Source of the DNA: an uncultured Pelagibacteraceae bacterium
GTDB taxonomy: Bacteria > Pseudomonadota > Alphaproteobacteria > Pelagibacterales > Pelagibacteraceae
Assembly (NCBI GenBank): GCA_902573235.1
Contig: CACGIZ010000001.1
Coordinates: 1 to 64,000 of the forward strand
Length of the DNA stretch: 64,000 nucleotides
Reading direction: 5' to 3'
Shown here piece by piece: positions 1 through 64,000 of this stretch. The translations under genes and the position numbers were made by a program. Position 1 is the first letter of the stretch. Each line of letters starts with the position of its first letter. The notes under the pieces are model-generated. The model was not told the origin of the DNA. It was given only the letters and a program-made list of their open reading frames with translations, and searched no databases.

Positions 1-276
1 AATTCTTTTTATTGATTTCAGTATACCTAAAAAAAAATAATCATATCCAACTGTATGATCATAAATTTGGATTTTATTATTTGAATTGATAGCTAAAAAA
101 CTCTCTTCGAATGACCAATTGTTTGACATACCAAACGAAATCATAAAATTTACTTTTTTTATTACTTTTTTTGAAATTACATATCCGCTATCATTTTTAT
201 TTCCAAATCTTATAAGATCATTTGTTTTTGTGGGTAAAATGTATTTTAGCGATTTATCTAGCCTACTTGAATTCAT
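1..276 (-). CDS. FkbM-like methyltransferase, N-terminal fragment
   Basis: The reading frame starts at the ATG at 276 and stays open to base 1, so only the first 92 codons are visible and the C-terminus lies outside the window. The fragment has an R-F-G-N-K-N-D-S-G-Y-V-I stretch (residues 23-34), then SFGMSNNWSFEESF (47-60) and IYDHTVG (71-77). This pattern (glycine-rich DGGYVI-like loop, serine-phenylalanine-glycine strand, WSFE, YDHT) is typical of FkbM-type SAM methyltransferases that act on sugars or exported glycans. The assignment rests on pattern recognition of the first third only. It lies just downstream of nadC on the same strand, 15 bp away, so it may be co-transcribed. Confidence 0.6.
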   Translation of the reverse strand, partial: MNSSRLDKSLKYILPTKTNDLIRFGNKNDSGYVISKKVIKKVNFMISFGMSNNWSFEESFLAINSNNKIQIYDHTVGYDYFFLGILKSIKRI

Positions 277-291
277 TTAAAAAAAATAAAA

Positions 292-1125
292 TTAAATTTC
301 AAGTTTTAAATCTATAGCTTGAGTACTATGTGTCAAGCTTCCAACCGAGATACGATCAACTCCACTTGAAGCTATTTTTTTAATTGTTTTAATATTAACA
401 TTTCCTGACGCTTCAGTTTCATAATATTTTTTAGCTAGTTTAACTCCAATTTTAAGAATTTTAATATTCATGTTATCAAATAAAACTGTATCAAATTTTA
501 AACCTATAATTTCTTTCAGCTGTTTTAAATTATCAACTTCTACAGTAATTTTTTTCCCTTTTTTATCTTTAATAGCTAAAGTAACAATTTTTTTAATATC
601 TGAACTAGCAATATGGTTATCTTTAATTAAAAATTCATCACTCAAATTAAATCTATGGTTTATTCCCCCTCCTAGCTTAACAGCATATTTCTGAATGACT
701 CTTAAAGTGGGGATAGTTTTCCGCGTGCAACAAATTTTACATTTTTTTCCTGCTAGTTTGACGAACTTATTTGTTTTGGTAGCTATTCCTGAAATATGAG
801 ACATAAAATTTAATGCAACTCTTTCAGCAATCAAAATATTTTGAGCATTTCCTTGAATTGTTGCAATAACAGATCTTCTTTTTACAAAAGATCCATCTTT
901 TTTTTTAGCAACAAATTTTATTTTTTTATCAACTAATAAAAAAGTGTGTTTAGCAAATAACAAACCACCAATTATAGCATCTTGATTAGTTATTAATTTT
1001 GCTTTGATAATTTTTTCATTTTTAATCAAGTTAGAAGTTACATCTCCAGAGGGATATAGATCCTCATTTAATGCTAGCTTAACTGTATTTTTAATAAAAT
1101 TTTGACTGAGTTTAATTTGAGACAC
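292..1125 (-). CDS. nadC: Quinolinate phosphoribosyltransferase (nicotinate-nucleotide pyrophosphorylase)
   Basis: Converts quinolinate and PRPP to nicotinate mononucleotide, CO2 and PPi in de novo NAD synthesis. It is 277 aa, the usual length. Visible family signatures are the N-terminal EDLYPSGDVTS segment, AERVALNFMSHISGIAT, the TRKTIPTLR phosphoribosyl-binding loop, LGGGINHRFNLSD, LIKDNH, EVDNLKQ, LFDNMN and the C-terminal SVGSLTHS phosphate-binding loop. It follows nadA with a 6 bp gap, so the two enzymes form a transcription unit. No nadB (aspartate oxidase) is seen next to them, so the iminoaspartate source must be encoded elsewhere. Confidence 0.96.
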   Translation of the reverse strand: MSQIKLSQNFIKNTVKLALNEDLYPSGDVTSNLIKNEKIIKAKLITNQDAIIGGLLFAKHTFLLVDKKIKFVAKKKDGSFVKRRSVIATIQGNAQNILIAERVALNFMSHISGIATKTNKFVKLAGKKCKICCTRKTIPTLRVIQKYAVKLGGGINHRFNLSDEFLIKDNHIASSDIKKIVTLAIKDKKGKKITVEVDNLKQLKEIIGLKFDTVLFDNMNIKILKIGVKLAKKYYETEASGNVNIKTIKKIASSGVDRISVGSLTHSTQAIDLKLEI

Positions 1126-1131
1126 AAAAAA

Positions 1132-2121
1132 TTATCTACCAATAGAAACCATTTTCTCCACAGATAGTCTAGCTTTATCTATTGTTTCTCGATCCATGAT
1201 AATTTCACCAGTTTCGTTCTCTAGACAATCTAATATTTTTGGTAAAGTAATTTTTTTCATATGGGGACAAAGGTTGCATGGTCTTATAAATTCTACATTA
1301 GGATTTTCCACTTGAATATTATCACTCATAGAACATTCAGTTACCATCATAACTTTTTTAGGCTGATTATCCTTGACGTAATTAATCATTCCTGATGTTG
1401 AGCCCGCAAAGTCACTTGCTTTAATTACTTCCGGTGGACACTCTGGATGAGCAATAATCTTTATTCCTGGGTTATTTTTTCTAATATTTTTGATTTCATT
1501 TTCGTTAAATTGATCATGAACTATACAAATTCCTTTCCAAGATATAATTTCAACATCTGTCTGCGAAGCTACGTATTTTGCAAGATAATCATCAGGTAGA
1601 AAAATTACTTTTTTAACTCCAAGAGATTTTACAATTTTGACTGCATTAGCCGATGTACAACAAACATCTGTTTCAGCTTTTACATCCGCAGAAGTGTTTA
1701 CATAAGAAACAACTGGAACCCCTGGGTATTTTTCTTTGAGCAATCTTACATCCTTGCCCGTAATAGATGATGAAAGAGAACATCCTGCATCCATATCAGG
1801 TAGTAAAACTTTTTTACTTGGGCTCATCAATTTTGCTGTTTCTGCCATAAAATGTACTCCCGCCATTACAATTATATCAGCTGAAGTTTTTGAAGCTTCA
1901 ACTGCAAGAGCTAAAGAGTCTGCAGAAAAATCTGCAATACCATGATAAATTTCTGGTGTTTGATAATTGTGAGCAAGAATTACCGCATTTTTTTCTTTTT
2001 TAAGTTTATTAATTTTATGAATATAAGGAGCATGTACTGACCATTCTATCTCAGGCATCACCTTTGATATTTTTTGATAAATTTGATCTGTAGCTTTCCT
2101 TACTTCTTGATTAAATTCCAT
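1132..2121 (-). CDS. nadA: Quinolinate synthase A
   Basis: Condenses iminoaspartate with dihydroxyacetone phosphate to quinolinate, using a [4Fe-4S] cluster. The three cluster cysteines are in the expected contexts: MDAGCSLSSS, HPECPPEV and PCNLCPHMKKI. Other signatures are ILAHNYQTPEI, SADSLALA, GVHFMAETAKLM and SYVNTSADVKA. I chose the ATG at 2121 (329 aa). The frame can be extended 5 codons to a TTG at 2136, but no Shine-Dalgarno sequence favours the TTG. First gene of the nadA-nadC pair; tRNA-Leu lies about 55 bp upstream on the other strand. Confidence 0.95.
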   Translation of the reverse strand: MEFNQEVRKATDQIYQKISKVMPEIEWSVHAPYIHKINKLKKEKNAVILAHNYQTPEIYHGIADFSADSLALAVEASKTSADIIVMAGVHFMAETAKLMSPSKKVLLPDMDAGCSLSSSITGKDVRLLKEKYPGVPVVSYVNTSADVKAETDVCCTSANAVKIVKSLGVKKVIFLPDDYLAKYVASQTDVEIISWKGICIVHDQFNENEIKNIRKNNPGIKIIAHPECPPEVIKASDFAGSTSGMINYVKDNQPKKVMMVTECSMSDNIQVENPNVEFIRPCNLCPHMKKITLPKILDCLENETGEIIMDRETIDKARLSVEKMVSIGR

Positions 2122-2177
2122 ATTAAAATTTATCAATTTGAAACCTAATTGTCATTGATTTAATATGGGTCATATTT

Positions 2178-2263
2178 GCGGCCATGCTGAAATTGGTAGA
2201 CAGGCACGGTTGAGGGCCGTGTGGACCTAGTCCATGAGAGTTCGAGTCTCTCTGGCCGCACCA
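2178..2263 (+). tRNA. tRNA-Leu (anticodon GAG)
   Basis: A complete cloverleaf can be drawn. Acceptor stem GCGGCCA (2178-2184) pairs with TGGCCGC (2253-2259), with discriminator A2260 and an encoded CCA at 2261-2263. The anticodon stem is CACGG/CCGTG (2205-2209 and 2217-2221), with loop TTGAGGG and anticodon GAG at 2212-2214, which reads CUC/CUU leucine codons. A long class II variable arm (TGGACCTAGTCCA) follows, as expected for leucine tRNA, then the T arm GAGAG-TTCGAGT-CTCTC. It lies between nadA and ygfZ, both of which run the other way. Confidence 0.97.
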
Positions 2264-2280
2264 ATACTCATTTTTTTTAA

Positions 2281-3168
2281 TTATATCTTAAGCCAATCTG
2301 GAACAAACACCTTAAAAGAAGAATTCTTTCCTTTTAATGTCTCGTTTTTATTAAAATTTTTGTCCAAATATTTTACTAACGCAAAAGGATATTTTTCATT
2401 AATCAAAACTTTTCCTATTTCAACACCATTATGTGTAATTGTTTCATTCTCAGATAAATTTCCATCAATAACTTTAATGGGTAATAGTCTTTTAGAAAGT
2501 TTATTCTTCAGTTTTATTCTTGCGGTATTTTCTTGTCCCACATAGCACCCTTTTTTAAAATCAATACCGTTAAGCTCCTCAAAATTGCATTCAATACCAA
2601 ATAATTTATTTTGTAATTTGTCTAAGTCTTTAGGCACTATTCCAAGCTTATGACTAAGAGCATAATAATTATCAATTTTATCATTTTTTAAACCTAATTT
2701 TTTTAATGATAAATAGAGTTTTTCTAAGTTTATGATCAGTCTTGCACCTAAATTTTTGTTTCTAGGATCTAAAATAATTGGGTCTTCCCTATATTTGAAT
2801 GTAAAGCCAACAATATCTTTTGATTCTTCTATAGATAAATATTTTTCATATCCAAAACTGGCAACTACAAATTCATTACTTAGATTAAGAATTTCTACTT
2901 TTGATCTAATTTTATATAAATTAAATTGTTTAAATATTTTTTCTGATTGAGATTTTTCACAGTCAATAAAGTAGCCTGATTTATGTTTGATAATTATAAA
3001 TTCATAAAGAAACTTACCTTGTGGTGTCAATAAAGAAGCAAAACAACTTGAATTTTCTGTTACTCTATTAATGTCATTGCTAACTAAGTTTTGAAGAAAA
3101 TCTTTAGCATCGGCGCCATTTACATAAATTATGGCTCTATCTTCTAATATATAAACACTGTTATTCAT
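2281..3168 (-). CDS. ygfZ: Folate-binding protein YgfZ (Fe-S cluster assembly/repair)
   Basis: A GcvT-related tetrahydrofolate-binding protein that in other bacteria supports assembly or repair of Fe-S enzymes such as MiaB. The family signature K-G-C-Y-V-G-Q-E is intact in IDFKKGCYVGQENTARIK, and the N-terminus has the GcvT-like FLQNLVSNDI segment. At 295 aa it is close to the usual length. It is a paralogue of gcvT at 38050 but lacks the full aminomethyltransferase C-terminal domain. It is divergent from the dihydroorotase gene, with 43 bp between starts. Confidence 0.88.
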   Translation of the reverse strand: MNNSVYILEDRAIIYVNGADAKDFLQNLVSNDINRVTENSSCFASLLTPQGKFLYEFIIIKHKSGYFIDCEKSQSEKIFKQFNLYKIRSKVEILNLSNEFVVASFGYEKYLSIEESKDIVGFTFKYREDPIILDPRNKNLGARLIINLEKLYLSLKKLGLKNDKIDNYYALSHKLGIVPKDLDKLQNKLFGIECNFEELNGIDFKKGCYVGQENTARIKLKNKLSKRLLPIKVIDGNLSENETITHNGVEIGKVLINEKYPFALVKYLDKNFNKNETLKGKNSSFKVFVPDWLKI

Positions 3169-3211
3169 ATTTGATTGATATCAGATTTTAATATAATAAC
3201 TTTTTTCATAA

Positions 3212-4519
3212 ATGTTAGATCTAATTATCAAAAACGGCCAATGTTACATTAATGGAAACTTAGAAGACAAAGATATAGCCGTTAAAGATGGTAAAATATT
3301 AAAGATAGGCAAGATATCAGAAGAAGCGAAAGATGTTTATGATGCAAAAAATCAAACAGTATTGCCAGGATGTATTGATACTCAAACTCATTTTAGAGAG
3401 CCAGGTTCAACCGACACAGAAGATCTTCATTCGGGTAGTAGAGCTGCAGTAGCAGGAGGAATTACGGCGGTATTCGAAATGCCAAATACTAATCCACCAA
3501 CTTCAAATATAAAAGAATTTCAAAGAAAATTAGATCTTGCAAAAAATAGGATGTACTGCAATTACGCCTTTTATTTTGGTGCAACAGCTGACAACGTCAA
3601 TCAATTAGCAGAGTTAAAAAATTTAGAGGGATGTTGTGGAATAAAATTATTTGCTGGTTCTTCAACTGGTAATCTTTTAGTAGCAGAGGAAAAAGATATT
3701 GATAAAGTTTTTCAAAATAGCTCTAAAGTGGTAGCGGTTCATTCAGAGGATGAAGAAATCTTAAATATGAACAAAAAACTTATTAAAAAGGGTGATGTAC
3801 ACTCTCACCCTGTTTGGAGAAGTGAAGAATGTGCAATGTCATCTACAAGAAGAATTGTTAGGATTGCTGAGAAGTATAAAAAGAAAGCTCATGTTCTTCA
3901 TATTACAACAAAACAAGAAATAGATTTTTTATCTCAACATAAAGGAAATATTACATTTGAAATTACTCCTCAGCATTTAACAATTTATGCTCCTGATTGT
4001 TATGACAAACTTGGAACATATGCTCAAATGAATCCTCCTATAAGAGATAAGTCTCATTACGATAGATTGTGGTATGCAGTAAAAAATAATTTGAATGATA
4101 CAATTGGATCAGATCATGCTCCACATCTCAAAGTAAATAAAGATAAAGAATACCCTAATTCTCCATCAGGTATGCCGGGTGTTCAAACTCTTATGCCAGT
4201 GATGTTAAATCACGTTAATGATGGAAAATTATCTTTATCACAATTAATCAATCTTGTTTGTGAAAATCCTATTAAAATTTTTGGCATTGAGAATAAGGGA
4301 TTTATTAAGGAGGGTTATGATGCTGACTTTACCATTGTAGACATGGAAAAAAAGATTTTAATAAAAGATGAAAATATTGAAAGTAAATGTGGCTGGTCAC
4401 CTTTCAATGAAGTTGAATTTAAAGGAACTCCTGTAGCAACTATTATTGCTGGTAAAATAAAAATGAAAGATGGAAAAATTTTAGGGGATCCAGAGGGTAC
4501 ACCACTGAAATTTAGCTAA
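3212..4519 (+). CDS. pyrC: Dihydroorotase (class I, amidohydrolase family)
   Basis: Zinc amidohydrolase that closes carbamoyl-aspartate to dihydroorotate in pyrimidine synthesis. It is 435 aa, with the metal-binding DTQTHFREPG motif near residue 56, FEMPNTNPPT, KLFAGSSTGN (the lysine of this segment is the usual carbamylated residue), AVHSEDEE, HVLHITT and GSDHAPH with the catalytic Asp. Dihydroorotase, allantoinase and hydantoinase share this fold; FREPG and MPNT favour dihydroorotase. Its stop overlaps that of the convergent SMR gene by 8 bp. Confidence 0.85.
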   Translation: MLDLIIKNGQCYINGNLEDKDIAVKDGKILKIGKISEEAKDVYDAKNQTVLPGCIDTQTHFREPGSTDTEDLHSGSRAAVAGGITAVFEMPNTNPPTSNIKEFQRKLDLAKNRMYCNYAFYFGATADNVNQLAELKNLEGCCGIKLFAGSSTGNLLVAEEKDIDKVFQNSSKVVAVHSEDEEILNMNKKLIKKGDVHSHPVWRSEECAMSSTRRIVRIAEKYKKKAHVLHITTKQEIDFLSQHKGNITFEITPQHLTIYAPDCYDKLGTYAQMNPPIRDKSHYDRLWYAVKNNLNDTIGSDHAPHLKVNKDKEYPNSPSGMPGVQTLMPVMLNHVNDGKLSLSQLINLVCENPIKIFGIENKGFIKEGYDADFTIVDMEKKILIKDENIESKCGWSPFNEVEFKGTPVATIIAGKIKMKDGKILGDPEGTPLKFS

Positions 4520-4844
4520 TCTTTCCTGCAAAAGTATTTACTAATATAACACCTACTACTATTAAAAATAATCCTGCAATAGCCTGCCAAGCTAAAGTTT
4601 GCTTAAAAAAAATATAACCTAGTATTGCTATGGTAAATATTCCAAGACCACTCCATGTTGCATAAACTATTGCTATTGGTAGTTTATTTACAACAAAAGT
4701 TAAAAGATAAAATGCTGTTAAATAAAAGATAGCAAGCGCGAATGTTGGTATGAATTTTGTAAAATTTTGTGAAACAGGCAGTAGCATTGTGCCTGCAACT
4801 TCACAAAAGATTGCTCCAACAAGAAATAAATAAGTTTTAAGCAC
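4512..4844 (-). CDS. Small multidrug resistance (SMR) family transporter
   Basis: A 110-aa protein with four predicted membrane helices, the SMR size. The essential membrane glutamate of TM1 is present (AIFCEVAGTMLL, Glu16), as is the conserved W-S-G-L-G segment (YATWSGLGIFTIAILGYIFF). Such proteins work as dimers exchanging protons for lipophilic cations, guanidinium or polyamines; the exact substrate cannot be read here. The GTG start at 4844 overlaps the end of the propionyl-CoA synthetase gene by 8 nt, implying translational coupling. Confidence 0.88.
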   Translation of the reverse strand: MLKTYLFLVGAIFCEVAGTMLLPVSQNFTKFIPTFALAIFYLTAFYLLTFVVNKLPIAIVYATWSGLGIFTIAILGYIFFKQTLAWQAIAGLFLIVVGVILVNTFAGKIS

Positions 4845-6738
4845 TTTTAAGAATATTATTTTTGATTAAATCTTCTTTGATTTCATCCAAAATAGCTGGA
4901 TCATCTATTGTTGGAGGCATTTTGTATTCAATATTGTCAGCAATTTTTCTAATTGTTCCTCGTAAAATTTTACCTGATCTTGTTTTTGGAAGTCTTTTTA
5001 TAACTATAGCAACTTTGAATGCTGCAACTGGTCCAATTTTATCACGTACCATTTGGATACATTCTTTTGAAATAGTTTCATTATCCTTATCTACACCAGC
5101 TTTTAAAACAATTAAGCCAATAGGTAATTGACCTTTTAATTTATCTGCGATTCCAAGAACTGCACATTCAGCAACTGATTGATGTTCAGATAAAACTTCC
5201 TCGATAGCACCTGTTGATAATCTATGACCAGCGACATTGATTATGTCATCTGTTCTAGACATAATCCATATATAACCATCTTCATCAATATGACCTGCGT
5301 CATAGGTCTGATAATATCCTTGATAATTTGACATATAGTTTTCTTTATATCTTTGATCTGCATTCCATAATGTTGGAAAAGTTCCAGGAGGCAAAGGTAG
5401 TTTAACAACTATATCTCCCATTTCATTTGGTTTTGCTAAACTTTGATCTGCTTTTATAATTTTTACATCATACCCTGGCACGGCTTTACATGCTGAACCA
5501 TATTTCGTTTTCATCATTTCAATTCCTGTACAATTTGAACTGATCGCCCAACTAGTTTCAGTTTGCCACCAGTGATCTATCACAGGAACTTTTAATAAAT
5601 TTTCAGCCCACTTGATTGTATCTGGATCAGCTCTTTCTCCAGCAAGAAAAAGACTTTCAAATTTACTTAAATCATATTTTGAAAAAAATTTTCCCTCCGG
5701 GTCCTCTTTTTTAATTGCTCTAAAAGCTGTTGGAGCAGTGAATAAAGATTTTACTTTATAGTCAGAAATTATTTTCCAAAAAGCTCCAGCATCAGGAGTA
5801 CCTACTGGCTTACCTTCAAAGAGTACAGTTGTGCATCCTTTGAACAATGGTGCATAGACTATGTATGAGTGACCAACAATCCAACCAATATCACTTGCTG
5901 ACCACCATATATCACCTTCGTCTATGTTATAAATATTCTTCATAGTCCATTTTAAAGCCACTATGTGACCACCAATGTCTCTTACTATTCCTTTGGGTGT
6001 TCCAGTTGTCCCTGAAGTATAAAGTATGTAAGCGAATTCATTTGAATTCATTTCAACACAATCTGTTTCTTTGGCATTTGAAAGTGCTTCATCCCAACTT
6101 ATCTCACTTGGAGTATTTAATTTTACCTCATGATCTTTTCTTTGGAACAAAATCATCTTACTTATCTTATGTTTAGCTTGTTTAACTGCTTCATCTACTA
6201 GTGGTTTATACTCAACAGTTCTTCCTGGTTCGAAACCACATGATGCAGTAACTAATATCTTAGCTTTACTGTCATCAATTCTGCTTGCAAGTTCATTTGA
6301 TGCAAATCCTCCGAATACAACGGAGTGTATTGCTCCAATTCTTGCACATGCCAACATGGCTACGACTGCTTCAGGTATCATTGGCATATAAATAATTACT
6401 CGATCACCTTTATCTACTCCTTGATTTTGCAGTGCACCTGCAAATTTTGATACTTTTGATCTTAATTCTTCAAATGTGAACTTGCTTTTGTTTCCTGTAA
6501 TGGGACTATCGTAAATTAAAGCAGTTTTAGATCCTTTGCCTTGATCAATATGAACGTCTAATGCATTATAACAAGTGTTAGTTACTCCATCTTCGTACCA
6601 TTTGTAGAAGGGTGGATTAGATTTATTTAAAATTTTTGTAGGTTTTTTAAACCAGAAGATATCTTCTGAGGCATCTTTCCAAAATTTTTCAGGGTTATTA
6701 ATAGAATCTTGGTAAATTTTAGTGAAATTGGATGACAT
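4837..6738 (-). CDS. prpE: Propionyl-CoA synthetase (acyl-CoA ligase, PrpE type)
   Basis: ANL-superfamily adenylating enzyme joining propionate (or acetate) to CoA. It is 633 aa, as for PrpE. The AMP-binding P-loop YTSGTTGTPKGIVRD is characteristic of PrpE rather than acetyl-CoA synthetase, followed by GWIVGHSYIVYAPL and WWQTETSW. The C-terminal A10 motif PKTRSGKILRGTIRKI carries the catalytic, acetylatable lysine. The N-terminal WYEDGVTNTCYNALDVH segment is the ACAS-N domain. It diverges from the proteorhodopsin gene across a 216 bp spacer, so it must have its own promoter there. Confidence 0.92.
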   Translation of the reverse strand: MSSNFTKIYQDSINNPEKFWKDASEDIFWFKKPTKILNKSNPPFYKWYEDGVTNTCYNALDVHIDQGKGSKTALIYDSPITGNKSKFTFEELRSKVSKFAGALQNQGVDKGDRVIIYMPMIPEAVVAMLACARIGAIHSVVFGGFASNELASRIDDSKAKILVTASCGFEPGRTVEYKPLVDEAVKQAKHKISKMILFQRKDHEVKLNTPSEISWDEALSNAKETDCVEMNSNEFAYILYTSGTTGTPKGIVRDIGGHIVALKWTMKNIYNIDEGDIWWSASDIGWIVGHSYIVYAPLFKGCTTVLFEGKPVGTPDAGAFWKIISDYKVKSLFTAPTAFRAIKKEDPEGKFFSKYDLSKFESLFLAGERADPDTIKWAENLLKVPVIDHWWQTETSWAISSNCTGIEMMKTKYGSACKAVPGYDVKIIKADQSLAKPNEMGDIVVKLPLPPGTFPTLWNADQRYKENYMSNYQGYYQTYDAGHIDEDGYIWIMSRTDDIINVAGHRLSTGAIEEVLSEHQSVAECAVLGIADKLKGQLPIGLIVLKAGVDKDNETISKECIQMVRDKIGPVAAFKVAIVIKRLPKTRSGKILRGTIRKIADNIEYKMPPTIDDPAILDEIKEDLIKNNILKSA

Positions 6739-6885
6739 AAGGTTTTTTGATTCGATAGTGCCTTTTTTTTTGATTTTTAAATTATAAATTGTATTTAATT
6801 TTAAAAAGTCAGTAAAATCAATGTAAATTAATGATAATTAAGTCTTCAATAATCTCTCTATATTTGGTATTTAACGCTCAACTTT

Positions 6886-6905
6886 GGCTTAGGGAAGCCT
6901 AAGCC
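6886..6905 (+). promoter_or_regulatory. Perfect hairpin in the proteorhodopsin upstream region
   Basis: GGCTTAGG (6886-6893), loop GAAG, then CCTAAGCC (6898-6905) form a perfect 8 bp GC-containing stem in otherwise very AT-rich DNA. It is 50 bp upstream of the proteorhodopsin ATG. It is not followed by a T-tract, so it is unlikely to be a terminator; a 5' UTR stabiliser or regulator-binding inverted repeat is more plausible. The transcription start is unknown. Confidence 0.55.
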
Positions 6906-6921
6906 TAGTTTATATAAACTA
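6906..6921 (+). promoter_or_regulatory. 16 bp perfect palindrome before proteorhodopsin
   Basis: TAGTTTATATAAACTA is a perfect 16 bp palindrome directly after the 6886-6905 hairpin, 33 bp before the proteorhodopsin start. It contains TATA-like sequence that could overlap a -10 element, so it could be an operator or a promoter part. AT-rich palindromes also occur by chance in such DNA. Confidence 0.4.
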
Positions 6922-6954
6922 AAAAGTAAAAACTAACTAAAGAGGGAGTTTTTT

Positions 6955-7728
6955 ATGAAAAAACTTAAACTGTTTGCTCTTACAGTTGTAGCCTTATTAG
7001 GCGTAACTGGTATAGCAAACGCAGCATCTGCTACAATGTTAGCTCAAGATGACTTCGTTGGAATATCTTTCTGGATTATTTCAATGGGTATGTTGGCTGC
7101 TACAGCTTTCTTTTTTATGGAAAGAAACACTGTTGCTCCTGGCTGGAAAACGTCAGTAACTGTTGCAGGTCTTGTAACTGGTATTGCATTCATCCATTAC
7201 ATGTACATGAGAGAAGTATGGGTGATGACTGGTGATTCACCAACAGTATATAGATATATTGACTGGTTAATTACTGTGCCACTACAGATGATAGAATTCT
7301 ACTTAATTCTAGTAGCTGTAAGAAAAGCAAACTCTGGAATTTTCTGGAGATTGTTAATTGGTTCACTAGTAATGTTAATCGGTGGATATTTAGGAGAAGC
7401 TGGATACATCAACGCTACACTTGGTTTCATAATCGGTATGGCTGGTTGGGTATACATTCTTTATGAAATATTCTCAGGTGAAGCTGGTAAAGCTGCTTCA
7501 AAAAGTGGAAACAAGGCTCTTGTTACTGCTTTTGGTGCGATGAGAATGATTGTTACAGTAGGTTGGGCAATTTACCCATTAGGTTACGTATTTGGTTACC
7601 TAACAGGTGGTGTAGATGCTAACTCACTTAACGTTGTTTACAACTTAGCTGACTTTATAAACAAAATTGCATTCGGTCTAGTAATCTGGGCTGCTGCAGT
7701 AAGTTCAGCTGGTGCAAGAAGCAGATAA
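6955..7728 (+). CDS. Proteorhodopsin, blue-absorbing light-driven proton pump
   Basis: Seven-helix retinal protein that pumps protons out of the cell in light. It is 257 aa with an N-terminal signal peptide (about residues 1-23, ending ANA). Key residues are all present, six higher than in the reference numbering: His81 (H75), proton acceptor Asp103 (D97), proton donor Glu114 (E108) and retinal Schiff-base Lys237 (K231) in ADFINKIAFG. The spectral tuning position 111 (L/Q105) is Gln in TVPLQMIE, which predicts blue absorption (about 490 nm in characterised proteins). A strong Shine-Dalgarno (GAGGGAG, 6943-6949) precedes the ATG. The gene ends in its own terminator, so it can be expressed far above the ferredoxin genes downstream. 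Confidence 0.98.
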   Translation: MKKLKLFALTVVALLGVTGIANAASATMLAQDDFVGISFWIISMGMLAATAFFFMERNTVAPGWKTSVTVAGLVTGIAFIHYMYMREVWVMTGDSPTVYRYIDWLITVPLQMIEFYLILVAVRKANSGIFWRLLIGSLVMLIGGYLGEAGYINATLGFIIGMAGWVYILYEIFSGEAGKAASKSGNKALVTAFGAMRMIVTVGWAIYPLGYVFGYLTGGVDANSLNVVYNLADFINKIAFGLVIWAAAVSSAGARSR

Positions 7729-7750
7729 TACAAATTAATTAAATAATTTT

Positions 7751-7789
7751 AGGGCGAGTATGTTTTACATACTTGCCCTATTTTTTTTT
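7751..7789 (+). terminator. Rho-independent terminator after proteorhodopsin
   Basis: GGGCGAGTATG (7752-7762), loop TTTTA, then CATACTTGCCC with one internal mismatch or G-T-type pair, followed by a run of nine T (7781-7789). A classical intrinsic terminator 23 bp after the proteorhodopsin stop. It ends 17 bp before the ferredoxin start, so ferredoxin is read through or has a promoter inside this region. Confidence 0.9.
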
Positions 7790-7806
7790 ACACATATATA
7801 TACTCA

Positions 7807-8127
7807 ATGACAAAAATTACTTACGTAACTCATGACTCTAAAACTCATGAAATCGATGTACAAAACGGTTTAACAGTTATGGAAGGAGCTGTTCAAAATG
7901 ATATCCCAGGGATAGATGCTGATTGTGGTGGTGGAATGGCATGTGCTACTTGCCATGTTTATGTCAAAGAAGAATGGTTAGATAAGCTACCAAAAAAAGA
8001 AGATGGTGAAGAAGATATGTTAGATATGGCATTTGAACCAAAAAAAAATAGTAGATTAAGTTGTCAACTTATTGTTTCAGATGACCTTGAAGGTTTAACT
8101 GTAGATATCCCATCTAAACAAGCGTAA
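7807..8127 (+). CDS. [2Fe-2S] ferredoxin, adrenodoxin/ISC type
   Basis: A 106-aa electron carrier. The four cluster cysteines follow the vertebrate-type/ISC spacing C-x5-C-x2-C ... C: Cys40, Cys46, Cys49 (in [16 protein letters not shown]) and Cys86 (RLSCQL). The length fits a single-domain ferredoxin. Its stop overlaps the start of the reductase gene by one base (TAATGA), so the two are coupled and probably redox partners. Known from SAR11 genomes as the gene after proteorhodopsin; which oxygenase or reductase it feeds cannot be seen here. Confidence 0.93.
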
Positions 8128-9146
8128 TGAATAAAACAGATGCATTAATTATTGGAGCTGGTCCAACAGGATTATTCACCGCTCATCAATTAAAATTAAT
8201 TGGACTTGATTGTGAGATAGTTGACAATTTAGATAAGATTGGTGGACAATGTATTGAGCTTTATCCAGATAAACCAATTTATGATATACCTGCAGTCCCA
8301 GAGTGTACAGGTGAAGAATTAACAAATAATTTAATAAATCAACTAAAACCTTTTGATATTAAATTTCATTTAAGTGAAAGAGTTGATGAAGTTAAAAAAG
8401 ATTCAGATAAGTGGATAGTTAAAACAAGTAAAGGAAAAACCTTTTCAACACCTAATGTAATAATAGCTGGTGGAGTAGGCTCATTTGAGCCCAGAAAATT
8501 TGCACCTAAAGAATGTGAAAAGTTTGAAAATAAATCATTATTTTATTCAGTAAAAGATAAAAAAATTTTTGAAGGCAAAGCAGTTACTATTTTTGGTGGC
8601 GGTGATAGTGCTTTAGATTGGGCAGTGGAATTATCTAAAAACTCAAAAGTAAATTTAGTGCATAGAAGAGATGAATTTAGAGGCGCACAGGCAACAGTAG
8701 ATCAAGTTAAAGAATTAGAAAAATCTGGTAAAATAAATGTTTTTACTAAATTTCAATTGAACAAAGTTAACGGATCTAATGAAATAGAAAGCATTGATAT
8801 TAAGCATGATAATAATGAAATTAAAAATATAGAAACAGATTACCTCTTAGGTTTTTTTGGATTGATTATGCAATTAGGACCAATAGCTAATTGGGGTTTA
8901 AATATTGATAAAAAAACTATTCAAGTAGATACAGAAAAATTTGAAACAAATCAAAAAGGTATTTATGCAATTGGAGATATTTGTACTTACCCTGGGAAAT
9001 TAAAACTAATCTTGTCAGGATTTCACGAAGGTGCTTTAGCAGCAAGAGCGTGTTTTAAATTAGCTAGACCAAATGAAAAATACAGATTTGAATTTACAAC
9101 CACATCCTCAAATTTATTAAAACGTCTTGGAAAAAAAAGTGATTGA
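8127..9146 (+). CDS. Ferredoxin-NADP+ reductase, thioredoxin reductase-like (FNR2/YumC type)
   Basis: A 339-aa flavoprotein with an N-terminal FAD fold (IIGAGPTGLFTAHQL), a GGQCIELYPDKPIYDIPA segment, an NAD(P)-binding fold (TIFGGGDSALDWAVEL) and C-terminal AIGDICTYPGKLKLI. The Cys-x2-Cys redox pair of thioredoxin reductases is absent, which identifies the YumC-like ferredoxin reductase group. It would reduce the neighbouring ferredoxin with NADPH, or run in reverse. Often annotated as thioredoxin reductase by homology; the missing dithiol argues against that activity. Confidence 0.88.
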   Translation: MNKTDALIIGAGPTGLFTAHQLKLIGLDCEIVDNLDKIGGQCIELYPDKPIYDIPAVPECTGEELTNNLINQLKPFDIKFHLSERVDEVKKDSDKWIVKTSKGKTFSTPNVIIAGGVGSFEPRKFAPKECEKFENKSLFYSVKDKKIFEGKAVTIFGGGDSALDWAVELSKNSKVNLVHRRDEFRGAQATVDQVKELEKSGKINVFTKFQLNKVNGSNEIESIDIKHDNNEIKNIETDYLLGFFGLIMQLGPIANWGLNIDKKTIQVDTEKFETNQKGIYAIGDICTYPGKLKLILSGFHEGALAARACFKLARPNEKYRFEFTTTSSNLLKRLGKKSD

Positions 9147-9765
9147 GCTTTTTTCAGCCAATACTCCTAACGGCAAAAAAATTAGTATTATGTTAGAGGA
9201 GATTGGTTACGAATATAAAGTCACTAAAGTTGATATTAATAATAAAGAACAGTTTAAAGAAGATTTTAAAAAGATAAGTCCATTTAGTAAAATTCCAGTA
9301 ATAATCGATCATAAAAACAATAAAACAATTTTTGAGTCTGGAGCAATCTTAATTTATTTAGCTGAACTGAGTGGTAAGTTTTACAATCAAAAAGATAAAA
9401 CAGAGATCAATCAATGGCTAATGGCTCAAATGGGATATATAGGTCCAATGTTAGGACAACATCATCAATTTCATCATTATAATCCAGGAAAAAGTAAATT
9501 TGGCGAGGACAGATATTTTGAAATTTCTAAAAGAATCTACAAAGAACTTGATGAGAGATTATCGAAAGCACAGTTTTTATCTGGTAATGATTATACGATT
9601 GCAGATATAGGAACATTTCCTTGGATCGCTAGACATGAATGGCATGATATAGGATTAAAGAAATTTAGTAATTTGACCCGTTGGTATAAAGAAATTTCTG
9701 AGAGAGATGCTGTAAAAAAAGGTTTTGCTTTTATGAATGAAAATGAAATTCCACCAAAACCTTAA
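9127..9765 (+). CDS. Glutathione S-transferase, YfcG/YghU-like disulfide-bond oxidoreductase
   Basis: A 212-aa GST with an N-terminal thioredoxin-like domain (LFSANTPNGKKISIMLEE, then KIPVI and ESGAILIYLAE for glutathione binding) and an all-helical C-terminal domain (DYTIADIGTFPW N-capping motif). The TPNG start of helix 1 is typical of nu-class GSTs such as YfcG, which reduce disulfides with glutathione rather than conjugating it. The start overlaps the reductase gene by 20 nt, so this is the third gene of the ferredoxin operon. Confidence 0.87.
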   Translation: MEKKVIELFSANTPNGKKISIMLEEIGYEYKVTKVDINNKEQFKEDFKKISPFSKIPVIIDHKNNKTIFESGAILIYLAELSGKFYNQKDKTEINQWLMAQMGYIGPMLGQHHQFHHYNPGKSKFGEDRYFEISKRIYKELDERLSKAQFLSGNDYTIADIGTFPWIARHEWHDIGLKKFSNLTRWYKEISERDAVKKGFAFMNENEIPPKP

Positions 9766-9870
9766 TTAATTCATTGAATTTAACAATCTAAATAAAGAAG
9801 CAAAAATACCATGTCCTGAAAGTTCTATCGCAATAATGATAATTATTATTAAAACAAATTTTTTATTCAT
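9766..9870 (-). CDS. 34-aa single-span membrane mini-protein
   Basis: A short frame not previously named. It opens with MNKKFVLIIIIIIAIELSG, one hydrophobic span, and ends near the stop of the GST gene (adjacent, convergent). Its ATG (9868-9870) overlaps the TGA of the 42-aa frame upstream in an ATGA arrangement, a common sign of translational coupling. No function recognised. It could be a small regulator of a membrane protein, or chance; the coupling and the hydrophobic composition support it being real. Confidence 0.4.
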   Translation of the reverse strand: MNKKFVLIIIIIIAIELSGHGIFASLFRLLNSMN

Positions 9871-9995
9871 CTGCTAAATACAAAAACTAACAAAAGTATC
9901 CAAAAAAAAGCGTAATAAAAATAAATATATTTTTTTGTGAAATTATAAGTGATTGGATTATGTACTTTTTTATTTTTTTTATTTTTTTTAGTCAT
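9867..9995 (-). CDS. 42-aa lysine-rich, single-span membrane mini-protein
   Basis: Starts at the ATG at 9995, overlapping the end of dksA by 8 nt, and ends in a TGA that overlaps the next mini-ORF start. The N-terminus is basic (MTKKNKKNKKVHNP, residues 1-14) and the C-terminal half is one aromatic hydrophobic span (YFYYAFFWILLLVFVF), so an N-in topology is expected. The dksA-42aa-34aa chain of overlapping frames looks like an operon. No family recognised. The A-rich start region may be low-complexity, which limits confidence. Confidence 0.45.
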   Translation of the reverse strand: MTKKNKKNKKVHNPITYNFTKKYIYFYYAFFWILLLVFVFSR

Positions 9996-10512
9996 CGGCA
10001 TGTACTTTCTCATCTTTTTCATGTTTTTCTTGAGCTGCAATAGTATATTTTGCCACTGGTCTTGCCATTAACCTTTTCAGACCGATCGGTTCTGCGGTAT
10101 CCAAGCAATAACCATAAGTATCATCTTTAATTCTCATTAAAGCTTTATCTATTTCAGAAATTAATTTTATTTGTCTATTAATTGCTTTCATTTCTACATT
10201 TTTATCTGTGTAAGAACTTGCTTGATCCACTATGTCCGCTGAAATGCTATTATCATCCATACTGCCATTATATAATGCCTCATTATTAGCTTTAACTAAT
10301 TCTTTTTTCCATTCTTGTAATTTCATTCTAAAAAATACCTTATGTTTTTCACACATATATTTTTCAGTTTCTTTTGGAATATAAGTTTTAGAAATTTTAA
10401 TAGGACCTTTAATAATTTCTTTAGGTTTACTTACAACTTTTGGTTTTGATTTATTGATTGATTTAGCTTTTACTTTTTTAACTTTTTTTTTTACTTTGCT
10501 CGTTTTAGGCAT
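9988..10512 (-). CDS. dksA: DksA/TraR-family RNA polymerase-binding regulator
   Basis: Binds the RNA polymerase secondary channel and works with ppGpp to adjust transcription to nutrients. I chose the ATG at 10512 (174 aa); the frame extends to a TTG at 10548 with no good ribosome site. Features in order: a Lys-rich N-terminal tail (about residues 1-45), the coiled coil with the DxxDxA tip motif intact as DIVDQA (Asp93, Asp96, Ala98), and the C-terminal DDTYGYCLDTAEPIGLKRL zinc-finger-like region. Only one of the four zinc cysteines remains (Cys136), as in many alphaproteobacterial DksA proteins. Confidence 0.9.
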   Translation of the reverse strand: MPKTSKVKKKVKKVKAKSINKSKPKVVSKPKEIIKGPIKISKTYIPKETEKYMCEKHKVFFRMKLQEWKKELVKANNEALYNGSMDDNSISADIVDQASSYTDKNVEMKAINRQIKLISEIDKALMRIKDDTYGYCLDTAEPIGLKRLMARPVAKYTIAAQEKHEKDEKVHADD

Positions 10513-10591
10513 ACTTTTAATTTGAATTCGAGGGAGTATATTCAGCAAATTATGGGTGTCAAGTAAGCTTAATTATTGTAAATAATTGTAA

Positions 10592-11914
10592 ATGAATGTT
10601 TTAAATAGAAATATTAATAATATATTTTTTATTTTCGCTTTATCTCATTTGATTATTTGGACAATTGTTCCATCACTTACTAATAAAAATTTACCTTTAG
10701 ATACCATTGAAGCACTTGCTTGGGGAAGTAATTTGGATTGGGGCTTCAATAAACATCCTCCTATGAGTGCTTTTTTTCCAGAAGTTTTTTTTAAAATTTT
10801 TGGAGCTCAAGATTGGGCTTTCTATTTGTTAAGTCAAATTTTTGTTTTAATTGCTTTTTATTTTGTTTTTAAATTATCTTTTGAGGTTCTTGGAAATATA
10901 AAACTAAGTTTGATTTCAGTACTATTGCTAGAGTCGATTTATTTTTACAATTTTACAACACCTGAATTTAATGTGAATGTTTGCCAATTACCTTTTTGGT
11001 CTCTAGTAGTTTATTTTACTTGGAAAATTTATGAAACTAAAGAAATAAAATTTAGCGATTGTTTTTTTATTGGTTTATTTGCTGCCATAGGTTTTTTATC
11101 AAAATATTTATTTATATATTTGTTATTAGCTATTATTTTTTTATTCACTCACTCGATATTTGTAAAAAAAATTAAGAAATTTGATTTTAAGTATTTAATT
11201 ACGATTGAAGTGTTTTTAGTTCTTTTAGTACCTCACTTAATTTGGCTTTTTAACAATGATTTTATCACAATTAATTATGGTCTTAAAAGAACTGGTTTAG
11301 AGGGCTCAGAAATTTTTGATCATTTTAAATATCCATTAATATTCCTTCTAAAACAAATAGGTATATTAGTTCCATTTTTCTTTTTAGTTTTTTTATTAGT
11401 TAAAAAAGTAAAATTTAAAATTAATTTTAAAGATCAAAAATTTTTATTTTTATTATTTGTAAATATTCTCCCAATAGCTTTAATGTTTCTTACTTCAGCA
11501 ATTACTGGATCAAAAATTAGAACAATGTGGATGACACCATTTTATTTATTTTTTGGATTAATGTTTGTTTATATATTCCAATCCCAAATCAATATTAAGA
11601 AAATTAATTCATTTTTATATGGTTTCATATTTTTATTTTTCCTATCACCAATTTTGTATTCTTATGAGTCTATTAGTAAAACAGACAAAAGAACAGATTA
11701 CCCCGGAAAAGAAATTGCAGCAAAAGTACAAATTGTTTGGGATCAAGATTTTGATAAAGAAATTGAATTTGTGACAGGCAATGAATGGAATGCTGGAAAT
11801 CTTTCATATCATTTAAAATCAAGACCCAAATGGGAGGGCTTTAACAGCAGCGAAATATTAAAAAAATCATCACAATTTATTTGCGTGGATGATGTTTGTT
11901 TGGGAAGATACTAA
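10592..11914 (+). CDS. Membrane glycosyltransferase, PMT/ArnT-like (GT39/GT83 type)
   Basis: A 440-aa polytopic protein (roughly 10-12 hydrophobic spans) with a C-terminal soluble tail. The first periplasmic loop, PLDTIEALAWGSNLDWGFNKHPPM, has the acidic residue and HPP motif seen in glycosyltransferases that take sugars from polyprenyl phosphate. Such enzymes decorate lipid A, glycans or proteins on the outer face of the inner membrane. The next gene is a GT2 polyprenyl-phosphate sugar synthase-like enzyme, the usual donor-making partner. Acceptor and sugar cannot be read from sequence. Confidence 0.8.
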   Translation: MNVLNRNINNIFFIFALSHLIIWTIVPSLTNKNLPLDTIEALAWGSNLDWGFNKHPPMSAFFPEVFFKIFGAQDWAFYLLSQIFVLIAFYFVFKLSFEVLGNIKLSLISVLLLESIYFYNFTTPEFNVNVCQLPFWSLVVYFTWKIYETKEIKFSDCFFIGLFAAIGFLSKYLFIYLLLAIIFLFTHSIFVKKIKKFDFKYLITIEVFLVLLVPHLIWLFNNDFITINYGLKRTGLEGSEIFDHFKYPLIFLLKQIGILVPFFFLVFLLVKKVKFKINFKDQKFLFLLFVNILPIALMFLTSAITGSKIRTMWMTPFYLFFGLMFVYIFQSQINIKKINSFLYGFIFLFFLSPILYSYESISKTDKRTDYPGKEIAAKVQIVWDQDFDKEIEFVTGNEWNAGNLSYHLKSRPKWEGFNSSEILKKSSQFICVDDVCLGRY

Positions 11915-11931
11915 AGTTAATTTTTTTATCT

Positions 11932-12801
11932 ATGAAAATTAAGATTTTAATTCCAGTATATAATGATTGGCAATCAGTCTCAAAACTAATTGAGGAAATC
12001 GATAACTTGTCTATAGATCCTAAGTTTGAGATCTCAATTATAATAGTCAATGATGCTTCAAACCATGATCGTGATGAACAAGAAAAAGATTTAGAGAATA
12101 TTCATTCAATTAAAATTTTAAATATGAAAATAAATCAAGGTCATGCAAGATGTATTGCAACAGGATTAAAATATATCTATGAAAAAGAAGATTTTGATTA
12201 CGTAATTCCAATGGATGGTGATGGAGAAGATAGACCTGAGGAAATTAAAGATTTTTTAAATCAAATCGAAAATTCAAATAATAAACCTATAGTTGGAGAA
12301 AGAATAAAAAGATCTGAAAGCTGGGTATTTAAAATTTGTTATCAGTTACATAAATTAATTACTTTTATCTTTACAAGCAAATCAATAAAATTTGGAAATT
12401 ACACTTGTTTACCCAAAGTTACTGTTGAAAAAATGATTAATGAAAAAGCAACATGGAATAGTTTTTCAGGATCCCTTGCAAAAATTGAACAAGATTTATT
12501 TTCAGTGCCTTCAATTAGAGGAACAAGATATTTTGGACCATCAAAAATGAGTTTTTTTAATCTATTAAAACATTCATTTTCTATTATTAGCGTTTTTAGA
12601 AAATCAGTTCTTTTACGTTCTGCTATTTTTATTATTGTTTATATTTTAATGATTAAAAGTAATGCCTCCGTTGTAACAGCAATACCATTAGTTTTTTTAT
12701 TGATAATGATTTACTCTATTTCAAGTTTAGCTTTAAGAGAAAATTTGGATCAATTTGATAAAGCTCTATCACAAATAAATAATATTGATAAAATTAAATG
12801 A
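11932..12801 (+). CDS. GT2 glycosyltransferase, polyprenyl-phosphate sugar synthase-like
   Basis: A 289-aa family 2 transferase of the dolichol-phosphate-mannose synthase type. The N-terminus is IKILIPVYNDWQS, followed by VNDASN and the metal/nucleotide site MDGDGEDRPEE (DxD). Two hydrophobic spans at the C-terminus (about residues 225-270) anchor it in the membrane. I took the ATG at 11932; the frame reaches a TTG at 11896 inside the previous gene but the conserved start is at MKIKILIP. It overlaps the next gene by 4 bp (ATGA). Confidence 0.83.
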   Translation: MKIKILIPVYNDWQSVSKLIEEIDNLSIDPKFEISIIIVNDASNHDRDEQEKDLENIHSIKILNMKINQGHARCIATGLKYIYEKEDFDYVIPMDGDGEDRPEEIKDFLNQIENSNNKPIVGERIKRSESWVFKICYQLHKLITFIFTSKSIKFGNYTCLPKVTVEKMINEKATWNSFSGSLAKIEQDLFSVPSIRGTRYFGPSKMSFFNLLKHSFSIISVFRKSVLLRSAIFIIVYILMIKSNASVVTAIPLVFLLIMIYSISSLALRENLDQFDKALSQINNIDKIK

Positions 12802-13991
12802 AAAAATTTTTTATATTTATTATAATATCATTTTTCATTTCAAATATTTCTCAGGCTGATTTTAAAAAAATTAAAAAGAAAGCAACCGTTACTAAACCAG
12901 AAGTTATTTTCCCAATCCCAAAAAATTTAGACAAGTGTATCATTGATATGTATGTTAATAAAAACAACAATCCTGTTTTACCTGTAATAAAAATCGATGC
13001 ACCTTCAGGCTATGGCTTAGATAATAGATTTATGTATGCTTTAAATAAGTTTGAAAATTTCAAACGACCTTGTGGTGGTGGCAACGTTAAAGCTTGTGAG
13101 AATGTTAAAAGAGTAATTTTAGATTGGGCTAAAGCCGATGCAGCTCAAAGAACTGGACCGTCTGATCATGAAGCAAAACATTGGAATGATACTTTAACAG
13201 TCAATCTCTGGGTTGCTTCACCAATGATGGCTGGTTATTCATTTGCTAAACAAGTAGTAATTTTTTCGGAAACTGAAGATAAAATTATCAAAGATTGGTT
13301 CAAAAAAATTGTGAAAAAAAATCAACATCTTATGTATGAATTGAAAAAATATAAACAAGGCACACAAGCAATTGGTGTTCCCAGAAGCGCTCACAATCAT
13401 GCATTGTCTTCTGCTATCAGTCATATGCAATTAGGTATTTTGCTGAATGATAATAAATTATTTAGAAAAGCTTTTAAAAATTATGAATATGCAATCAAAT
13501 TTCAAAGAAAAGATGGTAGCATGCCAATAGAAACTAGAAGAGGCGGTAGGGCAATGTTTTATCAAGGAAGAGCAATGACTGCATTAACCACCATAGCAAT
13601 CATCGCTGAAAATCAAGGTTATAATATTTGGGATTACGATCATAAAGGAAAAAATTTTCATAATATTGTTAAATTTTTTATAGATTTTACTGAGAACAAT
13701 GAAATTGTTTTTAAGTACGCCAAAGAAATGAAAGCTCCTGGACCAGCCAAAGATTATAAGAGACAAGATTTAGATGGTAGTTCAAGTAGTCATTGGGGTT
13801 GGCTTTCCGCCTATGCAACACGATTTCCAAATCATGAAAATATTCAAAGACTTAAACAGTGGTCTAGTGATTATAAAGATCTGAACAATTATCAGAGAAA
13901 GATAATTTCTAATTTTGATAATTATTTAAAAAGAAATTCAGGCTCATCCTCATGGACAGTGGTGGAACCTAGATGTCATTTTACTAAGTAG
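12798..13991 (+). CDS. Exported alginate lyase-like protein (PL5 fold)
   Basis: A 397-aa protein with a signal peptide (residues 1-20, ending SQA). It resembles family PL5 AlgL-type lyases, an all-alpha toroid. The catalytic set is recognisable: Asn200-His201 in SAHNHALSS, Arg248/Arg251 and Tyr255 in TRRGGRAMFYQGRAM, preceded by DGSMPIE. PL5 enzymes cleave polymannuronate by beta-elimination in the periplasm. It is the third gene of a chain with two glycosyltransferases (4 bp overlap), so it may trim or turn over a cell-envelope polysaccharide rather than digest algal alginate. Substrate is inference. Confidence 0.75.
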   Translation: MKKFFIFIIISFFISNISQADFKKIKKKATVTKPEVIFPIPKNLDKCIIDMYVNKNNNPVLPVIKIDAPSGYGLDNRFMYALNKFENFKRPCGGGNVKACENVKRVILDWAKADAAQRTGPSDHEAKHWNDTLTVNLWVASPMMAGYSFAKQVVIFSETEDKIIKDWFKKIVKKNQHLMYELKKYKQGTQAIGVPRSAHNHALSSAISHMQLGILLNDNKLFRKAFKNYEYAIKFQRKDGSMPIETRRGGRAMFYQGRAMTALTTIAIIAENQGYNIWDYDHKGKNFHNIVKFFIDFTENNEIVFKYAKEMKAPGPAKDYKRQDLDGSSSSHWGWLSAYATRFPNHENIQRLKQWSSDYKDLNNYQRKIISNFDNYLKRNSGSSSWTVVEPRCHFTK

Positions 13992-15264
13992 TCCTAATCG
14001 TTGGTAGACAATAAAAATCAGCTGTATCTATTTTAGAAGAATACTGCCTTCTCATATTCCATTTTTTGTGAACACCTGCACTTGCAAGACTTAAAGTTGA
14101 TCTTCCATACCTATAATTAGTATTATCTATTGATCTCATTAGACTTTTTATTTTTTCATCTTTTTCTGATGAAAATAAATTTTTTCTACCATCATCGTTA
14201 CGCAATCCTGTAAGCATCACGCCTGCTTTTTGATAACGATATCCATTTTTAAAAATACTTTCTAAAATTAAAACTGCAGTTTTAACCGTCTCGATACTGT
14301 TATTTGTTGCAATAGGAAAATCAATTGTTTTTGAATTTGAATAATAACCATAATCTCTTTGAAAAGGACTGGTCCTAACAAATACTGTAATTGCTTTTGC
14401 AACCAAAGACTCTGATCTAATTTTTTCAGATGCATTTAAACAGTAGTTTGCAACTGCTTCTTTCAACTCTTGAAACTTTTCAATTCTTTTTCCAAACGAT
14501 CTTGAAACTACACAACTTTTTCTTTTTGTTTGTGTGGTTTCTAAATTTATACAGGGAACACCTCTAAGTTCCATTGCAGTTCTAGAACTTAAAACATTTG
14601 AACATTTTTTGATCCAGGTATTAGATTTATTTTTAAGTTGCTTTGCATTATAAATTCCATTTTTTCGATAAAACTTTGTAAGTTGTCTTCCTACCCCCCA
14701 TACATCATTAATTTCAATTTTTTCTAAAATTGGATCTAAGTTTTCTATACCAATTAGACTAGTAACACCCGATTGTTTTTTCTTCGCAATATGATTTGCT
14801 ATTTTGCTTAAAGTTTTGGTTTTAGCAATACCGATACTTGTTGGGATCCCAGTCCACTGTAGGACTGTTTCTCTAATTTCTCTTCCAACTTTTTCGACTT
14901 CAGAGTCTGGAAAATTAGATAAATCTATAAATGCCTCATCAATTGAATAAACTTCTATTTCAGTATTAAATCTTTTAAGAGTTCTCATTACTCTTCTAGA
15001 TAAATCTCCATATAACGAATAATTTGACGAAAAAACTTCGACTTTATTTTTAACGATAATATCTTTTGCTTTAAAATAAGGTTCTCCCATTTTAATTCCT
15101 AAAGCTTTTGCTTCATTAGATCTTGAGATGATACAGCCATCATTATTAGATAAAACTACAACAGGTTTTTTTCTTATTCTTGGATTAAATAATCTTTCGC
15201 AAGAAACATAGAAAGAATTACAATCAACTAAGGCTAATTTTTTAGTACGTTGAATGGATGACAT
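13984..15264 (-). CDS. umuC: UmuC-type translesion DNA polymerase (Pol V catalytic subunit)
   Basis: Y-family polymerase, 426 aa. The palm motifs are intact: LALVDCNSFYVSCERLF near the N-terminus (metal-binding Asp), VVVLSNNDGCIISRS, and YSIDEAFIDL with the catalytic Asp-Glu. The helix-hairpin-helix region (IEINDVWGVGRQLTKFYRKN) and the UmuC C-terminal domain follow. The start overlaps umuD by 23 nt, as expected for a coupled umuDC operon. It is convergent with, and overlaps by 8 bp, the alginate lyase-like gene. Confidence 0.93.
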   Translation of the reverse strand: MSSIQRTKKLALVDCNSFYVSCERLFNPRIRKKPVVVLSNNDGCIISRSNEAKALGIKMGEPYFKAKDIIVKNKVEVFSSNYSLYGDLSRRVMRTLKRFNTEIEVYSIDEAFIDLSNFPDSEVEKVGREIRETVLQWTGIPTSIGIAKTKTLSKIANHIAKKKQSGVTSLIGIENLDPILEKIEINDVWGVGRQLTKFYRKNGIYNAKQLKNKSNTWIKKCSNVLSSRTAMELRGVPCINLETTQTKRKSCVVSRSFGKRIEKFQELKEAVANYCLNASEKIRSESLVAKAITVFVRTSPFQRDYGYYSNSKTIDFPIATNNSIETVKTAVLILESIFKNGYRYQKAGVMLTGLRNDDGRKNLFSSEKDEKIKSLMRSIDNTNYRYGRSTLSLASAGVHKKWNMRRQYSSKIDTADFYCLPTIRTT

Positions 15265-15667
15265 AAGTTACAACTCCCCAAATAAAAACATCTTCTTCTT
15301 CGTTAATCAAAATTCTATTAGAAAAATCTTTAGATCCAGATGTTAGAAATTTTTTATCTCTTTCTTGAACTAAAGTTTTAACTACAAGTTCGTCATGAAC
15401 ATTTGCAATAACTGTTGAAAAGTTTTTTGGTTTTAAACTTTTATCAACAACTAATAAATCACCATCATTAATCCCAACATCCACCATGGATTTACCTTGC
15501 ACTCTGATGATGAAAGTGGCTGGAACATTTTTGATTAAATGCATATTTAAATCGATGTCTTCTTCGATATAATCGGTGGCAGGTGATGGAAAACCAGCAC
15601 CAGCTTTATGTAGGTAATAAGGGACTGTTAGTTTCATGTTCTTGTTTTGTTCTAATTTATAGCCCAT
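15242..15667 (-). CDS. umuD: UmuD, self-cleaving SOS mutagenesis protein
   Basis: Peptidase S24 family, 141 aa, partner of UmuC. After RecA-stimulated self-cleavage UmuD' activates Pol V. The likely cleavage bond is the Ala-Gly of KAGAGFPSPA (near residue 24). The catalytic Ser is in VQGKSMVDVGI and the general-base Lys in ELVVKTL. The protein lacks a DNA-binding domain, so it is UmuD and not LexA. The ATG at 15667 is used; an internal ATG at 15637 is possible. A LexA-like direct repeat lies 43 bp upstream. Confidence 0.9.
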   Translation of the reverse strand: MGYKLEQNKNMKLTVPYYLHKAGAGFPSPATDYIEEDIDLNMHLIKNVPATFIIRVQGKSMVDVGINDGDLLVVDKSLKPKNFSTVIANVHDELVVKTLVQERDKKFLTSGSKDFSNRILINEEEDVFIWGVVTYVIHSTY

Positions 15668-15709
15668 TTATACAATGCACGCAAGAGGTTGTATTTTGAG
15701 TCCGTAATT

Positions 15710-15736
15710 GAATCAAAAGTGAATCAAAACGTGAAC
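15710..15736 (-). promoter_or_regulatory. Candidate LexA-type (SOS) operator of umuDC
   Basis: GAAT-N7-GAAT (15710-15724) followed at one base wider spacing by GAAC (15733-15736), all within three near-repeats of TGAATCAAAA. The alphaproteobacterial LexA box is GAAC-N7-GAAC, so this is a near match in the right place, 43 bp before the umuD start. No lexA gene is in the window. Confidence 0.4.
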
Positions 15737-15801
15737 ATCAAAACTACATTTTGTATGCTTGTGGATAAGTTCAACCAAGGATAGTTTGATTTAATATCAA
15801 A

Positions 15802-16164
15802 ATGAAAAAACTGGTTTGTCATTGCGGAGCTGTAGAAGCAGAAATTAATCTAGATGGAGATTTAGCTAAAGTAATAAAATGTAATTGTTCTATATGTAAA
15901 AGGAAAGGTGCAATTATGTCGATGGTAAAAAATGAGGATTTCAAAATTGTAAAAGGCCAAGATAAATTAAAACTTTATCAATTTCACTCAAAAGTAGCTA
16001 AACATTATTTTTGCTCTGAATGTGGAATTTACACACATCACAATCCAAGGATCAATCCAGCAATGACAGGATTTAATGTGGGCTGTATTGATGAAATAAA
16101 CACTTTTGATTTGAAAGAAGTTCCTGTAAATGATGGTCAAAATCATCCATTAGATAAAAAATAA
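15802..16164 (+). CDS. GFA family (CENP-V/glutathione-dependent formaldehyde-activating-like) zinc protein
   Basis: A 120-aa small zinc protein. The metal-binding cysteines are in CHCGAVE (Cys6, Cys8), CNCSICKRKG and FCSECGIYTHHNP, the standard GFA arrangement. The family includes the glutathione-formaldehyde adduct-forming protein Gfa of Paracoccus, but most members have no tested role, so a formaldehyde function is only a possibility. It is divergent from umuD (134 bp spacer) and 5 bp upstream of the glycerate kinase-like gene. Confidence 0.85.
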   Translation: MKKLVCHCGAVEAEINLDGDLAKVIKCNCSICKRKGAIMSMVKNEDFKIVKGQDKLKLYQFHSKVAKHYFCSECGIYTHHNPRINPAMTGFNVGCIDEINTFDLKEVPVNDGQNHPLDKK

Positions 16165-16169
16165 TTTTC

Positions 16170-17099
16170 ATGCAACAATTTAGTTTATGTTTTGGTAAAG
16201 TAAAAAAAGACTGTTTAAAGTTTATTAAATCTCAAGAGACAAAAGCAGATAAATTTAAAAATAAAGAGAGAATGATTAAATCCTTTCTAATTCCATTATG
16301 TTTTTGGATAAGCAAAAAAGCCGATAAAAAAAAGCCATATTTTGTGGGTTTAGCAGGCGGCCAGGGTACCGGCAAAACGACAATTAGTTCTTTAATAAGG
16401 ATTATTTTAACTAAATATTTTAAACTAAATGTTTTCAGAATTTCAATAGATGATTTTTATAAAACTAGAAAAGAGAGGATAAGTTTATCTAGAAAAGTCC
16501 ATCCTATGCTCTTAACAAGAGGTGTACCTGGAACCCATGATATTAATATGATGTTAAGTTTCTTTAGAAAGACAAAAAGTAAGAAATTTAAAAGATTAAA
16601 ATTACCAACATTTAACAAAGCAATAGATGATAGGTTTAAAAAAAAGAATTGGTATGATTTAAAAAAAAGACCTGATGTGGTGATTTTTGAAGGATGGTGT
16701 GTAGGTGCAAAATCAGAAAAAAACAATACTTTAAAAAAAAATATTAATTCTTTGGAAAGAGCAAAAGATCAAAGACAAATTTGGAGAAAATACGTTAACC
16801 AGCAATTGAAATCAAAATATAAAAATTTATATTCTCAACTGAATTGTTTGATTTACTTAAGAGCAAAAAATTTTACTTTATTACAGAAATGGAGATTGAA
16901 ACAAGAAAGAAAACTTTGGGTGAAAAGCAAAGTGAAATCGAATTTAAAAATAATGAGTAGGGGAGATGTAATAAATTTTATGCAAACATATCAGCGAATT
17001 ACCCAAAACATGTTTAAGAATATGCCTAAATATGCATCTATAATATTTAATTTAAATAGTAACCATCAAATAAAATCTGCTGTATATAAAAACAAATGA
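16170..17099 (+). CDS. D-glycerate 3-kinase-like P-loop kinase
   Basis: A 309-aa P-loop kinase related to plant-type D-glycerate 3-kinase and the uridine kinase/phosphoribulokinase group. The Walker A motif is GLAGGQGTGKTT (residues 60-71), followed by ISIDDFYKTR, the RGVPGTHDI segment typical of GLYK, and VVIFEGWCVG (Walker B region). The predicted reaction makes 3-phosphoglycerate from glycerate, feeding serine and glycine synthesis. Substrate is inferred from resemblance; other small-molecule kinases of this clan are possible. It overlaps the TolC-like gene by 4 bp. Confidence 0.72.
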   Translation: MQQFSLCFGKVKKDCLKFIKSQETKADKFKNKERMIKSFLIPLCFWISKKADKKKPYFVGLAGGQGTGKTTISSLIRIILTKYFKLNVFRISIDDFYKTRKERISLSRKVHPMLLTRGVPGTHDINMMLSFFRKTKSKKFKRLKLPTFNKAIDDRFKKKNWYDLKKRPDVVIFEGWCVGAKSEKNNTLKKNINSLERAKDQRQIWRKYVNQQLKSKYKNLYSQLNCLIYLRAKNFTLLQKWRLKQERKLWVKSKVKSNLKIMSRGDVINFMQTYQRITQNMFKNMPKYASIIFNLNSNHQIKSAVYKNK

Positions 17100-18391
17100 A
17101 AAATTTATTTTTAATAATTTTTGGCTACTTATTAATATTATCAAATGTTAATGCTGAAACTTTTTCTGCAGCATTGAAAAAGGCTTATAATAATAATCCT
17201 GAGCTCAACGCAGAAAGAGAAAGTTTAAATATTTCAAAACAAGAATTGAATATTTCAAAAAGTTCATATCTTCCAACTGTAACTTTAAGTGGAAGTCAAA
17301 GTGAAGAAGAAACTGACAAACTGACTAATCGTGATGGATCTGATGCCTCAATTACAAATGTAGACCCAACTGTAAAATCAGTCACTATAACCCAAACTTT
17401 AATTGATTTTGGAAGAGGTGCTGAAATGGCAAAAAGTAAAATTGGTATTGATTTAGCTAAGGCAAAACTTTTAAAAAAAGAACAAGATATTTTGTACAAA
17501 TCAATTCAAGCTTATACAGGTTTAGTATCTGCAAATGAAAAACTTAAAATTAATAGATCAAATGTTAACTTGTTAGATCGCCAAGTTGAGACAGACAGAA
17601 TTAGATTAGAAAGAGGAAACATATCTTTATCAGATGTTGCACAATCAGAATCTTCTTTAGCAGGTGCACAAGCAAAATTAATTCAAGCAGAAAACGACTT
17701 TTTAACGAGTAAACTTAATTACGAAAATGTGATTGGAAAATTAAATGATGCTGAATTATTAGACAAATCTTCAATAACTGCAACTGAATTACCTAATGAT
17801 CTGAATTCTGCAATTGAAATTTCAAAAAAAAATAATCCAAACTTAATAATTGCTCAATTAGAGTATGAACAATCAAAAAAAGATACCACAAGCGCAAAAG
17901 CTGATCTGGCACCTTCAGCTACATTATCATTCGATAGATCTCAAACTGATGATTTTAGTGCCACTTATGATGAAAGAGATAAAGAAACTCTCAAAGCAAC
18001 CGTAACTTGGCCATTTTTTTCGGGAGGAAAAAATATCGCCTCATTGAGAAAAAATCAAAGTCTAGAATTACAAAAAAATTTATTGTTAGAAAATATGATT
18101 ACAAAAAATCAAACTGATGTAGCTAGCGCTTGGTCAAATTACCAATCAAATAAAAGTTTGTTAAATTCTGTTCGAGCACAAGTAAATGCAGCTGAAATAG
18201 CAAATGAAGGAATAGTAGCCGAATATAACAGTGGATCTGACAGAACCACTTTGGAAGTCATTCAATCAAATTCTTTATTGTTGAATGCACAAATTTCTCT
18301 GGCTGATTCTGAAAGAAACTACATTCTTTCTCAGTTCAACCTCTTAAAATCTGTCGGACTATTAAACAGTGATTATCTAAAAATTAGATAA
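17096..18391 (+). CDS. TolC-family outer membrane efflux protein
   Basis: A 431-aa outer membrane channel-tunnel protein with a signal peptide (about residues 1-20, ending VNA) and two OEP repeats of long, coiled-coil-forming helices (first half through about residue 210, second from about 225 on). The conserved pattern SAALKKAYNNNPELNAERE at the start of the mature protein and the GVLLNSDYL-like C-terminus are typical of TolC. It is the exit duct for RND/ABC efflux and type I secretion; no inner-membrane pump is adjacent. Confidence 0.9.
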   Translation: MKNLFLIIFGYLLILSNVNAETFSAALKKAYNNNPELNAERESLNISKQELNISKSSYLPTVTLSGSQSEEETDKLTNRDGSDASITNVDPTVKSVTITQTLIDFGRGAEMAKSKIGIDLAKAKLLKKEQDILYKSIQAYTGLVSANEKLKINRSNVNLLDRQVETDRIRLERGNISLSDVAQSESSLAGAQAKLIQAENDFLTSKLNYENVIGKLNDAELLDKSSITATELPNDLNSAIEISKKNNPNLIIAQLEYEQSKKDTTSAKADLAPSATLSFDRSQTDDFSATYDERDKETLKATVTWPFFSGGKNIASLRKNQSLELQKNLLLENMITKNQTDVASAWSNYQSNKSLLNSVRAQVNAAEIANEGIVAEYNSGSDRTTLEVIQSNSLLLNAQISLADSERNYILSQFNLLKSVGLLNSDYLKIR

Positions 18392-18433
18392 TTATTGGTT
18401 TTTTTAACTAAAAATAATATGTCTTGCTAATGA

Positions 18434-18448
18434 GAACAAAATGTGTAC
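18434..18448 (+). promoter_or_regulatory. Candidate LexA-type (SOS) box upstream of recA
   Basis: GAAC-N7-GTAC (GAACAAAATGTGTAC), one mismatch from the alphaproteobacterial GAAC-N7-GAAC operator, 50 bp before the recA ATG. Its placement mirrors the similar repeat in front of umuD. Single occurrences of such short half-sites can arise by chance. Confidence 0.35.
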
Positions 18449-18497
18449 ATTTATTTTATGATTCGAGTGTTAAAAAAAGCAATAAAAGAGGCAAAAA

Positions 18498-19646
18498 ATG
18501 ACAAAAAATAACTTAAAAGTAGTTAAATCTACGAAAGATCAAGAATTGGACATTAAAGAAAAAAATAAAGCATTAGATGCTGCGATTAGCCAAATAACTG
18601 ACAATTTTGGAAAAGGCTCAGTTATGAAACTGGGTGAAAAAAGAGCGATGGATATTGAGTCGATATCTACAGGTTCTTTAAGCTTAGATTTAGCTTTAGG
18701 AATAGGTGGTTTGCCTAAAGGAAGAATTGTTGAAGTTTACGGACCAGAGTCATCTGGAAAAACAACATTAGCATTACAAGTTGTTGCTGAGGCTCAAAAA
18801 GCTGGTGGAATTTGTGCTTTCGTTGATGCGGAACACGCTCTAGATCCAGTTTATGCAAAAAAATTAGGAGTAAATACTGAAGAGCTTTTAATCTCTCAGC
18901 CAGATGCTGGTGAGCAAGCTTTAGAAATTGCTGATACGCTAGTAAAATCAGGCTCTATTTCAGTTATCGTAATCGATTCAGTTGCAGCTCTAACTCCAAA
19001 AGCTGAAATTGAAGGTGAGATGGGAGATCATCATGTTGGTCTTCAATCAAGATTAATGAGTCAGGCTTTAAGAAAATTAACTGGATCAATTTCAAATACA
19101 AATACAATGATGATTTTCATTAACCAAATCAGAATGAAAATTGGAGTTATGTTTGGAAGTCCTGAAACAACATCAGGTGGTAACGCATTGAAGTTTTACT
19201 CATCTGTAAGAATGGACATTAGAAGAATTGGTGCCATTAAAGATAAAGATGAAATTATTGGAAATACAACAAGAGTAAAAGTGGTTAAAAATAAAGTTGC
19301 ACCTCCATTCAAAGTTGTTGAGTTTGATTTAATGTATGGAAGAGGAATTAGTAAAATGGGTGAGTTGGTCGACCTAGGTGCTAAAGCTGATATCATTGAA
19401 AAATCGGGAGCATGGTATGCTTATAAAGGTGAGAAAATTGGACAAGGTAGAGAAAATGCAAAAACTTATCTTGCTCAAAACCCTAAAGTTGCTGCAGAAA
19501 TAGAAATGGCAATTAGAGAAAAAGCAGGTGTGATTTCTAAGAAAATTGAAGGAAATCCATTAAGTCCTGAAAAGATTGAAAAAGAGAAGAAAGTAGCTGA
19601 AAAAGAAGAGGCTGCTAAAGAAACTACTCCTTCAAAAAAGAACTAA
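18498..19646 (+). CDS. recA: Recombinase RecA
   Basis: ATP-dependent strand-exchange protein and SOS co-protease, 382 aa. The Walker A motif is GPESSGKTT, followed by [10 protein letters not shown], Walker [11 protein letters not shown], the L1/L2 DNA-binding loops ([20 protein letters not shown] and [19 protein letters not shown]) and an acidic, Lys/Glu-rich C-terminal tail. A GAGGCAAAAA ribosome site lies just before the ATG. Ends in a strong hairpin before alaS; recA-alaS order is common in alphaproteobacteria. Confidence 0.99.
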
Positions 19647-19671
19647 AATTAAAGGTCATCTTTAAATTATA

Positions 19672-19696
19672 AAAGGCGCTTACTATAAGCGCCTTT
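19672..19696. terminator. Hairpin terminator between recA and alaS
   Basis: AAAGGCGCTTA (19672-19682), loop CTA, TAAGCGCCTTT (19686-19696): a perfect 11 bp inverted repeat 25 bp after the recA stop. Only a short T run follows (CTTT then CCCCC), so it may terminate weakly or protect the recA mRNA 3' end. Confidence 0.7.
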
Positions 19697-19746
19697 CCCC
19701 CTTATCGCTATCTAGACATAGAATAAAAAAGCTGTATTTTAAAAAT

Positions 19747-22413
19747 ATGGCTCAAAAAACACTAAATCAAATTAGAGAAACATTTTTAAAATATTTCGAA
19801 AAGAATGACCATAAGATTGTTGAGTCGAGTAATTTAGTTCCAAATAATGACCCTACATTGATGTTTGCAAATTCTGGAATGGTCCAGTTTAAAAATGTAT
19901 TTACTGGGTTAGAAAAAAGAGATTATCAAAGAGCAACTACTTCACAAAAATGTGTAAGAGCTGGTGGAAAACATAATGATTTAGAAAATGTTGGTTACAC
20001 ACCAAGACATCATACGTTTTTTGAGATGTTAGGAAATTTTTCTTTTGGTGATTATTTCAAAGAGAAAGCAATACATTATGCGTGGGATTTAATTACTAAA
20101 GATTTTGGTTTAGATAAAAATAGACTTTATGTAACTGTTTTTCATGAGGACGACGAAGCCTTCAGTTTTTGGAAGAAAATAGCGGGTTTTAGTGATGATC
20201 GGATTATAAGAATTTCAACATCTGATAACTTTTGGTCTATGGGTGAAACTGGACCATGTGGTCCATGTTCAGAAATTTTTTATGATCATGGAGATCATTT
20301 AAAAGGTGGTTTACCCGGTTCTAAAGATGAGGATGGAGATCGATTTATTGAAATTTGGAACTTAGTTTTCATGCAATATGAACAAGTTTCAAAAGATAAA
20401 AGAATTAATTTACCAAAACCTTCAGTGGATACTGGGATGGGGTTAGAGAGAATTGCAGCTTTACTTCAAGGCACACATGACAATTATGAAACAGATCATT
20501 TTCAAAAACTAATTCAATCGACCTCAGAAATTGTTAAGAAAAAACCAGACCAAAACAATCTTTCAAGTTTTAGAGTTATTGCAGATCATTTAAGAGCAAG
20601 TTCATTCTTAATTGCAGAAGGAGTTTTGCCATCTAACGAAGGAAGAGGTTACGTTCTTAGAAGAATTATGAGAAGGGGAATGAGACACTCACACCTGTTA
20701 GGATCTAAGAACCCTGTTTTCTATAATTTATTCGAAACATTAAAAAATGAAATGTCAGGAAACTATCCCGAATTAAATAGAGCAGAGTCATTGATTAAAG
20801 AAACTCTTAAAATGGAGGAGGAAAAATTTTTAATTCTTTTAGACAGAGGAATAAAAATATTAAATGATGAAATTTCTAAAATAGATAAAGTTCTTCCTGG
20901 TGATGTTGCTTTTAAATTATATGACACTTATGGATTTCCGTTAGATCTCACTGAGGACATTTTAAGAAATAAATCTTTATCAATTGATACAAAAAAATTT
21001 CAATCACTAATGCAAGAAAGCAGGGAGCTTGCAAAAAAAAATTGGAAAGGATCAGGAGATGCTGCAGTAGAGAATATTTGGTTTGGAATTAAAGATAAAT
21101 TAGGTGCAACAGAATTTTTGGGTTATGAAACAAATCAGGCTGAAGGAGTAATTTTATCATTATTAAAAGATAATAAAGAAGTTAAAGATTTAAAATCAAA
21201 TGATGAAGGGATGATTATAACTAATCAAACACCTTTTTATGGAGAGTCGGGTGGTCAAGTTGGTGATACAGGAGAAATTATTTCTGGAGATTTTAGATTT
21301 GAGGTAACAGATGTACAAAAAAAATTGGGAGATCTTTTTGTTCATTATGGAAAAGTAATTAGTGGGTCAATAAAATTGAATGATAGTGTTGAGATGAAAA
21401 TAAATGAAACAAGAAGAAATGATACAAGGGCTTATCATTCAGCAACACACTTATTACATGAGTCTTTGAGAAGAGTTTTGGGTACACACGTTACTCAAAA
21501 GGGATCTTTAGTTGAACCAAGTAGATTGAGATTTGATTTTAGCCATATGAAACCTATTTCAGAAGACGAAATCAATAAAATTGAAAAATTTGTAAATTCA
21601 ATGGTATCTAAAAAAACAGACGTTAAAACACGATTAATGACACCAGATGAAGCAGTTGAAAATGGTGCTTTAGCTTTATTTGGTGAAAAATATGGCGAAG
21701 AAGTAAGAGTTCTTTCCATGGGTGATGATGATGGAAAGTATTTTTCAACTGAACTTTGTGGTGGAACTCACGTCAAAAATACAGGTGATATTGGTCAATT
21801 TAAAATTACTAGTCAGTCTTCCATTGCAGCAGGAATAAGGAGAATTGAAGCTTTAAGAGATAAACAATTAGAAGATTTTTTGAAGAATAAAGAAAAATTA
21901 CTCAATCAATCATCTGAAAAAAATGAGGAGTTAATTAAGGACCTTACAAAACAAATAATTGAATTAGGAGGTAAACCAAATATAGATCAATCAGATCAAA
22001 AATTGTTAATTAAAAATTTAACCAAACAATTAGAAACTTTGTCTGTCAAAGTTATATTAAATGATAAAACAAAAAATCAAATTAAGGATGAGGAAATTAA
22101 AGGTACAAAAATTAGATTTCAAAAAGTAGACGGTCTTCCTCCTAAAGAATTAAGAAAACTTGTAGATGATGGTAAAAAACAATTAGGTGAAGGAATTGTT
22201 GTAGTTTTTGCTAATAAAGATGAAAAAGTGGGTGTTGCGGTTGGTGTAACTAATAAATTGACTGATAAGTTTGATGCTGTCGAATTTGTTAAATTAAGTT
22301 CTGAAATCATTGGTGGTCAAGGAGGTGGTGGTAGAAAAGATTTTGCTCAAGCTGGTGGACAAGATCCAAACAAGATCAATGAAGCTTTTGAAAAAATTAA
22401 ATCTTTAATTTAA
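19747..22413 (+). CDS. alaS: Alanyl-tRNA synthetase
   Basis: Class II synthetase charging tRNA-Ala, 888 aa, full length. Class II catalytic motifs appear early ([48 protein letters not shown]). The editing domain has the zinc residues [11 protein letters not shown] and [10 protein letters not shown]. The C-terminal domain ends with the glycine-rich [16 protein letters not shown]. It overlaps the convergent icd gene by 9 bp at the stop codons. Confidence 0.98.
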
Positions 22414-23619
22414 TTTTTTTTTCAATCTGCCATCAATTTCATCTAAAAATTGGTTAGTAGTTAAGTATCTGCTAGATGGACCAATAAGTATTGCAAGGTC
22501 TTTTGTCATTGAACCACTTTCAACACATTCAATACAAACTTCCTCTATTTTATTTGAAAATTTAATTAATTCCTCATTATTATCTAATTTACCTCTATGA
22601 GCCAAACCCCTAGTCCAAGCAAATATTGAGGCGATTGGATTTGTTGATGTTTCTTTTCCTTGTTGATGCATTCTATAATGTCTTGTTACAGTTCCATGAG
22701 CGGCTTCAGCTTCCATTACTTTTCCATCAGGTGTCAATAATGTACTGGTCATAAGCCCTAAAGATCCATAACCTTGGGCCATTGTATCTGATTGTACGTC
22801 ACCGTCATAATTTTTACATGCCCAAATATATTTTCCACTCCATTTCATTGCGCATGCAACCATATCGTCTATTAATCTGTGCTCATAAGTGATTTTATTT
22901 TCTTCAAACTTATTCTTAAACTCTTTATCAAAAACCTCTTGAAATATGTCTTTAAATCTTCCATCGTATTTTTTTAAAATAGTATTTTTAGTTGATAAAT
23001 AAACTGGCCATTTTTTAATGAGACCATAACTAAAGCAAGATCTTGCAAAGTCTTCTATTGATTTATCTAAGTTGTACATTGACAACGCTACTCCAGGTCC
23101 AGTAAAATTAAAAACTTCATATTTAATTTCTTTCTTACCATCTTCAGATGTCCATTTAACTTCCATCTTACCTTTACCAGGAACTTTAAAGTCTGTTGCT
23201 CTATACTGGTCTCCAAAAGCATGTCTTCCTATGATCACAGGGTCAGTCCATGAAGGTACAAGTTTTGGAATATTCGAACAAATTATTGGCTCTCTAAAAA
23301 CAGTTCCACCTATTATGTTTCTAATAGTTCCGTTCGGTGATCTCCACATTTTTTTTAATTTGAATTCTTCTACTCTTGCTTCGTCAGGTGTAATAGTTGC
23401 ACATTTTATTCCAACGCCAATTTTTTTAATAGCATTTGCAGAGTCAATTGTGATTTGATCATCAGTATCATCTCTACTTTTCATACCTAAATCGTAGTAT
23501 TCGATACCTAAATCAAGGTAAGGAAGGATCAGTTTATTCTTAATAAATTCCCAGATAATTCTGGTCATTTCATCACCATCTAACTCTACAACAGGGTTTT
23601 TTACGTTAATTTTGCTCAC
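22405..23619 (-). CDS. icd: NADP-dependent isocitrate dehydrogenase (dimeric, eukaryote-like type)
   Basis: Oxidatively decarboxylates isocitrate to 2-oxoglutarate in the TCA cycle, producing NADPH. It is 404 aa, with the subfamily's [18 protein letters not shown] start, [21 protein letters not shown] (isocitrate-binding Ser and Arg), [12 protein letters not shown] and [12 protein letters not shown] (cofactor region). This short type (about 400-410 aa) differs from the E. coli-like enzyme. It has its own promoter upstream of 23619, divergent from psd. Confidence 0.96.
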
Positions 23620-23695
23620 TTTTATTTAATTATCTTATTAATTGAATTTCGCGATTTTATATACATATTAATCAAAAATTATCAAATAGAAGAAT

Positions 23696-24343
23696 ATGTT
23701 TAGTAAAATATTTCCAAAGATACACGCAGAAGGCTATAAATTTTTGGTGATTGCAGGAATAATCACAATAATTTTTTATGCTTTCAGCAATTTCTTGGCT
23801 TTAGTTGGTTTAGTTCTAACTATTTGGGTTTATTATTTTTTTAGAGACCCAGATAGAGTTATTATAAATGACGATAATTATCTTGTGAGTCCCGCTGATG
23901 GTGAGGTAATAAAAGTTGAAGAAGTTGATGGACCTAAAGAGCTTGGTTTAGAAAATAAAAAATTTAAAAAAATCAGTATCTTCATGAATGTATTCGACTG
24001 CCACGTAAATAGAATACCTTGCACTGGAAAGATAGAAGAAATTTTGTACAAACCAGGAAAATTTTTAAACGCTTCACTAGATAAAGCAAGTGAAGATAAT
24101 GAAAGAAACTATTATAAAATTAAAGATATACATAATAATGACATAGTTGTTGTTCAGATTGCAGGTCTAGTTGCACGTAGAATTGTATGTGAGTCGAATA
24201 AAGATCAAGATTTGAAACAAGGAGATAGAATTGGCATGATAAGGTTTGGTAGTAGAGCTGATGTTTATTATGAAAATTACGAACCCTTAGTTAAAATTGG
24301 ACAAACTGCCATTGCAGGAGAGACACTATTAGCAAAAAAATAA
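23696..24343 (+). CDS. psd: Phosphatidylserine decarboxylase proenzyme
   Basis: Makes phosphatidylethanolamine from phosphatidylserine. It is 215 aa, the short Psd-A type with an N-terminal membrane segment (about residues 15-45). The self-cleavage site that creates the pyruvoyl group is Gly-Ser in RFGSRADVYYENY. Conserved YLVSPADGEV and NVFDCHVNRIPC (catalytic His) segments are present. It is followed immediately by pssA, the enzyme for the preceding step. Confidence 0.95.
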   Translation: MFSKIFPKIHAEGYKFLVIAGIITIIFYAFSNFLALVGLVLTIWVYYFFRDPDRVIINDDNYLVSPADGEVIKVEEVDGPKELGLENKKFKKISIFMNVFDCHVNRIPCTGKIEEILYKPGKFLNASLDKASEDNERNYYKIKDIHNNDIVVVQIAGLVARRIVCESNKDQDLKQGDRIGMIRFGSRADVYYENYEPLVKIGQTAIAGETLLAKK

Positions 24344-25147
24344 ATGGAACCACAAAAAAAAAATTTTAAAATCGTAAGTGATAAGAAAAGTGCTAGAGTA
24401 ATTTTACCAAATATGCTTACTCTCATAGGAGTTTGTATTGGTTTAACATCTATTCGATTTGCACTGGATGGAAGGTTTGAACTAGCAATAATCGCAATTA
24501 TTTTTGCTGCATTGATTGATGGATTGGATGGTAGAATTGCTAGATTGATCAAGGGTACTTCAAAAGTAGGTAAAGAGTTAGACTCTTTAACTGACATGAT
24601 AAGTTTCGGAGTAGCCCCAACATTTATCATGTTTTTTTGGAAATTGAATACTCTTGGTAGATTTGGTTGGCTTTTATGTCTTGTCTATGTAATTTGTGTA
24701 GCATTAAGATTAGCTAGATTTAATGTTAACTCTAACCAAGAACCATCTTGGAGAGATAATTTTTTTGAGGGTGTTCCGTCTCCAGCTGGTGGAATTTTAG
24801 TTTTAACACCATTGATAATAAGCTTAAGTGGTTTTGATTTTTATCAACTAAATTATGATGTGATAGTTCCTATTTTCTTTATCACAACATCATTTTTATT
24901 AATTAGTAAATTTCCAACATATTCTTTTAAGAAGATCGTCATTCCTAGAAGAACAACAATTTTTTTATTATTCAGTATAGTTTTATTTTTTGGTCTTTTA
25001 CTAATTTATACATTTAATGTTATAGCCATAAGTGCTGTTATTTATCTATTGTTGTTACCAATTAGCTTTATTCACTATCAAAAGATTAAAAAACAACATG
25101 AAAATGACAGAATTCAAGATGATGATGATCTTGAAGACGTGCTGTAA
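24344..25147 (+). CDS. pssA: CDP-diacylglycerol--serine O-phosphatidyltransferase
   Basis: Integral membrane CDP-alcohol phosphatidyltransferase making phosphatidylserine, 267 aa with about 8 hydrophobic spans. The superfamily motif D-G-x2-[AG]-R-x8-G-x3-D-x3-D is intact as DGLDGRIARL ... GKELDSLTD. It begins directly after the psd stop. The C-terminus is charged (DDDDLEDVL). Together psd and pssA provide phosphatidylethanolamine. Confidence 0.95.
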   Translation: MEPQKKNFKIVSDKKSARVILPNMLTLIGVCIGLTSIRFALDGRFELAIIAIIFAALIDGLDGRIARLIKGTSKVGKELDSLTDMISFGVAPTFIMFFWKLNTLGRFGWLLCLVYVICVALRLARFNVNSNQEPSWRDNFFEGVPSPAGGILVLTPLIISLSGFDFYQLNYDVIVPIFFITTSFLLISKFPTYSFKKIVIPRRTTIFLLFSIVLFFGLLLIYTFNVIAISAVIYLLLLPISFIHYQKIKKQHENDRIQDDDDLEDVL

Positions 25148-26061
25148 TGAAAAAAAATGTAATCGTATCTTTAGCTGATGCTAATTACTTTCCTTTGTTA
25201 GAGGAGCTGATTAATTCAATTCGAAGATTTAAAGAAAGCGAAAGTATTGCAATTTGTATTTTAGATGCAGGATTAACTCAGGAACAAAAAGATAAACTTA
25301 ATAATAAAGTTGATGAAATTAAATCTGCTGAATGGGATATTGAAGTTCCAAATAACAAAATAAAAGGAAAGGATTGGTTAAAAAGTCAAGTTTCTAGAGC
25401 ATTCTTGCCAAAATATTTTCCAAGTTATGAAAAATATTTATGGATAGATTGTGATGCTTGGGTGAATGATTGGGCATGCATTGAATTATATTTTAAAGCT
25501 TGTGAGAATGGTAAATTAGGTATTACTCAAACAATAGGTCCTGGATATAAAATTACTTCTAAAGTGAATTGGTTAGTGGGTAAATTAGCCATTATAAAAT
25601 CTCAAAATTTTAAACACGCAGTTAAATCAAAAATTTCATATGATAAAGCAAGAAAGCTAGCATTTGCACCTCATATAAATATTGGTGTTTTTTCTTTGGA
25701 AAAAAATTCTCAAGCTTGGAAATCCTGGCAAAATAATCTTGAACAAACTTTAAAAGCTGGAAATATTTTTGGTTCTGAAGGATTAGCTATAAATATGAGC
25801 GTGTATATTGATAATTTAGAAACAGAATTTTTACCTCTGAATTGTAATTGGATAACCAGCAATTTACTTCCTAAATATGATGAAAATAATAACACTTTTG
25901 TTGAACCATATTTACCTAATTACAAAATTGGAATTATTCATCTTGCAGCTGGAATTTGGAAAAATGGTAAAGACATGAGAGTTGATAAGAGTATTGAAAT
26001 TGAAATTGAAACTTTAACTAATAAAAAACTTTCAAAAAGTTTAAGATTTAATAATAATTAA
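25147..26061 (+). CDS. GT8-like glycosyltransferase
   Basis: A 304-aa soluble protein with features of GT-A fold, family 8-type transferases: N-terminal NVIVSLADANYFPLLEELI, the DxD metal site in WIDCDAWVND, HINIGVFSLE and a C-terminal IIHLAAGIWK segment (His that often binds metal). The gene overlaps pssA by one base and runs into rlmE without a gap. Acceptor unknown; a lipopolysaccharide or glycolipid sugar is a reasonable guess but not shown. Confidence 0.68.
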   Translation: MKKNVIVSLADANYFPLLEELINSIRRFKESESIAICILDAGLTQEQKDKLNNKVDEIKSAEWDIEVPNNKIKGKDWLKSQVSRAFLPKYFPSYEKYLWIDCDAWVNDWACIELYFKACENGKLGITQTIGPGYKITSKVNWLVGKLAIIKSQNFKHAVKSKISYDKARKLAFAPHINIGVFSLEKNSQAWKSWQNNLEQTLKAGNIFGSEGLAINMSVYIDNLETEFLPLNCNWITSNLLPKYDENNNTFVEPYLPNYKIGIIHLAAGIWKNGKDMRVDKSIEIEIETLTNKKLSKSLRFNNN

Positions 26062-26673
26062 TTGAAAAAAAATAAAATTTCAAAAAATTGGGTAAATAAA
26101 CAACGAAGAGATATATTTGTCCGCCAATCGAAAGTAGATGGTTATAGAGCAAGATCTGCTTATAAATTGATCGAAATAAATGAAAAATTTAAAATTTTTA
26201 AAGGTGGCATGACTGTAGTAGATATTGGTGCCGCACCTGGAAGTTGGTCTCAATACGTTTCAAAAATTGTAAAAAATGGAAAAATTATTTCAGTAGATTT
26301 GAAAGAAATGGAGAAAATAGAAAATTCTTTTCAAATAAAGGGTGACTTTACAGATCCTAATACTCAAAAAAAAATTAAAGAGAGCTTAAAAAAAGATGCA
26401 GATGTTATTATGTCTGACATGGCAGTTAATACGACAGGAATTAAAGATATTGATTCTATTCAAACAGGTGAATTATGCATAGAAGCTATTAATTTTTCAA
26501 AAGAAATTATCTCTGCAAATGGTTTCTTTATTTCAAAGATTTTTATGGGCAGATCATTCAATGAAATTGTCGCAGCTGGAAAAAAAATTTTTAAAGAACT
26601 TAAGGTTTTTAAACCTCAATCAAGTCGAAAAGATTCAAAAGAAAGTTTTATTATTTGTAAAAAACTTAGATAG
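26062..26673 (+). CDS. rlmE: 23S rRNA (uridine-2552) 2'-O-methyltransferase
   Basis: FtsJ/RrmJ methyltransferase, 203 aa, modifying U2552 in the ribosomal A loop. The catalytic Lys-Asp-Lys-Glu set is visible: K in RARSAYKLIEI, D in IMSDMAVNTTG, K in FFISKIFMG and E in KESFIICKK. The SAM-binding motif is VVDIGAAPGSWSQYV. The TTG start at 26062 follows the stop of the GT8-like gene directly (TAATTG), which implies coupling; no ATG is found nearby in frame. Confidence 0.92.
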   Translation: MKKNKISKNWVNKQRRDIFVRQSKVDGYRARSAYKLIEINEKFKIFKGGMTVVDIGAAPGSWSQYVSKIVKNGKIISVDLKEMEKIENSFQIKGDFTDPNTQKKIKESLKKDADVIMSDMAVNTTGIKDIDSIQTGELCIEAINFSKEIISANGFFISKIFMGRSFNEIVAAGKKIFKELKVFKPQSSRKDSKESFIICKKLR

Positions 26674-26704
26674 TCTCTTTAAAATTAAAAGGAATCGTAT
26701 ATAA

Positions 26705-27787
26705 ATGATTATGGTTCCAATAAAAGAAGCTCTTACCTTTGACGATGTAACTTTAGTTCCAAAGTATTCTGAAATATTACCTTCAGAAGTCGATACTAGT
26801 ATAAAGCTAACAAAATTTTTGAAATTAAAAATTCCTTTACTATCATCAGCAATGGACACAGTTACTGAAAGTAAAATGGCTATAGCTATTGGTAGAGCAG
26901 GAGGAATAGGTGTTATTCATAGAAATTTAGATATAAAAAAACAAATATTAGAAATCCAAAAAGTAAAGAAACATAAAATATTGGTTGGCGCTGCAGTAGG
27001 CGCAGGTCCAAAAGAGTTTGAAAGAGCTTCTGCAATTTTAAAAGAAAATGTAGACTTGATTGTAGTTGATACTGCTCATGGTCATACCAAAAAAGTCTCA
27101 GAAATAATAAGATTTATTAAAAAGAAAAAAAATAAAAAAACAGCTCTATGTGCAGGTAATGTTGCAACAGCTCAAGCAGCAAAGTTTTTAAAAAAATTAG
27201 GTGTAGATATTATTAAAGTTGGAATTGGACCAGGTTCAATTTGTACAACAAGATTAGTTGCAGGTATAGGTGTTCCCCAATTAAGCGCGATATTAAATGT
27301 TAGAAATGGAGTGAGGGATAAAAATGTTAAGATAATATCAGATGGTGGAATAAAATATTCTGGTGATTTAGCAAAAGCTTTTGCAGCAGGAGCAGATGCA
27401 GTAATGATAGGCTCATTATTTGCAGGTACAGATGAAACTCCTGGAAAATTAATTAAAAAAAATGGCAAATTATTTAAAAGTTTTAGAGGAATGGGTTCTG
27501 TTGGTGCAATGAATAAAGGTTCAGCTGATAGATATTTTCAATCTAAACAAAAAGATATTTCTAAATATGTTCCTGAGGGTGTTGAAGGTCTTGCTAAATA
27601 TAAAGGTAAAGTTAGCAACGTTATTTATAAATTAGTTGGTGGTTTAAGATCCTCTATGGGTTATCTTGGATCTAAACAAATAAAATATCTTAGAAAAAAT
27701 CCTCAATTTGTTAAAATTACAAAAGCTGGATTTTATGAAAGTATGGTTCATAATGTCGATATTGTTAAAGATGGAAATAAATACTAA
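26705..27787 (+). CDS. guaB: IMP dehydrogenase lacking CBS domains
   Basis: Oxidises IMP to XMP in GMP synthesis. The catalytic loop GIGPGSICTTRLVAGIGVPQ carries the active Cys, and the flap has GSADRYFQ (Arg-Tyr pair) and KYVPEGVEGLAKYKG. At 360 aa it is about 125 residues shorter than typical bacterial IMPDH: the barrel continues from VIHRNLDIKKQ straight to KILVGAAVG where two CBS domains are normally inserted. GMP reductase has a similar length, but its flap and loop differ, and guaA follows 423 bp downstream, supporting IMPDH. It may escape nucleotide control through CBS domains. Confidence 0.88.
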   Translation: MIMVPIKEALTFDDVTLVPKYSEILPSEVDTSIKLTKFLKLKIPLLSSAMDTVTESKMAIAIGRAGGIGVIHRNLDIKKQILEIQKVKKHKILVGAAVGAGPKEFERASAILKENVDLIVVDTAHGHTKKVSEIIRFIKKKKNKKTALCAGNVATAQAAKFLKKLGVDIIKVGIGPGSICTTRLVAGIGVPQLSAILNVRNGVRDKNVKIISDGGIKYSGDLAKAFAAGADAVMIGSLFAGTDETPGKLIKKNGKLFKSFRGMGSVGAMNKGSADRYFQSKQKDISKYVPEGVEGLAKYKGKVSNVIYKLVGGLRSSMGYLGSKQIKYLRKNPQFVKITKAGFYESMVHNVDIVKDGNKY

Positions 27788-28221
27788 TGAATAAAATAAC
27801 AAAAATTATATTAACACTTTTTATTACTTGTAATATTTCTGTTGCTAATAGTAGTGAAAAATTTTTTGATGAGGGTTTAAAATTATACAATGATAAAAAA
27901 TATGATGATGCGAAATTTATGTTTGAAAGAAGTATTGTTTTTAATCCAAAAGACTCTAGCTCATATTTGTACTTAGCAAAAATTTATAATCATCAAGAAG
28001 AACAAGATAAAGAAGAAAAAAATTTAGATGCCACTTTATTAATTGAACCAGATAATGAAGAGGCAATATTAATGCTTATGAAAATAGGATTAAAAACATC
28101 AGACTATTCCAAAGTAAAAAATTTATCTCAGACATTCAAAAAGGTTTGCAAAAATCTATGTGATGAAAATAAAAAAATATTAGAGACTCTTGATAATATA
28201 GAACCAAAAAATGAGTCTTGA
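27787..28221 (+). CDS. Small exported TPR-repeat protein
   Basis: A 144-aa protein with a signal peptide (about residues 1-22) and two to three tetratricopeptide repeats ([20 protein letters not shown] and following). It overlaps guaB by one base and guaA by 11 bp, lying between the two GMP-synthesis genes. A periplasmic scaffold role is likely but no partner is known; the position between guaB and guaA may only reflect transcriptional packing. Confidence 0.75.
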
Positions 28222-29773
28222 TCAAAGTTTAGATAAAATCTTAATTATAGATTTTGGATCACAATTTACACAACTAATTGCTAGAAGAATAAGAGAACTT
28301 GGCGTGTTTTCTGAAATAATTAGCCATAAAAAGATAAAAAAAAATAACATTGATAAAACTATTAAAGGAATAATTTTATCAGGTGGTCCACTAAATGTTT
28401 ATGAAATTAAGAAATATTCATTTGATAGTAAAATAATTCAAGAAGGAATACCTGTACTAGGTATATGTTTTGGACATCAAATACTTTCTAAAATTAATGG
28501 AGGTAGAGTAAAACAATCAAAACATAGAGAATTTGGATTAGCAAATATTTCTAAAAAGAAAAATAGTGTTTTAACAAAAAAATTTTTTAAGGGAAAAAAT
28601 TCAGTTAAAGTTTGGATGAGCCATGCAGATCAGGTATCAAAATTACCGAAAAATTTTAGAGTGATAGCTTCAAGTCAAAATTCAAAATTTGCAATGGTCG
28701 AGAATCAATACAAAAAATTTTATGGAGTTCAGTTTCATCCAGAAGTAACACATACTGAAAATGGAAAAATAATTATAAGTAATTTTATTTTTTTAATTTG
28801 TAAAGTTAAGAAAAATTGGTCAGTCAAAAACCAAAAAATCAAATTAATAAAAGAAATTAGAGATCAAGTGGGAAATAAAAAAGTAATATGTGCATTATCT
28901 GGTGGAGTTGATAGCAGTGTTGTTGCTCAATTATTGAATAAAGCAATAGGAAAAAAACTATATTGTATTTTTGTTAATACAGGACTTTTACGAAAAAATG
29001 AGGAAAAACAAGTTGTTGAGACTTTCAGAAGAAAATTGAAAATAAATTTAATATATGTAAATGCTGAAAATGAGTTTTTAAATAAACTGAAAAATATTTC
29101 AGATCCAGAAAAAAAAAGGAAAATAATTGGAAATCTTTTTATAAAAATTTTCGAACGTTATGCAAAAAAAATAAAAGATGTAAAGTTTTTAGCTCAAGGC
29201 ACTCTGTATCCAGATTTAATTGAAAGTAAATCGGTTACTGGTAGTCAAACATCTAAGATTAAATCTCATCACAATGTAGGTGGATTACCAAAAAAAATGA
29301 AACTTAAATTAGTTGAACCGCTTAAGTTTTTGTTTAAAGATGAGGTAAGAAGATTAGGTTTAGAATTAAGTTTAAGTAAGGAAATTATTTCGAGACATCC
29401 TTTCCCGGGTCCTGGTTTAGCTATAAGAATGCCAGGTTTTATTACAAAAAATAAGATTAATATATTAAGAGAGGCAGATTTTTATTTTATAAAAGCCCTA
29501 AAAGACCATGGTTTGTATGATAAAATTTGGCAAGCTTATGCAGCCTTGCTTCCGGTAAAGACAGTTGGAGTAATGGGAGATAATAGGACTTATGAATATT
29601 TATGTTTGCTTAGAGCTATTACTTCAGAAGATGGGATGACAGCAGATTTTTATGATTTTAAAAAAACATTTATACAAATGATTTCAAATAAAATTGTTAA
29701 TAGTATAAGAGGAATAAATAGAGTAGTTTATGATGTTACATCTAAACCACCAAGTACTATTGAATTAGAATGA
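28211..29773 (+). CDS. guaA: GMP synthase (glutamine-hydrolysing)
   Basis: Aminates XMP to GMP with glutamine and ATP. It is 520 aa with two domains: a class I glutamine amidotransferase (catalytic Cys in [10 protein letters not shown], His and Glu in FHPEVTHTE) and an ATP pyrophosphatase with the SGGVDSSV P-loop-like motif. The C-terminal dimerisation domain ends with [11 protein letters not shown], as expected. Overlaps panB by 4 bp. Together with guaB it completes the GMP branch of purine synthesis. Confidence 0.98.
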
Positions 29774-30543
29774 ATAAAATAAAGAAAATTCTAAATAAAA
29801 AAAATAAATCTAAAATTGTTTGTCTTACAGCTTATTCAAAAAATTTTTCAGAAGAAATAGATAAATATGTTGATATTGTATTAGTTGGAGACTCCTTAGG
29901 ATCAGTTTTATATAATTACTCCACCACTAGAAAAGTAACCTTGACAGAAATGATCAATCACTCAAAAAGTGTAAAGTTAGGAATTAAAAAAAGTTTAATG
30001 GTAGTAGACATGCCATATAAAACTTATGATACAAAAAAATCAGCGCTTAAAAATGCTAGAAAAGTTATTAAAGAGACAAAATGTGATGCTGTTAAATTAG
30101 AGGGAGGGAAAAAAGTTATAGATCAAATTAAGATTCTTATAAAAAATAAGATACCGGTCATGGGACATATTGGATTACTTCCGCAAACTGTTAAAGGAAA
30201 ATTTAAATCTAAAGGTAAAACCTCTAAAGAAATTAATCAATTAATGAATGATGCTCTGTTGCTTCAAAAAAATGGAGTTTTTGCAATTGTTTTGGAATGT
30301 GTAAAAACACCAATTGCAAAACAAATTACAAAAGAATTAAGAATTCCAACAATTGGTATTGGCTCATCTGTTCATTGTGATGGTCAAGTTCTTGTAACGG
30401 ATGATTTATTGGGTTTGAATTCTTCAAATATTAAATTTGTCAAAAAGTTTATTAATTTAAAGAAATATATAAACTCAGGATTAAAAAAATTTGTCTCAGA
30501 AGTTAGGTCTAAAAAATATCCAACAAAAAAGCATTCTTATTAA
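29770..30543 (+). CDS. panB: 3-methyl-2-oxobutanoate hydroxymethyltransferase
   Basis: Adds a hydroxymethyl group from methylene-THF to 2-oxoisovalerate, giving ketopantoate for pantothenate and CoA. It is 257 aa with the conserved [44 protein letters not shown] and [16 protein letters not shown] segments, which bind Mg and substrate. It uses a one-carbon unit, so it draws on the methylene-THF made by the glycine cleavage system. Stop shares TTAA with the convergent terC-like gene. Confidence 0.96.
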
Positions 30544-31151
30544 AAATATTTCTTAAATTGTTCATTGATTGATAGAATTTCTAAATCTACAAGGCCACCA
30601 ATTACAAGTTGAATTGCAACTAATAAAATAAATACTAAACCAATATAAACAATCCATAAATGTTTTTGTATATAGTTTGCGAGATATGTTGCTAAAGCTC
30701 CAGTAAGAACGACAGAAAGTACAAGCCCAAAGATCATAAAACCAAAATTTCCTTTCGATGCACCCACCACACCGATGACGTTATCAAAGCTAATCATTAT
30801 GTCAGCAAATAAAACTTTAAAAACACTTTCTATAAAAGATGGTTCTTTAGATTTTTTTGTTGGAGATTTGACCTTTTTAATTTCAAAAAGATCTTTTCTT
30901 AAATCATTTACTATCCAAATTAAAAGTAAACCACCTAATATTTTTACAAAATAGAATTTAAATAAGTAAGTAGCAAAAATTGCAAAAATAATTTTAAAAA
31001 CTAGAGCACCAGTGACACCCCATAAAATTATTTGCCTTTTATTTTTTGGAATGAAATTAGCTGAAATGACACCAATGATAATCGCATTATCTGCTGTTAA
31101 GATAATTGTGATGAATATAATTTGAGCTAATATGATTAATTCTTCTAACAA
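30540..31151 (-). CDS. TerC-family integral membrane protein
   Basis: A 203-aa membrane protein with about 6-7 helices. The TerC signature acidic residues are present in the first helix (TADNAIIIGVI) and in the second repeat (FADIMISFDNVIGVVGAS), where conserved Asp and Asn are thought to bind metal. Relatives (YjbE, Alx, TerC) export manganese or other metals. It has no visible Mn riboswitch. The gene is monocistronic and convergent with panB. Confidence 0.85.
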   Translation of the reverse strand: MLEELIILAQIIFITIILTADNAIIIGVISANFIPKNKRQIILWGVTGALVFKIIFAIFATYLFKFYFVKILGGLLLIWIVNDLRKDLFEIKKVKSPTKKSKEPSFIESVFKVLFADIMISFDNVIGVVGASKGNFGFMIFGLVLSVVLTGALATYLANYIQKHLWIVYIGLVFILLVAIQLVIGGLVDLEILSINEQFKKYF

Positions 31152-31264
31152 AGTAAGAATATACTATTAAATTTTTCTTATATTTCAATTAAAAGTAGTA
31201 TTATTTTTTTATTGATAATTATTTTAATACATAATGAAATACTCTTAATAAAAATGGAGGATAA

Positions 31265-32236
31265 ATGAAGTTTATTAAATATTTATTTACTATTTTAGTT
31301 TCAATAATTTTGTCAATTAATCTTGCAGTAGCAGAAAAGTGGGATATGGCTCTAGCTTATGGGGCTGGAAACTTTCATTCTGCTAACGCAGCTGAGTTTG
31401 CAAAAAATGTAACTGAAAAAAGTGGAGGAAAATTAACGATTGTTACTCACCCTGGTGGTTCATTATTTAAGGGTGGAGAAATCTTTAGAGCAGTTAGAAC
31501 TGGACAAGCTCAAATTGGTGAAAGATTTATGTCTGCTTTAGGAAAAGAAGATCCATTACTAGAAGTAGACTCGCAACCATTCTTAGCAACATCATATTCT
31601 GATGCTATGAAATTATATAAGGCTTCAAAAGCTGAAATTATAAAAGGATTAGACGAAAAAGGTTTAATATTTTTATATGCAGTGCCATGGCCAGCTCAAG
31701 GTTTGTATAGCAAAAAAGAAATTAATTCTGTTGATGATCTAAAAGGATTAAAATTTAGAGCTTACAATTCTGCAACAATAAGAATAGCTGAGTTGACTGG
31801 AATGGCTCCAACAAAAATAGAAGCTGCTGAAATAAGTCAGGCATTTTCTACTGGAGCAGTTGAAAGCATGATTACATCGCCTACTACAGGGAAAAATTCC
31901 AAAATTTGGGAAAATGGTGTGAAATATTTTTATGATATTGCAGCATGGTTTCCAAAAAATATGATTATTGTAAATAAGGATGCTTGGAATAAACTAGATA
32001 AAGCAACTCAAGATTTAGTAATGAATCAAGCAGCTTTAGCTGAGAGAAAAGGTTGGCAATTATCTAAACAAGGAAATGTAGGTGATAAAAAAGCTTTAGC
32101 TGACGCCGGAATGGTAGTTGGTAAAGTAAATGCACCTTTGCAAGCTCACTTTGAAAAGGTCGGAGAGACAATGGCAAAAGAATGGTCTCAAAAAGCTGGA
32201 TCAAGAGGAGCAGCTGTATTATCAGCATATAAATAA
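31265..32236 (+). CDS. TRAP transporter solute-binding protein (DctP family)
   Basis: A 323-aa periplasmic ligand-binding protein with a signal peptide (residues 1-23, ending AVA). It has the DctP fold, including GGSLFKGGEIFRAVRTGQAQIG, and LKGLKFRAYNS, in which an Arg usually contacts the carboxylate of the ligand. A strong GGAGG ribosome site (31256-31260) precedes the ATG. It heads a P-Q-M transporter. The ligand is unknown, but the neighbouring 5-oxoprolinase genes hint at pyroglutamate (inference). Confidence 0.93.
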   Translation: MKFIKYLFTILVSIILSINLAVAEKWDMALAYGAGNFHSANAAEFAKNVTEKSGGKLTIVTHPGGSLFKGGEIFRAVRTGQAQIGERFMSALGKEDPLLEVDSQPFLATSYSDAMKLYKASKAEIIKGLDEKGLIFLYAVPWPAQGLYSKKEINSVDDLKGLKFRAYNSATIRIAELTGMAPTKIEAAEISQAFSTGAVESMITSPTTGKNSKIWENGVKYFYDIAAWFPKNMIIVNKDAWNKLDKATQDLVMNQAALAERKGWQLSKQGNVGDKKALADAGMVVGKVNAPLQAHFEKVGETMAKEWSQKAGSRGAAVLSAYK

Positions 32237-32249
32237 ATTTGATCTTTAA

Positions 32250-32279
32250 TTAAGGCCACTAGATTTTTAGTGGCCTTAA
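32250..32279 (+). promoter_or_regulatory. Intercistronic hairpin between TRAP binding-protein and membrane genes
   Basis: A 12 bp perfect stem TTAAGGCCACTA (32250-32261) / TAGTGGCCTTAA (32268-32279) with loop GATTTT lies in the 49 bp spacer, 6 bp before the DctQ start. It lacks a T-tract. It can act as a transcription attenuator or mRNA processing barrier, giving more binding protein than membrane subunits. It could also occlude the DctQ ribosome site. Confidence 0.7.
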
Positions 32280-32285
32280 ATCATT

Positions 32286-32768
32286 ATGCTTGAATCATTA
32301 GATAGAAATTTAAATAAACTTTATAAGTTTTCAGGATATATTGCTGCAATATTTTTAATCTTTGTAGCAGTTTTCATCTTAATAGGTATTTCATCAAGAA
32401 TTTTTGGTTTTTATATTAGAGGACTTGCTGAATATTCTGGTTATTGCATGGCAGCAGCATCTTTTTTTGCCTTAGCTTACACATTTGTTGAAGGAGGACA
32501 TATTAGAATTACACTTTTTTTAGAAAAGTTATCAGGATTTAAAAAAAAATTAATTGAAACTTGGTGTTTAGGTATGGCAAGTTTTTTTTCAGGATATTTA
32601 GCTTTTTATTTTATAAAGATGTTAATTATTTCTTATAAATTTCAAGAACGAAGTGAGGGAGCAGATGAAATTTTAATTTGGATCCCCCAGACTAGTGTTG
32701 CTGTTGGCTCAGCAATATTCTTTATAAGTGTTTTTCACCAATTTATTTTAACAATAAAAAAAAATTAA
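32286..32768 (+). CDS. TRAP transporter small membrane subunit (DctQ family)
   Basis: A 160-aa membrane protein with four hydrophobic helices, the DctQ size. It has the family pattern R-x-F-G-F-Y-I-R-G-L-A-E-Y in the first loop and EGGHIRITLFLEKL later. With DctM it forms the membrane domain of a sodium-driven high-affinity importer. It starts 49 bp after the binding-protein stop, just past the intercistronic hairpin, and abuts the DctM gene. Confidence 0.9.
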   Translation: MLESLDRNLNKLYKFSGYIAAIFLIFVAVFILIGISSRIFGFYIRGLAEYSGYCMAAASFFALAYTFVEGGHIRITLFLEKLSGFKKKLIETWCLGMASFFSGYLAFYFIKMLIISYKFQERSEGADEILIWIPQTSVAVGSAIFFISVFHQFILTIKKN

Positions 32769-34079
32769 ATGGCTGAGATACTTTTAACGATTTTCTTTAT
32801 AAGTGTTTTATTATTTTTTTTAGGATCTGGTATTTGGGTTGCTTTAAGTATGATCGGGGTATCAGCTATTGGGATGATGTTATTTACTTCAAGGCCTGTA
32901 GGCGATGCTATGGCCACAACAATATGGGGCACCTCATCTTCTTGGACACTGACAGCACTACCATTATTTGTCTGGATGGGTGAAATTTTATTTAGGACAA
33001 GACTTTCCGAAAATTTATTTAAGGGTTTATCACCATGGATGCAAAAATTACCAGGTGGTTTAATCCATGTAAATGTGGTTGGCTGTGCATTATTTGCAGC
33101 AATATCAGGTTCTTCAGCAGCTACAGTTGCAACAGTCGGTAAGATGTCAATTCCTGAATTAAGAAAGAGAAATTATCCAGAAAAAATTTTACTTGGTAGT
33201 TTAGCTGGCTCAGGAACATTAGGTTTACTTATTCCACCTTCAATAATCTTGATTATCTATGGAGTTGCAGTTCAAGAATCTATAGCAAAATTATTTATTG
33301 CTGGAATTATACCTGGAATAATGATTGCTCTAATATTCATGTCTTATGTAATCATTTGGTCGCTCATTAATAAAAAATCGATGCCAAAAATTATTGAAGA
33401 GTATTCATTTTTAGAAAAAATAAAAAGATCAAAACAGCTTTTACCTGTAATTATTTTAATATTAGCTGTTATTGGATCTATATATACCGGCATAGCAACA
33501 GCTACTGAGGCAGCATCTCTTGGAGTAGTTGGAGCGTTAATATTGTCGTATTTTCAAAAAAGTTTGACATTAAAAACATTTAAATCTTCCTTACTTGGTG
33601 CAACCAAAACATCTTGTATGATTGCATTTATTCTAGCTGGTTCAACTTTTTTATCCTTAGCAATGGGGTTTACTGGACTGCCTAGAAATTTGGCCCTTTG
33701 GATTCAAAATATGGATTTATCTCCTTATGTTTTAATTTTTGTTTTAATGATTTTCTATATAATCTTAGGAATGTTTCTTGATGGAATTTCGGCTGTTGTT
33801 TTAACAATGGCAATAATTGAACCAATGATAAGACAAGCTGGTTTTGACATGATTTGGTTTGGTATCTTTCTAGTTATCGTCGTTGAAATGGCTCAAATTA
33901 CTCCACCGGTAGGTTTTAATTTATTCGTTCTTCAAGGAATGGCAAAAAAAGATATGGGATTTATTGCTCGAAGTGCATTTCCACTATTTTTATTAATGGT
34001 TTTAGCGGTTATCTTGGTTGTGATTTTTCCTGAGATTGCTTTATGGATGCCTGAGCAAATGATTAAAAATATAAATTAA
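32769..34079 (+). CDS. TRAP transporter large membrane subunit (DctM family)
   Basis: A 436-aa membrane protein with about 12 helices. Recognisable DctM features are the N-terminal LGSGIWVALSMIGV, GSSAATVATVGKMSIPELRKR and GSLAGSGTLGLLIPPSIILIIYG, which form the substrate and Na+ sites, and a C-terminal repeat with ITPPVGFNLFVLQG. It is the transport channel of the DctPQM system. Stop shares TTAA with the convergent TPR gene. Confidence 0.94.
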   Translation: MAEILLTIFFISVLLFFLGSGIWVALSMIGVSAIGMMLFTSRPVGDAMATTIWGTSSSWTLTALPLFVWMGEILFRTRLSENLFKGLSPWMQKLPGGLIHVNVVGCALFAAISGSSAATVATVGKMSIPELRKRNYPEKILLGSLAGSGTLGLLIPPSIILIIYGVAVQESIAKLFIAGIIPGIMIALIFMSYVIIWSLINKKSMPKIIEEYSFLEKIKRSKQLLPVIILILAVIGSIYTGIATATEAASLGVVGALILSYFQKSLTLKTFKSSLLGATKTSCMIAFILAGSTFLSLAMGFTGLPRNLALWIQNMDLSPYVLIFVLMIFYIILGMFLDGISAVVLTMAIIEPMIRQAGFDMIWFGIFLVIVVEMAQITPPVGFNLFVLQGMAKKDMGFIARSAFPLFLLMVLAVILVVIFPEIALWMPEQMIKNIN

Positions 34080-34567
34080 TATTTTGATTTTTCTCCAGCT
34101 ATTACTGCTTTAAGCTGATCATATTCTTCACAATTACAACCTTTTAAAACTTCAAGTCTCTCAACTGCAAGATTATGTCTATTTGTTGCTACATATAGTT
34201 CACCAAGATATTCATTAATACCTTTGTGTTTTGGATTAATAGCTAAACCCTGAAGATAATATTTCTCACCATTTTCGAAATCACCTAATTTTCTAGTCGT
34301 AAATCCTAAATAATTCAGCGTGTCAGCTTTATTAGGTTTTTTCTCATTTGATTTAATTAGAAGTTTTTGTGCTTTCGTATAACTTTTTTCTGCTTTTTCT
34401 AATTTTCCTTTTTTTTCATATTTCTTTGCTTTTTTTATATGTGCAACGGCTTTTTCATAGTTTGTTTTTGTTGCTGCTGATCCACTATCTCCACCAGACG
34501 ATCCAGCTGCGAAAACATTTGAAGTTACAAAGATTAATAAAGACAAGGAAAAGATAATTTTTTTCAT
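34076..34567 (-). CDS. Exported TPR-repeat protein
   Basis: A 163-aa protein with a signal peptide (residues 1-20, ending VFA) and TPR repeats (KAEKSYTKAQKLL, LNYLGFTTRKLGDFENGEKYY, NPKHKGINEYLGELYVATNRH). It has three Lys-rich coiled segments. The mature C-terminal half has two Cys (GCNC). It lies directly after pxpA on the same strand (1 bp gap), so they form an operon. No specific function is known. Confidence 0.78.
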   Translation of the reverse strand: MKKIIFSLSLLIFVTSNVFAAGSSGGDSGSAATKTNYEKAVAHIKKAKKYEKKGKLEKAEKSYTKAQKLLIKSNEKKPNKADTLNYLGFTTRKLGDFENGEKYYLQGLAINPKHKGINEYLGELYVATNRHNLAVERLEVLKGCNCEEYDQLKAVIAGEKSKY

Positions 34568-34568
34568 A

Positions 34569-35342
34569 TTAAATAAATTTTTTCATTTTGTTTAAAGTTT
34601 TAAGCTCTAAGCCATTTTCAACTAAATTTTCTTTAATAGATTTAGCTGTTGCTAATGAGCTTAGATTATCTCCATGTATACACACAGAGTCAATTTCACA
34701 AGGTATTTGCTTCCCGCTGTGACAATTAAGCGACTGAGTTTGAACCATTTTTAAAACATGCTTTTTTGCTTGTTCTGGGTCTATTATTAAAGCATGAGAT
34801 TTTTTTCTTGATACAAGATTGCCATCATCTTCATAATTTCTGTCAGCAAATATTTCGCAAGCAAACTTCATATTTAATTTTTTTGCTGCTTCTTGCATTT
34901 TTGATCCAGTAGGTACGAGATAGATTAAGTCTTTGTTAATCCCTTTGATAGTTTTGGCTAATATTGTGGCTAATTCAATATCTTCACATGCCATATTATT
35001 TAATGCTCCATGAGGTTTAACATGAGAAACCTTTTCACCGTGAGTTGAGGCAATATTTTGCAAAATTTCGTATTGATCAATTATAAGTTTTTTAATTTCA
35101 TTTTCGGAAAGGTTCATTCTTTCTCTTCCAAAATTTTCTGGATCTTTAAAAGATGGATGTGCGCCAATACTTACACCATTTTTTTTTGAAATCTTTACTA
35201 CATTATTCATGGTTTCCTCATCACCTGCATGATAACCACAAGCCACATTAGCTGAATTGACGATTTCTAATAAATCTGGATCATATTTATTGGAATGATG
35301 TTTTGATTTTTCACCTAAATCACAATTTATATTAATTTCCAT
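34569..35342 (-). CDS. pxpA: 5-oxoprolinase subunit A (LamB/YcsF family)
   Basis: ATP-dependent 5-oxoproline hydrolysis subunit. I used the ATG at 35342 (257 aa, MEININCDLGE); the frame reaches 35366. LamB/YcsF features are INCDLGE, NSANVACGYHAGDE, SIGAHPSFKDPENFGRE and SHVKPHGALNNMA. With PxpBC it opens 5-oxoproline (pyroglutamate) to glutamate. Unusually, it is on the opposite strand from pxpBC with only 27 bp between starts, so their promoters must overlap the opposite gene. Confidence 0.93.
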   Translation of the reverse strand: MEININCDLGEKSKHHSNKYDPDLLEIVNSANVACGYHAGDEETMNNVVKISKKNGVSIGAHPSFKDPENFGRERMNLSENEIKKLIIDQYEILQNIASTHGEKVSHVKPHGALNNMACEDIELATILAKTIKGINKDLIYLVPTGSKMQEAAKKLNMKFACEIFADRNYEDDGNLVSRKKSHALIIDPEQAKKHVLKMVQTQSLNCHSGKQIPCEIDSVCIHGDNLSSLATAKSIKENLVENGLELKTLNKMKKFI

Positions 35343-35369
35343 ACCCATAATTTGTAAGTATAACATGGC

Positions 35370-36044
35370 ATGATAAAAAATATATCAAATCTTGGTGACG
35401 CAGCTTTATATTGTGATTTTGGTAAAGAAGTAAACAAAGAAATTAATAGTAAAGTAATAAGATACTTTAAAAGCATTCAAAAAGAAAATATCGATGGAAT
35501 TAATAACTTAACCCCATCATACAACAAATTAATTGTTTCATTTAATTTGCGTAAAATAAATTTTCAAATGGTAAAAAGAAAAATTGAAAATTTGAATATC
35601 ATTAATGATGATAAATTTGAAACTAATAAAATTCAAATACCTGTTTGTTGTGATGAAAATTTTTCACTAGATATAAAAAGATTAGAGGAAATTCTTAAGA
35701 TTAATCGAGATAAAATATATGAAAAATTTTTTGGCAAAGAATTTTTTTGTTATATGACTGGCTTTATTGCAGGAATGCCATTTTTAGGTGATTTGGAAAA
35801 TGAACTTCATGCAAAACGTCTAGAAACACCAAGAGTAAAAGTGCCCAAAGGTTCAGTCGGATTAACAGAACAATTTGCAAATATTTATACGTTCGAAAGT
35901 CCTGGGGGATGGAATATCATTGGCAATACTCCTCTAAATATTTTTGATAGTTCAAAAGAAAAAAAACCAAACTTAATAAATCCAGGTGACACAATAATTT
36001 TTGAAAGAATTACTGAAAACCAATATCAAAATTACAATGAGTAA
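35370..36044 (+). CDS. pxpB: 5-oxoprolinase subunit B (KipI family)
   Basis: A 224-aa KipI/allophanate-hydrolase subunit 1-like protein. The conserved Y-M-T-G-F-I-A-G-M-P-F-L-G and TPRVKVPKGSVGLTE stretches are present, followed by YTFESPGGWNIIGNTPLNIF. It works with PxpC as the heteromer that supports PxpA. The ATG at 35370 leads directly into NLGDAALYCDFG, the expected N-terminus. It overlaps pxpC by 8 bp. Confidence 0.93.
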   Translation: MIKNISNLGDAALYCDFGKEVNKEINSKVIRYFKSIQKENIDGINNLTPSYNKLIVSFNLRKINFQMVKRKIENLNIINDDKFETNKIQIPVCCDENFSLDIKRLEEILKINRDKIYEKFFGKEFFCYMTGFIAGMPFLGDLENELHAKRLETPRVKVPKGSVGLTEQFANIYTFESPGGWNIIGNTPLNIFDSSKEKKPNLINPGDTIIFERITENQYQNYNE

Positions 36045-36984
36045 AAATTACTTCAAAATTTTAAGAGCAGGGATTAATTCAACTTTTCAGGATGATGGTA
36101 GAAATAACCTTTATCACATAGGTATTCCTTTTAGTGGAGCAATGGATAATCGTAATTTTTTACTAGTAAATAAATTAGTCGGAAACAAACTTAAAAATCC
36201 AGTAATAGAATTCGCCTATCAAGGACCATTATTAAAATATTCTGGAGAAAAAATTAATATTGCAATTACTGGTGATGTTAATTTTACAATCAAAAGGAAT
36301 AATAATTTACTTAATGGGATTTGTTATCAAGCTTATACTCTAGAACATGGTGATGAATTAGATATTATTTCCACTAATAAATCTGTTTATGGATACTTAG
36401 CTGTTGGTGGCGAATTTGATATTAAATATCAGTGGTCAAGTTGTTCTGTGAATACTAAAGCGAATATAGGCGCAAACGATGGTAAGAAATTAGAAACTAA
36501 TCAGAGAGTTAATATTTTAAAAATTAATAAAGATTTAGGTATTAAAAAACTAGATTATTTAAATACAAAAATAGAAAATATTAGAGTAATTAAAGGAACT
36601 AATTTCGATTATTTTTCAGAGAATGGAAAAAAAACTTTTTTTGAAAAAGAATTTTTTGTTTCTAAGTTATCTGATCGAATGGGTATGAGATTAGAAGGGC
36701 CAAAAATAGAAAATATTGTTAATACCAACATTAAATCTGAGGGTTTGATCAAAGGTGTCATACAAGTGCCAGCTGACGGTAATCCAATTATAATGCTTTC
36801 GGATCATGGTACGATTGGAGGTTATCCAAAAATAGGTGTAGTAATAAGTGCTGATTATGACAAATTAGTACAATTAACACCAGGTTCAAAAATAAAATTT
36901 GAGGAAATTGAATTATCTAATGCAGAAACTTTATTTAAGTTGTATGACTTGGAAACTCAAAATTTAATTTCACAAATACGATGA
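36037..36984 (+). CDS. pxpC: 5-oxoprolinase subunit C (KipA/biotin-dependent carboxyltransferase-like)
   Basis: A 315-aa KipA family protein. I used the ATG at 36037 (MSKNYFKILRAGI); an in-frame TTG at 36001 would add 12 residues and overlaps pxpB. Family features are RAGINSTFQDDGR, GIPFSGAMDNRNFLLVNKLVG, a GYLAVGGEFD loop, RMGMRLEGPK and VPADGNPIIMLSDHGTIGGYPKIG. It completes the split oxoprolinase. The product glutamate is a central nitrogen metabolite. Confidence 0.92.
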   Translation: MSKNYFKILRAGINSTFQDDGRNNLYHIGIPFSGAMDNRNFLLVNKLVGNKLKNPVIEFAYQGPLLKYSGEKINIAITGDVNFTIKRNNNLLNGICYQAYTLEHGDELDIISTNKSVYGYLAVGGEFDIKYQWSSCSVNTKANIGANDGKKLETNQRVNILKINKDLGIKKLDYLNTKIENIRVIKGTNFDYFSENGKKTFFEKEFFVSKLSDRMGMRLEGPKIENIVNTNIKSEGLIKGVIQVPADGNPIIMLSDHGTIGGYPKIGVVISADYDKLVQLTPGSKIKFEEIELSNAETLFKLYDLETQNLISQIR

Positions 36985-37859
36985 CATTTATAAGAAACTT
37001 ACCTGGTCCGTTATTAATTTTTTTAGGAGCTTTAAGTTTAAGTTTTGGTGGGTTAATTGTTAAATCTTTTGAAGGAGCTACGTTGTGGCAAATTTTATTT
37101 TGGAGATCTTTATTTTTTTCTCTAACTGTCTTAGCCTTTTTGATTATAAGTTATAAAAGAGAAACACTAGTATCTTTTTATAAATCTGGATTACCAGGGT
37201 TTATAGGTGGAATAATTTTATCTTTTGGTTTTTGTGGATATGTATTTGCCATGTACAATACAACAGTTGCAAATACTAACTTTATAATTTCACTTCAAAT
37301 ATTATTCTTAGCAATATTTGGATATTTTTTTCTCAAGGAAAAAATAAGTTTGATTACATTATTTTCAATAATACTTGCAATGACGGGAGTTTTACTGATG
37401 GTAGGAAACTCTTTATCTCCTGGAGAATTATCTGGAAATTTAGCAGCTTTCACAATGCCTATTACTTTTGCAGTCTTGATTATGATCGTAAGAAAATTTC
37501 CCACTGTAGATATGGTACCAGCTCAGTTTGTTGCTGGAGTAAGCTCATGTATAATAGGTTTTTTATTATCTACTAAAATAATTATTTCTCCACATGATAT
37601 TTTTTTAGGTTTTTTAGCGGGTTTCTTTCAAGTCGGTTTTGGATTTATATTTATAACTATTGGTGCAAGAACAACACCGTCAGCAATGGTTGGAATAATA
37701 ATGTTATCCGAATCTGTTTTAGGACCGATATGGGCATTTCTTTTTGTTAGTGAAAGACCCTCAATGTTTGGATTAATAGGAGGCGCAATTATACTTTTTG
37801 CAGTATTATTACAGTTTTACTCACTTTTGAGTAAGCCAAAAAAAACTGTTTCTGATTGA
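36981..37859 (+). CDS. EamA-type DMT superfamily transporter
   Basis: A 292-aa protein with ten predicted helices in two EamA repeats (first about residues 10-135, second about 150-285). Typical motifs are GALSLSFGGLIVK, WQILFWRSLFF, FLKEKISLITL, and in the second repeat MLSESVLGPIWAFLFVSERP. It probably exports or imports amino acids, nucleobases or related metabolites; substrate unknown. It follows pxpC with a 4 bp overlap, so it may act with the 5-oxoproline/glutamate genes. Confidence 0.8.
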   Translation: MTFIRNLPGPLLIFLGALSLSFGGLIVKSFEGATLWQILFWRSLFFSLTVLAFLIISYKRETLVSFYKSGLPGFIGGIILSFGFCGYVFAMYNTTVANTNFIISLQILFLAIFGYFFLKEKISLITLFSIILAMTGVLLMVGNSLSPGELSGNLAAFTMPITFAVLIMIVRKFPTVDMVPAQFVAGVSSCIIGFLLSTKIIISPHDIFLGFLAGFFQVGFGFIFITIGARTTPSAMVGIIMLSESVLGPIWAFLFVSERPSMFGLIGGAIILFAVLLQFYSLLSKPKKTVSD

Positions 37860-37889
37860 CATTTTCACATACATGTAAGATTATTCATT

Positions 37890-38046
37890 TACGGGAGAGA
37901 CTACAGAATATCGTAGCGCCGAAGGAGCAACCACCCAGGAATCTCTCAGGCAAAAAGGACCGTAACATATTAACTCTGGAAAGAGATTTAATTCTCGCCG
38001 AAGGAGCAAAACTCTCAGGCAAATATACAGATGGGTACAAAGAGTT
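37890..38046 (+). promoter_or_regulatory. Tandem glycine riboswitch controlling gcvTHP
   Basis: Two glycine aptamers lie in series. Each carries the conserved core GCCGAAGGAGCAA (37918-37930 and 37997-38009) followed by a CTCTCAGGCAAA-type segment. Aptamer 1 spans about 37893-37962 and aptamer 2 about 37972-38046. The closing P1 stem of aptamer 2 pairs AACTCT (37972-37977) with AGAGTT (38041-38046), only 3 nt before the gcvT ATG, so the 3' strand of P1 contains the likely ribosome site. Folding would thus act on translation. Confidence 0.93.
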
Positions 38047-38049
38047 AAT

Positions 38050-39153
38050 ATGGAAACAAAAAAAACATCGCTGTACCAATTACATCAAGATTGTAATGCA
38101 AAGTTTGTTGAATTTGCAGGCTATCAAATGCCAATACAATATTCAGAGGGTATTGTAGAGGAGCATAAATTCACAAGAAATCACTCAGGTATTTTTGATG
38201 TTTCCCACATGGGTCAATTATTTATATATGGTGGTAAAGACTTAATCAAAGATTTAGAAAAAATCTTTCCTTTAGATCTTAAAAATTTAAAATTAAATCA
38301 CTCAAAATATAGCTTCTTGATGGATAAAGATGCTGGAATACACGATGATTTAATAATCACAAAAATAAATGAAGGTTTTTTAATAATTCTAAATGCAGCA
38401 TGCAAGGACAATGACTTCAAAATTTTAAAGGAATTATTGAGAGAAAAGTACAAAATGGTTTTGGATGAAAATAGATCTTTAATTGCAATTCAGGGCCCTA
38501 AATCATCTCAAATCCTTAATAAAGTTGTTGATGGAGTAAATGATTTAAATTTTATGTCAGGAAACTGGTTTTCGTTTGAAAACCAGAAAGTTTATATTAC
38601 GCGATCTGGTTATACAGGTGAAGATGGTTTTGAAATATCGATCCCGAATGATTTTGCAGATAAACTAACTAGAGAATTAATCGACAAAGGATCCAAATTA
38701 ATTGGTTTAGGCGCAAGAGATACTTTAAGATTAGAGGCTGGTCTATGTTTATATGGCCATGATCTTGATAAAGACAAAACTCCAGTAGAGGCAAATTTAA
38801 AGTGGGCAATTTCGAAAGAGAGAATATCTAAGGGAGATTTCATAGGCTCTGATATAATCATTAAACAATTAAATGATGGTGTCAGCAAAATTAGAGTTGG
38901 AATAAAACCTGAGGGAAGAATAATAGCTAGAGAAAAAACAAAAATATTCAATCAATCAGATGTTCATATTGGAGAAATCACTAGTGGTACATTTGGACCA
39001 AGTGTAAATGGACCTGTAGCAATGGGTTATGTAGAAAATGAATTTTCAAAAAAAGATACAAAAGTTTTTTTAGAGGTAAGAGGAAAAAAACATCCAGCTA
39101 GCATTTGTAGTTTGCCTTTTTATAAAAAAAGTTATGTTAAAGGAGTAAATTAA
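38050..39153 (+). CDS. gcvT: Glycine cleavage system T protein (aminomethyltransferase)
   Basis: Takes the aminomethyl group from lipoyl GcvH, releasing ammonia and giving methylene-THF. It is 367 aa with the family's [22 protein letters not shown] start, [22 protein letters not shown] (folate-binding), and [22 protein letters not shown] (catalytic Asp near the second half). First gene of the gcvT-gcvH-gcvP operon, controlled by the glycine riboswitch just upstream. One base overlap with gcvH. Confidence 0.97.
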
Positions 39154-39533
39154 TGAGTGATGTAAAATATTCAAAAGAGCACGAGTGGATTAAATTAGAT
39201 GGAGACGTGGCAACGATTGGTATCACAAAACATGCAACAGAGATGCTAGGGGATATAGTTTTTGCGGAATTACCAGAAAAAGGTTCTAATGTAGAAAAAG
39301 ATGGAACAGCTGGCGTTGTAGAGTCGACAAAAGCTGCTAGTGATGTTTACACTCCTGTAAGTGGTGAAGTTGTTGATACAAATCAAGCTATAGTAGATGA
39401 TCCATCGAAAATTAACCAAGATCCAGAAAATTCAGCATGGTTTTTTAAACTTAAGATAAAAGACCCTGCAGAAATGGATACATTAATGAATAAAGACGAT
39501 TATGATAAATTTGCAAAGGAGACATCAGCATAA
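39153..39533 (+). CDS. gcvH: Glycine cleavage system H protein (lipoyl carrier)
   Basis: A 126-aa lipoyl protein that shuttles the aminomethyl group between GcvP and GcvT. The lipoylated residue is Lys60 in [19 protein letters not shown], in the normal beta-hairpin context. The sequence begins [11 protein letters not shown], the usual start. It overlaps gcvT and gcvP by one base at each end (TAATG), so its translation is coupled to both neighbours. Confidence 0.98.
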
Positions 39534-42403
39534 TGTTACCTAATTCAGAAAAAGATTTTATTAAAAGACATATTGGACCTTCTAAAGAAGATCAAAAAAA
39601 AATGTTAAAAGAATTAAATTATGAATCAATAGATGATTTAATTGACAACACTGTTCCAGAAAAAATAAAGTTTAAAGGTGAACTTAATATCGGTGAATCG
39701 AATTCAGAATATGAAGCGTTAAGAAAATTAAGAGCTATTTCAAAGAAAAATCAAGTTTACTCAAATTTTATTGGCATGGGTTATTATGGAACGTATACAC
39801 CATATGTTATTTTAAGAAATATATTAGAAAATCCAGGCTGGTACACTTCATATACACCTTATCAGCCAGAGGTAGCTCAAGGAAGACTCGAGATGTTATT
39901 AAACTTCCAACAAATGATTGTTGACTTTACAGGAATGGATATTGCTAATGCTTCTTTATTGGACGAGGGTACAGCAGCAGCAGAAGCTATGGGTCTTAGT
40001 CACAGATTAAATAAAAAAGATAGCAATTTAGTTTTTGTATCTGAAAATTGTCATCCGCAAACTATAAATGTAATTCAAACAAGAGCTGAACCAATGGGTT
40101 TAAAAGTTTTAGTAGGTAAAGAAGATGAGGTTTTAGACCAATTAAAAGAAGATTTAGTTTGTGGAATTTTACAATATCCTGGAACTTTAGGAGATATTAA
40201 AGACCCGAGTGAGGCGATTAGTAAAATTCATAAAAAGAATGGAAAGGCTGTATTAGCTTGTGATTTATTAGCGTTAGCTAAATTAAAAACGCCAAGAGAA
40301 CTTGGTGCTGATATAGCAGTTGGAAGCTCGCAAAGATTTGGTATTCCAATGGGATATGGAGGTCCTCATGCAGCTTTTTTTGCAACAAAAGATGAGTACA
40401 AAAGATCGATGCCTGGAAGAATTGTTGGTGTGTCAGTTGATAGGCATGGTAATAAGGCATATAGATTATCTTTACAGACTAGAGAGCAACACATTAGACG
40501 AGATAAGGCGACAAGCAACATTTGTACTGCTCAAGCTTTATTAGCAATTGTATCAGCAGCATATGCTATTTATCATGGTCCAGACGGAATTAGAAATATT
40601 TCTGAAAGAGTTTCTCAATTAGCAAAAAGTTTTGCTGATAAAATAAAACAGTCTGGATATGAACTTTATTCCAATTATTTTTTTGATACTGTTACAATAA
40701 TTACTAAAGAAAAGACTGATCAAATCTATAAAAATGCCTTAAATCAAAAAGTTAATATACGAAAAGTAAATTCTGAGATGCTTGCTGTTTCTTTTGATGA
40801 GAGAAAAAATGTTTATAGAGTAAATCAATTATTAAAAATTTTTAATGCAGCAGAGTCAATCAAAAAGGAAGATCCTTCAATAAGTTTACCTAACTTACCA
40901 AAAAATTTATTGAGAACCTCAAAATATTTAGAACATCCAGTTTTCAACTCATATCATTCAGAAACTGAAATGCTTAGATATTTAAAAAGGTTGGAGGATA
41001 AAGATATAGCATTGAATAGAACTATGATAGCACTTGGCTCATGTACAATGAAATTAAATGCTGCAGCTGAAATGATACCAATTTCTTGGAAAGAATTCGC
41101 AGAACCTCATCCTTTTGTTCCAATTGAGCAAATGGAAGGATTTAGAGATTTATTCACTGATCTAAAAAATTGGTTAAGATCTATAACTGGTTTTTCAGGT
41201 GTTTCTTTACAACCTAACGCAGGTGCCCAAGGTGAATATGCAGGTTTAATGGTTATCAGAAAATATCACTTAGATAGAGGTGAGGCTAATCGAAATATAT
41301 GTTTAATTCCAAGTTCAGCACATGGTACTAATCCAGCAAGTGCACAGATGGTTGGAATGAAAGTTGTAGTTGTTAATTGCGATAAAGAGGGAAATGTTGA
41401 TTTTGATGATTTAAAGAAAAAAGCAGAGCAACATTCAGAAAACCTTGGAGCACTAATGGTAACTTACCCATCTACCCACGGAGTATTTGAGGAAAAAATA
41501 ATTGATATTTGTGAGTTAGTCCATAAACATGGTGGACAGGTTTATATGGATGGAGCAAATTTAAACGCCTTAGTCGGAGTTGCAAAGCCTGGAAATTTTG
41601 GTCCAGACGTTTGTCATATCAATTTACATAAAACATTTTGTATTCCTCATGGAGGGGGAGGACCTGGAATGGGACCTATTGCATGTAAAAAACATTTACA
41701 AGTTTATTTACCTAATCATCCAGTAATAAAAGATTGTGGACCAACTACTGGTATCGGAGCGGTATCAGCTGCTCCTTGGGGTAGTTCAAGTATTCTATCT
41801 ATTTCTTGGATGTACATTAAAATGATGGGATCAGCAGGATTAAAACTTGCTACTCAAGTTGCAATTTTAAATGCAAATTATATTGCTCATAGATTAAAAG
41901 ATCATTTTCCAATTTTGTATAAAGGATCAAATGGTAATGTTGCGCACGAATGTATCATTGATATAAGAAATATAAAATCAGAGACAGGGGTGACAGAAGA
42001 AGATATTGCAAAAAGATTAATAGATTTTGGATTTCATGCACCAACTATGTCATGGCCTGTAGCTGGTACCATGATGATAGAGCCGACTGAAAGTGAGGGC
42101 TTGTCAGAAATCGATAGATTTTGCGATACTTTAATTAAGATTAAACAAGAAATTGAAAAAATTAGATCAGGTGAATTTGATAAAATAGATAATCCAATTA
42201 AGAATGCTCCTCATACAGACTCTGAGCTTGCTTCAGATAATTGGGAACACAAATACACAAGACAAGAAGCAGCTTATCCATCAAAATTTCTAAGAGCTAA
42301 TAAATTTTGGCCACCTGTTGCAAGAGTGGATAATGTTTATGGCGATAAAAATATTTTTTGTACGTGCCCAAGTATGGATGAATTTAAAGAAGACGCAGCT
42401 TAA
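39533..42403 (+). CDS. gcvP: Glycine decarboxylase (P protein), single chain
   Basis: PLP-dependent glycine decarboxylase, 956 aa, the fused form (both halves in one chain, unlike the split GcvPA/PB). The N-terminal half has RHIGPSKEDQKKML and TPYQPEVAQGRLEMLLNFQ; the C-terminal half has the PLP lysine motif HINLHKTFCIPHGGGGPG. It begins the cleavage of glycine to CO2, ammonia and a one-carbon unit. Last gene of the riboswitch-controlled operon. The L protein gene is not in the window. Confidence 0.98.
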   Translation: MLPNSEKDFIKRHIGPSKEDQKKMLKELNYESIDDLIDNTVPEKIKFKGELNIGESNSEYEALRKLRAISKKNQVYSNFIGMGYYGTYTPYVILRNILENPGWYTSYTPYQPEVAQGRLEMLLNFQQMIVDFTGMDIANASLLDEGTAAAEAMGLSHRLNKKDSNLVFVSENCHPQTINVIQTRAEPMGLKVLVGKEDEVLDQLKEDLVCGILQYPGTLGDIKDPSEAISKIHKKNGKAVLACDLLALAKLKTPRELGADIAVGSSQRFGIPMGYGGPHAAFFATKDEYKRSMPGRIVGVSVDRHGNKAYRLSLQTREQHIRRDKATSNICTAQALLAIVSAAYAIYHGPDGIRNISERVSQLAKSFADKIKQSGYELYSNYFFDTVTIITKEKTDQIYKNALNQKVNIRKVNSEMLAVSFDERKNVYRVNQLLKIFNAAESIKKEDPSISLPNLPKNLLRTSKYLEHPVFNSYHSETEMLRYLKRLEDKDIALNRTMIALGSCTMKLNAAAEMIPISWKEFAEPHPFVPIEQMEGFRDLFTDLKNWLRSITGFSGVSLQPNAGAQGEYAGLMVIRKYHLDRGEANRNICLIPSSAHGTNPASAQMVGMKVVVVNCDKEGNVDFDDLKKKAEQHSENLGALMVTYPSTHGVFEEKIIDICELVHKHGGQVYMDGANLNALVGVAKPGNFGPDVCHINLHKTFCIPHGGGGPGMGPIACKKHLQVYLPNHPVIKDCGPTTGIGAVSAAPWGSSSILSISWMYIKMMGSAGLKLATQVAILNANYIAHRLKDHFPILYKGSNGNVAHECIIDIRNIKSETGVTEEDIAKRLIDFGFHAPTMSWPVAGTMMIEPTESEGLSEIDRFCDTLIKIKQEIEKIRSGEFDKIDNPIKNAPHTDSELASDNWEHKYTRQEAAYPSKFLRANKFWPPVARVDNVYGDKNIFCTCPSMDEFKEDAA

Positions 42404-42409
42404 TATTTA

Positions 42410-43648
42410 ATGAAAATTGCTGTAGTTGGCTCAGGAATTTCAGGTTTAAGCGCTGCATATTATCTATCTAAAAATCATCAAGTAGATTTATTTGAAAAAG
42501 ATGATCATTTCGGGGGTCATTCACATACAATAGACTTAAACATTAGCGCAAAAAAGATTGCTGTAGATATTGGTTTTATTGTATTTAATTTTAAAACTTA
42601 TCCTAATTTAATTAAATTTTTTAATGAAAATAAAATTGAAATAGAAAAAAGTGATATGTCTTTTTCTGTATCATTAAGAAATAGTATGTTTGAGTATTGT
42701 GGAAAAGGACTAGATGGAATTTTCGTAAACAGATCTAATTTATTCAATATCAAATTTTTAAGAATGTTTTATGATATTATTAAATTTTATAAAAAGTGTG
42801 ATCATTTTGATGAATTTAATGAAAACATAACACTCGGTAATTTTTTAGAGAAAGAAAAACTCTCAAAAGAATTCATAAATTATCACTTAATTCCAATGGT
42901 TTCTGCTATTTGGTCTATGCCACCTTATGAAGCTAACCAAATGCCATTAAAATTTTTTTTAAAATTTTTTCAAAACCATGGATTGTTTAAATTAAAAAAT
43001 AGACCTCAATGGTTTACAGTTTCTAATAGAAGTAGATCTTATGTGCAAAACATTCTTTCAAAAATAAGTGGAGAACATTTTAAAAATTATAATGTTAATA
43101 AAATCAAAAGTAAATCTTCAGGTATAGATTTATATTACGGTGGGGAAAGTGAATTTTTTAATTATGATAAAGTTATTATAGCTACACATGCTGATGAAGC
43201 ACTGTCCATAATTGATAATCCAACAAATGAAGAAAAAGAAATTTTATCAAAGTTTAGTTACCGGGAAAATATTGCTTATATTCATACAGATAAAACAGCT
43301 ATGCCAAAAAATAAGAAAGCATGGAGTTCATGGAATTCTTCTTTAAAAAAAGATGAGGTAAATAAAAGCTCAATAACTTACTGGTTAAATTTATTACAAA
43401 ATTTAAGATGTAATGAAGATATATTTCTCACTTTGAATCCTTATTTTGAAATTGATCAATCTAAGATATTAAAAAAAGTAAAATTTACTCATCCATACTT
43501 TGATCAATCTGCCCTGGATCATCAAAGAGAGCTTCAAAATTTACAAAATAAAAGAAATATTCTTTTTTGTGGTAGTTATTTTGGTTACGGTTTTCATGAA
43601 GATGGAATAAAATCATCTATTGAAATGCTTAAAAACCTCAATGACTAG
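42410..43648 (+). CDS. FAD-dependent amine oxidase-like protein of a lipid-modification cluster
   Basis: A 412-aa protein with an N-terminal FAD-binding fold (VVGSGISGLSAAYYLSKN, then LFEKDDHFGGHSHTID). The family is phytoene desaturase/monoamine oxidase-like and occurs next to DUF1365 and Cfa-like genes, as here. In Rhodobacter a comparable set makes furan-containing fatty acids, where a flavoprotein desaturates methylated acyl chains. That activity is inferred. It starts 6 bp after gcvP but belongs to the downstream lipid operon, overlapping DUF1365. Confidence 0.82.
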   Translation: MKIAVVGSGISGLSAAYYLSKNHQVDLFEKDDHFGGHSHTIDLNISAKKIAVDIGFIVFNFKTYPNLIKFFNENKIEIEKSDMSFSVSLRNSMFEYCGKGLDGIFVNRSNLFNIKFLRMFYDIIKFYKKCDHFDEFNENITLGNFLEKEKLSKEFINYHLIPMVSAIWSMPPYEANQMPLKFFLKFFQNHGLFKLKNRPQWFTVSNRSRSYVQNILSKISGEHFKNYNVNKIKSKSSGIDLYYGGESEFFNYDKVIIATHADEALSIIDNPTNEEKEILSKFSYRENIAYIHTDKTAMPKNKKAWSSWNSSLKKDEVNKSSITYWLNLLQNLRCNEDIFLTLNPYFEIDQSKILKKVKFTHPYFDQSALDHQRELQNLQNKRNILFCGSYFGYGFHEDGIKSSIEMLKNLND

Positions 43649-44399
43649 TTCAATTTATAATGGCACTGTAATTCATAAAAGATTTAAACCAAAGGTACAT
43701 TTTTTTAAATATAAAGTTTTTTCATTACTAATTGATCTTTCTGAATTAAATGTTTTAGAAAAAAAGATTAATTTTTTCTCACATAATAGTTTTAATCTAA
43801 TAAGTTTTTTCGATAAAGATCATGGTGAAAGAGATGGCTCATCTTTAATTGATTGGGTAAAAAAAAATTTAAAAGAAAATTATATTACATTTGAAGACAT
43901 TAAAATTAAACTATTGTGTTATCCACGAATTCTAGGTTATGTTTTTAACCCTCTAAGTGTTTTCTACGTTTATGACAAAAAAGATGACTTAATTTCAATA
44001 TTGTATGAGGTTAAAAATACTTTTGGCGAACAACATACTTATATTTTTAAGGTAAAAAATAATAATATCTTGCAACATAGTTGTTCAAAAAAATTTCATG
44101 TTTCGCCATTTATTGAGATGAATTGTAATTATTTTTTCAAAATTCTTAAACCAGGTGAAAAAATTTCTGTTATAATTGATCAGTACCAGTCGAATGAAAA
44201 ATTATTATATGCTTCTCAAGATGGTAAAAGGGTAGATTTTACAAGCACAGAGTTAATAAAGTCATATCTAAAACATCCATTAATGACCTTCAAAATCATT
44301 TCAGCGATACATTTTGAAGCGTTTAAATTGTGGGCTAAAGGAATAAGGTTTATTAAAAAAAAATTAAAAATAAAAAATAATATAACTTTTGAAAATTAA
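43641..44399 (+). CDS. DUF1365 family protein
   Basis: A 252-aa protein (ATG at 43641; an in-frame TTG at 43620 adds 7 residues). The family starts with a recognisable SIYNGTVIHKRFKPKVHFFKYKV, then PLSVFYVYDKKDD and NTFGEQHTYIF. The molecular function is not established for the family, but it is nearly always encoded beside the FAD oxidase and Cfa-like methyltransferase. It overlaps both neighbours, pointing to one operon. Confidence 0.88.
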   Translation: MTSSIYNGTVIHKRFKPKVHFFKYKVFSLLIDLSELNVLEKKINFFSHNSFNLISFFDKDHGERDGSSLIDWVKKNLKENYITFEDIKIKLLCYPRILGYVFNPLSVFYVYDKKDDLISILYEVKNTFGEQHTYIFKVKNNNILQHSCSKKFHVSPFIEMNCNYFFKILKPGEKISVIIDQYQSNEKLLYASQDGKRVDFTSTELIKSYLKHPLMTFKIISAIHFEAFKLWAKGIRFIKKKLKIKNNITFEN

Positions 44400-45577
44400 T
44401 GAACTTGTACACTTTATCAGACAAAATTGTATTTAATATTTTAAAAGATATTGATTATGGTTATCTGGAAATTAAAACTTATCAAGGTAGATTAGTTAAA
44501 TTTGGTAATAAAGATGAAACTTTAAAAGCAAGTATTAAAATAAAAAAACCAAATTTTACTTTCAATTTAATAAAAGGTGGAAGTATTGGTTTTGCAGAGT
44601 CATATATGAGGGATGAATTTGAAACTGATGATTTATCAAATCTTATTGAAATAACTGCAAGAAATATAAAGATTATTCATAAATTTTCAGGTTTATTGGA
44701 TTTACCAATCATTAATTTTATAAAAAATATTTTTATTAAAAATACAAAAAGTAGAAGTAGGGAGAATATTTCAAAACATTATGATTTAGGTAATGAATTC
44801 TTTTCGTTATGGCTTGATAAAACATTAACTTATTCAAGTGCTATCTTTGAAAAAAAAACCCAAGATCTGTCTGAGGCTCAAAATAATAAATATCAAAAAT
44901 TAATTAATTTAATCAATCCAAAAAATGGAGACAAGGTTTTGGAAATCGGGTGTGGTTGGGGAGGTTTTGCAGAGTATTTAGGAAAAAAATATGACGTAAA
45001 GTTAGATTGTATTACAATATCCAAAAAGCAATATGAATATGCTAAAGAAAGAATTTATAGATGTGGTTTGAATGAAAAAGTTAATATTCAAATAAAAGAT
45101 TATAGAGATTTAAAGGACAAATATAATTCTATAGCATCAATTGAAATGATTGAAGCAGTTGGACAAAACTACCTAGAAAGTTATTTTAAAACTTTAAAGG
45201 GAAACTTAGCAAATAATGGCACAGCAGCTATTCAAGCAATTACAATAGATGATAGTTTATTTGATAGATATAAAAATAAACAAGATTTTATTCAAAAGTA
45301 TATTTTTCCAGGAGGATTTCTTCCAAGTAAAAATAGTATAAATAAATATGTATCTGAGAACGGTTTGACAATAAAGTCGTACGAGTCTTATGCAAATCAT
45401 TACTCTAGTACTTTAGCTTTATGGAGAAATGAATTTAATAAAAAGTGGGATTTAATAAAGAATCAAGGTTTTGACTCAACATTCAAAAGAATGTGGGAAT
45501 TCTACCTTTCGTATTGTGAAGCCGGATTTAAATCAAAAAACATTGATTTAATTCAATTTTCACTTCAAAATAAATAA
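44399..45577 (+). CDS. Cyclopropane-fatty-acyl-phospholipid synthase family methyltransferase
   Basis: A 392-aa SAM-dependent enzyme that modifies unsaturated acyl chains in phospholipids. The SAM motif is VLEIGCGWGGFAEYL, preceded by NISKHYDLGNEFFSLWLDKTLTYSSA, and IEMIEAVGQNYLESYF and YIFPGGFLPS downstream match CFA synthases. Family members can form cyclopropane rings or leave methyl branches (UfaM-like); the neighbouring flavoprotein and DUF1365 favour the methyl/furan route. The first ribosome-binding hint is the overlap with DUF1365 (TAATG). Confidence 0.9.
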   Translation: MNLYTLSDKIVFNILKDIDYGYLEIKTYQGRLVKFGNKDETLKASIKIKKPNFTFNLIKGGSIGFAESYMRDEFETDDLSNLIEITARNIKIIHKFSGLLDLPIINFIKNIFIKNTKSRSRENISKHYDLGNEFFSLWLDKTLTYSSAIFEKKTQDLSEAQNNKYQKLINLINPKNGDKVLEIGCGWGGFAEYLGKKYDVKLDCITISKKQYEYAKERIYRCGLNEKVNIQIKDYRDLKDKYNSIASIEMIEAVGQNYLESYFKTLKGNLANNGTAAIQAITIDDSLFDRYKNKQDFIQKYIFPGGFLPSKNSINKYVSENGLTIKSYESYANHYSSTLALWRNEFNKKWDLIKNQGFDSTFKRMWEFYLSYCEAGFKSKNIDLIQFSLQNK

Positions 45578-45591
45578 CTAAAAGGAGAGAT

Positions 45592-46140
45592 GTGAGCAAA
45601 ATAAGAAACTTCAAATCAATTTTATTGATAATGTCATTATTCTTAATTACAAACTGCTCAAATAATAGTGCTATGAAACCTGAAGATTTCAAAAATAAAG
45701 AACCCAGATTAATAATTGAAAATTATCTTTCTGGAAATGTAAAAGCATGGGGTGTTCTTCAAAATAGATCTGGAAAAGTTACAAGACAATTCTCGGCAGA
45801 TCTAAACGGAAAATGGGATGGAAAACAATTAATTCTTGATGAAAAATTTAATTGGGACGACGGTGAAATTCAAACTAGACAATGGCAAATTACCAAGATT
45901 GACGATAACAATTATGAGGGTACAGCAGGAGATGTAGTTGGAAAGGCTAAAGGATATTCTTATGGTCCAGCATTTAAATTTGAATATGTTTTATTAGTTC
46001 CTGTTAAAGGAAGAGAAATGAAAATAACATTTGATGACTGGATTTTTAAACAAGATGATCGTGTTGCTATTAATAGAGCTACAATGACAAAATTCGGAAT
46101 TAAAGTTGCTGAGTTGACAGTTGTTTTTGTTAAAGACTAA
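45592..46140 (+). CDS. DUF3833 family lipoprotein
   Basis: A 182-aa protein with a signal peptide and a probable lipobox (LFLITNCS, Cys around residue 22). The GTG start at 45592 is supported by an AAGGAGAG ribosome site 5-12 bp upstream. DUF3833 includes the ENYLSGNVKAWGVLQNRSGK start of the mature protein and DGEIQTRQWQI. The family is encoded in the Cfa/DUF1365 cluster in other proteobacteria. A lipocalin-like outer-membrane binding role is plausible. Confidence 0.82.
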   Translation: MSKIRNFKSILLIMSLFLITNCSNNSAMKPEDFKNKEPRLIIENYLSGNVKAWGVLQNRSGKVTRQFSADLNGKWDGKQLILDEKFNWDDGEIQTRQWQITKIDDNNYEGTAGDVVGKAKGYSYGPAFKFEYVLLVPVKGREMKITFDDWIFKQDDRVAINRATMTKFGIKVAELTVVFVKD

Positions 46141-46898
46141 CTATTTTTTTGATATTTAGTAAGTTTTCCAACTAAACCAAAGTAAATTTTGTTAGGAAGA
46201 AAGCTTAAAATTTTAAGTATAATTGTTAGTGATTTTGGAAAATGTATTTCAAAAACATTTTTATTAATTAATCCATCGTAGATTTTGTCAGCCGCATATT
46301 CAGGTGATTTTAAAAAAGGCATTTTAAAATCGTTTTTATCTGTCATTGGAGTTTTTATAAAACCAGGTGAAACTAAACAGATCCGTACATTTGATCTACC
46401 AAAATCAAAATATAAACTTTCTGCTAAATTATTAAGTGCCGATTTCGAGGGCCCATATCCAGTAGAATTTGGTAATCCACGATATCCTGCAATAGATGAA
46501 ACAATTGTGATTATTCCACTTTTTTTATTTTTAAAATACTCTTCCACAGCCTTAATACTGTTCAATGTTCCAAAAAAATTTATATTAAAAACATCCTCAA
46601 TTTGTTCTACATCAATATCCCTTTCTTTTTTGGGATTCCATGTTCCAGTAGAAAAAAAACAAATATCCACTTCACTAAATTTTTCTTTAATATTATTAAA
46701 TACCTCCTTACATTTAGATTTATCGGTTACGTCCAATGGAAAGGAACTTATATTTTCATATTGATCTGAAATCTCTTTAAGAAGATTTTCACGTCTTGCT
46801 GAAATTGCCACATTCCAACCTTCGTTAGAAAATTTAATAGCCAAAGCTTTACCAATACCTGTGCTACCACCAGTTATCCAAATTGTTTTTTTATTCAT
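46137..46898 (-). CDS. Short-chain dehydrogenase/reductase (SDR)
   Basis: A 253-aa classical SDR. The cofactor motif is ITGGSTGIGKALA near residue 8, and the catalytic Tyr-x3-Lys is in STGYGPSKSALNNLAESLYFDF, with the upstream Ser in IVSSIAGY. The substrate is unknown. SDRs of this kind often accompany the Cfa/DUF1365 cluster. It is convergent with DUF3833 (stop codons overlap as CTAA) and its start is 9 bp from the divergent TspO gene. Confidence 0.88.
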   Translation of the reverse strand: MNKKTIWITGGSTGIGKALAIKFSNEGWNVAISARRENLLKEISDQYENISSFPLDVTDKSKCKEVFNNIKEKFSEVDICFFSTGTWNPKKERDIDVEQIEDVFNINFFGTLNSIKAVEEYFKNKKSGIITIVSSIAGYRGLPNSTGYGPSKSALNNLAESLYFDFGRSNVRICLVSPGFIKTPMTDKNDFKMPFLKSPEYAADKIYDGLINKNVFEIHFPKSLTIILKILSFLPNKIYFGLVGKLTKYQKNS

Positions 46899-46907
46899 AA
46901 TATAAAG

Positions 46908-47390
46908 ATGTATAATACTTATATGTTAAAAAATAAATTTTTATCATTTATTCTTTTTTTTGTAATCACTTTTTCAGCATCATTTATTGGCGGTTTAGCA
47001 TCGATTAGCTTCAAAGAGCCATGGTATTCACAACTTGTAAAATCAAATTATAATCCTCCAGATTGGATTTTTGCTCCTGTATGGACAACACTATATTTGA
47101 TGATGACTCTAGCTATTTGGTTTTATTGGCATACAAAAAATCGAGATATGAACACAGTTTATATTTATTTTATTCATATAGTTTTTAATACAACTTGGAG
47201 TATTGTCTTTTTTGGTCTGCATCAAATATTTTTTGCGTTAGTAATATTAATAATTCTTATCTTGTTGATAATTACTCTTATAATTAGGTTTAAACGTGTC
47301 AATTTTGTAAGTTATTATTTAATGATTCCCTATTTACTTTGGTGTTGCTATGCACTATTTCTGAATTTTAACCTATTTATATTAAATTAA
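46908..47390 (+). CDS. tspO: TspO/MBR family protein (tryptophan-rich sensory protein)
   Basis: A 160-aa five-helix membrane protein. The TspO signature PWYSQLVKSNYNPPDWIFAP and WTTLYLMM is clear. TspO binds porphyrins and affects their breakdown or export, and in photosynthetic relatives it tunes the response to light and oxygen. Porphyrins sensitise singlet oxygen, which fits the neighbouring lipid cluster. Two in-frame ATG starts (46908, 46923) are possible. The stop abuts the next gene. Confidence 0.92.
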   Translation: MYNTYMLKNKFLSFILFFVITFSASFIGGLASISFKEPWYSQLVKSNYNPPDWIFAPVWTTLYLMMTLAIWFYWHTKNRDMNTVYIYFIHIVFNTTWSIVFFGLHQIFFALVILIILILLIITLIIRFKRVNFVSYYLMIPYLLWCCYALFLNFNLFILN

Positions 47391-48494
47391 ATGGATGATG
47401 TTGTAATAGTTGGTGGTGGAATTATAGGTGCTGCAACTGCTTATTTTTTATCTAAAGAGGGCAGGAAAGTAAAAGTAATAGAAAGAGATCCAACTTATAA
47501 ATCTGCATCTTTTCCGCTCTCTTTAGGCGGATTCAGAAGACAATTTTTTCAAAAAGAAAATATTTTATTAGGTAAGTTTGCTAGAGAATTTATTTTTCAA
47601 ATTCCAGAATTACTCAAAACAGAAAAAAATCCTAAACCAACTGCTAGCATGGTTACAAATGGCTATTTATTAATGTTTGGCCCTGAACATGCTGACGAGC
47701 AATATAAAGCTTTAGAAAATCATAAAGCATGTGAAGCTGGAACAAAAAATATTAAGGGATCTGAATTATCTAAATTTTTTCCGTATATTAATAGTGAGGG
47801 TATTGAAACAGCAACTTTTACTGATAATAAAAGTGAAGGTTGGATTGATCCATTCATGTTTCATAGTGCTCTCAAAAGTAAAGCTACAGAACTTGGAGCA
47901 GAGTTTACCAAAGGTGAGGTAAAATCTCTTACAGAAATAAAAGCAAAAACTATTATCTCTGCTGCAGGATGTTGGACTAAAGAACTATTAGAAGATATAC
48001 CTGTCGAACCACAAAAACACACAGTGTTCAGAGTCAAATGCCCAAAACATATTCCTGAAATGCCATTAACAGGAGACTTAACAACTGGTGTTTATTGGAG
48101 ACCAGAAGGAAAGGAATACTTGGCAGGATCACCTAAATCAGTATTTGATGCAGAGGATCTTGAACCTGCTTGGGATGATTTTGAGGAACTTGTGTGGCCT
48201 GCACTAGCAAACAGAATACCTGCTATGGAAGAGCTCAAGTTAACTGGAGGATGGGCAGGGTATTATGATTGTAATAGATTAGACAATAATGCTGTTGTAG
48301 GAAAACACCCAAAGTTTGATAATGTTTATTTAGCGACTGGTTTTACTGGCAGAGGTTTAATGCAAGCACCTGGAATAGGTAGGGCACTTACAGAGTTGAT
48401 TACAACTGGCGCATATCAATCAATCGATATATCTAATATGGCAGTTGAAAGAGTTTTAGGTAAAAAAGCTAGACCAGAACCTTATGTTCTTTAA
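47391..48494 (+). CDS. FAD-dependent oxidoreductase, DAO (D-amino acid oxidase/sarcosine-type) family
   Basis: A 367-aa flavoprotein with the ADP-binding motif VVIVGGGIIGAATAYFLSKEG, then SLGGFRRQFF and a C-terminal ATGFTGRGLMQAPGIGRAL segment typical of glycine/sarcosine oxidase and dimethylglycine dehydrogenase-like enzymes. A secondary-amine substrate such as sarcosine or proline is possible; none is proved. It begins directly after the TspO stop. Confidence 0.75.
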   Translation: MDDVVIVGGGIIGAATAYFLSKEGRKVKVIERDPTYKSASFPLSLGGFRRQFFQKENILLGKFAREFIFQIPELLKTEKNPKPTASMVTNGYLLMFGPEHADEQYKALENHKACEAGTKNIKGSELSKFFPYINSEGIETATFTDNKSEGWIDPFMFHSALKSKATELGAEFTKGEVKSLTEIKAKTIISAAGCWTKELLEDIPVEPQKHTVFRVKCPKHIPEMPLTGDLTTGVYWRPEGKEYLAGSPKSVFDAEDLEPAWDDFEELVWPALANRIPAMEELKLTGGWAGYYDCNRLDNNAVVGKHPKFDNVYLATGFTGRGLMQAPGIGRALTELITTGAYQSIDISNMAVERVLGKKARPEPYVL

Positions 48495-49943
48495 CTAAGT
48501 TCCACAAAAAGTTTGATATTTTTCATTTGAATATATTGGCATTTGATAATTGATTATATCTCTTTGTTCTAAGTAAGGTTTGTTCAATACTTCTAAAAAT
48601 TTATTAAATGGTTCTATATTTCCGTTATTAGCCTCATTCAAAACTTCTTCTACTTTATGATTTCTTGGGATAACAAGAGGGTTAACACTTCTCATCAATT
48701 TTAAATATTTTTCAGGAGTGTTATTGTAAATTTTTAATCTTTCTTGCCATCTTTTTTTCCAATTTTCAAAATCATCTTTTTTAAAATTTTCTTTATTTGC
48801 AACTTCAAAATTCATTAAATGACAAAAAGTATTTGTATAATCCATTTTTTCTTGATGCATCCAAGTTAACAAATCTAAAATCAAATATTTATCTTTCTCA
48901 TCAACACCAGATAAGCCCAATTTATCTCTCATCATATTAAGCCACTTTTCTTCGTATTTTTTTTCAAAGGAATTGATTATTTCAGTTGCCATCTCAACTG
49001 CTTTGTTTTGATTTTTATCGATAAGTGGTATTAAACATTCTGCAAATCTTGATAGGTTCCATTTTGTGATAACTGGTTGATTACAATAAGCGTACCTTCC
49101 CATTTGATCAATTGAACTAAATACAGTTTTTGGATCATAAACATCCATAAAAGCGCATGGTCCATAATCAATAGTTTCACATGATATGCTCATATTATCT
49201 GTATTCATAACACCATGAATGAAACCAACTCTCATCCAATTCACAACGAGATCAATTTGTTTATTTAAAATAATTTTTAAAAGATCAATAGATTTATTTT
49301 GTGAGTTTTTAATACTAGGGTAGTGTCTATCAATCACATAATTCAAAAGTGTTTTTAATTCATCTTCTTTCTGTCTTGCAGCAATATATTGAAAAGTTCC
49401 AACTCTAACATGACTTAAAGCAACTCTTGTGAGTATAGCTCCTTGTAAAGAAGTTTCTCTAATTACTTCTTCTCCTGTTTTTACAACTGCTAAACTTCTT
49501 GTTGATGGGATCCCTAAATTATGCATTGCTTCACTAATTAAATATTCTCTTAACATTGGTCCTAATGCAGCCCTCCCATCACCATTTCTGGAAAAAGCAG
49601 TTTTTCCAGAACCTTTAAACTGAATATCGTATCGATCTTTTTTTTTTGATAAATGTTCTCCAATTAATACAGCTCTTCCATCACCTAACATGGTAAAATG
49701 CCCAAACTGATGCCCTGCGTAAGCTTGAGCAATACTATTACTCTCTGGTGGAAGTGAGTTCCCTGCAAATAATTCAGAAATTTCTTTATCATTTAAGTTT
49801 GAAAAATTTAAATTCAGTTTTTCTGCAAGATTTTTATTTAATACCACTAATTCTGGTTTTTTGACTGGAACAGGTTTTATATCTTCTTTAAATGCTTCTG
49901 GTAATCTAGAATAAGTATTATCAAAGCACCATCCAATGGTCAT
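48495..49943 (-). CDS. selO: SelO family protein adenylyltransferase (pseudokinase)
   Basis: A 482-aa YdiU/UPF0061 protein. SelO proteins adopt a kinase fold but transfer AMP from ATP to hydroxyl groups of proteins, tied to redox stress. Visible features: QAYAGHQFGHFTMLGDGRAVLIGE, FKGSGKTAFSRNGDGRAALGP, and GFIHGVMNTDNMSISC with the catalytic Asn-Asp set. The last residues are QTFCGT; the antepenultimate Cys takes the position of selenocysteine in eukaryotic SelO. It follows the formate dehydrogenase alpha gene by 4 bp. Confidence 0.92.
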   Translation of the reverse strand: MTIGWCFDNTYSRLPEAFKEDIKPVPVKKPELVVLNKNLAEKLNLNFSNLNDKEISELFAGNSLPPESNSIAQAYAGHQFGHFTMLGDGRAVLIGEHLSKKKDRYDIQFKGSGKTAFSRNGDGRAALGPMLREYLISEAMHNLGIPSTRSLAVVKTGEEVIRETSLQGAILTRVALSHVRVGTFQYIAARQKEDELKTLLNYVIDRHYPSIKNSQNKSIDLLKIILNKQIDLVVNWMRVGFIHGVMNTDNMSISCETIDYGPCAFMDVYDPKTVFSSIDQMGRYAYCNQPVITKWNLSRFAECLIPLIDKNQNKAVEMATEIINSFEKKYEEKWLNMMRDKLGLSGVDEKDKYLILDLLTWMHQEKMDYTNTFCHLMNFEVANKENFKKDDFENWKKRWQERLKIYNNTPEKYLKLMRSVNPLVIPRNHKVEEVLNEANNGNIEPFNKFLEVLNKPYLEQRDIINYQMPIYSNEKYQTFCGT

Positions 49944-49947
49944 TAAT

Positions 49948-52716
49948 TTAACTTACTTCTGCTTGATGTTCTTTAGGTTTAACTTCAGTTTTAAATTGGT
50001 TTGAAATTTTTTGAACTTGAACTGATGAAACTTTATATTCTGCACACATTGTTTCTTCATCTTTTCCATGTCCAGTTACCATATTGACCATATGTTCAGG
50101 GAAATGGAATGTTGTAAATACAATACCTTCTTTAACTTTATCAGTAACCTCTACCTTAAGAGCGACTTCACCTCTACCTGAATATAATCTTCCAATATCG
50201 CCAGTGTTTAGATCTCTATCAGCTGCATCTTTAGGATGTATCAACAACACATCTTCATCAACTATATTTATATTATTTGTTCTTCTAGTCATTGTGGCAG
50301 CATTATAATGCTGTAAAACACGACTAGTCGTTAATATTAGTGGATAATCTTTTTGATTATTCTTTATTTCAGTAGACTCTTTCCAGTCAAAACTTTTTAA
50401 TCGACCTTTTCCTAACTTAAATTCTTCTGTGTGTAATATTTGAGTATCCGTTCCGTCTTCTTTTACTGGCCATTGTAGTCCGAATTTTCCTAATCTCTCT
50501 CTAGTAATCCCTTTAAAAAATGGAACTATATCAGCTATTTCTGCAAGCACTTGATCTGCATCATAATCTGGTTGATCAAAACCAAGTTTTTGCATCATAT
50601 CTGTGACTATAACTCCATCAGGCTTTGTTCCTGGTAATGGAGGTACTGCTCTATTAACTCTCTGAACTCTTCTCTCAGTGTTTGTGAATGTACCATCTTT
50701 TTCTAAGAATGTAGTTCCTGGAAGTACAACTGTAGCCAGTTTAGCAGTTTCACTCATGAAAATTTCTTGAACCACCAAAAGCTCTAATGAATTCATTGCC
50801 TCTACAACGTGAGCGCTGTTAGGATCTGTTTGAACAATATCTTCACCAATAATCCAAATGCCTTTTATTTCTTTTTTAATTGCGGCATCAAACATTTGAG
50901 GAATTTTTAACCCTGCTTTTGTTGGATGAGTCACACCATACTTTTCAGAATAAAATTTTTGATTTTTTTCATCTGCAACTTCAAAATATCCTGCACCTTG
51001 ATGTGGTTGACATCCCATGTCAGCTGCACCTTGAACATTATTTTGGCCTCTTAATGGATTTACTCCAACTCCTTTTCTTCCAATGTTTCCTGTGATCATT
51101 GCAAGGTCAGCAATCAACATGACAGTCTTTGATCCTTGTTCATGCTCTGTAACTCCAAGACCATGAAATTCCATAGAATTTTTAGCAGTTGCATATGCTA
51201 TTGCAGCTTCTTTAACCAACTGTTTATCTACACCAGCAACTTTTGCTAAATGATCAACGTCTTGTCTTTCAATTTCTTTTAAAAAATTATCAAATCCCTC
51301 AGTTCTATCTCTTATGAAATCTTCATTATATAATTTTGATTTAACTATAAAATGTAACATCATATTAAGAACTGCAACGTTAGTCCCTGGTCTTAATTTA
51401 ATATGATAGTCTGCAAGTTTTGCAATTTCTGTTGTAATAGGATCCAAAACGATTAGTTTTTTTCCTTTCATGACTTGTTGTTTAATTTTTGCACCTGTCA
51501 CAGGGTGTGCATTAGTTGGATTTGCTCCAATTACTAAAAATAAGTCAGCGTGATAAATATCTTCTGTAGAATTAGTAGCAGCACCAGTTCCAAAAGTTTG
51601 TTGCATTCCCCAAGCAGTAGGTGAATGACAAATTCTAGCGCAACAATCTACACTATTAGTACCAACTGCTGCCCTTATCATTTTCTGAAAAACATAGTTT
51701 TCTTCGTTAGTGCATCTTGCAGAAGAAATTCCAGCGAATGCATCTGGTCCATGATCTTTAACAATTCTTTGCATTTCTTTTTTAATAAAATCATATGCCT
51801 CATCCCAACTTGCTTCCTCAAATTTACCATTTCTTTTAATCAAGGGAGTTTTTAGTCTATCTGGATGATCATAAAAACCAAAAGCATACCTTCCTTTAAT
51901 ACAAGTATGCCCTGCATTGACCTCAGTTTGTTTTGGAGTATCTATCGCAACAACTTTATCATTTTTAATCGATGCTTCTAAATTACATCCAACACCACAA
52001 TAAGAACATGTGGTTCTTACTTTTTTATCAACCGCTGCTGATTTTGATTGAAAAACATCTGAAATAGCGTCAGTAGGACATGTGTGCGCACATGCTCCAC
52101 ATGATACACAGGACGAGTCACCAAACATCATATCATTATCAGTTGTAATTCGAGATTCAAAACCTCTACCAGACATCGTAAGTACGAATGATCCTTGAAT
52201 TTCATCACAAGCTCTTACACATCTTCCACAATTGATACAGTTATCTAAATTCATTCTCATATAATCATGAGAGGTATCTCTTGGAATTCCTTTGTGTTGT
52301 TTAGGGCTATTATATCTGTGATCAGAAATGCCTAAATCATTAGCAACTGTCTGAAGTTCACAATTATTGTTTACTTCACACGTATTACACTCCATTGGAT
52401 GATCAGTTAGAACTAATTCTACTATATTTTTTCTTAAATTTTGAAGGTTTTCATTAGAAGTAAAAATATGTTGGTTTTCAGCTACTGGAGTATGGCATGA
52501 AGCAACTACTTTAGTAGGACCATCTTTTTCTAACGCTACTTCTACAGAGCAAACTCTACAAGCACCATAAGGAGCAAGATTTGGATCATCACAAAGAGTG
52601 GGAACTTTTTTTTCTCCAACATAACTTTTTACAAATTTAAGAATAGATGTGTGGTTAGCACCAATTTCGTATGGTTTTCCATCTATATAAGCAATTTTTC
52701 TTTTTTCAGAACTCAT
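49948..52716 (-). CDS. fdsA: NAD-dependent formate dehydrogenase, molybdopterin (alpha) subunit
   Basis: Cys-type, Mo-bis-MGD formate dehydrogenase catalytic subunit, 922 aa. In order: an N-terminal [2Fe-2S] domain (DDPNLAPYGACRVCSVEV), a HPMECNTCEVNNNCEL cluster segment, two ferredoxin-type [4Fe-4S] motifs (NCINCGRCVRACDE and CVSCGACAHTCP), then the MopB domain with TTCSYCGVGCN. The Mo-ligating Cys and catalytic His are in CARICHSPTAW. Formate is oxidised to CO2 with NAD+ through the beta subunit. Starts with a one-base overlap on fdsB. Confidence 0.96.
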   Translation of the reverse strand: MSSEKRKIAYIDGKPYEIGANHTSILKFVKSYVGEKKVPTLCDDPNLAPYGACRVCSVEVALEKDGPTKVVASCHTPVAENQHIFTSNENLQNLRKNIVELVLTDHPMECNTCEVNNNCELQTVANDLGISDHRYNSPKQHKGIPRDTSHDYMRMNLDNCINCGRCVRACDEIQGSFVLTMSGRGFESRITTDNDMMFGDSSCVSCGACAHTCPTDAISDVFQSKSAAVDKKVRTTCSYCGVGCNLEASIKNDKVVAIDTPKQTEVNAGHTCIKGRYAFGFYDHPDRLKTPLIKRNGKFEEASWDEAYDFIKKEMQRIVKDHGPDAFAGISSARCTNEENYVFQKMIRAAVGTNSVDCCARICHSPTAWGMQQTFGTGAATNSTEDIYHADLFLVIGANPTNAHPVTGAKIKQQVMKGKKLIVLDPITTEIAKLADYHIKLRPGTNVAVLNMMLHFIVKSKLYNEDFIRDRTEGFDNFLKEIERQDVDHLAKVAGVDKQLVKEAAIAYATAKNSMEFHGLGVTEHEQGSKTVMLIADLAMITGNIGRKGVGVNPLRGQNNVQGAADMGCQPHQGAGYFEVADEKNQKFYSEKYGVTHPTKAGLKIPQMFDAAIKKEIKGIWIIGEDIVQTDPNSAHVVEAMNSLELLVVQEIFMSETAKLATVVLPGTTFLEKDGTFTNTERRVQRVNRAVPPLPGTKPDGVIVTDMMQKLGFDQPDYDADQVLAEIADIVPFFKGITRERLGKFGLQWPVKEDGTDTQILHTEEFKLGKGRLKSFDWKESTEIKNNQKDYPLILTTSRVLQHYNAATMTRRTNNINIVDEDVLLIHPKDAADRDLNTGDIGRLYSGRGEVALKVEVTDKVKEGIVFTTFHFPEHMVNMVTGHGKDEETMCAEYKVSSVQVQKISNQFKTEVKPKEHQAEVS

Positions 52717-54371
52717 TAATTATCTTTTACCATATCACTTTTCATTTCATCACCAAAATACTTTAAGATGTTCATAATTGGAGTAGGTATTGCACCACAT
52801 AGAGCACATAAACAGCCTTTTTGCATAGTAATCAACAATTCATTTAGTAATTTCAGTGGAATTTTGGATGTCTTTTTCTTAACTTGATCAAACATTTCCT
52901 TGCCTCGGTAGGAACCAAGTCTTCCAGGAAAACATTTGCCACATGATTCCTCTGCTGAAAATTCAAATAAGTGATGAATATATTCTGTCATTGGAAAATC
53001 TTTTGGAATACTCACAACACTTGCGTGGCCTAACATAAATCCTTTTGCAGTAAACTCTTGAAAGTCAAGATTTAAGTTATCTATCTCAGTTAAAGGAACC
53101 ACTCCACCCAAAGGGCCACCTATTTGAAATGCTTTAACTTCTTCTTTGTAGCCGCCACCAATCTCATTAAATATTTTTTTCATTGGGGTTCCCATATCTA
53201 TTTCATAAACTCCAGGATTATTAAAAAAACTATCTAAACAAACTAATTTAGTACCTGCTGATTTTTTATTACCAATTGATGAAAATTTTTCTGATCCATT
53301 TATTAATATTCCTGATGCGGCAGCTAAGGTTTCTACATTATTAACTACAGTTGGTTTTTTATAAAGTCCTTCAGTGACTGGAAAAGGTGGTCTTACATCT
53401 ACTTCAGCTCTTCTTCCTTCTATTGATGCAATTAGTGCTGTTTCCTCTCCACAAATATATGCACCTTGTCCAATACAAATTCCTAAATCAAATGAAAAAC
53501 CTGTTCCTAAAATATTTTCACCCAAAAGCCCCAATTTTTTTAGTGCATTTATACTACCGTTTATAGCTTCAATAGATTTAGGATATTCACCTCTTATATA
53601 TAAAACTCCTTCATCACTTCCTATAACATAACCACAAATTACCATTCCAAAAATAACTTTAAGAGGTTGATCTTCTAATAAATATCTATCAGAAAATGCA
53701 CCTGAGTCTCCCTCATCTGCATTACATATTACATACTTTTTCTCTCCTTTTGCTTTACTACAAAAGTCCCATTTCATTCCTGTAGGAAAACCAGCCCCAC
53801 CTCTTCCAGTTAAATTTGAATCTAGTAATGATTTCACAATTTCTTTTTTGTCTTTTTTTAAAAATTTATCTAAATGGTCTTTAAATTGTTCAACAGAGGA
53901 AAGTTTATCATCCATCAAAAAACTTGTTGTGGCAAAACTTTTTGAAAAAAATTTTTCTTGTTTTATATCCTCACCTTTTAAAATTTGATCAATTTTTTCA
54001 ATATCTTTTCCAGCATAATTTTCTCCATCATAATGAAATGCATGGTTTTCGTAGCAGTGTCCTAAACAGAACATTTCACCAACCTTGTCATCACCTAATT
54101 TTTCTTTTAATTTATCTTTTAACTTTTCCTGAGTTCCAGCACACATACAGGCACTGCCATTACACACAAAAGCTTTTTTTTCTCTATGAGATGGTCTTAA
54201 AAATTCATAAAATGTTTCAGCTCCATGTATTGTTGAAACACCCAAATTGTATTCTTTTGCGATTTCTTTGATATCTTTTGGTGTCTCACTTAGGACATTT
54301 TCAGACATTTTTTTAAATAAATTGTCCTTTAAACCAATTCTTCCAGATAAATTACTTATATTTTTTGACAC
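52716..54371 (-). CDS. fdsB: Formate dehydrogenase diaphorase subunit, fused NuoE-NuoF type
   Basis: A 551-aa fusion of the gamma (NuoE-like [2Fe-2S]) and beta (NuoF-like flavin) subunits, which are separate in many FDS enzymes. Residues 1-130 form the NuoE domain with VSTIHGAETFYEF and clusters CNGSACMCAGT and CLGHC. The rest is the NuoF domain: LTGRGGAGFPTGMKW (NADH/FMN), GAYICGEETALIASIEG and the [4Fe-4S] set SCGKCFPGR ... CLCALC. It passes electrons from FdsA to NAD+. Confidence 0.95.
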   Translation of the reverse strand: MSKNISNLSGRIGLKDNLFKKMSENVLSETPKDIKEIAKEYNLGVSTIHGAETFYEFLRPSHREKKAFVCNGSACMCAGTQEKLKDKLKEKLGDDKVGEMFCLGHCYENHAFHYDGENYAGKDIEKIDQILKGEDIKQEKFFSKSFATTSFLMDDKLSSVEQFKDHLDKFLKKDKKEIVKSLLDSNLTGRGGAGFPTGMKWDFCSKAKGEKKYVICNADEGDSGAFSDRYLLEDQPLKVIFGMVICGYVIGSDEGVLYIRGEYPKSIEAINGSINALKKLGLLGENILGTGFSFDLGICIGQGAYICGEETALIASIEGRRAEVDVRPPFPVTEGLYKKPTVVNNVETLAAASGILINGSEKFSSIGNKKSAGTKLVCLDSFFNNPGVYEIDMGTPMKKIFNEIGGGYKEEVKAFQIGGPLGGVVPLTEIDNLNLDFQEFTAKGFMLGHASVVSIPKDFPMTEYIHHLFEFSAEESCGKCFPGRLGSYRGKEMFDQVKKKTSKIPLKLLNELLITMQKGCLCALCGAIPTPIMNILKYFGDEMKSDMVKDN

Positions 54372-54384
54372 CGCAAAATTCCTC

Positions 54385-55227
54385 TTAACTCACAATAACT
54401 TTTTGGTTATTTGTGTATATATTAAAACTATCCTCTTTTACGAAACCTATCAAGGTCATGTCAAATCTATTCGCAAGATCAATTGCTAGGCTTGTTGGCG
54501 CACCCACTCCTATCATTAACCCAATATTAGTCATCAAAACTTTTTGAACTAGCTCAAAATTTAGACGTCCAGAACATGTGATAAATTGGTCTTCAGGCTT
54601 TAGAAAACCATTCAATAATGAATCACCAATCAATTTATCTAAAGCATTATGTCTACCCACATCCTCCTTTAAAGATAACAAATCACCATTAGATGAAAAA
54701 AGTCCGCTAGCGTGGATTCCTCCAGTTTTGGCAAATTCAGACTGATTTTGTCTAAGTGTATTAGGAGATTTAATTATTATATCTTTTGATATCTTTGGGT
54801 TTGATTTAGATGCTTTTTGTTTTTTTGTTATTTCTAAAGCATCAAGAGAGGATTTGCCACAAACACCACAGGATGAATTAGATAAAAAATCTCTTTTAAT
54901 TTTTGAAATATCTATATTTTTAGAGTTATTTAATGTAACTATTATTTTATTTTGAATATTGTACTGTCCTACTTTATCACCAAAACTTTCTATACTTTCA
55001 ATTTCTTTAATATTGTCAATAATCTGTTCATTAAATAGAAAACCTCTTACTAAATCTTCATCATTTCCTGGAGTTCTCATTGTTATTGATAAACTTTTTG
55101 AGATAAACTTTTCATTGTCTTTATATTTTAATGAAATTTCCAATGGCTCCTCTATTGAAATAAAATCTTCAGTATTTTCTAATCTATTTTTTTTAAATTT
55201 TGTTACTTTATATTTTGAATTCATCAA
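54385..55227 (-). CDS. fdhD: Formate dehydrogenase accessory sulfurtransferase FdhD
   Basis: Transfers sulfur from IscS to the molybdenum cofactor of formate dehydrogenase, making it active. It is 280 aa. The sulfur-relay Cys-x2-Cys pair is Cys120-Cys123 in NSSCGVCGKSS. FdhD also has GGIHASGLFS, EDVGRHNALDKLIG and GRLNFELVQKVL. It is directly upstream of fdsB (13 bp gap), so the accessory protein is made with the enzyme. Confidence 0.95.
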   Translation of the reverse strand: MMNSKYKVTKFKKNRLENTEDFISIEEPLEISLKYKDNEKFISKSLSITMRTPGNDEDLVRGFLFNEQIIDNIKEIESIESFGDKVGQYNIQNKIIVTLNNSKNIDISKIKRDFLSNSSCGVCGKSSLDALEITKKQKASKSNPKISKDIIIKSPNTLRQNQSEFAKTGGIHASGLFSSNGDLLSLKEDVGRHNALDKLIGDSLLNGFLKPEDQFITCSGRLNFELVQKVLMTNIGLMIGVGAPTSLAIDLANRFDMTLIGFVKEDSFNIYTNNQKVIVS

Positions 55228-55228
55228 A

Positions 55229-55705
55229 CTATTTTAAGGGATAATTTTTTTTTAAAATAAATTTATTTATTAAGATTGCTAAAATAATAATTACAAAACA
55301 CCCTGAAATTATTGGAAATAATAAATATTCATAAGATACACTGCCAATTATAACCATAACCGGATTTCCACCAGCAGGAGGATGAACTACGTTTAGAAAT
55401 ATCATAAAAAAAATTCCTACACCTACAGCTAAAGCTATATTAATATATATTGGTAAGGGTATAAAATTTACAAATATAACACCCACTAAAGCTGTTACTA
55501 GATGTCCAAAAAAAACATTTCGAGGCTGTGCGAAAGGACTTTCAGGAAAACCAAATAACAAAACCATTGAGGATCCAAATGAAGCAGCTAAAAATAATCC
55601 AAACATACTTTTGTATGTAAGAACTGTTAATATTCCAATTGTGAAAGCTGAAAAGATTCCAGCAATTAAAGCTTTTTTAAAAACTTCTTTTTTAAACTTG
55701 ATCAT
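55229..55705 (-). CDS. HPP family integral membrane protein
   Basis: A 158-aa protein with about four to five membrane helices and the family's eponymous motif in NVVHPPAGGNPVMVIIG. HPP proteins from cyanobacteria and plastids are linked to nitrite transport. Here the gene sits between fdhD (1 bp gap) and the IscU-like gene (14 nt overlap) in the formate dehydrogenase operon. A role in moving formate or another small anion is an inference from its position. Confidence 0.83.
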   Translation of the reverse strand: MIKFKKEVFKKALIAGIFSAFTIGILTVLTYKSMFGLFLAASFGSSMVLLFGFPESPFAQPRNVFFGHLVTALVGVIFVNFIPLPIYINIALAVGVGIFFMIFLNVVHPPAGGNPVMVIIGSVSYEYLLFPIISGCFVIIILAILINKFILKKNYPLK

Positions 55706-56096
55706 TTAGAGCTTTAGCGACTGTTCTTAAAGGAAGTAATAAACATTCTTTCCTTGATTTATTTTTTTTATCAAAAAGTTCCTTAAACTTTACCCAATTT
55801 TTTTCTAAATTTATTTTAGTATTTTCAAAAATATTTTCACAAGTATTTATAAAATTTTTAACTTCTTCTAAATTTTTATCTTTAATATTTTGTGAAAGTA
55901 GGCTTACAGACGCTTGACAATAAACACACGACTTACATTGATAGCCCATATCAACTATCTTATCATCTTTCACAATTAGACTTATTTCCATTTCATCACC
56001 ACACATTGGATTTTTATTTTTTGATTTATGAGTGTGTTTATTTAGAATTTTATTGTTTTCTGTATTTGAGGCTATTTCTAAAATTCTTAAGTCCAT
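55692..56096 (-). CDS. IscU/SufU-like Fe-S scaffold homologue
   Basis: A 134-aa protein of the NifU N-terminal fold. The cluster-ligand pattern is recognisable: NPMCGDEMEI (first Cys), YQCKSCVYCQASVSLL (second region, three Cys) and KECLLLPLRTVAKAL (third). It is the first gene of the formate dehydrogenase unit on this strand, overlapping HPP. Formate dehydrogenase needs many Fe-S clusters, so a dedicated scaffold is plausible; sulfur delivery to the molybdenum cofactor is another option. Confidence 0.8.
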   Translation of the reverse strand: MDLRILEIASNTENNKILNKHTHKSKNKNPMCGDEMEISLIVKDDKIVDMGYQCKSCVYCQASVSLLSQNIKDKNLEEVKNFINTCENIFENTKINLEKNWVKFKELFDKKNKSRKECLLLPLRTVAKALNDQV

Positions 56097-56139
56097 ATTA
56101 ACTCTTTAAATCAATCATTAATGTTTTATATTTTCTTTA

Positions 56140-56748
56140 ATGGATCATAACAAGATTTTAGGCGTTGTACTAGCTGGAGGAAAGTCACAAAGATTTGGAG
56201 AAGACAAATCTCAAGTCAAATTACATGGTAAAATACTAATTGATTATATTCTTTCAGAAATAATTGATCAATTTGAGGAAATTTTAATAGTCACAAACAA
56301 TGAAATTAAATTTAAATTTTCAAAGAAAATATCAATAACTAATGATCTAATAGAAGGTGTCGGACCTTTAGGAGGCATTCTAACCGCAATGAAATGGATT
56401 AAAAAAAATAACAAAAACTATAAATGGATATCAACTTTTCCTTCAGACACACCTTTTTTTACAAAAAATGAGCTACAAATCTTTTATAAAAAAATTGATA
56501 TTCAAAAGAGTAAATTATTTTTTATCAAAAATAAACAAACGAGACATAATATATTTGGACTTTGGTCAATGGATTTAATGGAAAAGTTAGATAATGATTT
56601 AAAAAAAGGAGAACGGAAAGTAGAAGTTTGGGCTGATACTGCTGGTGTTGAAATAATAAATATTGAATACAAAAAAAAAGATCCTTTTTTTAACATTAAC
56701 ACTAAGGAAGATTTAGAAAAAGCATATAAGATGTTAGAAAATGATTAG
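56140..56748 (+). CDS. mobA: Molybdenum cofactor guanylyltransferase
   Basis: Attaches GMP to Mo-molybdopterin, making the bis-MGD cofactor used by formate dehydrogenase. It is 202 aa, a nucleotidyltransferase with GVVLAGGKSQRFGEDKSQ (GTP/Mg-binding), TNDLIEGVGPLGGILTAM and STFPSDTPFF. It is divergent from the formate dehydrogenase operon by 43 bp, an arrangement that allows joint regulation from one spacer. The stop overlaps moeA by 8 nt. Confidence 0.93.
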   Translation: MDHNKILGVVLAGGKSQRFGEDKSQVKLHGKILIDYILSEIIDQFEEILIVTNNEIKFKFSKKISITNDLIEGVGPLGGILTAMKWIKKNNKNYKWISTFPSDTPFFTKNELQIFYKKIDIQKSKLFFIKNKQTRHNIFGLWSMDLMEKLDNDLKKGERKVEVWADTAGVEIINIEYKKKDPFFNINTKEDLEKAYKMLEND

Positions 56749-57997
56749 TTATAAAAATTCAAGAAGAATATTAAAAAAATCAAAGATTAAAATTGATAAT
56801 GAAATTTTGGATGTAGATAATTGTATTAATAGAGTTTCTGCAAATAATATCTTTTCTAAAGTAAACAATCCTGCTGCAAATAATGCAGCTTTCGATGGAT
56901 ATGTGATTAAATCAAAAGATACTAAAAACTTAAATAAAAAAAAAAGTAGAGTATTTAAAATTTTAGGTACGATCGCTGCAGGTGACAAGACTATCAAAAA
57001 AAAATTTAAAAATTTTCAAACTTTTGAAATAATGACGGGTTCAATTATCCCAAAAGGATTTGATACAATTATACCTATAGAGCAAATAAATTTTTATCCA
57101 AATAAAACAAAACCTAAATATATTTTGATTAATAAAAAAATTAAAAAAAACCAACATATTAGATTTAAAGGATCTGATTATAAAAAAGGTGATTTATTAA
57201 TCAAAAAAGGTACAATTTTGCAATCTAATCATATCTTAGCTTTGAAATCTTTAGGTGTAGATTCTATTAATGTTAAAAAAAAACCGAATATATTATTTTT
57301 TTCTACTGGTAATGAAATATCAAATAAAAAAAAAGTTTCTGAATGGCAAGTTAGAAATTCTAATAGTCATTATATAAAATCTCTAGGTAATAATTTCCTT
57401 TTTGATTTTAAAAATGGAGGAATATTGAGAGATAATCAAATAGTTAAATTTGAAAAAAAAATAAAAAAAGTTTTCAATTCAAAAATTGATATTATTCTTA
57501 CATCTGGCGCAGTATCAGCTGGAAAATTTGATTTTATTCCTACTGTTGTTAAAAAATTTAAATTATCAAACTATTTTAAAAGTGTTTCAATAAGACCGGG
57601 TAAACCTCTTATGTTTGCTAAATTTAAAGGAAAACAAAAAGTCATATTTGGTTTGCCCGGGAACCCAATTTCTTCAGCAGCTTGTTTTAGATTTTTTGTT
57701 TATCCATATCTTCATGAGATATTAGGGATTTCTGAGGAAAAACCATTTAAAGCAATTTTAAAAAACCATTTTATCAAAAAAAATAATTTTACAAGATTTG
57801 TAAAAAGTAAAATTAATACAACTAAAAATGGTAAAATCGAAACTGAAATATTAAAAGGTCAAGAGTCATTTAAAATTCAATCATTTATTAAATCGAATAT
57901 TTGGACCTTGTTACCATCAGGTAAATCTAAATTTAAGAAAGGGGATATTGTGGATTGTTATCTTCCAAATTACTCACAAAAAATTTTAATCCATTAA
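56741..57997 (+). CDS. moeA: Molybdopterin molybdenumtransferase
   Basis: Inserts molybdate into adenylylated molybdopterin. A 418-aa MoeA with the usual four-domain layout: PAANNAAFDGYVIK near residue 45, the domain with MTGSIIPKGFDTII, and the C-terminal ILTSGAVSAGKFDF and VIFGLPGNPISSAACF segments. Lys-rich composition is high, as throughout the window. It forms a mobA-moeA pair that serves the adjacent formate dehydrogenase. Confidence 0.95.
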   Translation: MISYKNSRRILKKSKIKIDNEILDVDNCINRVSANNIFSKVNNPAANNAAFDGYVIKSKDTKNLNKKKSRVFKILGTIAAGDKTIKKKFKNFQTFEIMTGSIIPKGFDTIIPIEQINFYPNKTKPKYILINKKIKKNQHIRFKGSDYKKGDLLIKKGTILQSNHILALKSLGVDSINVKKKPNILFFSTGNEISNKKKVSEWQVRNSNSHYIKSLGNNFLFDFKNGGILRDNQIVKFEKKIKKVFNSKIDIILTSGAVSAGKFDFIPTVVKKFKLSNYFKSVSIRPGKPLMFAKFKGKQKVIFGLPGNPISSAACFRFFVYPYLHEILGISEEKPFKAILKNHFIKKNNFTRFVKSKINTTKNGKIETEILKGQESFKIQSFIKSNIWTLLPSGKSKFKKGDIVDCYLPNYSQKILIH

Positions 57998-58044
57998 AGC
58001 TATTTTTGTTGTAGTTCAAACTAATAAGAATTAAATATCTCAAT

Positions 58045-58950
58045 ATGTTCGAACTTAAAAATGAAAAAATTGCCATCCCTTTAGTTCTATTTGCAGGTTT
58101 ACTTTGGTCTTTTGGTCCTTTGGTAGTTAGATATATGAACGAGCCTAATTTAGTTCCTTGGCAATATATTTTTGGAAGAGGTTTAACAATATTTATAATT
58201 TTAAATTTGTATTTATACTTTGAAGAAGGAATAAATTTTTACAAAAATTATAAAAAGATAGGTAAATCAGGTCTTGTTGGTGGAGTTGGCCTTGGAATTG
58301 CAATGATTTCATTTATTTATTCCATCACTAATACAAGTGCTGCTATTACACTTTTATGTTTAGCTGCGATGCCTTTCTTTACAGCATTGCTAGCATTTTT
58401 ATTTTTAAAAGAAAGAATTTCTTTAAATGTTTGGGTATCGATTTTTATTGCTACTATTGGAATAGTGATTATGGCGATAGGTAATACAGAAAAAAATTCT
58501 TTAGTTGGTTTTATTTTTGGTATCACTTCTTCCATAGGTTTTTCTATTTTTTCAGTTTCTTTAAGATGGAGAAAAGAAACTCCAAAGTTTACTACTGTGG
58601 CTGTTGCTGGTTTATTCTGTTTTATTTTTGCATCAGTAATGATCCTCATTAAAAATCAACCTTTTTTCGCAACAAGTTATAATAGCGCTATGTTTTCATT
58701 ACACGGAACTTTAGTTTGTTTAGGTTTGATTTTATATTCTATTGGATCAAAAGCTATTCCAGCTGCTGAGCTTACTTTGTTATCTCTAACTGAAGTGATA
58801 GGTGGTATTTTCTGGGTATGGTTACCTTTATTAGGTATTAATGAAGTTCCATCTACAAATACTATTGTAGGAGGCTTTTTTCTTTTTGTTTCATTAGTTT
58901 ATTACAGTCTTATTATGCGATGGAATAAAAGATATATTGCTCTTAATTAA
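58045..58950 (+). CDS. EamA-type DMT superfamily transporter
   Basis: A 301-aa membrane protein with ten helices in two EamA repeats (GLLWSFGPLVVRYM, PFFTALLAFLFLKERISL; second repeat LLSLTEVIGGIFWVWLPLLGIN). The substrate is unknown. It lies 12 bp before the creatinase gene and is probably co-transcribed with it and the amidinotransferase, which suggests a guanidino compound, amino acid or urea-like substrate (inference). Confidence 0.82.
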   Translation: MFELKNEKIAIPLVLFAGLLWSFGPLVVRYMNEPNLVPWQYIFGRGLTIFIILNLYLYFEEGINFYKNYKKIGKSGLVGGVGLGIAMISFIYSITNTSAAITLLCLAAMPFFTALLAFLFLKERISLNVWVSIFIATIGIVIMAIGNTEKNSLVGFIFGITSSIGFSIFSVSLRWRKETPKFTTVAVAGLFCFIFASVMILIKNQPFFATSYNSAMFSLHGTLVCLGLILYSIGSKAIPAAELTLLSLTEVIGGIFWVWLPLLGINEVPSTNTIVGGFFLFVSLVYYSLIMRWNKRYIALN

Positions 58951-58962
58951 AATCATAATTTT

Positions 58963-60180
58963 ATGGAACGTCCTGATTTTTTTACATTAAAGAATGGTGA
59001 AAAAGTAAAATTACCATTTTCTAAAAAAGAGTATGACGAGAGAGTAAAAAAACTAAGAGATGTCATGAGTAAAAATAATCTAGATATGATTATTTTGACA
59101 TCTATGCATAATGTTGCTTATTACTCTGGTTTTATTTATTGTTCGTTTGGTCGTCCTTATGGATGTATTATCACTCAAAAAAAAATTTCTACAATTTCAG
59201 CAAATATTGATGCTAGCCAACCATGGAGAAGATCACATTGTGATAATGTAATTTATACTGATTGGAAAAGAGATAATTTTCTTAAAGCGATAGTATCAAT
59301 AATTGGTAGAGACACTCCTCCAAAAAATATAGGAGTCGAAAATGATCATGTGACATTAGATATGAGAGAAAAAATTGGTTCAATTTTTACTTTCTCAATT
59401 TTTAGCGATATTTCAAAAGATTTGATGAAATTAAGAATGTTTAAATCGAGCGAAGAAATTTCAATAATTAAAAATGGCGCAAGAATAGCAGATATCGGTG
59501 GAAGTGAAATTTTAAAAAATATTAAAGAAGGCGCAACAGAGTTGGAAATTGCAATCGCAGGAAGAGACAAAATGGAAATTGAGATAGCAAAAACCTATCC
59601 TGACGCAGAATATATGGATACCTGGGTTTGGTTTCAATCTGGTATTAATACAGATGGCGCACATAATCCAAAAACAAATCGTAAAATTAAAAAAGGTGAT
59701 ATTTTATCTTTAAATACTTTTCCAATGATATCAGGATATTATACTGCTTTAGAACGAACATTATTTTTAGACTCTGTTGATGAGGAGTCATTAAAGGCAT
59801 GGGAAGCAAACGTAAAAGTTCATAAAAGAGGTTTAGAATTGGTTAAACCTGGAGTTAAGTGTGCCGATATATGTAATGAATTAAATGAATTATTTGCTGA
59901 ACTTGGATACTTGCAATATAGAACTTTTGGTTATGGACATTCATTTGGAGTTCTTTCTCATTTTTATGGAAGAGAAGCTGGTCTTGAGCTTAGAGAGGAT
60001 ATCGATACTGTTTTAGAGGAAAATATGGTAATTTCAATGGAACCAATGATCTTAATTCCTGAGGGAAAACCAGGGGCAGGTGGGTATCGAGAACATGATA
60101 TTTTAGTTATAAAAAAAGATGGTGCTGAAAATTTAACAAAGTTTCCTTTTGGACCAGAACATAATGTAATCAAAGGATAA
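58963..60180 (+). CDS. Creatinase (creatine amidinohydrolase)
   Basis: Hydrolyses creatine to sarcosine and urea. It is 405 aa, the family length, and is very like the Pseudomonas enzyme: YCSFGRPYG (Phe62, Arg64 for substrate), NIDASQPWRR, SGINTDGAHNP (catalytic His234), SGYYTALERTLF (Glu264), FGYGHSFGVLSHFYGREAGLELRED and SMEPMILIPEG (Glu360). It has the metal-free M24 'pita-bread' fold. Other M24 enzymes (Xaa-Pro peptidase, DddP lyase) lack this combination. Followed at once by the amidinotransferase gene. Confidence 0.92.
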   Translation: MERPDFFTLKNGEKVKLPFSKKEYDERVKKLRDVMSKNNLDMIILTSMHNVAYYSGFIYCSFGRPYGCIITQKKISTISANIDASQPWRRSHCDNVIYTDWKRDNFLKAIVSIIGRDTPPKNIGVENDHVTLDMREKIGSIFTFSIFSDISKDLMKLRMFKSSEEISIIKNGARIADIGGSEILKNIKEGATELEIAIAGRDKMEIEIAKTYPDAEYMDTWVWFQSGINTDGAHNPKTNRKIKKGDILSLNTFPMISGYYTALERTLFLDSVDEESLKAWEANVKVHKRGLELVKPGVKCADICNELNELFAELGYLQYRTFGYGHSFGVLSHFYGREAGLELREDIDTVLEENMVISMEPMILIPEGKPGAGGYREHDILVIKKDGAENLTKFPFGPEHNVIKG

Positions 60181-61296
60181 ATGAAAAAAAAAGATAAAAT
60201 TGTAAATAGCTGGAATGAATGGGACCCCCTTAAACATGTTATAGTTGGTAGAGCAGATGGAACCTGCATTCCCTCACCTGAACCAGCTTTAGATGCAAAA
60301 GTTCCAGAAGACTCTGATATGAGAGGTAAATTTGGTCCAAGAACTAAAGATACTATAGATAAAGCAAATCAACTTTTAGACGACTTTTCAAATATGCTTG
60401 TAAATAGAGGTATAAAAGTGGATAGACCAACACCGATAGATTTTAATCAAAAAACATCAACACCAGATTGGGAGTCAGAAACTATGTTTGGATGTATGCC
60501 TCCTAGAGATGTTTTATTAACTGTAGGAAATGAAATTCTAGAAGCAACGATGAGTTATCGATGTCGATGGTTTGAGTATTTATGTTATCGACCTCTTTTG
60601 AAAGATTATTATAATAATGATCCTAATATGAGACATGAGTCAGCGCCAAAGCCAAGACTTACAGACGCCGATTATCGCAAAGATTACTTGTCGGATAAAA
60701 TTGGAATTCAGAAAAGACTCAAATGGACTGAGGATAAATTTTTTGTGACAACCGAGGAAGAACCATTATTTGATGCAGCTGATGTATTAAGATTTGGAAA
60801 AGATTTAGTAGTTCAGCATGGTTTTACAACAAATTTAAAGGGTATTGATTGGTTAAAACGACATTATAAAGAACACAGAGTACATGCAGTAAATTTTCCT
60901 GGTGACCCTTATCCAATACATATTGATGCAACATTTACACCAATTAAAGAAGGTTTAATCATTAATAATCCTCAAAGAAGATTACCTAAAGAACAAAAAA
61001 AATTGTTTGAAGATAATGGCTGGAAGATAATTGATGCTGCCCAACCTGCACATAATGAGCCACCACCTCTTTGTTATTCTTCAGTGTGGCTTTCGATGAA
61101 TGTGTTAGTACTAGACCCGAAAACAGTATGCGTGGAAAAAAGTGAGAAGTATCAAGCAGAACAATTAGATAAATTAGGAATGGAGGTAATTCCAGTCGAC
61201 TTGAGGGAAGCTTATGCTTTTGGAGGAGGACTTCATTGTTGTACCGCTGATGTTTTCAGAGAAGGTGAACTAAAAGATTACTTTCCAAAACAATAA
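60181..61296 (+). CDS. L-arginine:glycine amidinotransferase (AGAT-like)
   Basis: Transfers an amidino group from arginine to glycine, giving ornithine and guanidinoacetate. It is 371 aa. Similarity to mammalian AGAT is plain: WNEWDPLKHVIVGRA, RPTPIDF, GNEILEATMSYRCRWFEY, FDAADVLRFGKD (Asp198), PYPIHIDATF (His247) and the Cys of FGGGLHCCTADV (Cys353) make up the catalytic triad. The ATG follows the creatinase stop without a gap. Alternative acceptors used by related enzymes (lysine, inosamine) are possible. Confidence 0.88.
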   Translation: MKKKDKIVNSWNEWDPLKHVIVGRADGTCIPSPEPALDAKVPEDSDMRGKFGPRTKDTIDKANQLLDDFSNMLVNRGIKVDRPTPIDFNQKTSTPDWESETMFGCMPPRDVLLTVGNEILEATMSYRCRWFEYLCYRPLLKDYYNNDPNMRHESAPKPRLTDADYRKDYLSDKIGIQKRLKWTEDKFFVTTEEEPLFDAADVLRFGKDLVVQHGFTTNLKGIDWLKRHYKEHRVHAVNFPGDPYPIHIDATFTPIKEGLIINNPQRRLPKEQKKLFEDNGWKIIDAAQPAHNEPPPLCYSSVWLSMNVLVLDPKTVCVEKSEKYQAEQLDKLGMEVIPVDLREAYAFGGGLHCCTADVFREGELKDYFPKQ

Positions 61297-61298
61297 GT

Positions 61299-61526
61299 TT
61301 AACCAGGATTTTTTTTTAAATATTCAATATAGTTTACAACTTCATTGAAACTTTCGTCAGGTATTTCTTTATAAGTTACATTAAATTTTTTTTTGACACA
61401 TATTGCTACATGAGCATAAGGGTTTCTACCTTTTGGATGATTTGGGTGATCTGGTAATTGTCCTTTGAGAAAATCTCCAGCTTCCTGAATAATTTTCCAC
61501 AATTTTACTTTGTTTTCTTTATTCAT
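61299..61526 (-). CDS. 75-aa hypothetical protein
   Basis: A small, basic protein with no recognised family. It has a HPNHPKGRNPYAHVAICV segment (residues 27-44) and a YKEIPDESFNEVVNYIEYL helix near the C-terminus; the YK-x-IP-x-x-x-F-x-E-V pattern faintly resembles short C-terminal modules in phage-type regulators, but this is weak. The start (ATG 61526) is 41 bp from the divergent MOSC gene, and it ends 2 bp from the amidinotransferase stop. Codon use looks like a real gene. Confidence 0.62.
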   Translation of the reverse strand: MNKENKVKLWKIIQEAGDFLKGQLPDHPNHPKGRNPYAHVAICVKKKFNVTYKEIPDESFNEVVNYIEYLKKNPG

Positions 61527-61567
61527 TTGAATAGAAATATAATAATGTTAATCATAAATATTAAATT

Positions 61568-62014
61568 ATGTCTAAAGTTTTAAAGCTTGGAATAACAGGC
61601 AATAACAATAAAAAGATTATAGAGGTAAATTCAATAGATGTATTAGCAAACAAGGGAATAATTGGTGATAGACATTTTAATGACTATAATGATCCATATT
61701 GTCAATTATCTTTAATTGAATCAGAAAACATTGATTATTATAATTCTAAATATGGTTTAAAAATACCTTATACGGACTTTAGAAGGAATATAATCACTAA
61801 AGGAATTAATTTAAACAATTTGATAGGAAAAAAATTAAAGATAGGAAATGTTAAAGTAGAAGGAATTGATTTATGTAGACCATGTAAGCATTTAACAGAG
61901 ATGCTTAATCAAGAAAATATTCTTAAAGAGTTTCTTAGAAGAGGCGGTCTAAGATGTCAAATACTATCCTCATCAAGCATATCGATTGGAGATGAAATTA
62001 AAATTTTAGATTAG
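61568..62014 (+). CDS. MOSC domain protein
   Basis: A 148-aa stand-alone MOSC (molybdenum cofactor sulfurase C-terminal) protein. The conserved features are the beta-strand region with GIIGDRHF, TDFRRNIITKGINLNNLIGKKL, and the Cys of GIDLCRPCKHL. Such proteins bind molybdopterin-like cofactors and reduce N-hydroxylated compounds or move sulfur. It lies near the Mo-dependent formate dehydrogenase but is not in its operon. The stop shares TTAG with the convergent coiled-coil gene. Confidence 0.87.
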   Translation: MSKVLKLGITGNNNKKIIEVNSIDVLANKGIIGDRHFNDYNDPYCQLSLIESENIDYYNSKYGLKIPYTDFRRNIITKGINLNNLIGKKLKIGNVKVEGIDLCRPCKHLTEMLNQENILKEFLRRGGLRCQILSSSSISIGDEIKILD

Positions 62015-62739
62015 TTCTCTTTTGATTTATCTACACTAAACTTTTCTAATCCACTAACTTTATTATTTTCCTCAAGTTTTTCAAATTGTGCTCTTTTTTC
62101 TAATTCTTTTTGCATCAATCTTTGATCTCGTCTGATTTCCTCTTGCTCTTTTAATTTCTGATCTCTATCGAATTTTTCTTCCCATTCCTTAATTTTTATA
62201 TATTCAAGCTCTTTAAGTTTATCTTCCTCTTCTTTAATTGCTTTTAATTCTCTATTTTTTCGTCTTTGTTCTTTCAGTTCTTTATTTTTTTGTTCTTCTT
62301 CTCTTACTTGTAGATCAATATCTTTTCTGTTTTGTTCTTCTTCTCGTATTTTTAATTGTTTTTCTTTTTCTCTCAATTCTTTAGTAACCAAAATTAATTC
62401 TTCGTCTTTTTTTATTAATCTTTCAGCTTCAGTTTTTTGTTTCTCTTCTTTCAATCTAATTTCTTTTTCTCTATTTCTTAACTCATCTTCATTAAGCTTA
62501 ATTTTATTACTTTCTTTGTTAAGTCTTTCCTCCCAAGCTTTCAATTCTTTTCTCTCTTTTAAAACCGAATTTCTTTCTTCAAGTTTTTGTAATTTTATTG
62601 CTTTAATTTTATTTAATTCTTTGTTCTTTTTATAATTTGAAAATGCGCTACTTATAGAATTTGTTGTGAATGAAGCAATTTTAGCAAGCCCAACAGTATT
62701 CTTTTTGTTCTTTAATTTTTTTCTTTTTTTAAGTGCCAT
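62011..62739 (-). CDS. Charged coiled-coil protein
   Basis: A 242-aa protein (ATG at 62739; a TTG at 62787 would add 16 residues). It is nearly all Glu/Lys/Arg/Leu heptads (from about residue 40 to the end), with repeats of LRNREKEIRLKEEK style, so a long, single coiled coil is predicted. The N-terminus is basic (MALKKRKKLKNKKN). No family recognised. A structural or envelope-anchoring role is possible; low-complexity sequences such as this attract false homology. Confidence 0.65.
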   Translation of the reverse strand: MALKKRKKLKNKKNTVGLAKIASFTTNSISSAFSNYKKNKELNKIKAIKLQKLEERNSVLKERKELKAWEERLNKESNKIKLNEDELRNREKEIRLKEEKQKTEAERLIKKDEELILVTKELREKEKQLKIREEEQNRKDIDLQVREEEQKNKELKEQRRKNRELKAIKEEEDKLKELEYIKIKEWEEKFDRDQKLKEQEEIRRDQRLMQKELEKRAQFEKLEENNKVSGLEKFSVDKSKEN

Positions 62740-62844
62740 AATTTTTAAAAGAATTATTTCACTAAAGAAATGATAATTATTCAACAAGAATTTGAAAAAA
62801 ATTGTTTATATTGGGTACAACCTGAAAGTGATTATCTTTTTTGA

Positions 62845-64000
62845 TTAAATTTGATCTTGATCTTCTTTTTTGTATTTAACTCCCTTTCTTTCTAAAATTT
62901 CTTTTACTTTTTCAGAATAAGGCTCCTCTATATGTTCGGTAGTAGGGTTTAACTCAATACCAGCAGGTGTAATAGTTTGTGGCATTGCGACAAACTGTGA
63001 GTCAGGATTATCGACAGTTTTTCTAACTTTCATTCTATAAATTCCAAAAAAACCAATCACTATGTGAAAAAAAAATAAAAATACAAAAAATCCATTTGAA
63101 CCCACTAAGTCCATAAATATTGAGCATAGAAATGGTCCACTCATGGCACCTAATCCAAATGCAAACTGAAGTCCTGCTCCAGCAGCAACAAATTTATCCT
63201 TAGATATATAGTCATTTGTATGAGCTAAAATCAGAGAAAACATTGGTAGGCTGCAAAAAGAGAATAGAATAAAAAAAATGTAAAACCATGTTTTGCTTGT
63301 TGCAAGACCACCAGGTAAATACATTTGTCTTGAAACTAATATTGCAAAGATAGAAAATACAGCAGCTCCAAAAGTACTAAAAACAATTACTTTTCTCCTA
63401 TCATACATATCAGATATTTTCCCAATTGGAAATTGGGCAACTGCGCCTGAAATAGCTAAAAGAAATGTTACAATAGAAATTTCCAAAATTGTAAAATTCA
63501 TTGAAGTTGCATAAACTGCTAACAAAGTGAATAAAGCTGATTGTATTGTTCCATAAAAAAGAGAACTTACCATTCCAAAAGGAGATGCATTATATAGTTC
63601 TTTAAGTTTCATAGCCTTGATACTTTTAAATGTTGGTGGTTTTTTCTTAGTTAATAAAATAGGTATTAAAGCTGCTGATGTGATGACAGAAACGAGTATA
63701 AAAGGTTGAAAATTTTTCGGACTACTAAAATTCAGTAAAAACATTCCCACCCCTAGTGCTCCATAAAGCACAACCATATAAATAGATAATACACTTCCTC
63801 TATTTTTATTACTTGATCTATCATTAAGCCAACTTTCAGCAACTGTATAAATGCAAACCATACTTATTCCAGTAAGTACTCTAAGCAAAAACCAGATGAA
63901 CGGATTTATTAATATTGAATGCACTAAAATTACAAGAGAAGCAAGAGACGCAAAAGCTGCAAAAACTCTTATATGTCCTACACGTGATATAATATTCGGT
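62845..64000 (-). CDS. MFS transporter, truncated at the window edge
   Basis: The frame runs open past base 64000, so the N-terminus is missing; 384 codons are visible. A GTG at 63924 is an internal codon, since the upstream residues VGHIRVFAAFASLASL continue a transmembrane helix of the family. It has about 10-11 visible helices, with the MFS loop GKISDMYDRRKV between the halves and GLQFAFGLGAMSGPFLCS later. Resembles the YcaD/YfkF-type MFS group; the substrate is unknown. The C-terminal about 50 residues are soluble. Confidence 0.88.
   Translation of the reverse strand, partial: PNIISRVGHIRVFAAFASLASLVILVHSILINPFIWFLLRVLTGISMVCIYTVAESWLNDRSSNKNRGSVLSIYMVVLYGALGVGMFLLNFSSPKNFQPFILVSVITSAALIPILLTKKKPPTFKSIKAMKLKELYNASPFGMVSSLFYGTIQSALFTLLAVYATSMNFTILEISIVTFLLAISGAVAQFPIGKISDMYDRRKVIVFSTFGAAVFSIFAILVSRQMYLPGGLATSKTWFYIFFILFSFCSLPMFSLILAHTNDYISKDKFVAAGAGLQFAFGLGAMSGPFLCSIFMDLVGSNGFFVFLFFFHIVIGFFGIYRMKVRKTVDNPDSQFVAMPQTITPAGIELNPTTEHIEEPYSEKVKEILERKGVKYKKEDQDQI

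Follow-up and report, generated by a model that had tools for sequence, protein, structure and literature searches.

Creatinase (EC 3.5.3.3; solved structures 1chm, 7yto and 1kp0) and arginine:glycine amidinotransferase (AGAT/GATM, EC 2.1.4.1; 1jdw and 1jdx) are the described enzymes against which two neighboring SAR11 genes are compared here; the latter enzyme opens the animal pathway to creatine. Passages of PMC3686209 already assign the name creatinase to a SAR11 gene cluster and describe an enrichment of GBT- and creatine-to-glycine conversion genes in the Red Sea, so a creatinase in SAR11 is not new. Our locus shares the SAR11 creatinase with that published creatine-to-glycine set, but amidino and guanidino terms are absent from the main text of that paper. 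No report of a neighboring SAR11 amidinotransferase or of a creatinase-AGAT pairing was found in the open-licence PMC literature, searched mostly by title and abstract, and the terms creatin and amidino are absent from PMC12636525 and PMC10030771. On the chemistry, passages of PMC4887976 describe amidinotransferases as reversible, with guanidinoacetate serving as the donor for both hAGAT and CyrA.

The window, the whole 64,000-nucleotide stretch of Pelagibacteraceae DNA that was analyzed, carries three tightly spaced genes on the plus strand at 58045-61296. The first (58045..58950, +) encodes a 301-aa EamA/DMT-family transporter, the second (58963..60180, +) a 405-aa creatine amidinohydrolase-like creatinase of the M24 family, and the third (60181..61296, +) a 371-aa AGAT-like amidinotransferase. 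The transporter and creatinase genes are 12 bp apart, and the creatinase and AGAT-like genes are separated by 0 bp. The initial annotation had placed the three genes correctly in coordinates, strand and gaps, and its DMT transporter call agrees with a Pfam EamA score of 70.4 bits against a cut-off of 28.2. Median dN/dS relative to the window genes was 0.067 for the transporter, 0.072 for the creatinase and 0.036 for the AGAT-like gene, with synonymous sites close to saturation. A promoter and terminator scan gave 16 promoter-like sites against 21.5 expected and 0 terminators, and was therefore uninformative. Riboswitch control of the operon was dropped, as there was no nearby Rfam match at E up to 0.5; the window's glycine riboswitch lies at 37882-37972, a distance of 20 kb. 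Viral origin of the AGAT or the creatinase was also rejected, since searches of viral contigs returned no relative.

For the second gene product, three solved creatinases (1chm, 7yto and 1kp0) gave scores of 499-533 bits along roughly 400 residues, 1chm leading (phmmer E = 5.5e-159, 533 bits), whereas the next protein down, Xaa-Pro dipeptidase, reached only 104 bits. PF00557 (M24) and PF01321 (Creatinase_N) both exceeded their cut-offs, and no NCBIfam model scored above its own. Phe62, Arg64, His234, Glu264 and Glu360, which the initial annotation had listed as intact, are present in 85/85 SAR11 sequences and in 20/20 Rhodobacteraceae sequences, the latter being frames chosen on motifs of which F62/R64 or H326 form part (0/20 loci dropped). 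H326, R337 and H378 are likewise invariant in all 85 SAR11 rows. We take all these positions to be substrate or catalytic residues of creatinase. With the full-length match, both domains and these residues shared with its very close relatives of known function, the window protein would hydrolyze creatine to sarcosine and urea, a strong prediction. The SAR11 gene differs from the described creatinases in having an EamA transporter gene on one side and an amidinotransferase gene on the other, and urease was undetected in 16/18 creatinase-bearing genomes of the genus, most of them incomplete. Across 61 genus genomes, urease scored above the cut-off in four, two of which carry creatinase, and matched weakly in two more; it was therefore ruled out as a constant partner.

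Among solved structures, the third gene product is closest to vertebrate AGAT (1jdx and 1jdw, 297 bits; phmmer E = 1.4e-87 for 1jdx), with weaker matches to SxtG (220 bits), HsvA (203 bits) and StrB (173 bits). It is 45% identical to vertebrate AGAT across 355 aligned residues. Asp198, His247 and Cys353 (codons at 60772..60774, 60919..60921 and 61237..61239, all +) align with D254, H303 and C407 of human AGAT, and the triad occurs in 112/112 rows (107 SAR11 and 5 Rhodobacteraceae), in agreement with the triad given in the initial annotation. D110, D249, R266 and S301 of the active site are also kept, presumably in the roles of the equivalent human positions. Arginine deiminase and dimethylargininase were rejected as identities: DDAH models scored 24.7 and 23.2 bits against cut-offs of 300 and 340, and the ADI model PRK01388 scored 19.5 against 414. 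The broad PF02274 was the sole model passed (26.1 against 22.8). Judged from sequence, the protein is strongly predicted to be an amidinotransferase.

The SAR11 enzyme departs from AGAT/GATM at N300 (Y244), M302 (I246), K356 (V302) and W408 (C354), and it carries a one-residue insertion ahead of the flap. The flap itself (residues 242-246, 60904..60918, +) reads DPYPI where human AGAT residues 298-302 read DPNPM. Tyrosine and isoleucine occupy the two changed flap positions in 112/112 rows, the vertebrate N300 and M302 being absent from every row compared, and AGATs from loci with and without creatinase did not differ at the triad or at this Y/I pair. Because N300 and M302 are replaced, glycine specificity is not implied, and the statement in the initial annotation that this AGAT makes guanidinoacetate cannot simply stand as a label.

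The altered flap bears on a reading that we regard as possible but unlikely, in which the amidino group goes to an acceptor that is not glycine (such as lysine, beta-alanine, GABA, taurine or a polyamine), some other guanidino compound is formed or degraded, and the creatinase joined the transcript later, as a passenger with a loose relation to AGAT. DPYPI matches neither the DPNPM of AGAT nor the DMHPM of AmtA and DIFPS of CyrA given in passages of PMC4887976, and the gene's surroundings would also suit this reading: AGAT has no same-strand neighbor in 11/13 drawn loci of family f88, and the 39 Rhodobacteraceae AGAT loci drawn by the gene caller, of 45 given, have no conserved neighbors, for which reason Rhodobacteraceae context was set aside as a guide to what AGAT does. 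The genome to which the window belongs further codes for a ureohydrolase whose nearest solved structures are 3-guanidinopropionase and guanidinobutyrase. However, the best solved relative is AGAT, ahead of SxtG, HsvA and StrB, and CyrA, as passages of PMC3684758 describe it, is a glycine enzyme although changed at the same two flap positions. CyrA/AoaA, the bacterial AGAT of the cylindrospermopsin pathway, resembles the SAR11 enzyme in being bacterial and in carrying an aromatic residue where vertebrate AGAT has N300 and a non-methionine where it has M302; this likeness concerns the flap alone, and the flap sequences differ (DIFPS in PMC4887976 against DPYPI here). Since CyrA uses glycine without N300 and M302, the flap change fits glycine as well as another acceptor. 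We predict glycine as acceptor, or guanidinoacetate as donor, with moderate confidence.

The creatinase-AGAT pair was conserved in the SAR11 surveys. AGAT lies directly downstream of creatinase in 18/18 creatinase-bearing genomes of the 61 genus genomes, and the two are adjacent in 77/80 closest AGAT loci, with a gene inserted in one and a contig end cutting two. Their distance is 11 bp or less in 77/78 loci having both, the exception being L198 with its inserted gene. An order-level draw gave adjacency in 40/41, the genes of the 41st (G847) lying on separate contigs; these three surveys overlap. The genus survey found AGAT in 49 genomes and creatinase in 18, leaving 31/49 AGAT genomes without a creatinase orthologue, and the 197 genomes of the order-level draw had AGAT in 150 (108 in the window's genus and 42 in family f88, with 9 genus genomes listed without it) and creatinase in 42. 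Among Rhodobacteraceae, creatinase is present in 199/295 genomes and sits beside AGAT in 2/39 drawn AGAT loci (G527 and G649). The initial annotation treated the two as a functional pair; adjacency and operon-like spacing stood, but AGAT is frequent without creatinase and the Rhodobacteraceae genes are seldom paired. The pair is conserved yet not obligate: it is creatinase that may be missing from the block, a point that, like the changed flap, the initial annotation could not see. Among the main-type Pelagibacter loci drawn, creatinase or AGAT is immediately preceded by the transporter gene in 25/25, and 15/25 have it with AGAT and no creatinase. The tree fits a single event in which creatinase entered an older DMT-AGAT unit, plus three losses.

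The close creatinase-AGAT spacing in 77/78 loci would also suit a net arginase, in which the creatinase hydrolyzes to glycine and urea the guanidinoacetate that AGAT has formed from arginine and glycine. We consider this highly improbable: creatinase is missing from most AGAT genomes in the genus and order surveys, agmatinase-family ureohydrolases are already there, and the window creatinase is nearest to enzymes named creatine amidinohydrolase.

Our preferred reading, held tentatively and a little short of even, is that the block is a SAR11 guanidino-acid salvage operon. It probably recycles nitrogen-rich guanidino compounds of seawater, and the gene content makes the handling of guanidino compounds for nitrogen and glycine/sarcosine plausible. 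Seawater creatine would be taken up and converted by the creatinase to sarcosine and urea, and sarcosine would feed glycine and C1 metabolism. The AGAT-type enzyme would transfer the amidino group via the usual Cys-amidino intermediate, and its most likely assimilatory direction would be guanidinoacetate and ornithine to glycine and arginine, by which amidino nitrogen is retained as arginine and glycine is freed. A supply of glycine would also suit the glycine-serine auxotrophy reportedly found in SAR11. Reversibility and the use of guanidinoacetate as donor leave this salvage direction chemically open; the direction itself is a weak assignment. A urea-free route retaining amidino nitrogen would help, because urease was found in just 4/61 genus genomes. 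The EamA transporter may carry one substrate or product, and any substrate assigned to it is a weak guess. EamA carriers are often exporters, a habit that would fit synthesis better than uptake and counts against salvage, as do the Y and I in place of N300 and M302, the independence of AGAT from creatinase (31/49), the 20 kb to the glycine riboswitch and the wide occurrence of ureohydrolases. PF00491 ureohydrolases occur in 53/61 genus genomes, and with one in the window's own genome as well, guanidino acids could bypass AGAT.

The forward direction, from arginine and glycine to guanidinoacetate and ornithine, with guanidinoacetate either staying in the cell as a solute or leaving through the DMT protein and creatinase catabolizing creatine separately, appears distinctly unlikely. 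The constant upstream DMT partner in main-type Pelagibacter loci (25/25) would favor it, as EamA carriers are often exporters, and it is the physiological direction that passages of PMC4887976 and PMC3684758 describe for AGAT and CyrA. However, no guanidinoacetate methyltransferase (GAMT) candidate was recognized by eye in 17 of the 28 PF13649 matches of G000 (15) and G012 (13), a weak search in that GAMT may escape PF13649 and the window's own genome is 75% complete. GAMT was not listed for the two of these 17 that were compared with solved structures, and L315 and L326 were given no assignment; G022 had 11 PF13649 matches. None of the eight proteins scanned in the block and its surroundings is a methyltransferase, in line with the initial remark that none joins the pair here. 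Spending glycine is also argued against by the glycine-serine auxotrophy that Tripp reportedly described in SAR11 in 2009, and we know of no guanidinoacetate use by SAR11 cells.

A more specific form of guanidino-acid salvage is that SAR11 runs its AGAT-family enzyme in reverse, forming arginine and glycine from dissolved guanidinoacetate and ornithine by a route free of urea and ammonia, with a captured creatinase extending the route to creatine. We regard this form as rather unlikely. If true, reverse AGAT would give a very abundant ocean heterotroph a way of using organic nitrogen that has not been described. Assimilation of guanidino compounds would tie SAR11's need for glycine to creatine and guanidinoacetate from animals and phytoplankton, and would give a testable prediction on which dissolved nitrogen compounds SAR11 cells use. 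With AGAT-like genes in 150/197 order-level genomes, the role of the enzyme, whatever it may be, is widespread in surface-ocean bacteria.

A threonine aldolase gene follows AGAT in 30/80 closest loci (356 bits to 1v72 for the L085 copy); the window's own block is without one. Because this aldolase also releases glycine, it would share a glycine end point with creatinase, via sarcosine, and with a reversed AGAT. At one Roseobacter-type locus (L097), a single case, an agmatinase-family gene lies directly upstream of AGAT.

The block comprises three genes on the forward strand: an EamA/DMT transporter (DMT, 58045-58950), a creatinase (58963-60180) that begins 12 bp after it, and an AGAT-like amidinotransferase (60181-61296) that follows the creatinase with 0 bp between them. 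A moeA-like gene, whose MoeA domains pass Pfam, lies 47 bp upstream on the same strand and is itself preceded by a gene resembling mobA by eye. On the opposite strand, 2 bp downstream of AGAT, lies a 75-aa ORF (61299-61526) for which Pfam and NCBIfam scans gave no match; its cluster had 19 members among the 41 sequences compared. An Rfam scan of the window found no riboswitch at the block. The creatinase aligned over its full length with solved creatinases (533, 524, and 499 bits). Prolidases (104 bits at best) and the ectoine hydrolase DoeA (48 bits) scored far below these. The checked creatinase residues were invariant in 85 of 85 SAR11 and 20 of 20 Rhodobacteraceae sequences.

The AGAT-like protein was nearest to vertebrate AGAT (297 bits), followed by SxtG, HsvA, and StrB. 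Alignment to human AGAT matched the catalytic residues D198, H247, and C353 to D254, H303, and C407, with D110, D249, R266, and S301 also conserved. According to PMC4887976 and PMC3684758, the flap closing over the substrate reads D-P-N-P-M in human AGAT (PMC4887976), D-M-H-P-M in AmtA, which uses lysine as the acceptor, and D-I-F-P-S in CyrA, which uses glycine. The flap of the window protein (residues 242-246) is D-P-Y-P-I, with its Y and I present in 112 of 112 rows, 5 of them Rhodobacteraceae. A 62%-identical relative (L106) carries D-P-F-P-S, near that of CyrA. The flap therefore leaves glycine neither proven nor excluded as the acceptor.

Conservation was surveyed in 61 genomes of the genus, the window's own included. 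A creatinase orthologue was present in 18 (79-100% identity, one partial) and AGAT in 49 (74-100% identity, two partial), with AGAT directly after creatinase in all 18 creatinase-bearing genomes. In an order-level draw of 197 genomes, 150 had AGAT at E <= 1e-100, comprising 108 from the genus and 42 from family f88 (5 of 10 when tallied by genus). Creatinase was present in 42 (41 of the genus and G742 of f88). Among the genomes listed, at least nine of the genus were without AGAT, and 27 further unlisted genomes were without a match; such absences are soft because most genomes are incomplete (75% for the window's own). Creatinase and AGAT were adjacent by coordinates in 40 of the 41 genus genomes of this draw and on separate contigs in G847. 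One match, in G843, is reported with an in-frame TAA. The two genes of G742 also lie on different contigs, and transfer of its creatinase is possible. This copy (L336:2205-3419) is 82% identical, and a DUF1330 gene comes after it.

The 80 closest AGAT loci, all from Pelagibacteraceae or Candidatus Pelagibacter (SAR11), were the best by identity and therefore form a biased sample, overlapping with the genus and order-level surveys. Creatinase was found upstream of AGAT on the same strand in 78; the remaining loci, L141 and L147, are truncated by the end of their contig. Spacing, measured from match ends, was at most 11 bp in 77 loci. At L198, a 570-aa gene (L198:5296-7008), named by eye as TPR/sulfotransferase-like, separates the pair. 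DMT lay at most 18 bp before creatinase in all 75 loci where both were found. Gene calls in the neighborhood plots came from a simple script. The synonymous sites behind the block's dN/dS values are close to saturation (median pS 0.63-0.66).

From 41 sequences given, 25 main-type Pelagibacter loci were drawn, window included. DMT immediately preceded creatinase or AGAT in all 25. Ten loci carried creatinase, and in 10 AGAT was directly followed by a threonine aldolase, which is missing from the window's own block. On a quick AGAT tree, where most branches are weakly supported and near-copies cluster anyway, creatinase presence (88 rows with, 16 without) required 4 changes versus 15 in shuffles, and aldolase presence (40 rows with, 69 without) required 14 versus 32. 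These counts leave Rhodobacteraceae rows uncounted and take L198 as creatinase-bearing. With Rhodobacteraceae as the root and L198 likewise taken as creatinase-bearing, seven deep-branching main-type SAR11 rows were without creatinase. All creatinase-bearing rows fell within a crown of 98 tips, together with three small groups lacking the gene. The simplest account of this distribution is one creatinase insertion between DMT and AGAT and three losses.

In 11 of the 13 f88 loci drawn, AGAT was flanked on both sides by genes of the opposite strand; in the other two (L343 and L348), an M24 gene followed AGAT on the same strand. The L343 gene (L343:7900-9069) is ectoine hydrolase-like, with 444.8 bits to TIGR02993, below the cut-off of 613, and 321 bits to solved DoeA. 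Among 295 Rhodobacteraceae genomes, 61 had an AGAT match at E <= 0.001. Six of these had nothing beyond weak matches, so 55 carry an orthologue, in some cases a partial one; creatinase (E <= 1e-60) was present in 199. AGAT could be placed in 39 of the 45 neighborhoods given to the gene caller. No conserved AGAT context was seen among these 39 loci, and creatinase stood beside AGAT in two (G527 and G649). A phylum draw gave any AGAT match in 19 of 398 genomes, own included, and a search of viral contigs found no relatives of AGAT or creatinase.

Enzymes of the creatinase family convert creatine to sarcosine and urea. Urease passed its cut-off in 4 of the 61 genus genomes, two of them with creatinase, and was not found in the complete creatinase-bearing genome G012. 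Thus, urea is probably lost in most, a conclusion kept soft by genome incompleteness. SAR11 reportedly shows glycine-serine auxotrophy, a finding attributed to Tripp in 2009. The aldolase after AGAT in many relatives would release glycine; its L085 copy matched 1v72 at 356 bits and an L-threonine aldolase at 348, with GntG, the best NCBIfam model, far below cut-off. An amidinotransferase run towards arginine would also yield glycine, converting guanidinoacetate and ornithine to glycine and arginine. Because this end point would be shared with the aldolase and would fit the auxotrophy, we infer that salvage is favored over synthesis for the SAR11 enzyme. According to PMC4887976, the amidinotransferase reaction is reversible, and guanidinoacetate serves both hAGAT and CyrA as a natural donor. 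The search for a guanidinoacetate methyltransferase was weak, with 17 of 28 matches judged, by eye.

PMC3686209 already reports a creatinase cluster of SAR11 along with genes for converting creatine to glycine, and PMC11812461 reports marine sponge nitrifiers with creatinase. Sarcosine oxidation in SAR11 was reported by Sun et al. (PMC3160333), whose main text contains no creatin, amidino, or guanidino terms. Our literature search found no paper on an amidinotransferase in SAR11 and no relevant paper on creatinase with amidinotransferase in a marine setting. The parts of the block are of known kinds; within the searchable literature, neither the block as a conserved unit nor the amidinotransferase widespread in SAR11 appears to have been described.

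Related genes were also observed elsewhere. Some Pelagibacter carry a second AGAT paralogue (75-76% identity; L345:8616-9722, also L105, L344, L346, and L347). At L345, its neighbors include EamA transporters, a 2OG-oxygenase-type gene, a luciferase-like monooxygenase, a TPP enzyme, and AA_synth, with upstream TauD and HD-oxygenase genes resembling those of phosphonate degradation. Another paralogue (74-75%) in genome G004 (L095:4433-12513) is preceded by a homocysteine S-methyltransferase-family gene and an 801-aa FAD/GcvT-type protein and followed by a methyltransferase, a Rieske oxygenase, and a DddP-like M24 protein. At a Rhodobacteraceae locus (L097:3340-9798), an agmatinase-family gene directly precedes AGAT, accompanied by an alpha/beta hydrolase, a flavin reductase, a luciferase-like monooxygenase, and an aldehyde dehydrogenase. 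Contig 5 of the window's genome encodes a ureohydrolase (L301:11366-12352) nearest to solved 3-guanidinopropionase and guanidinobutyrase; the same stretch holds an apparent ABC transporter (by eye) and an ectoine hydrolase-like gene, whose product is 74% identical to that of L343. Within the window, a glycine riboswitch (RF00504, 65.2 bits) lies at 37882-37972 (+), directly 5' of an ORF at 38050 that resembles gcvT by eye, and a SAR11_0636 sRNA (117.8 bits) lies at 15687-15776 (+).
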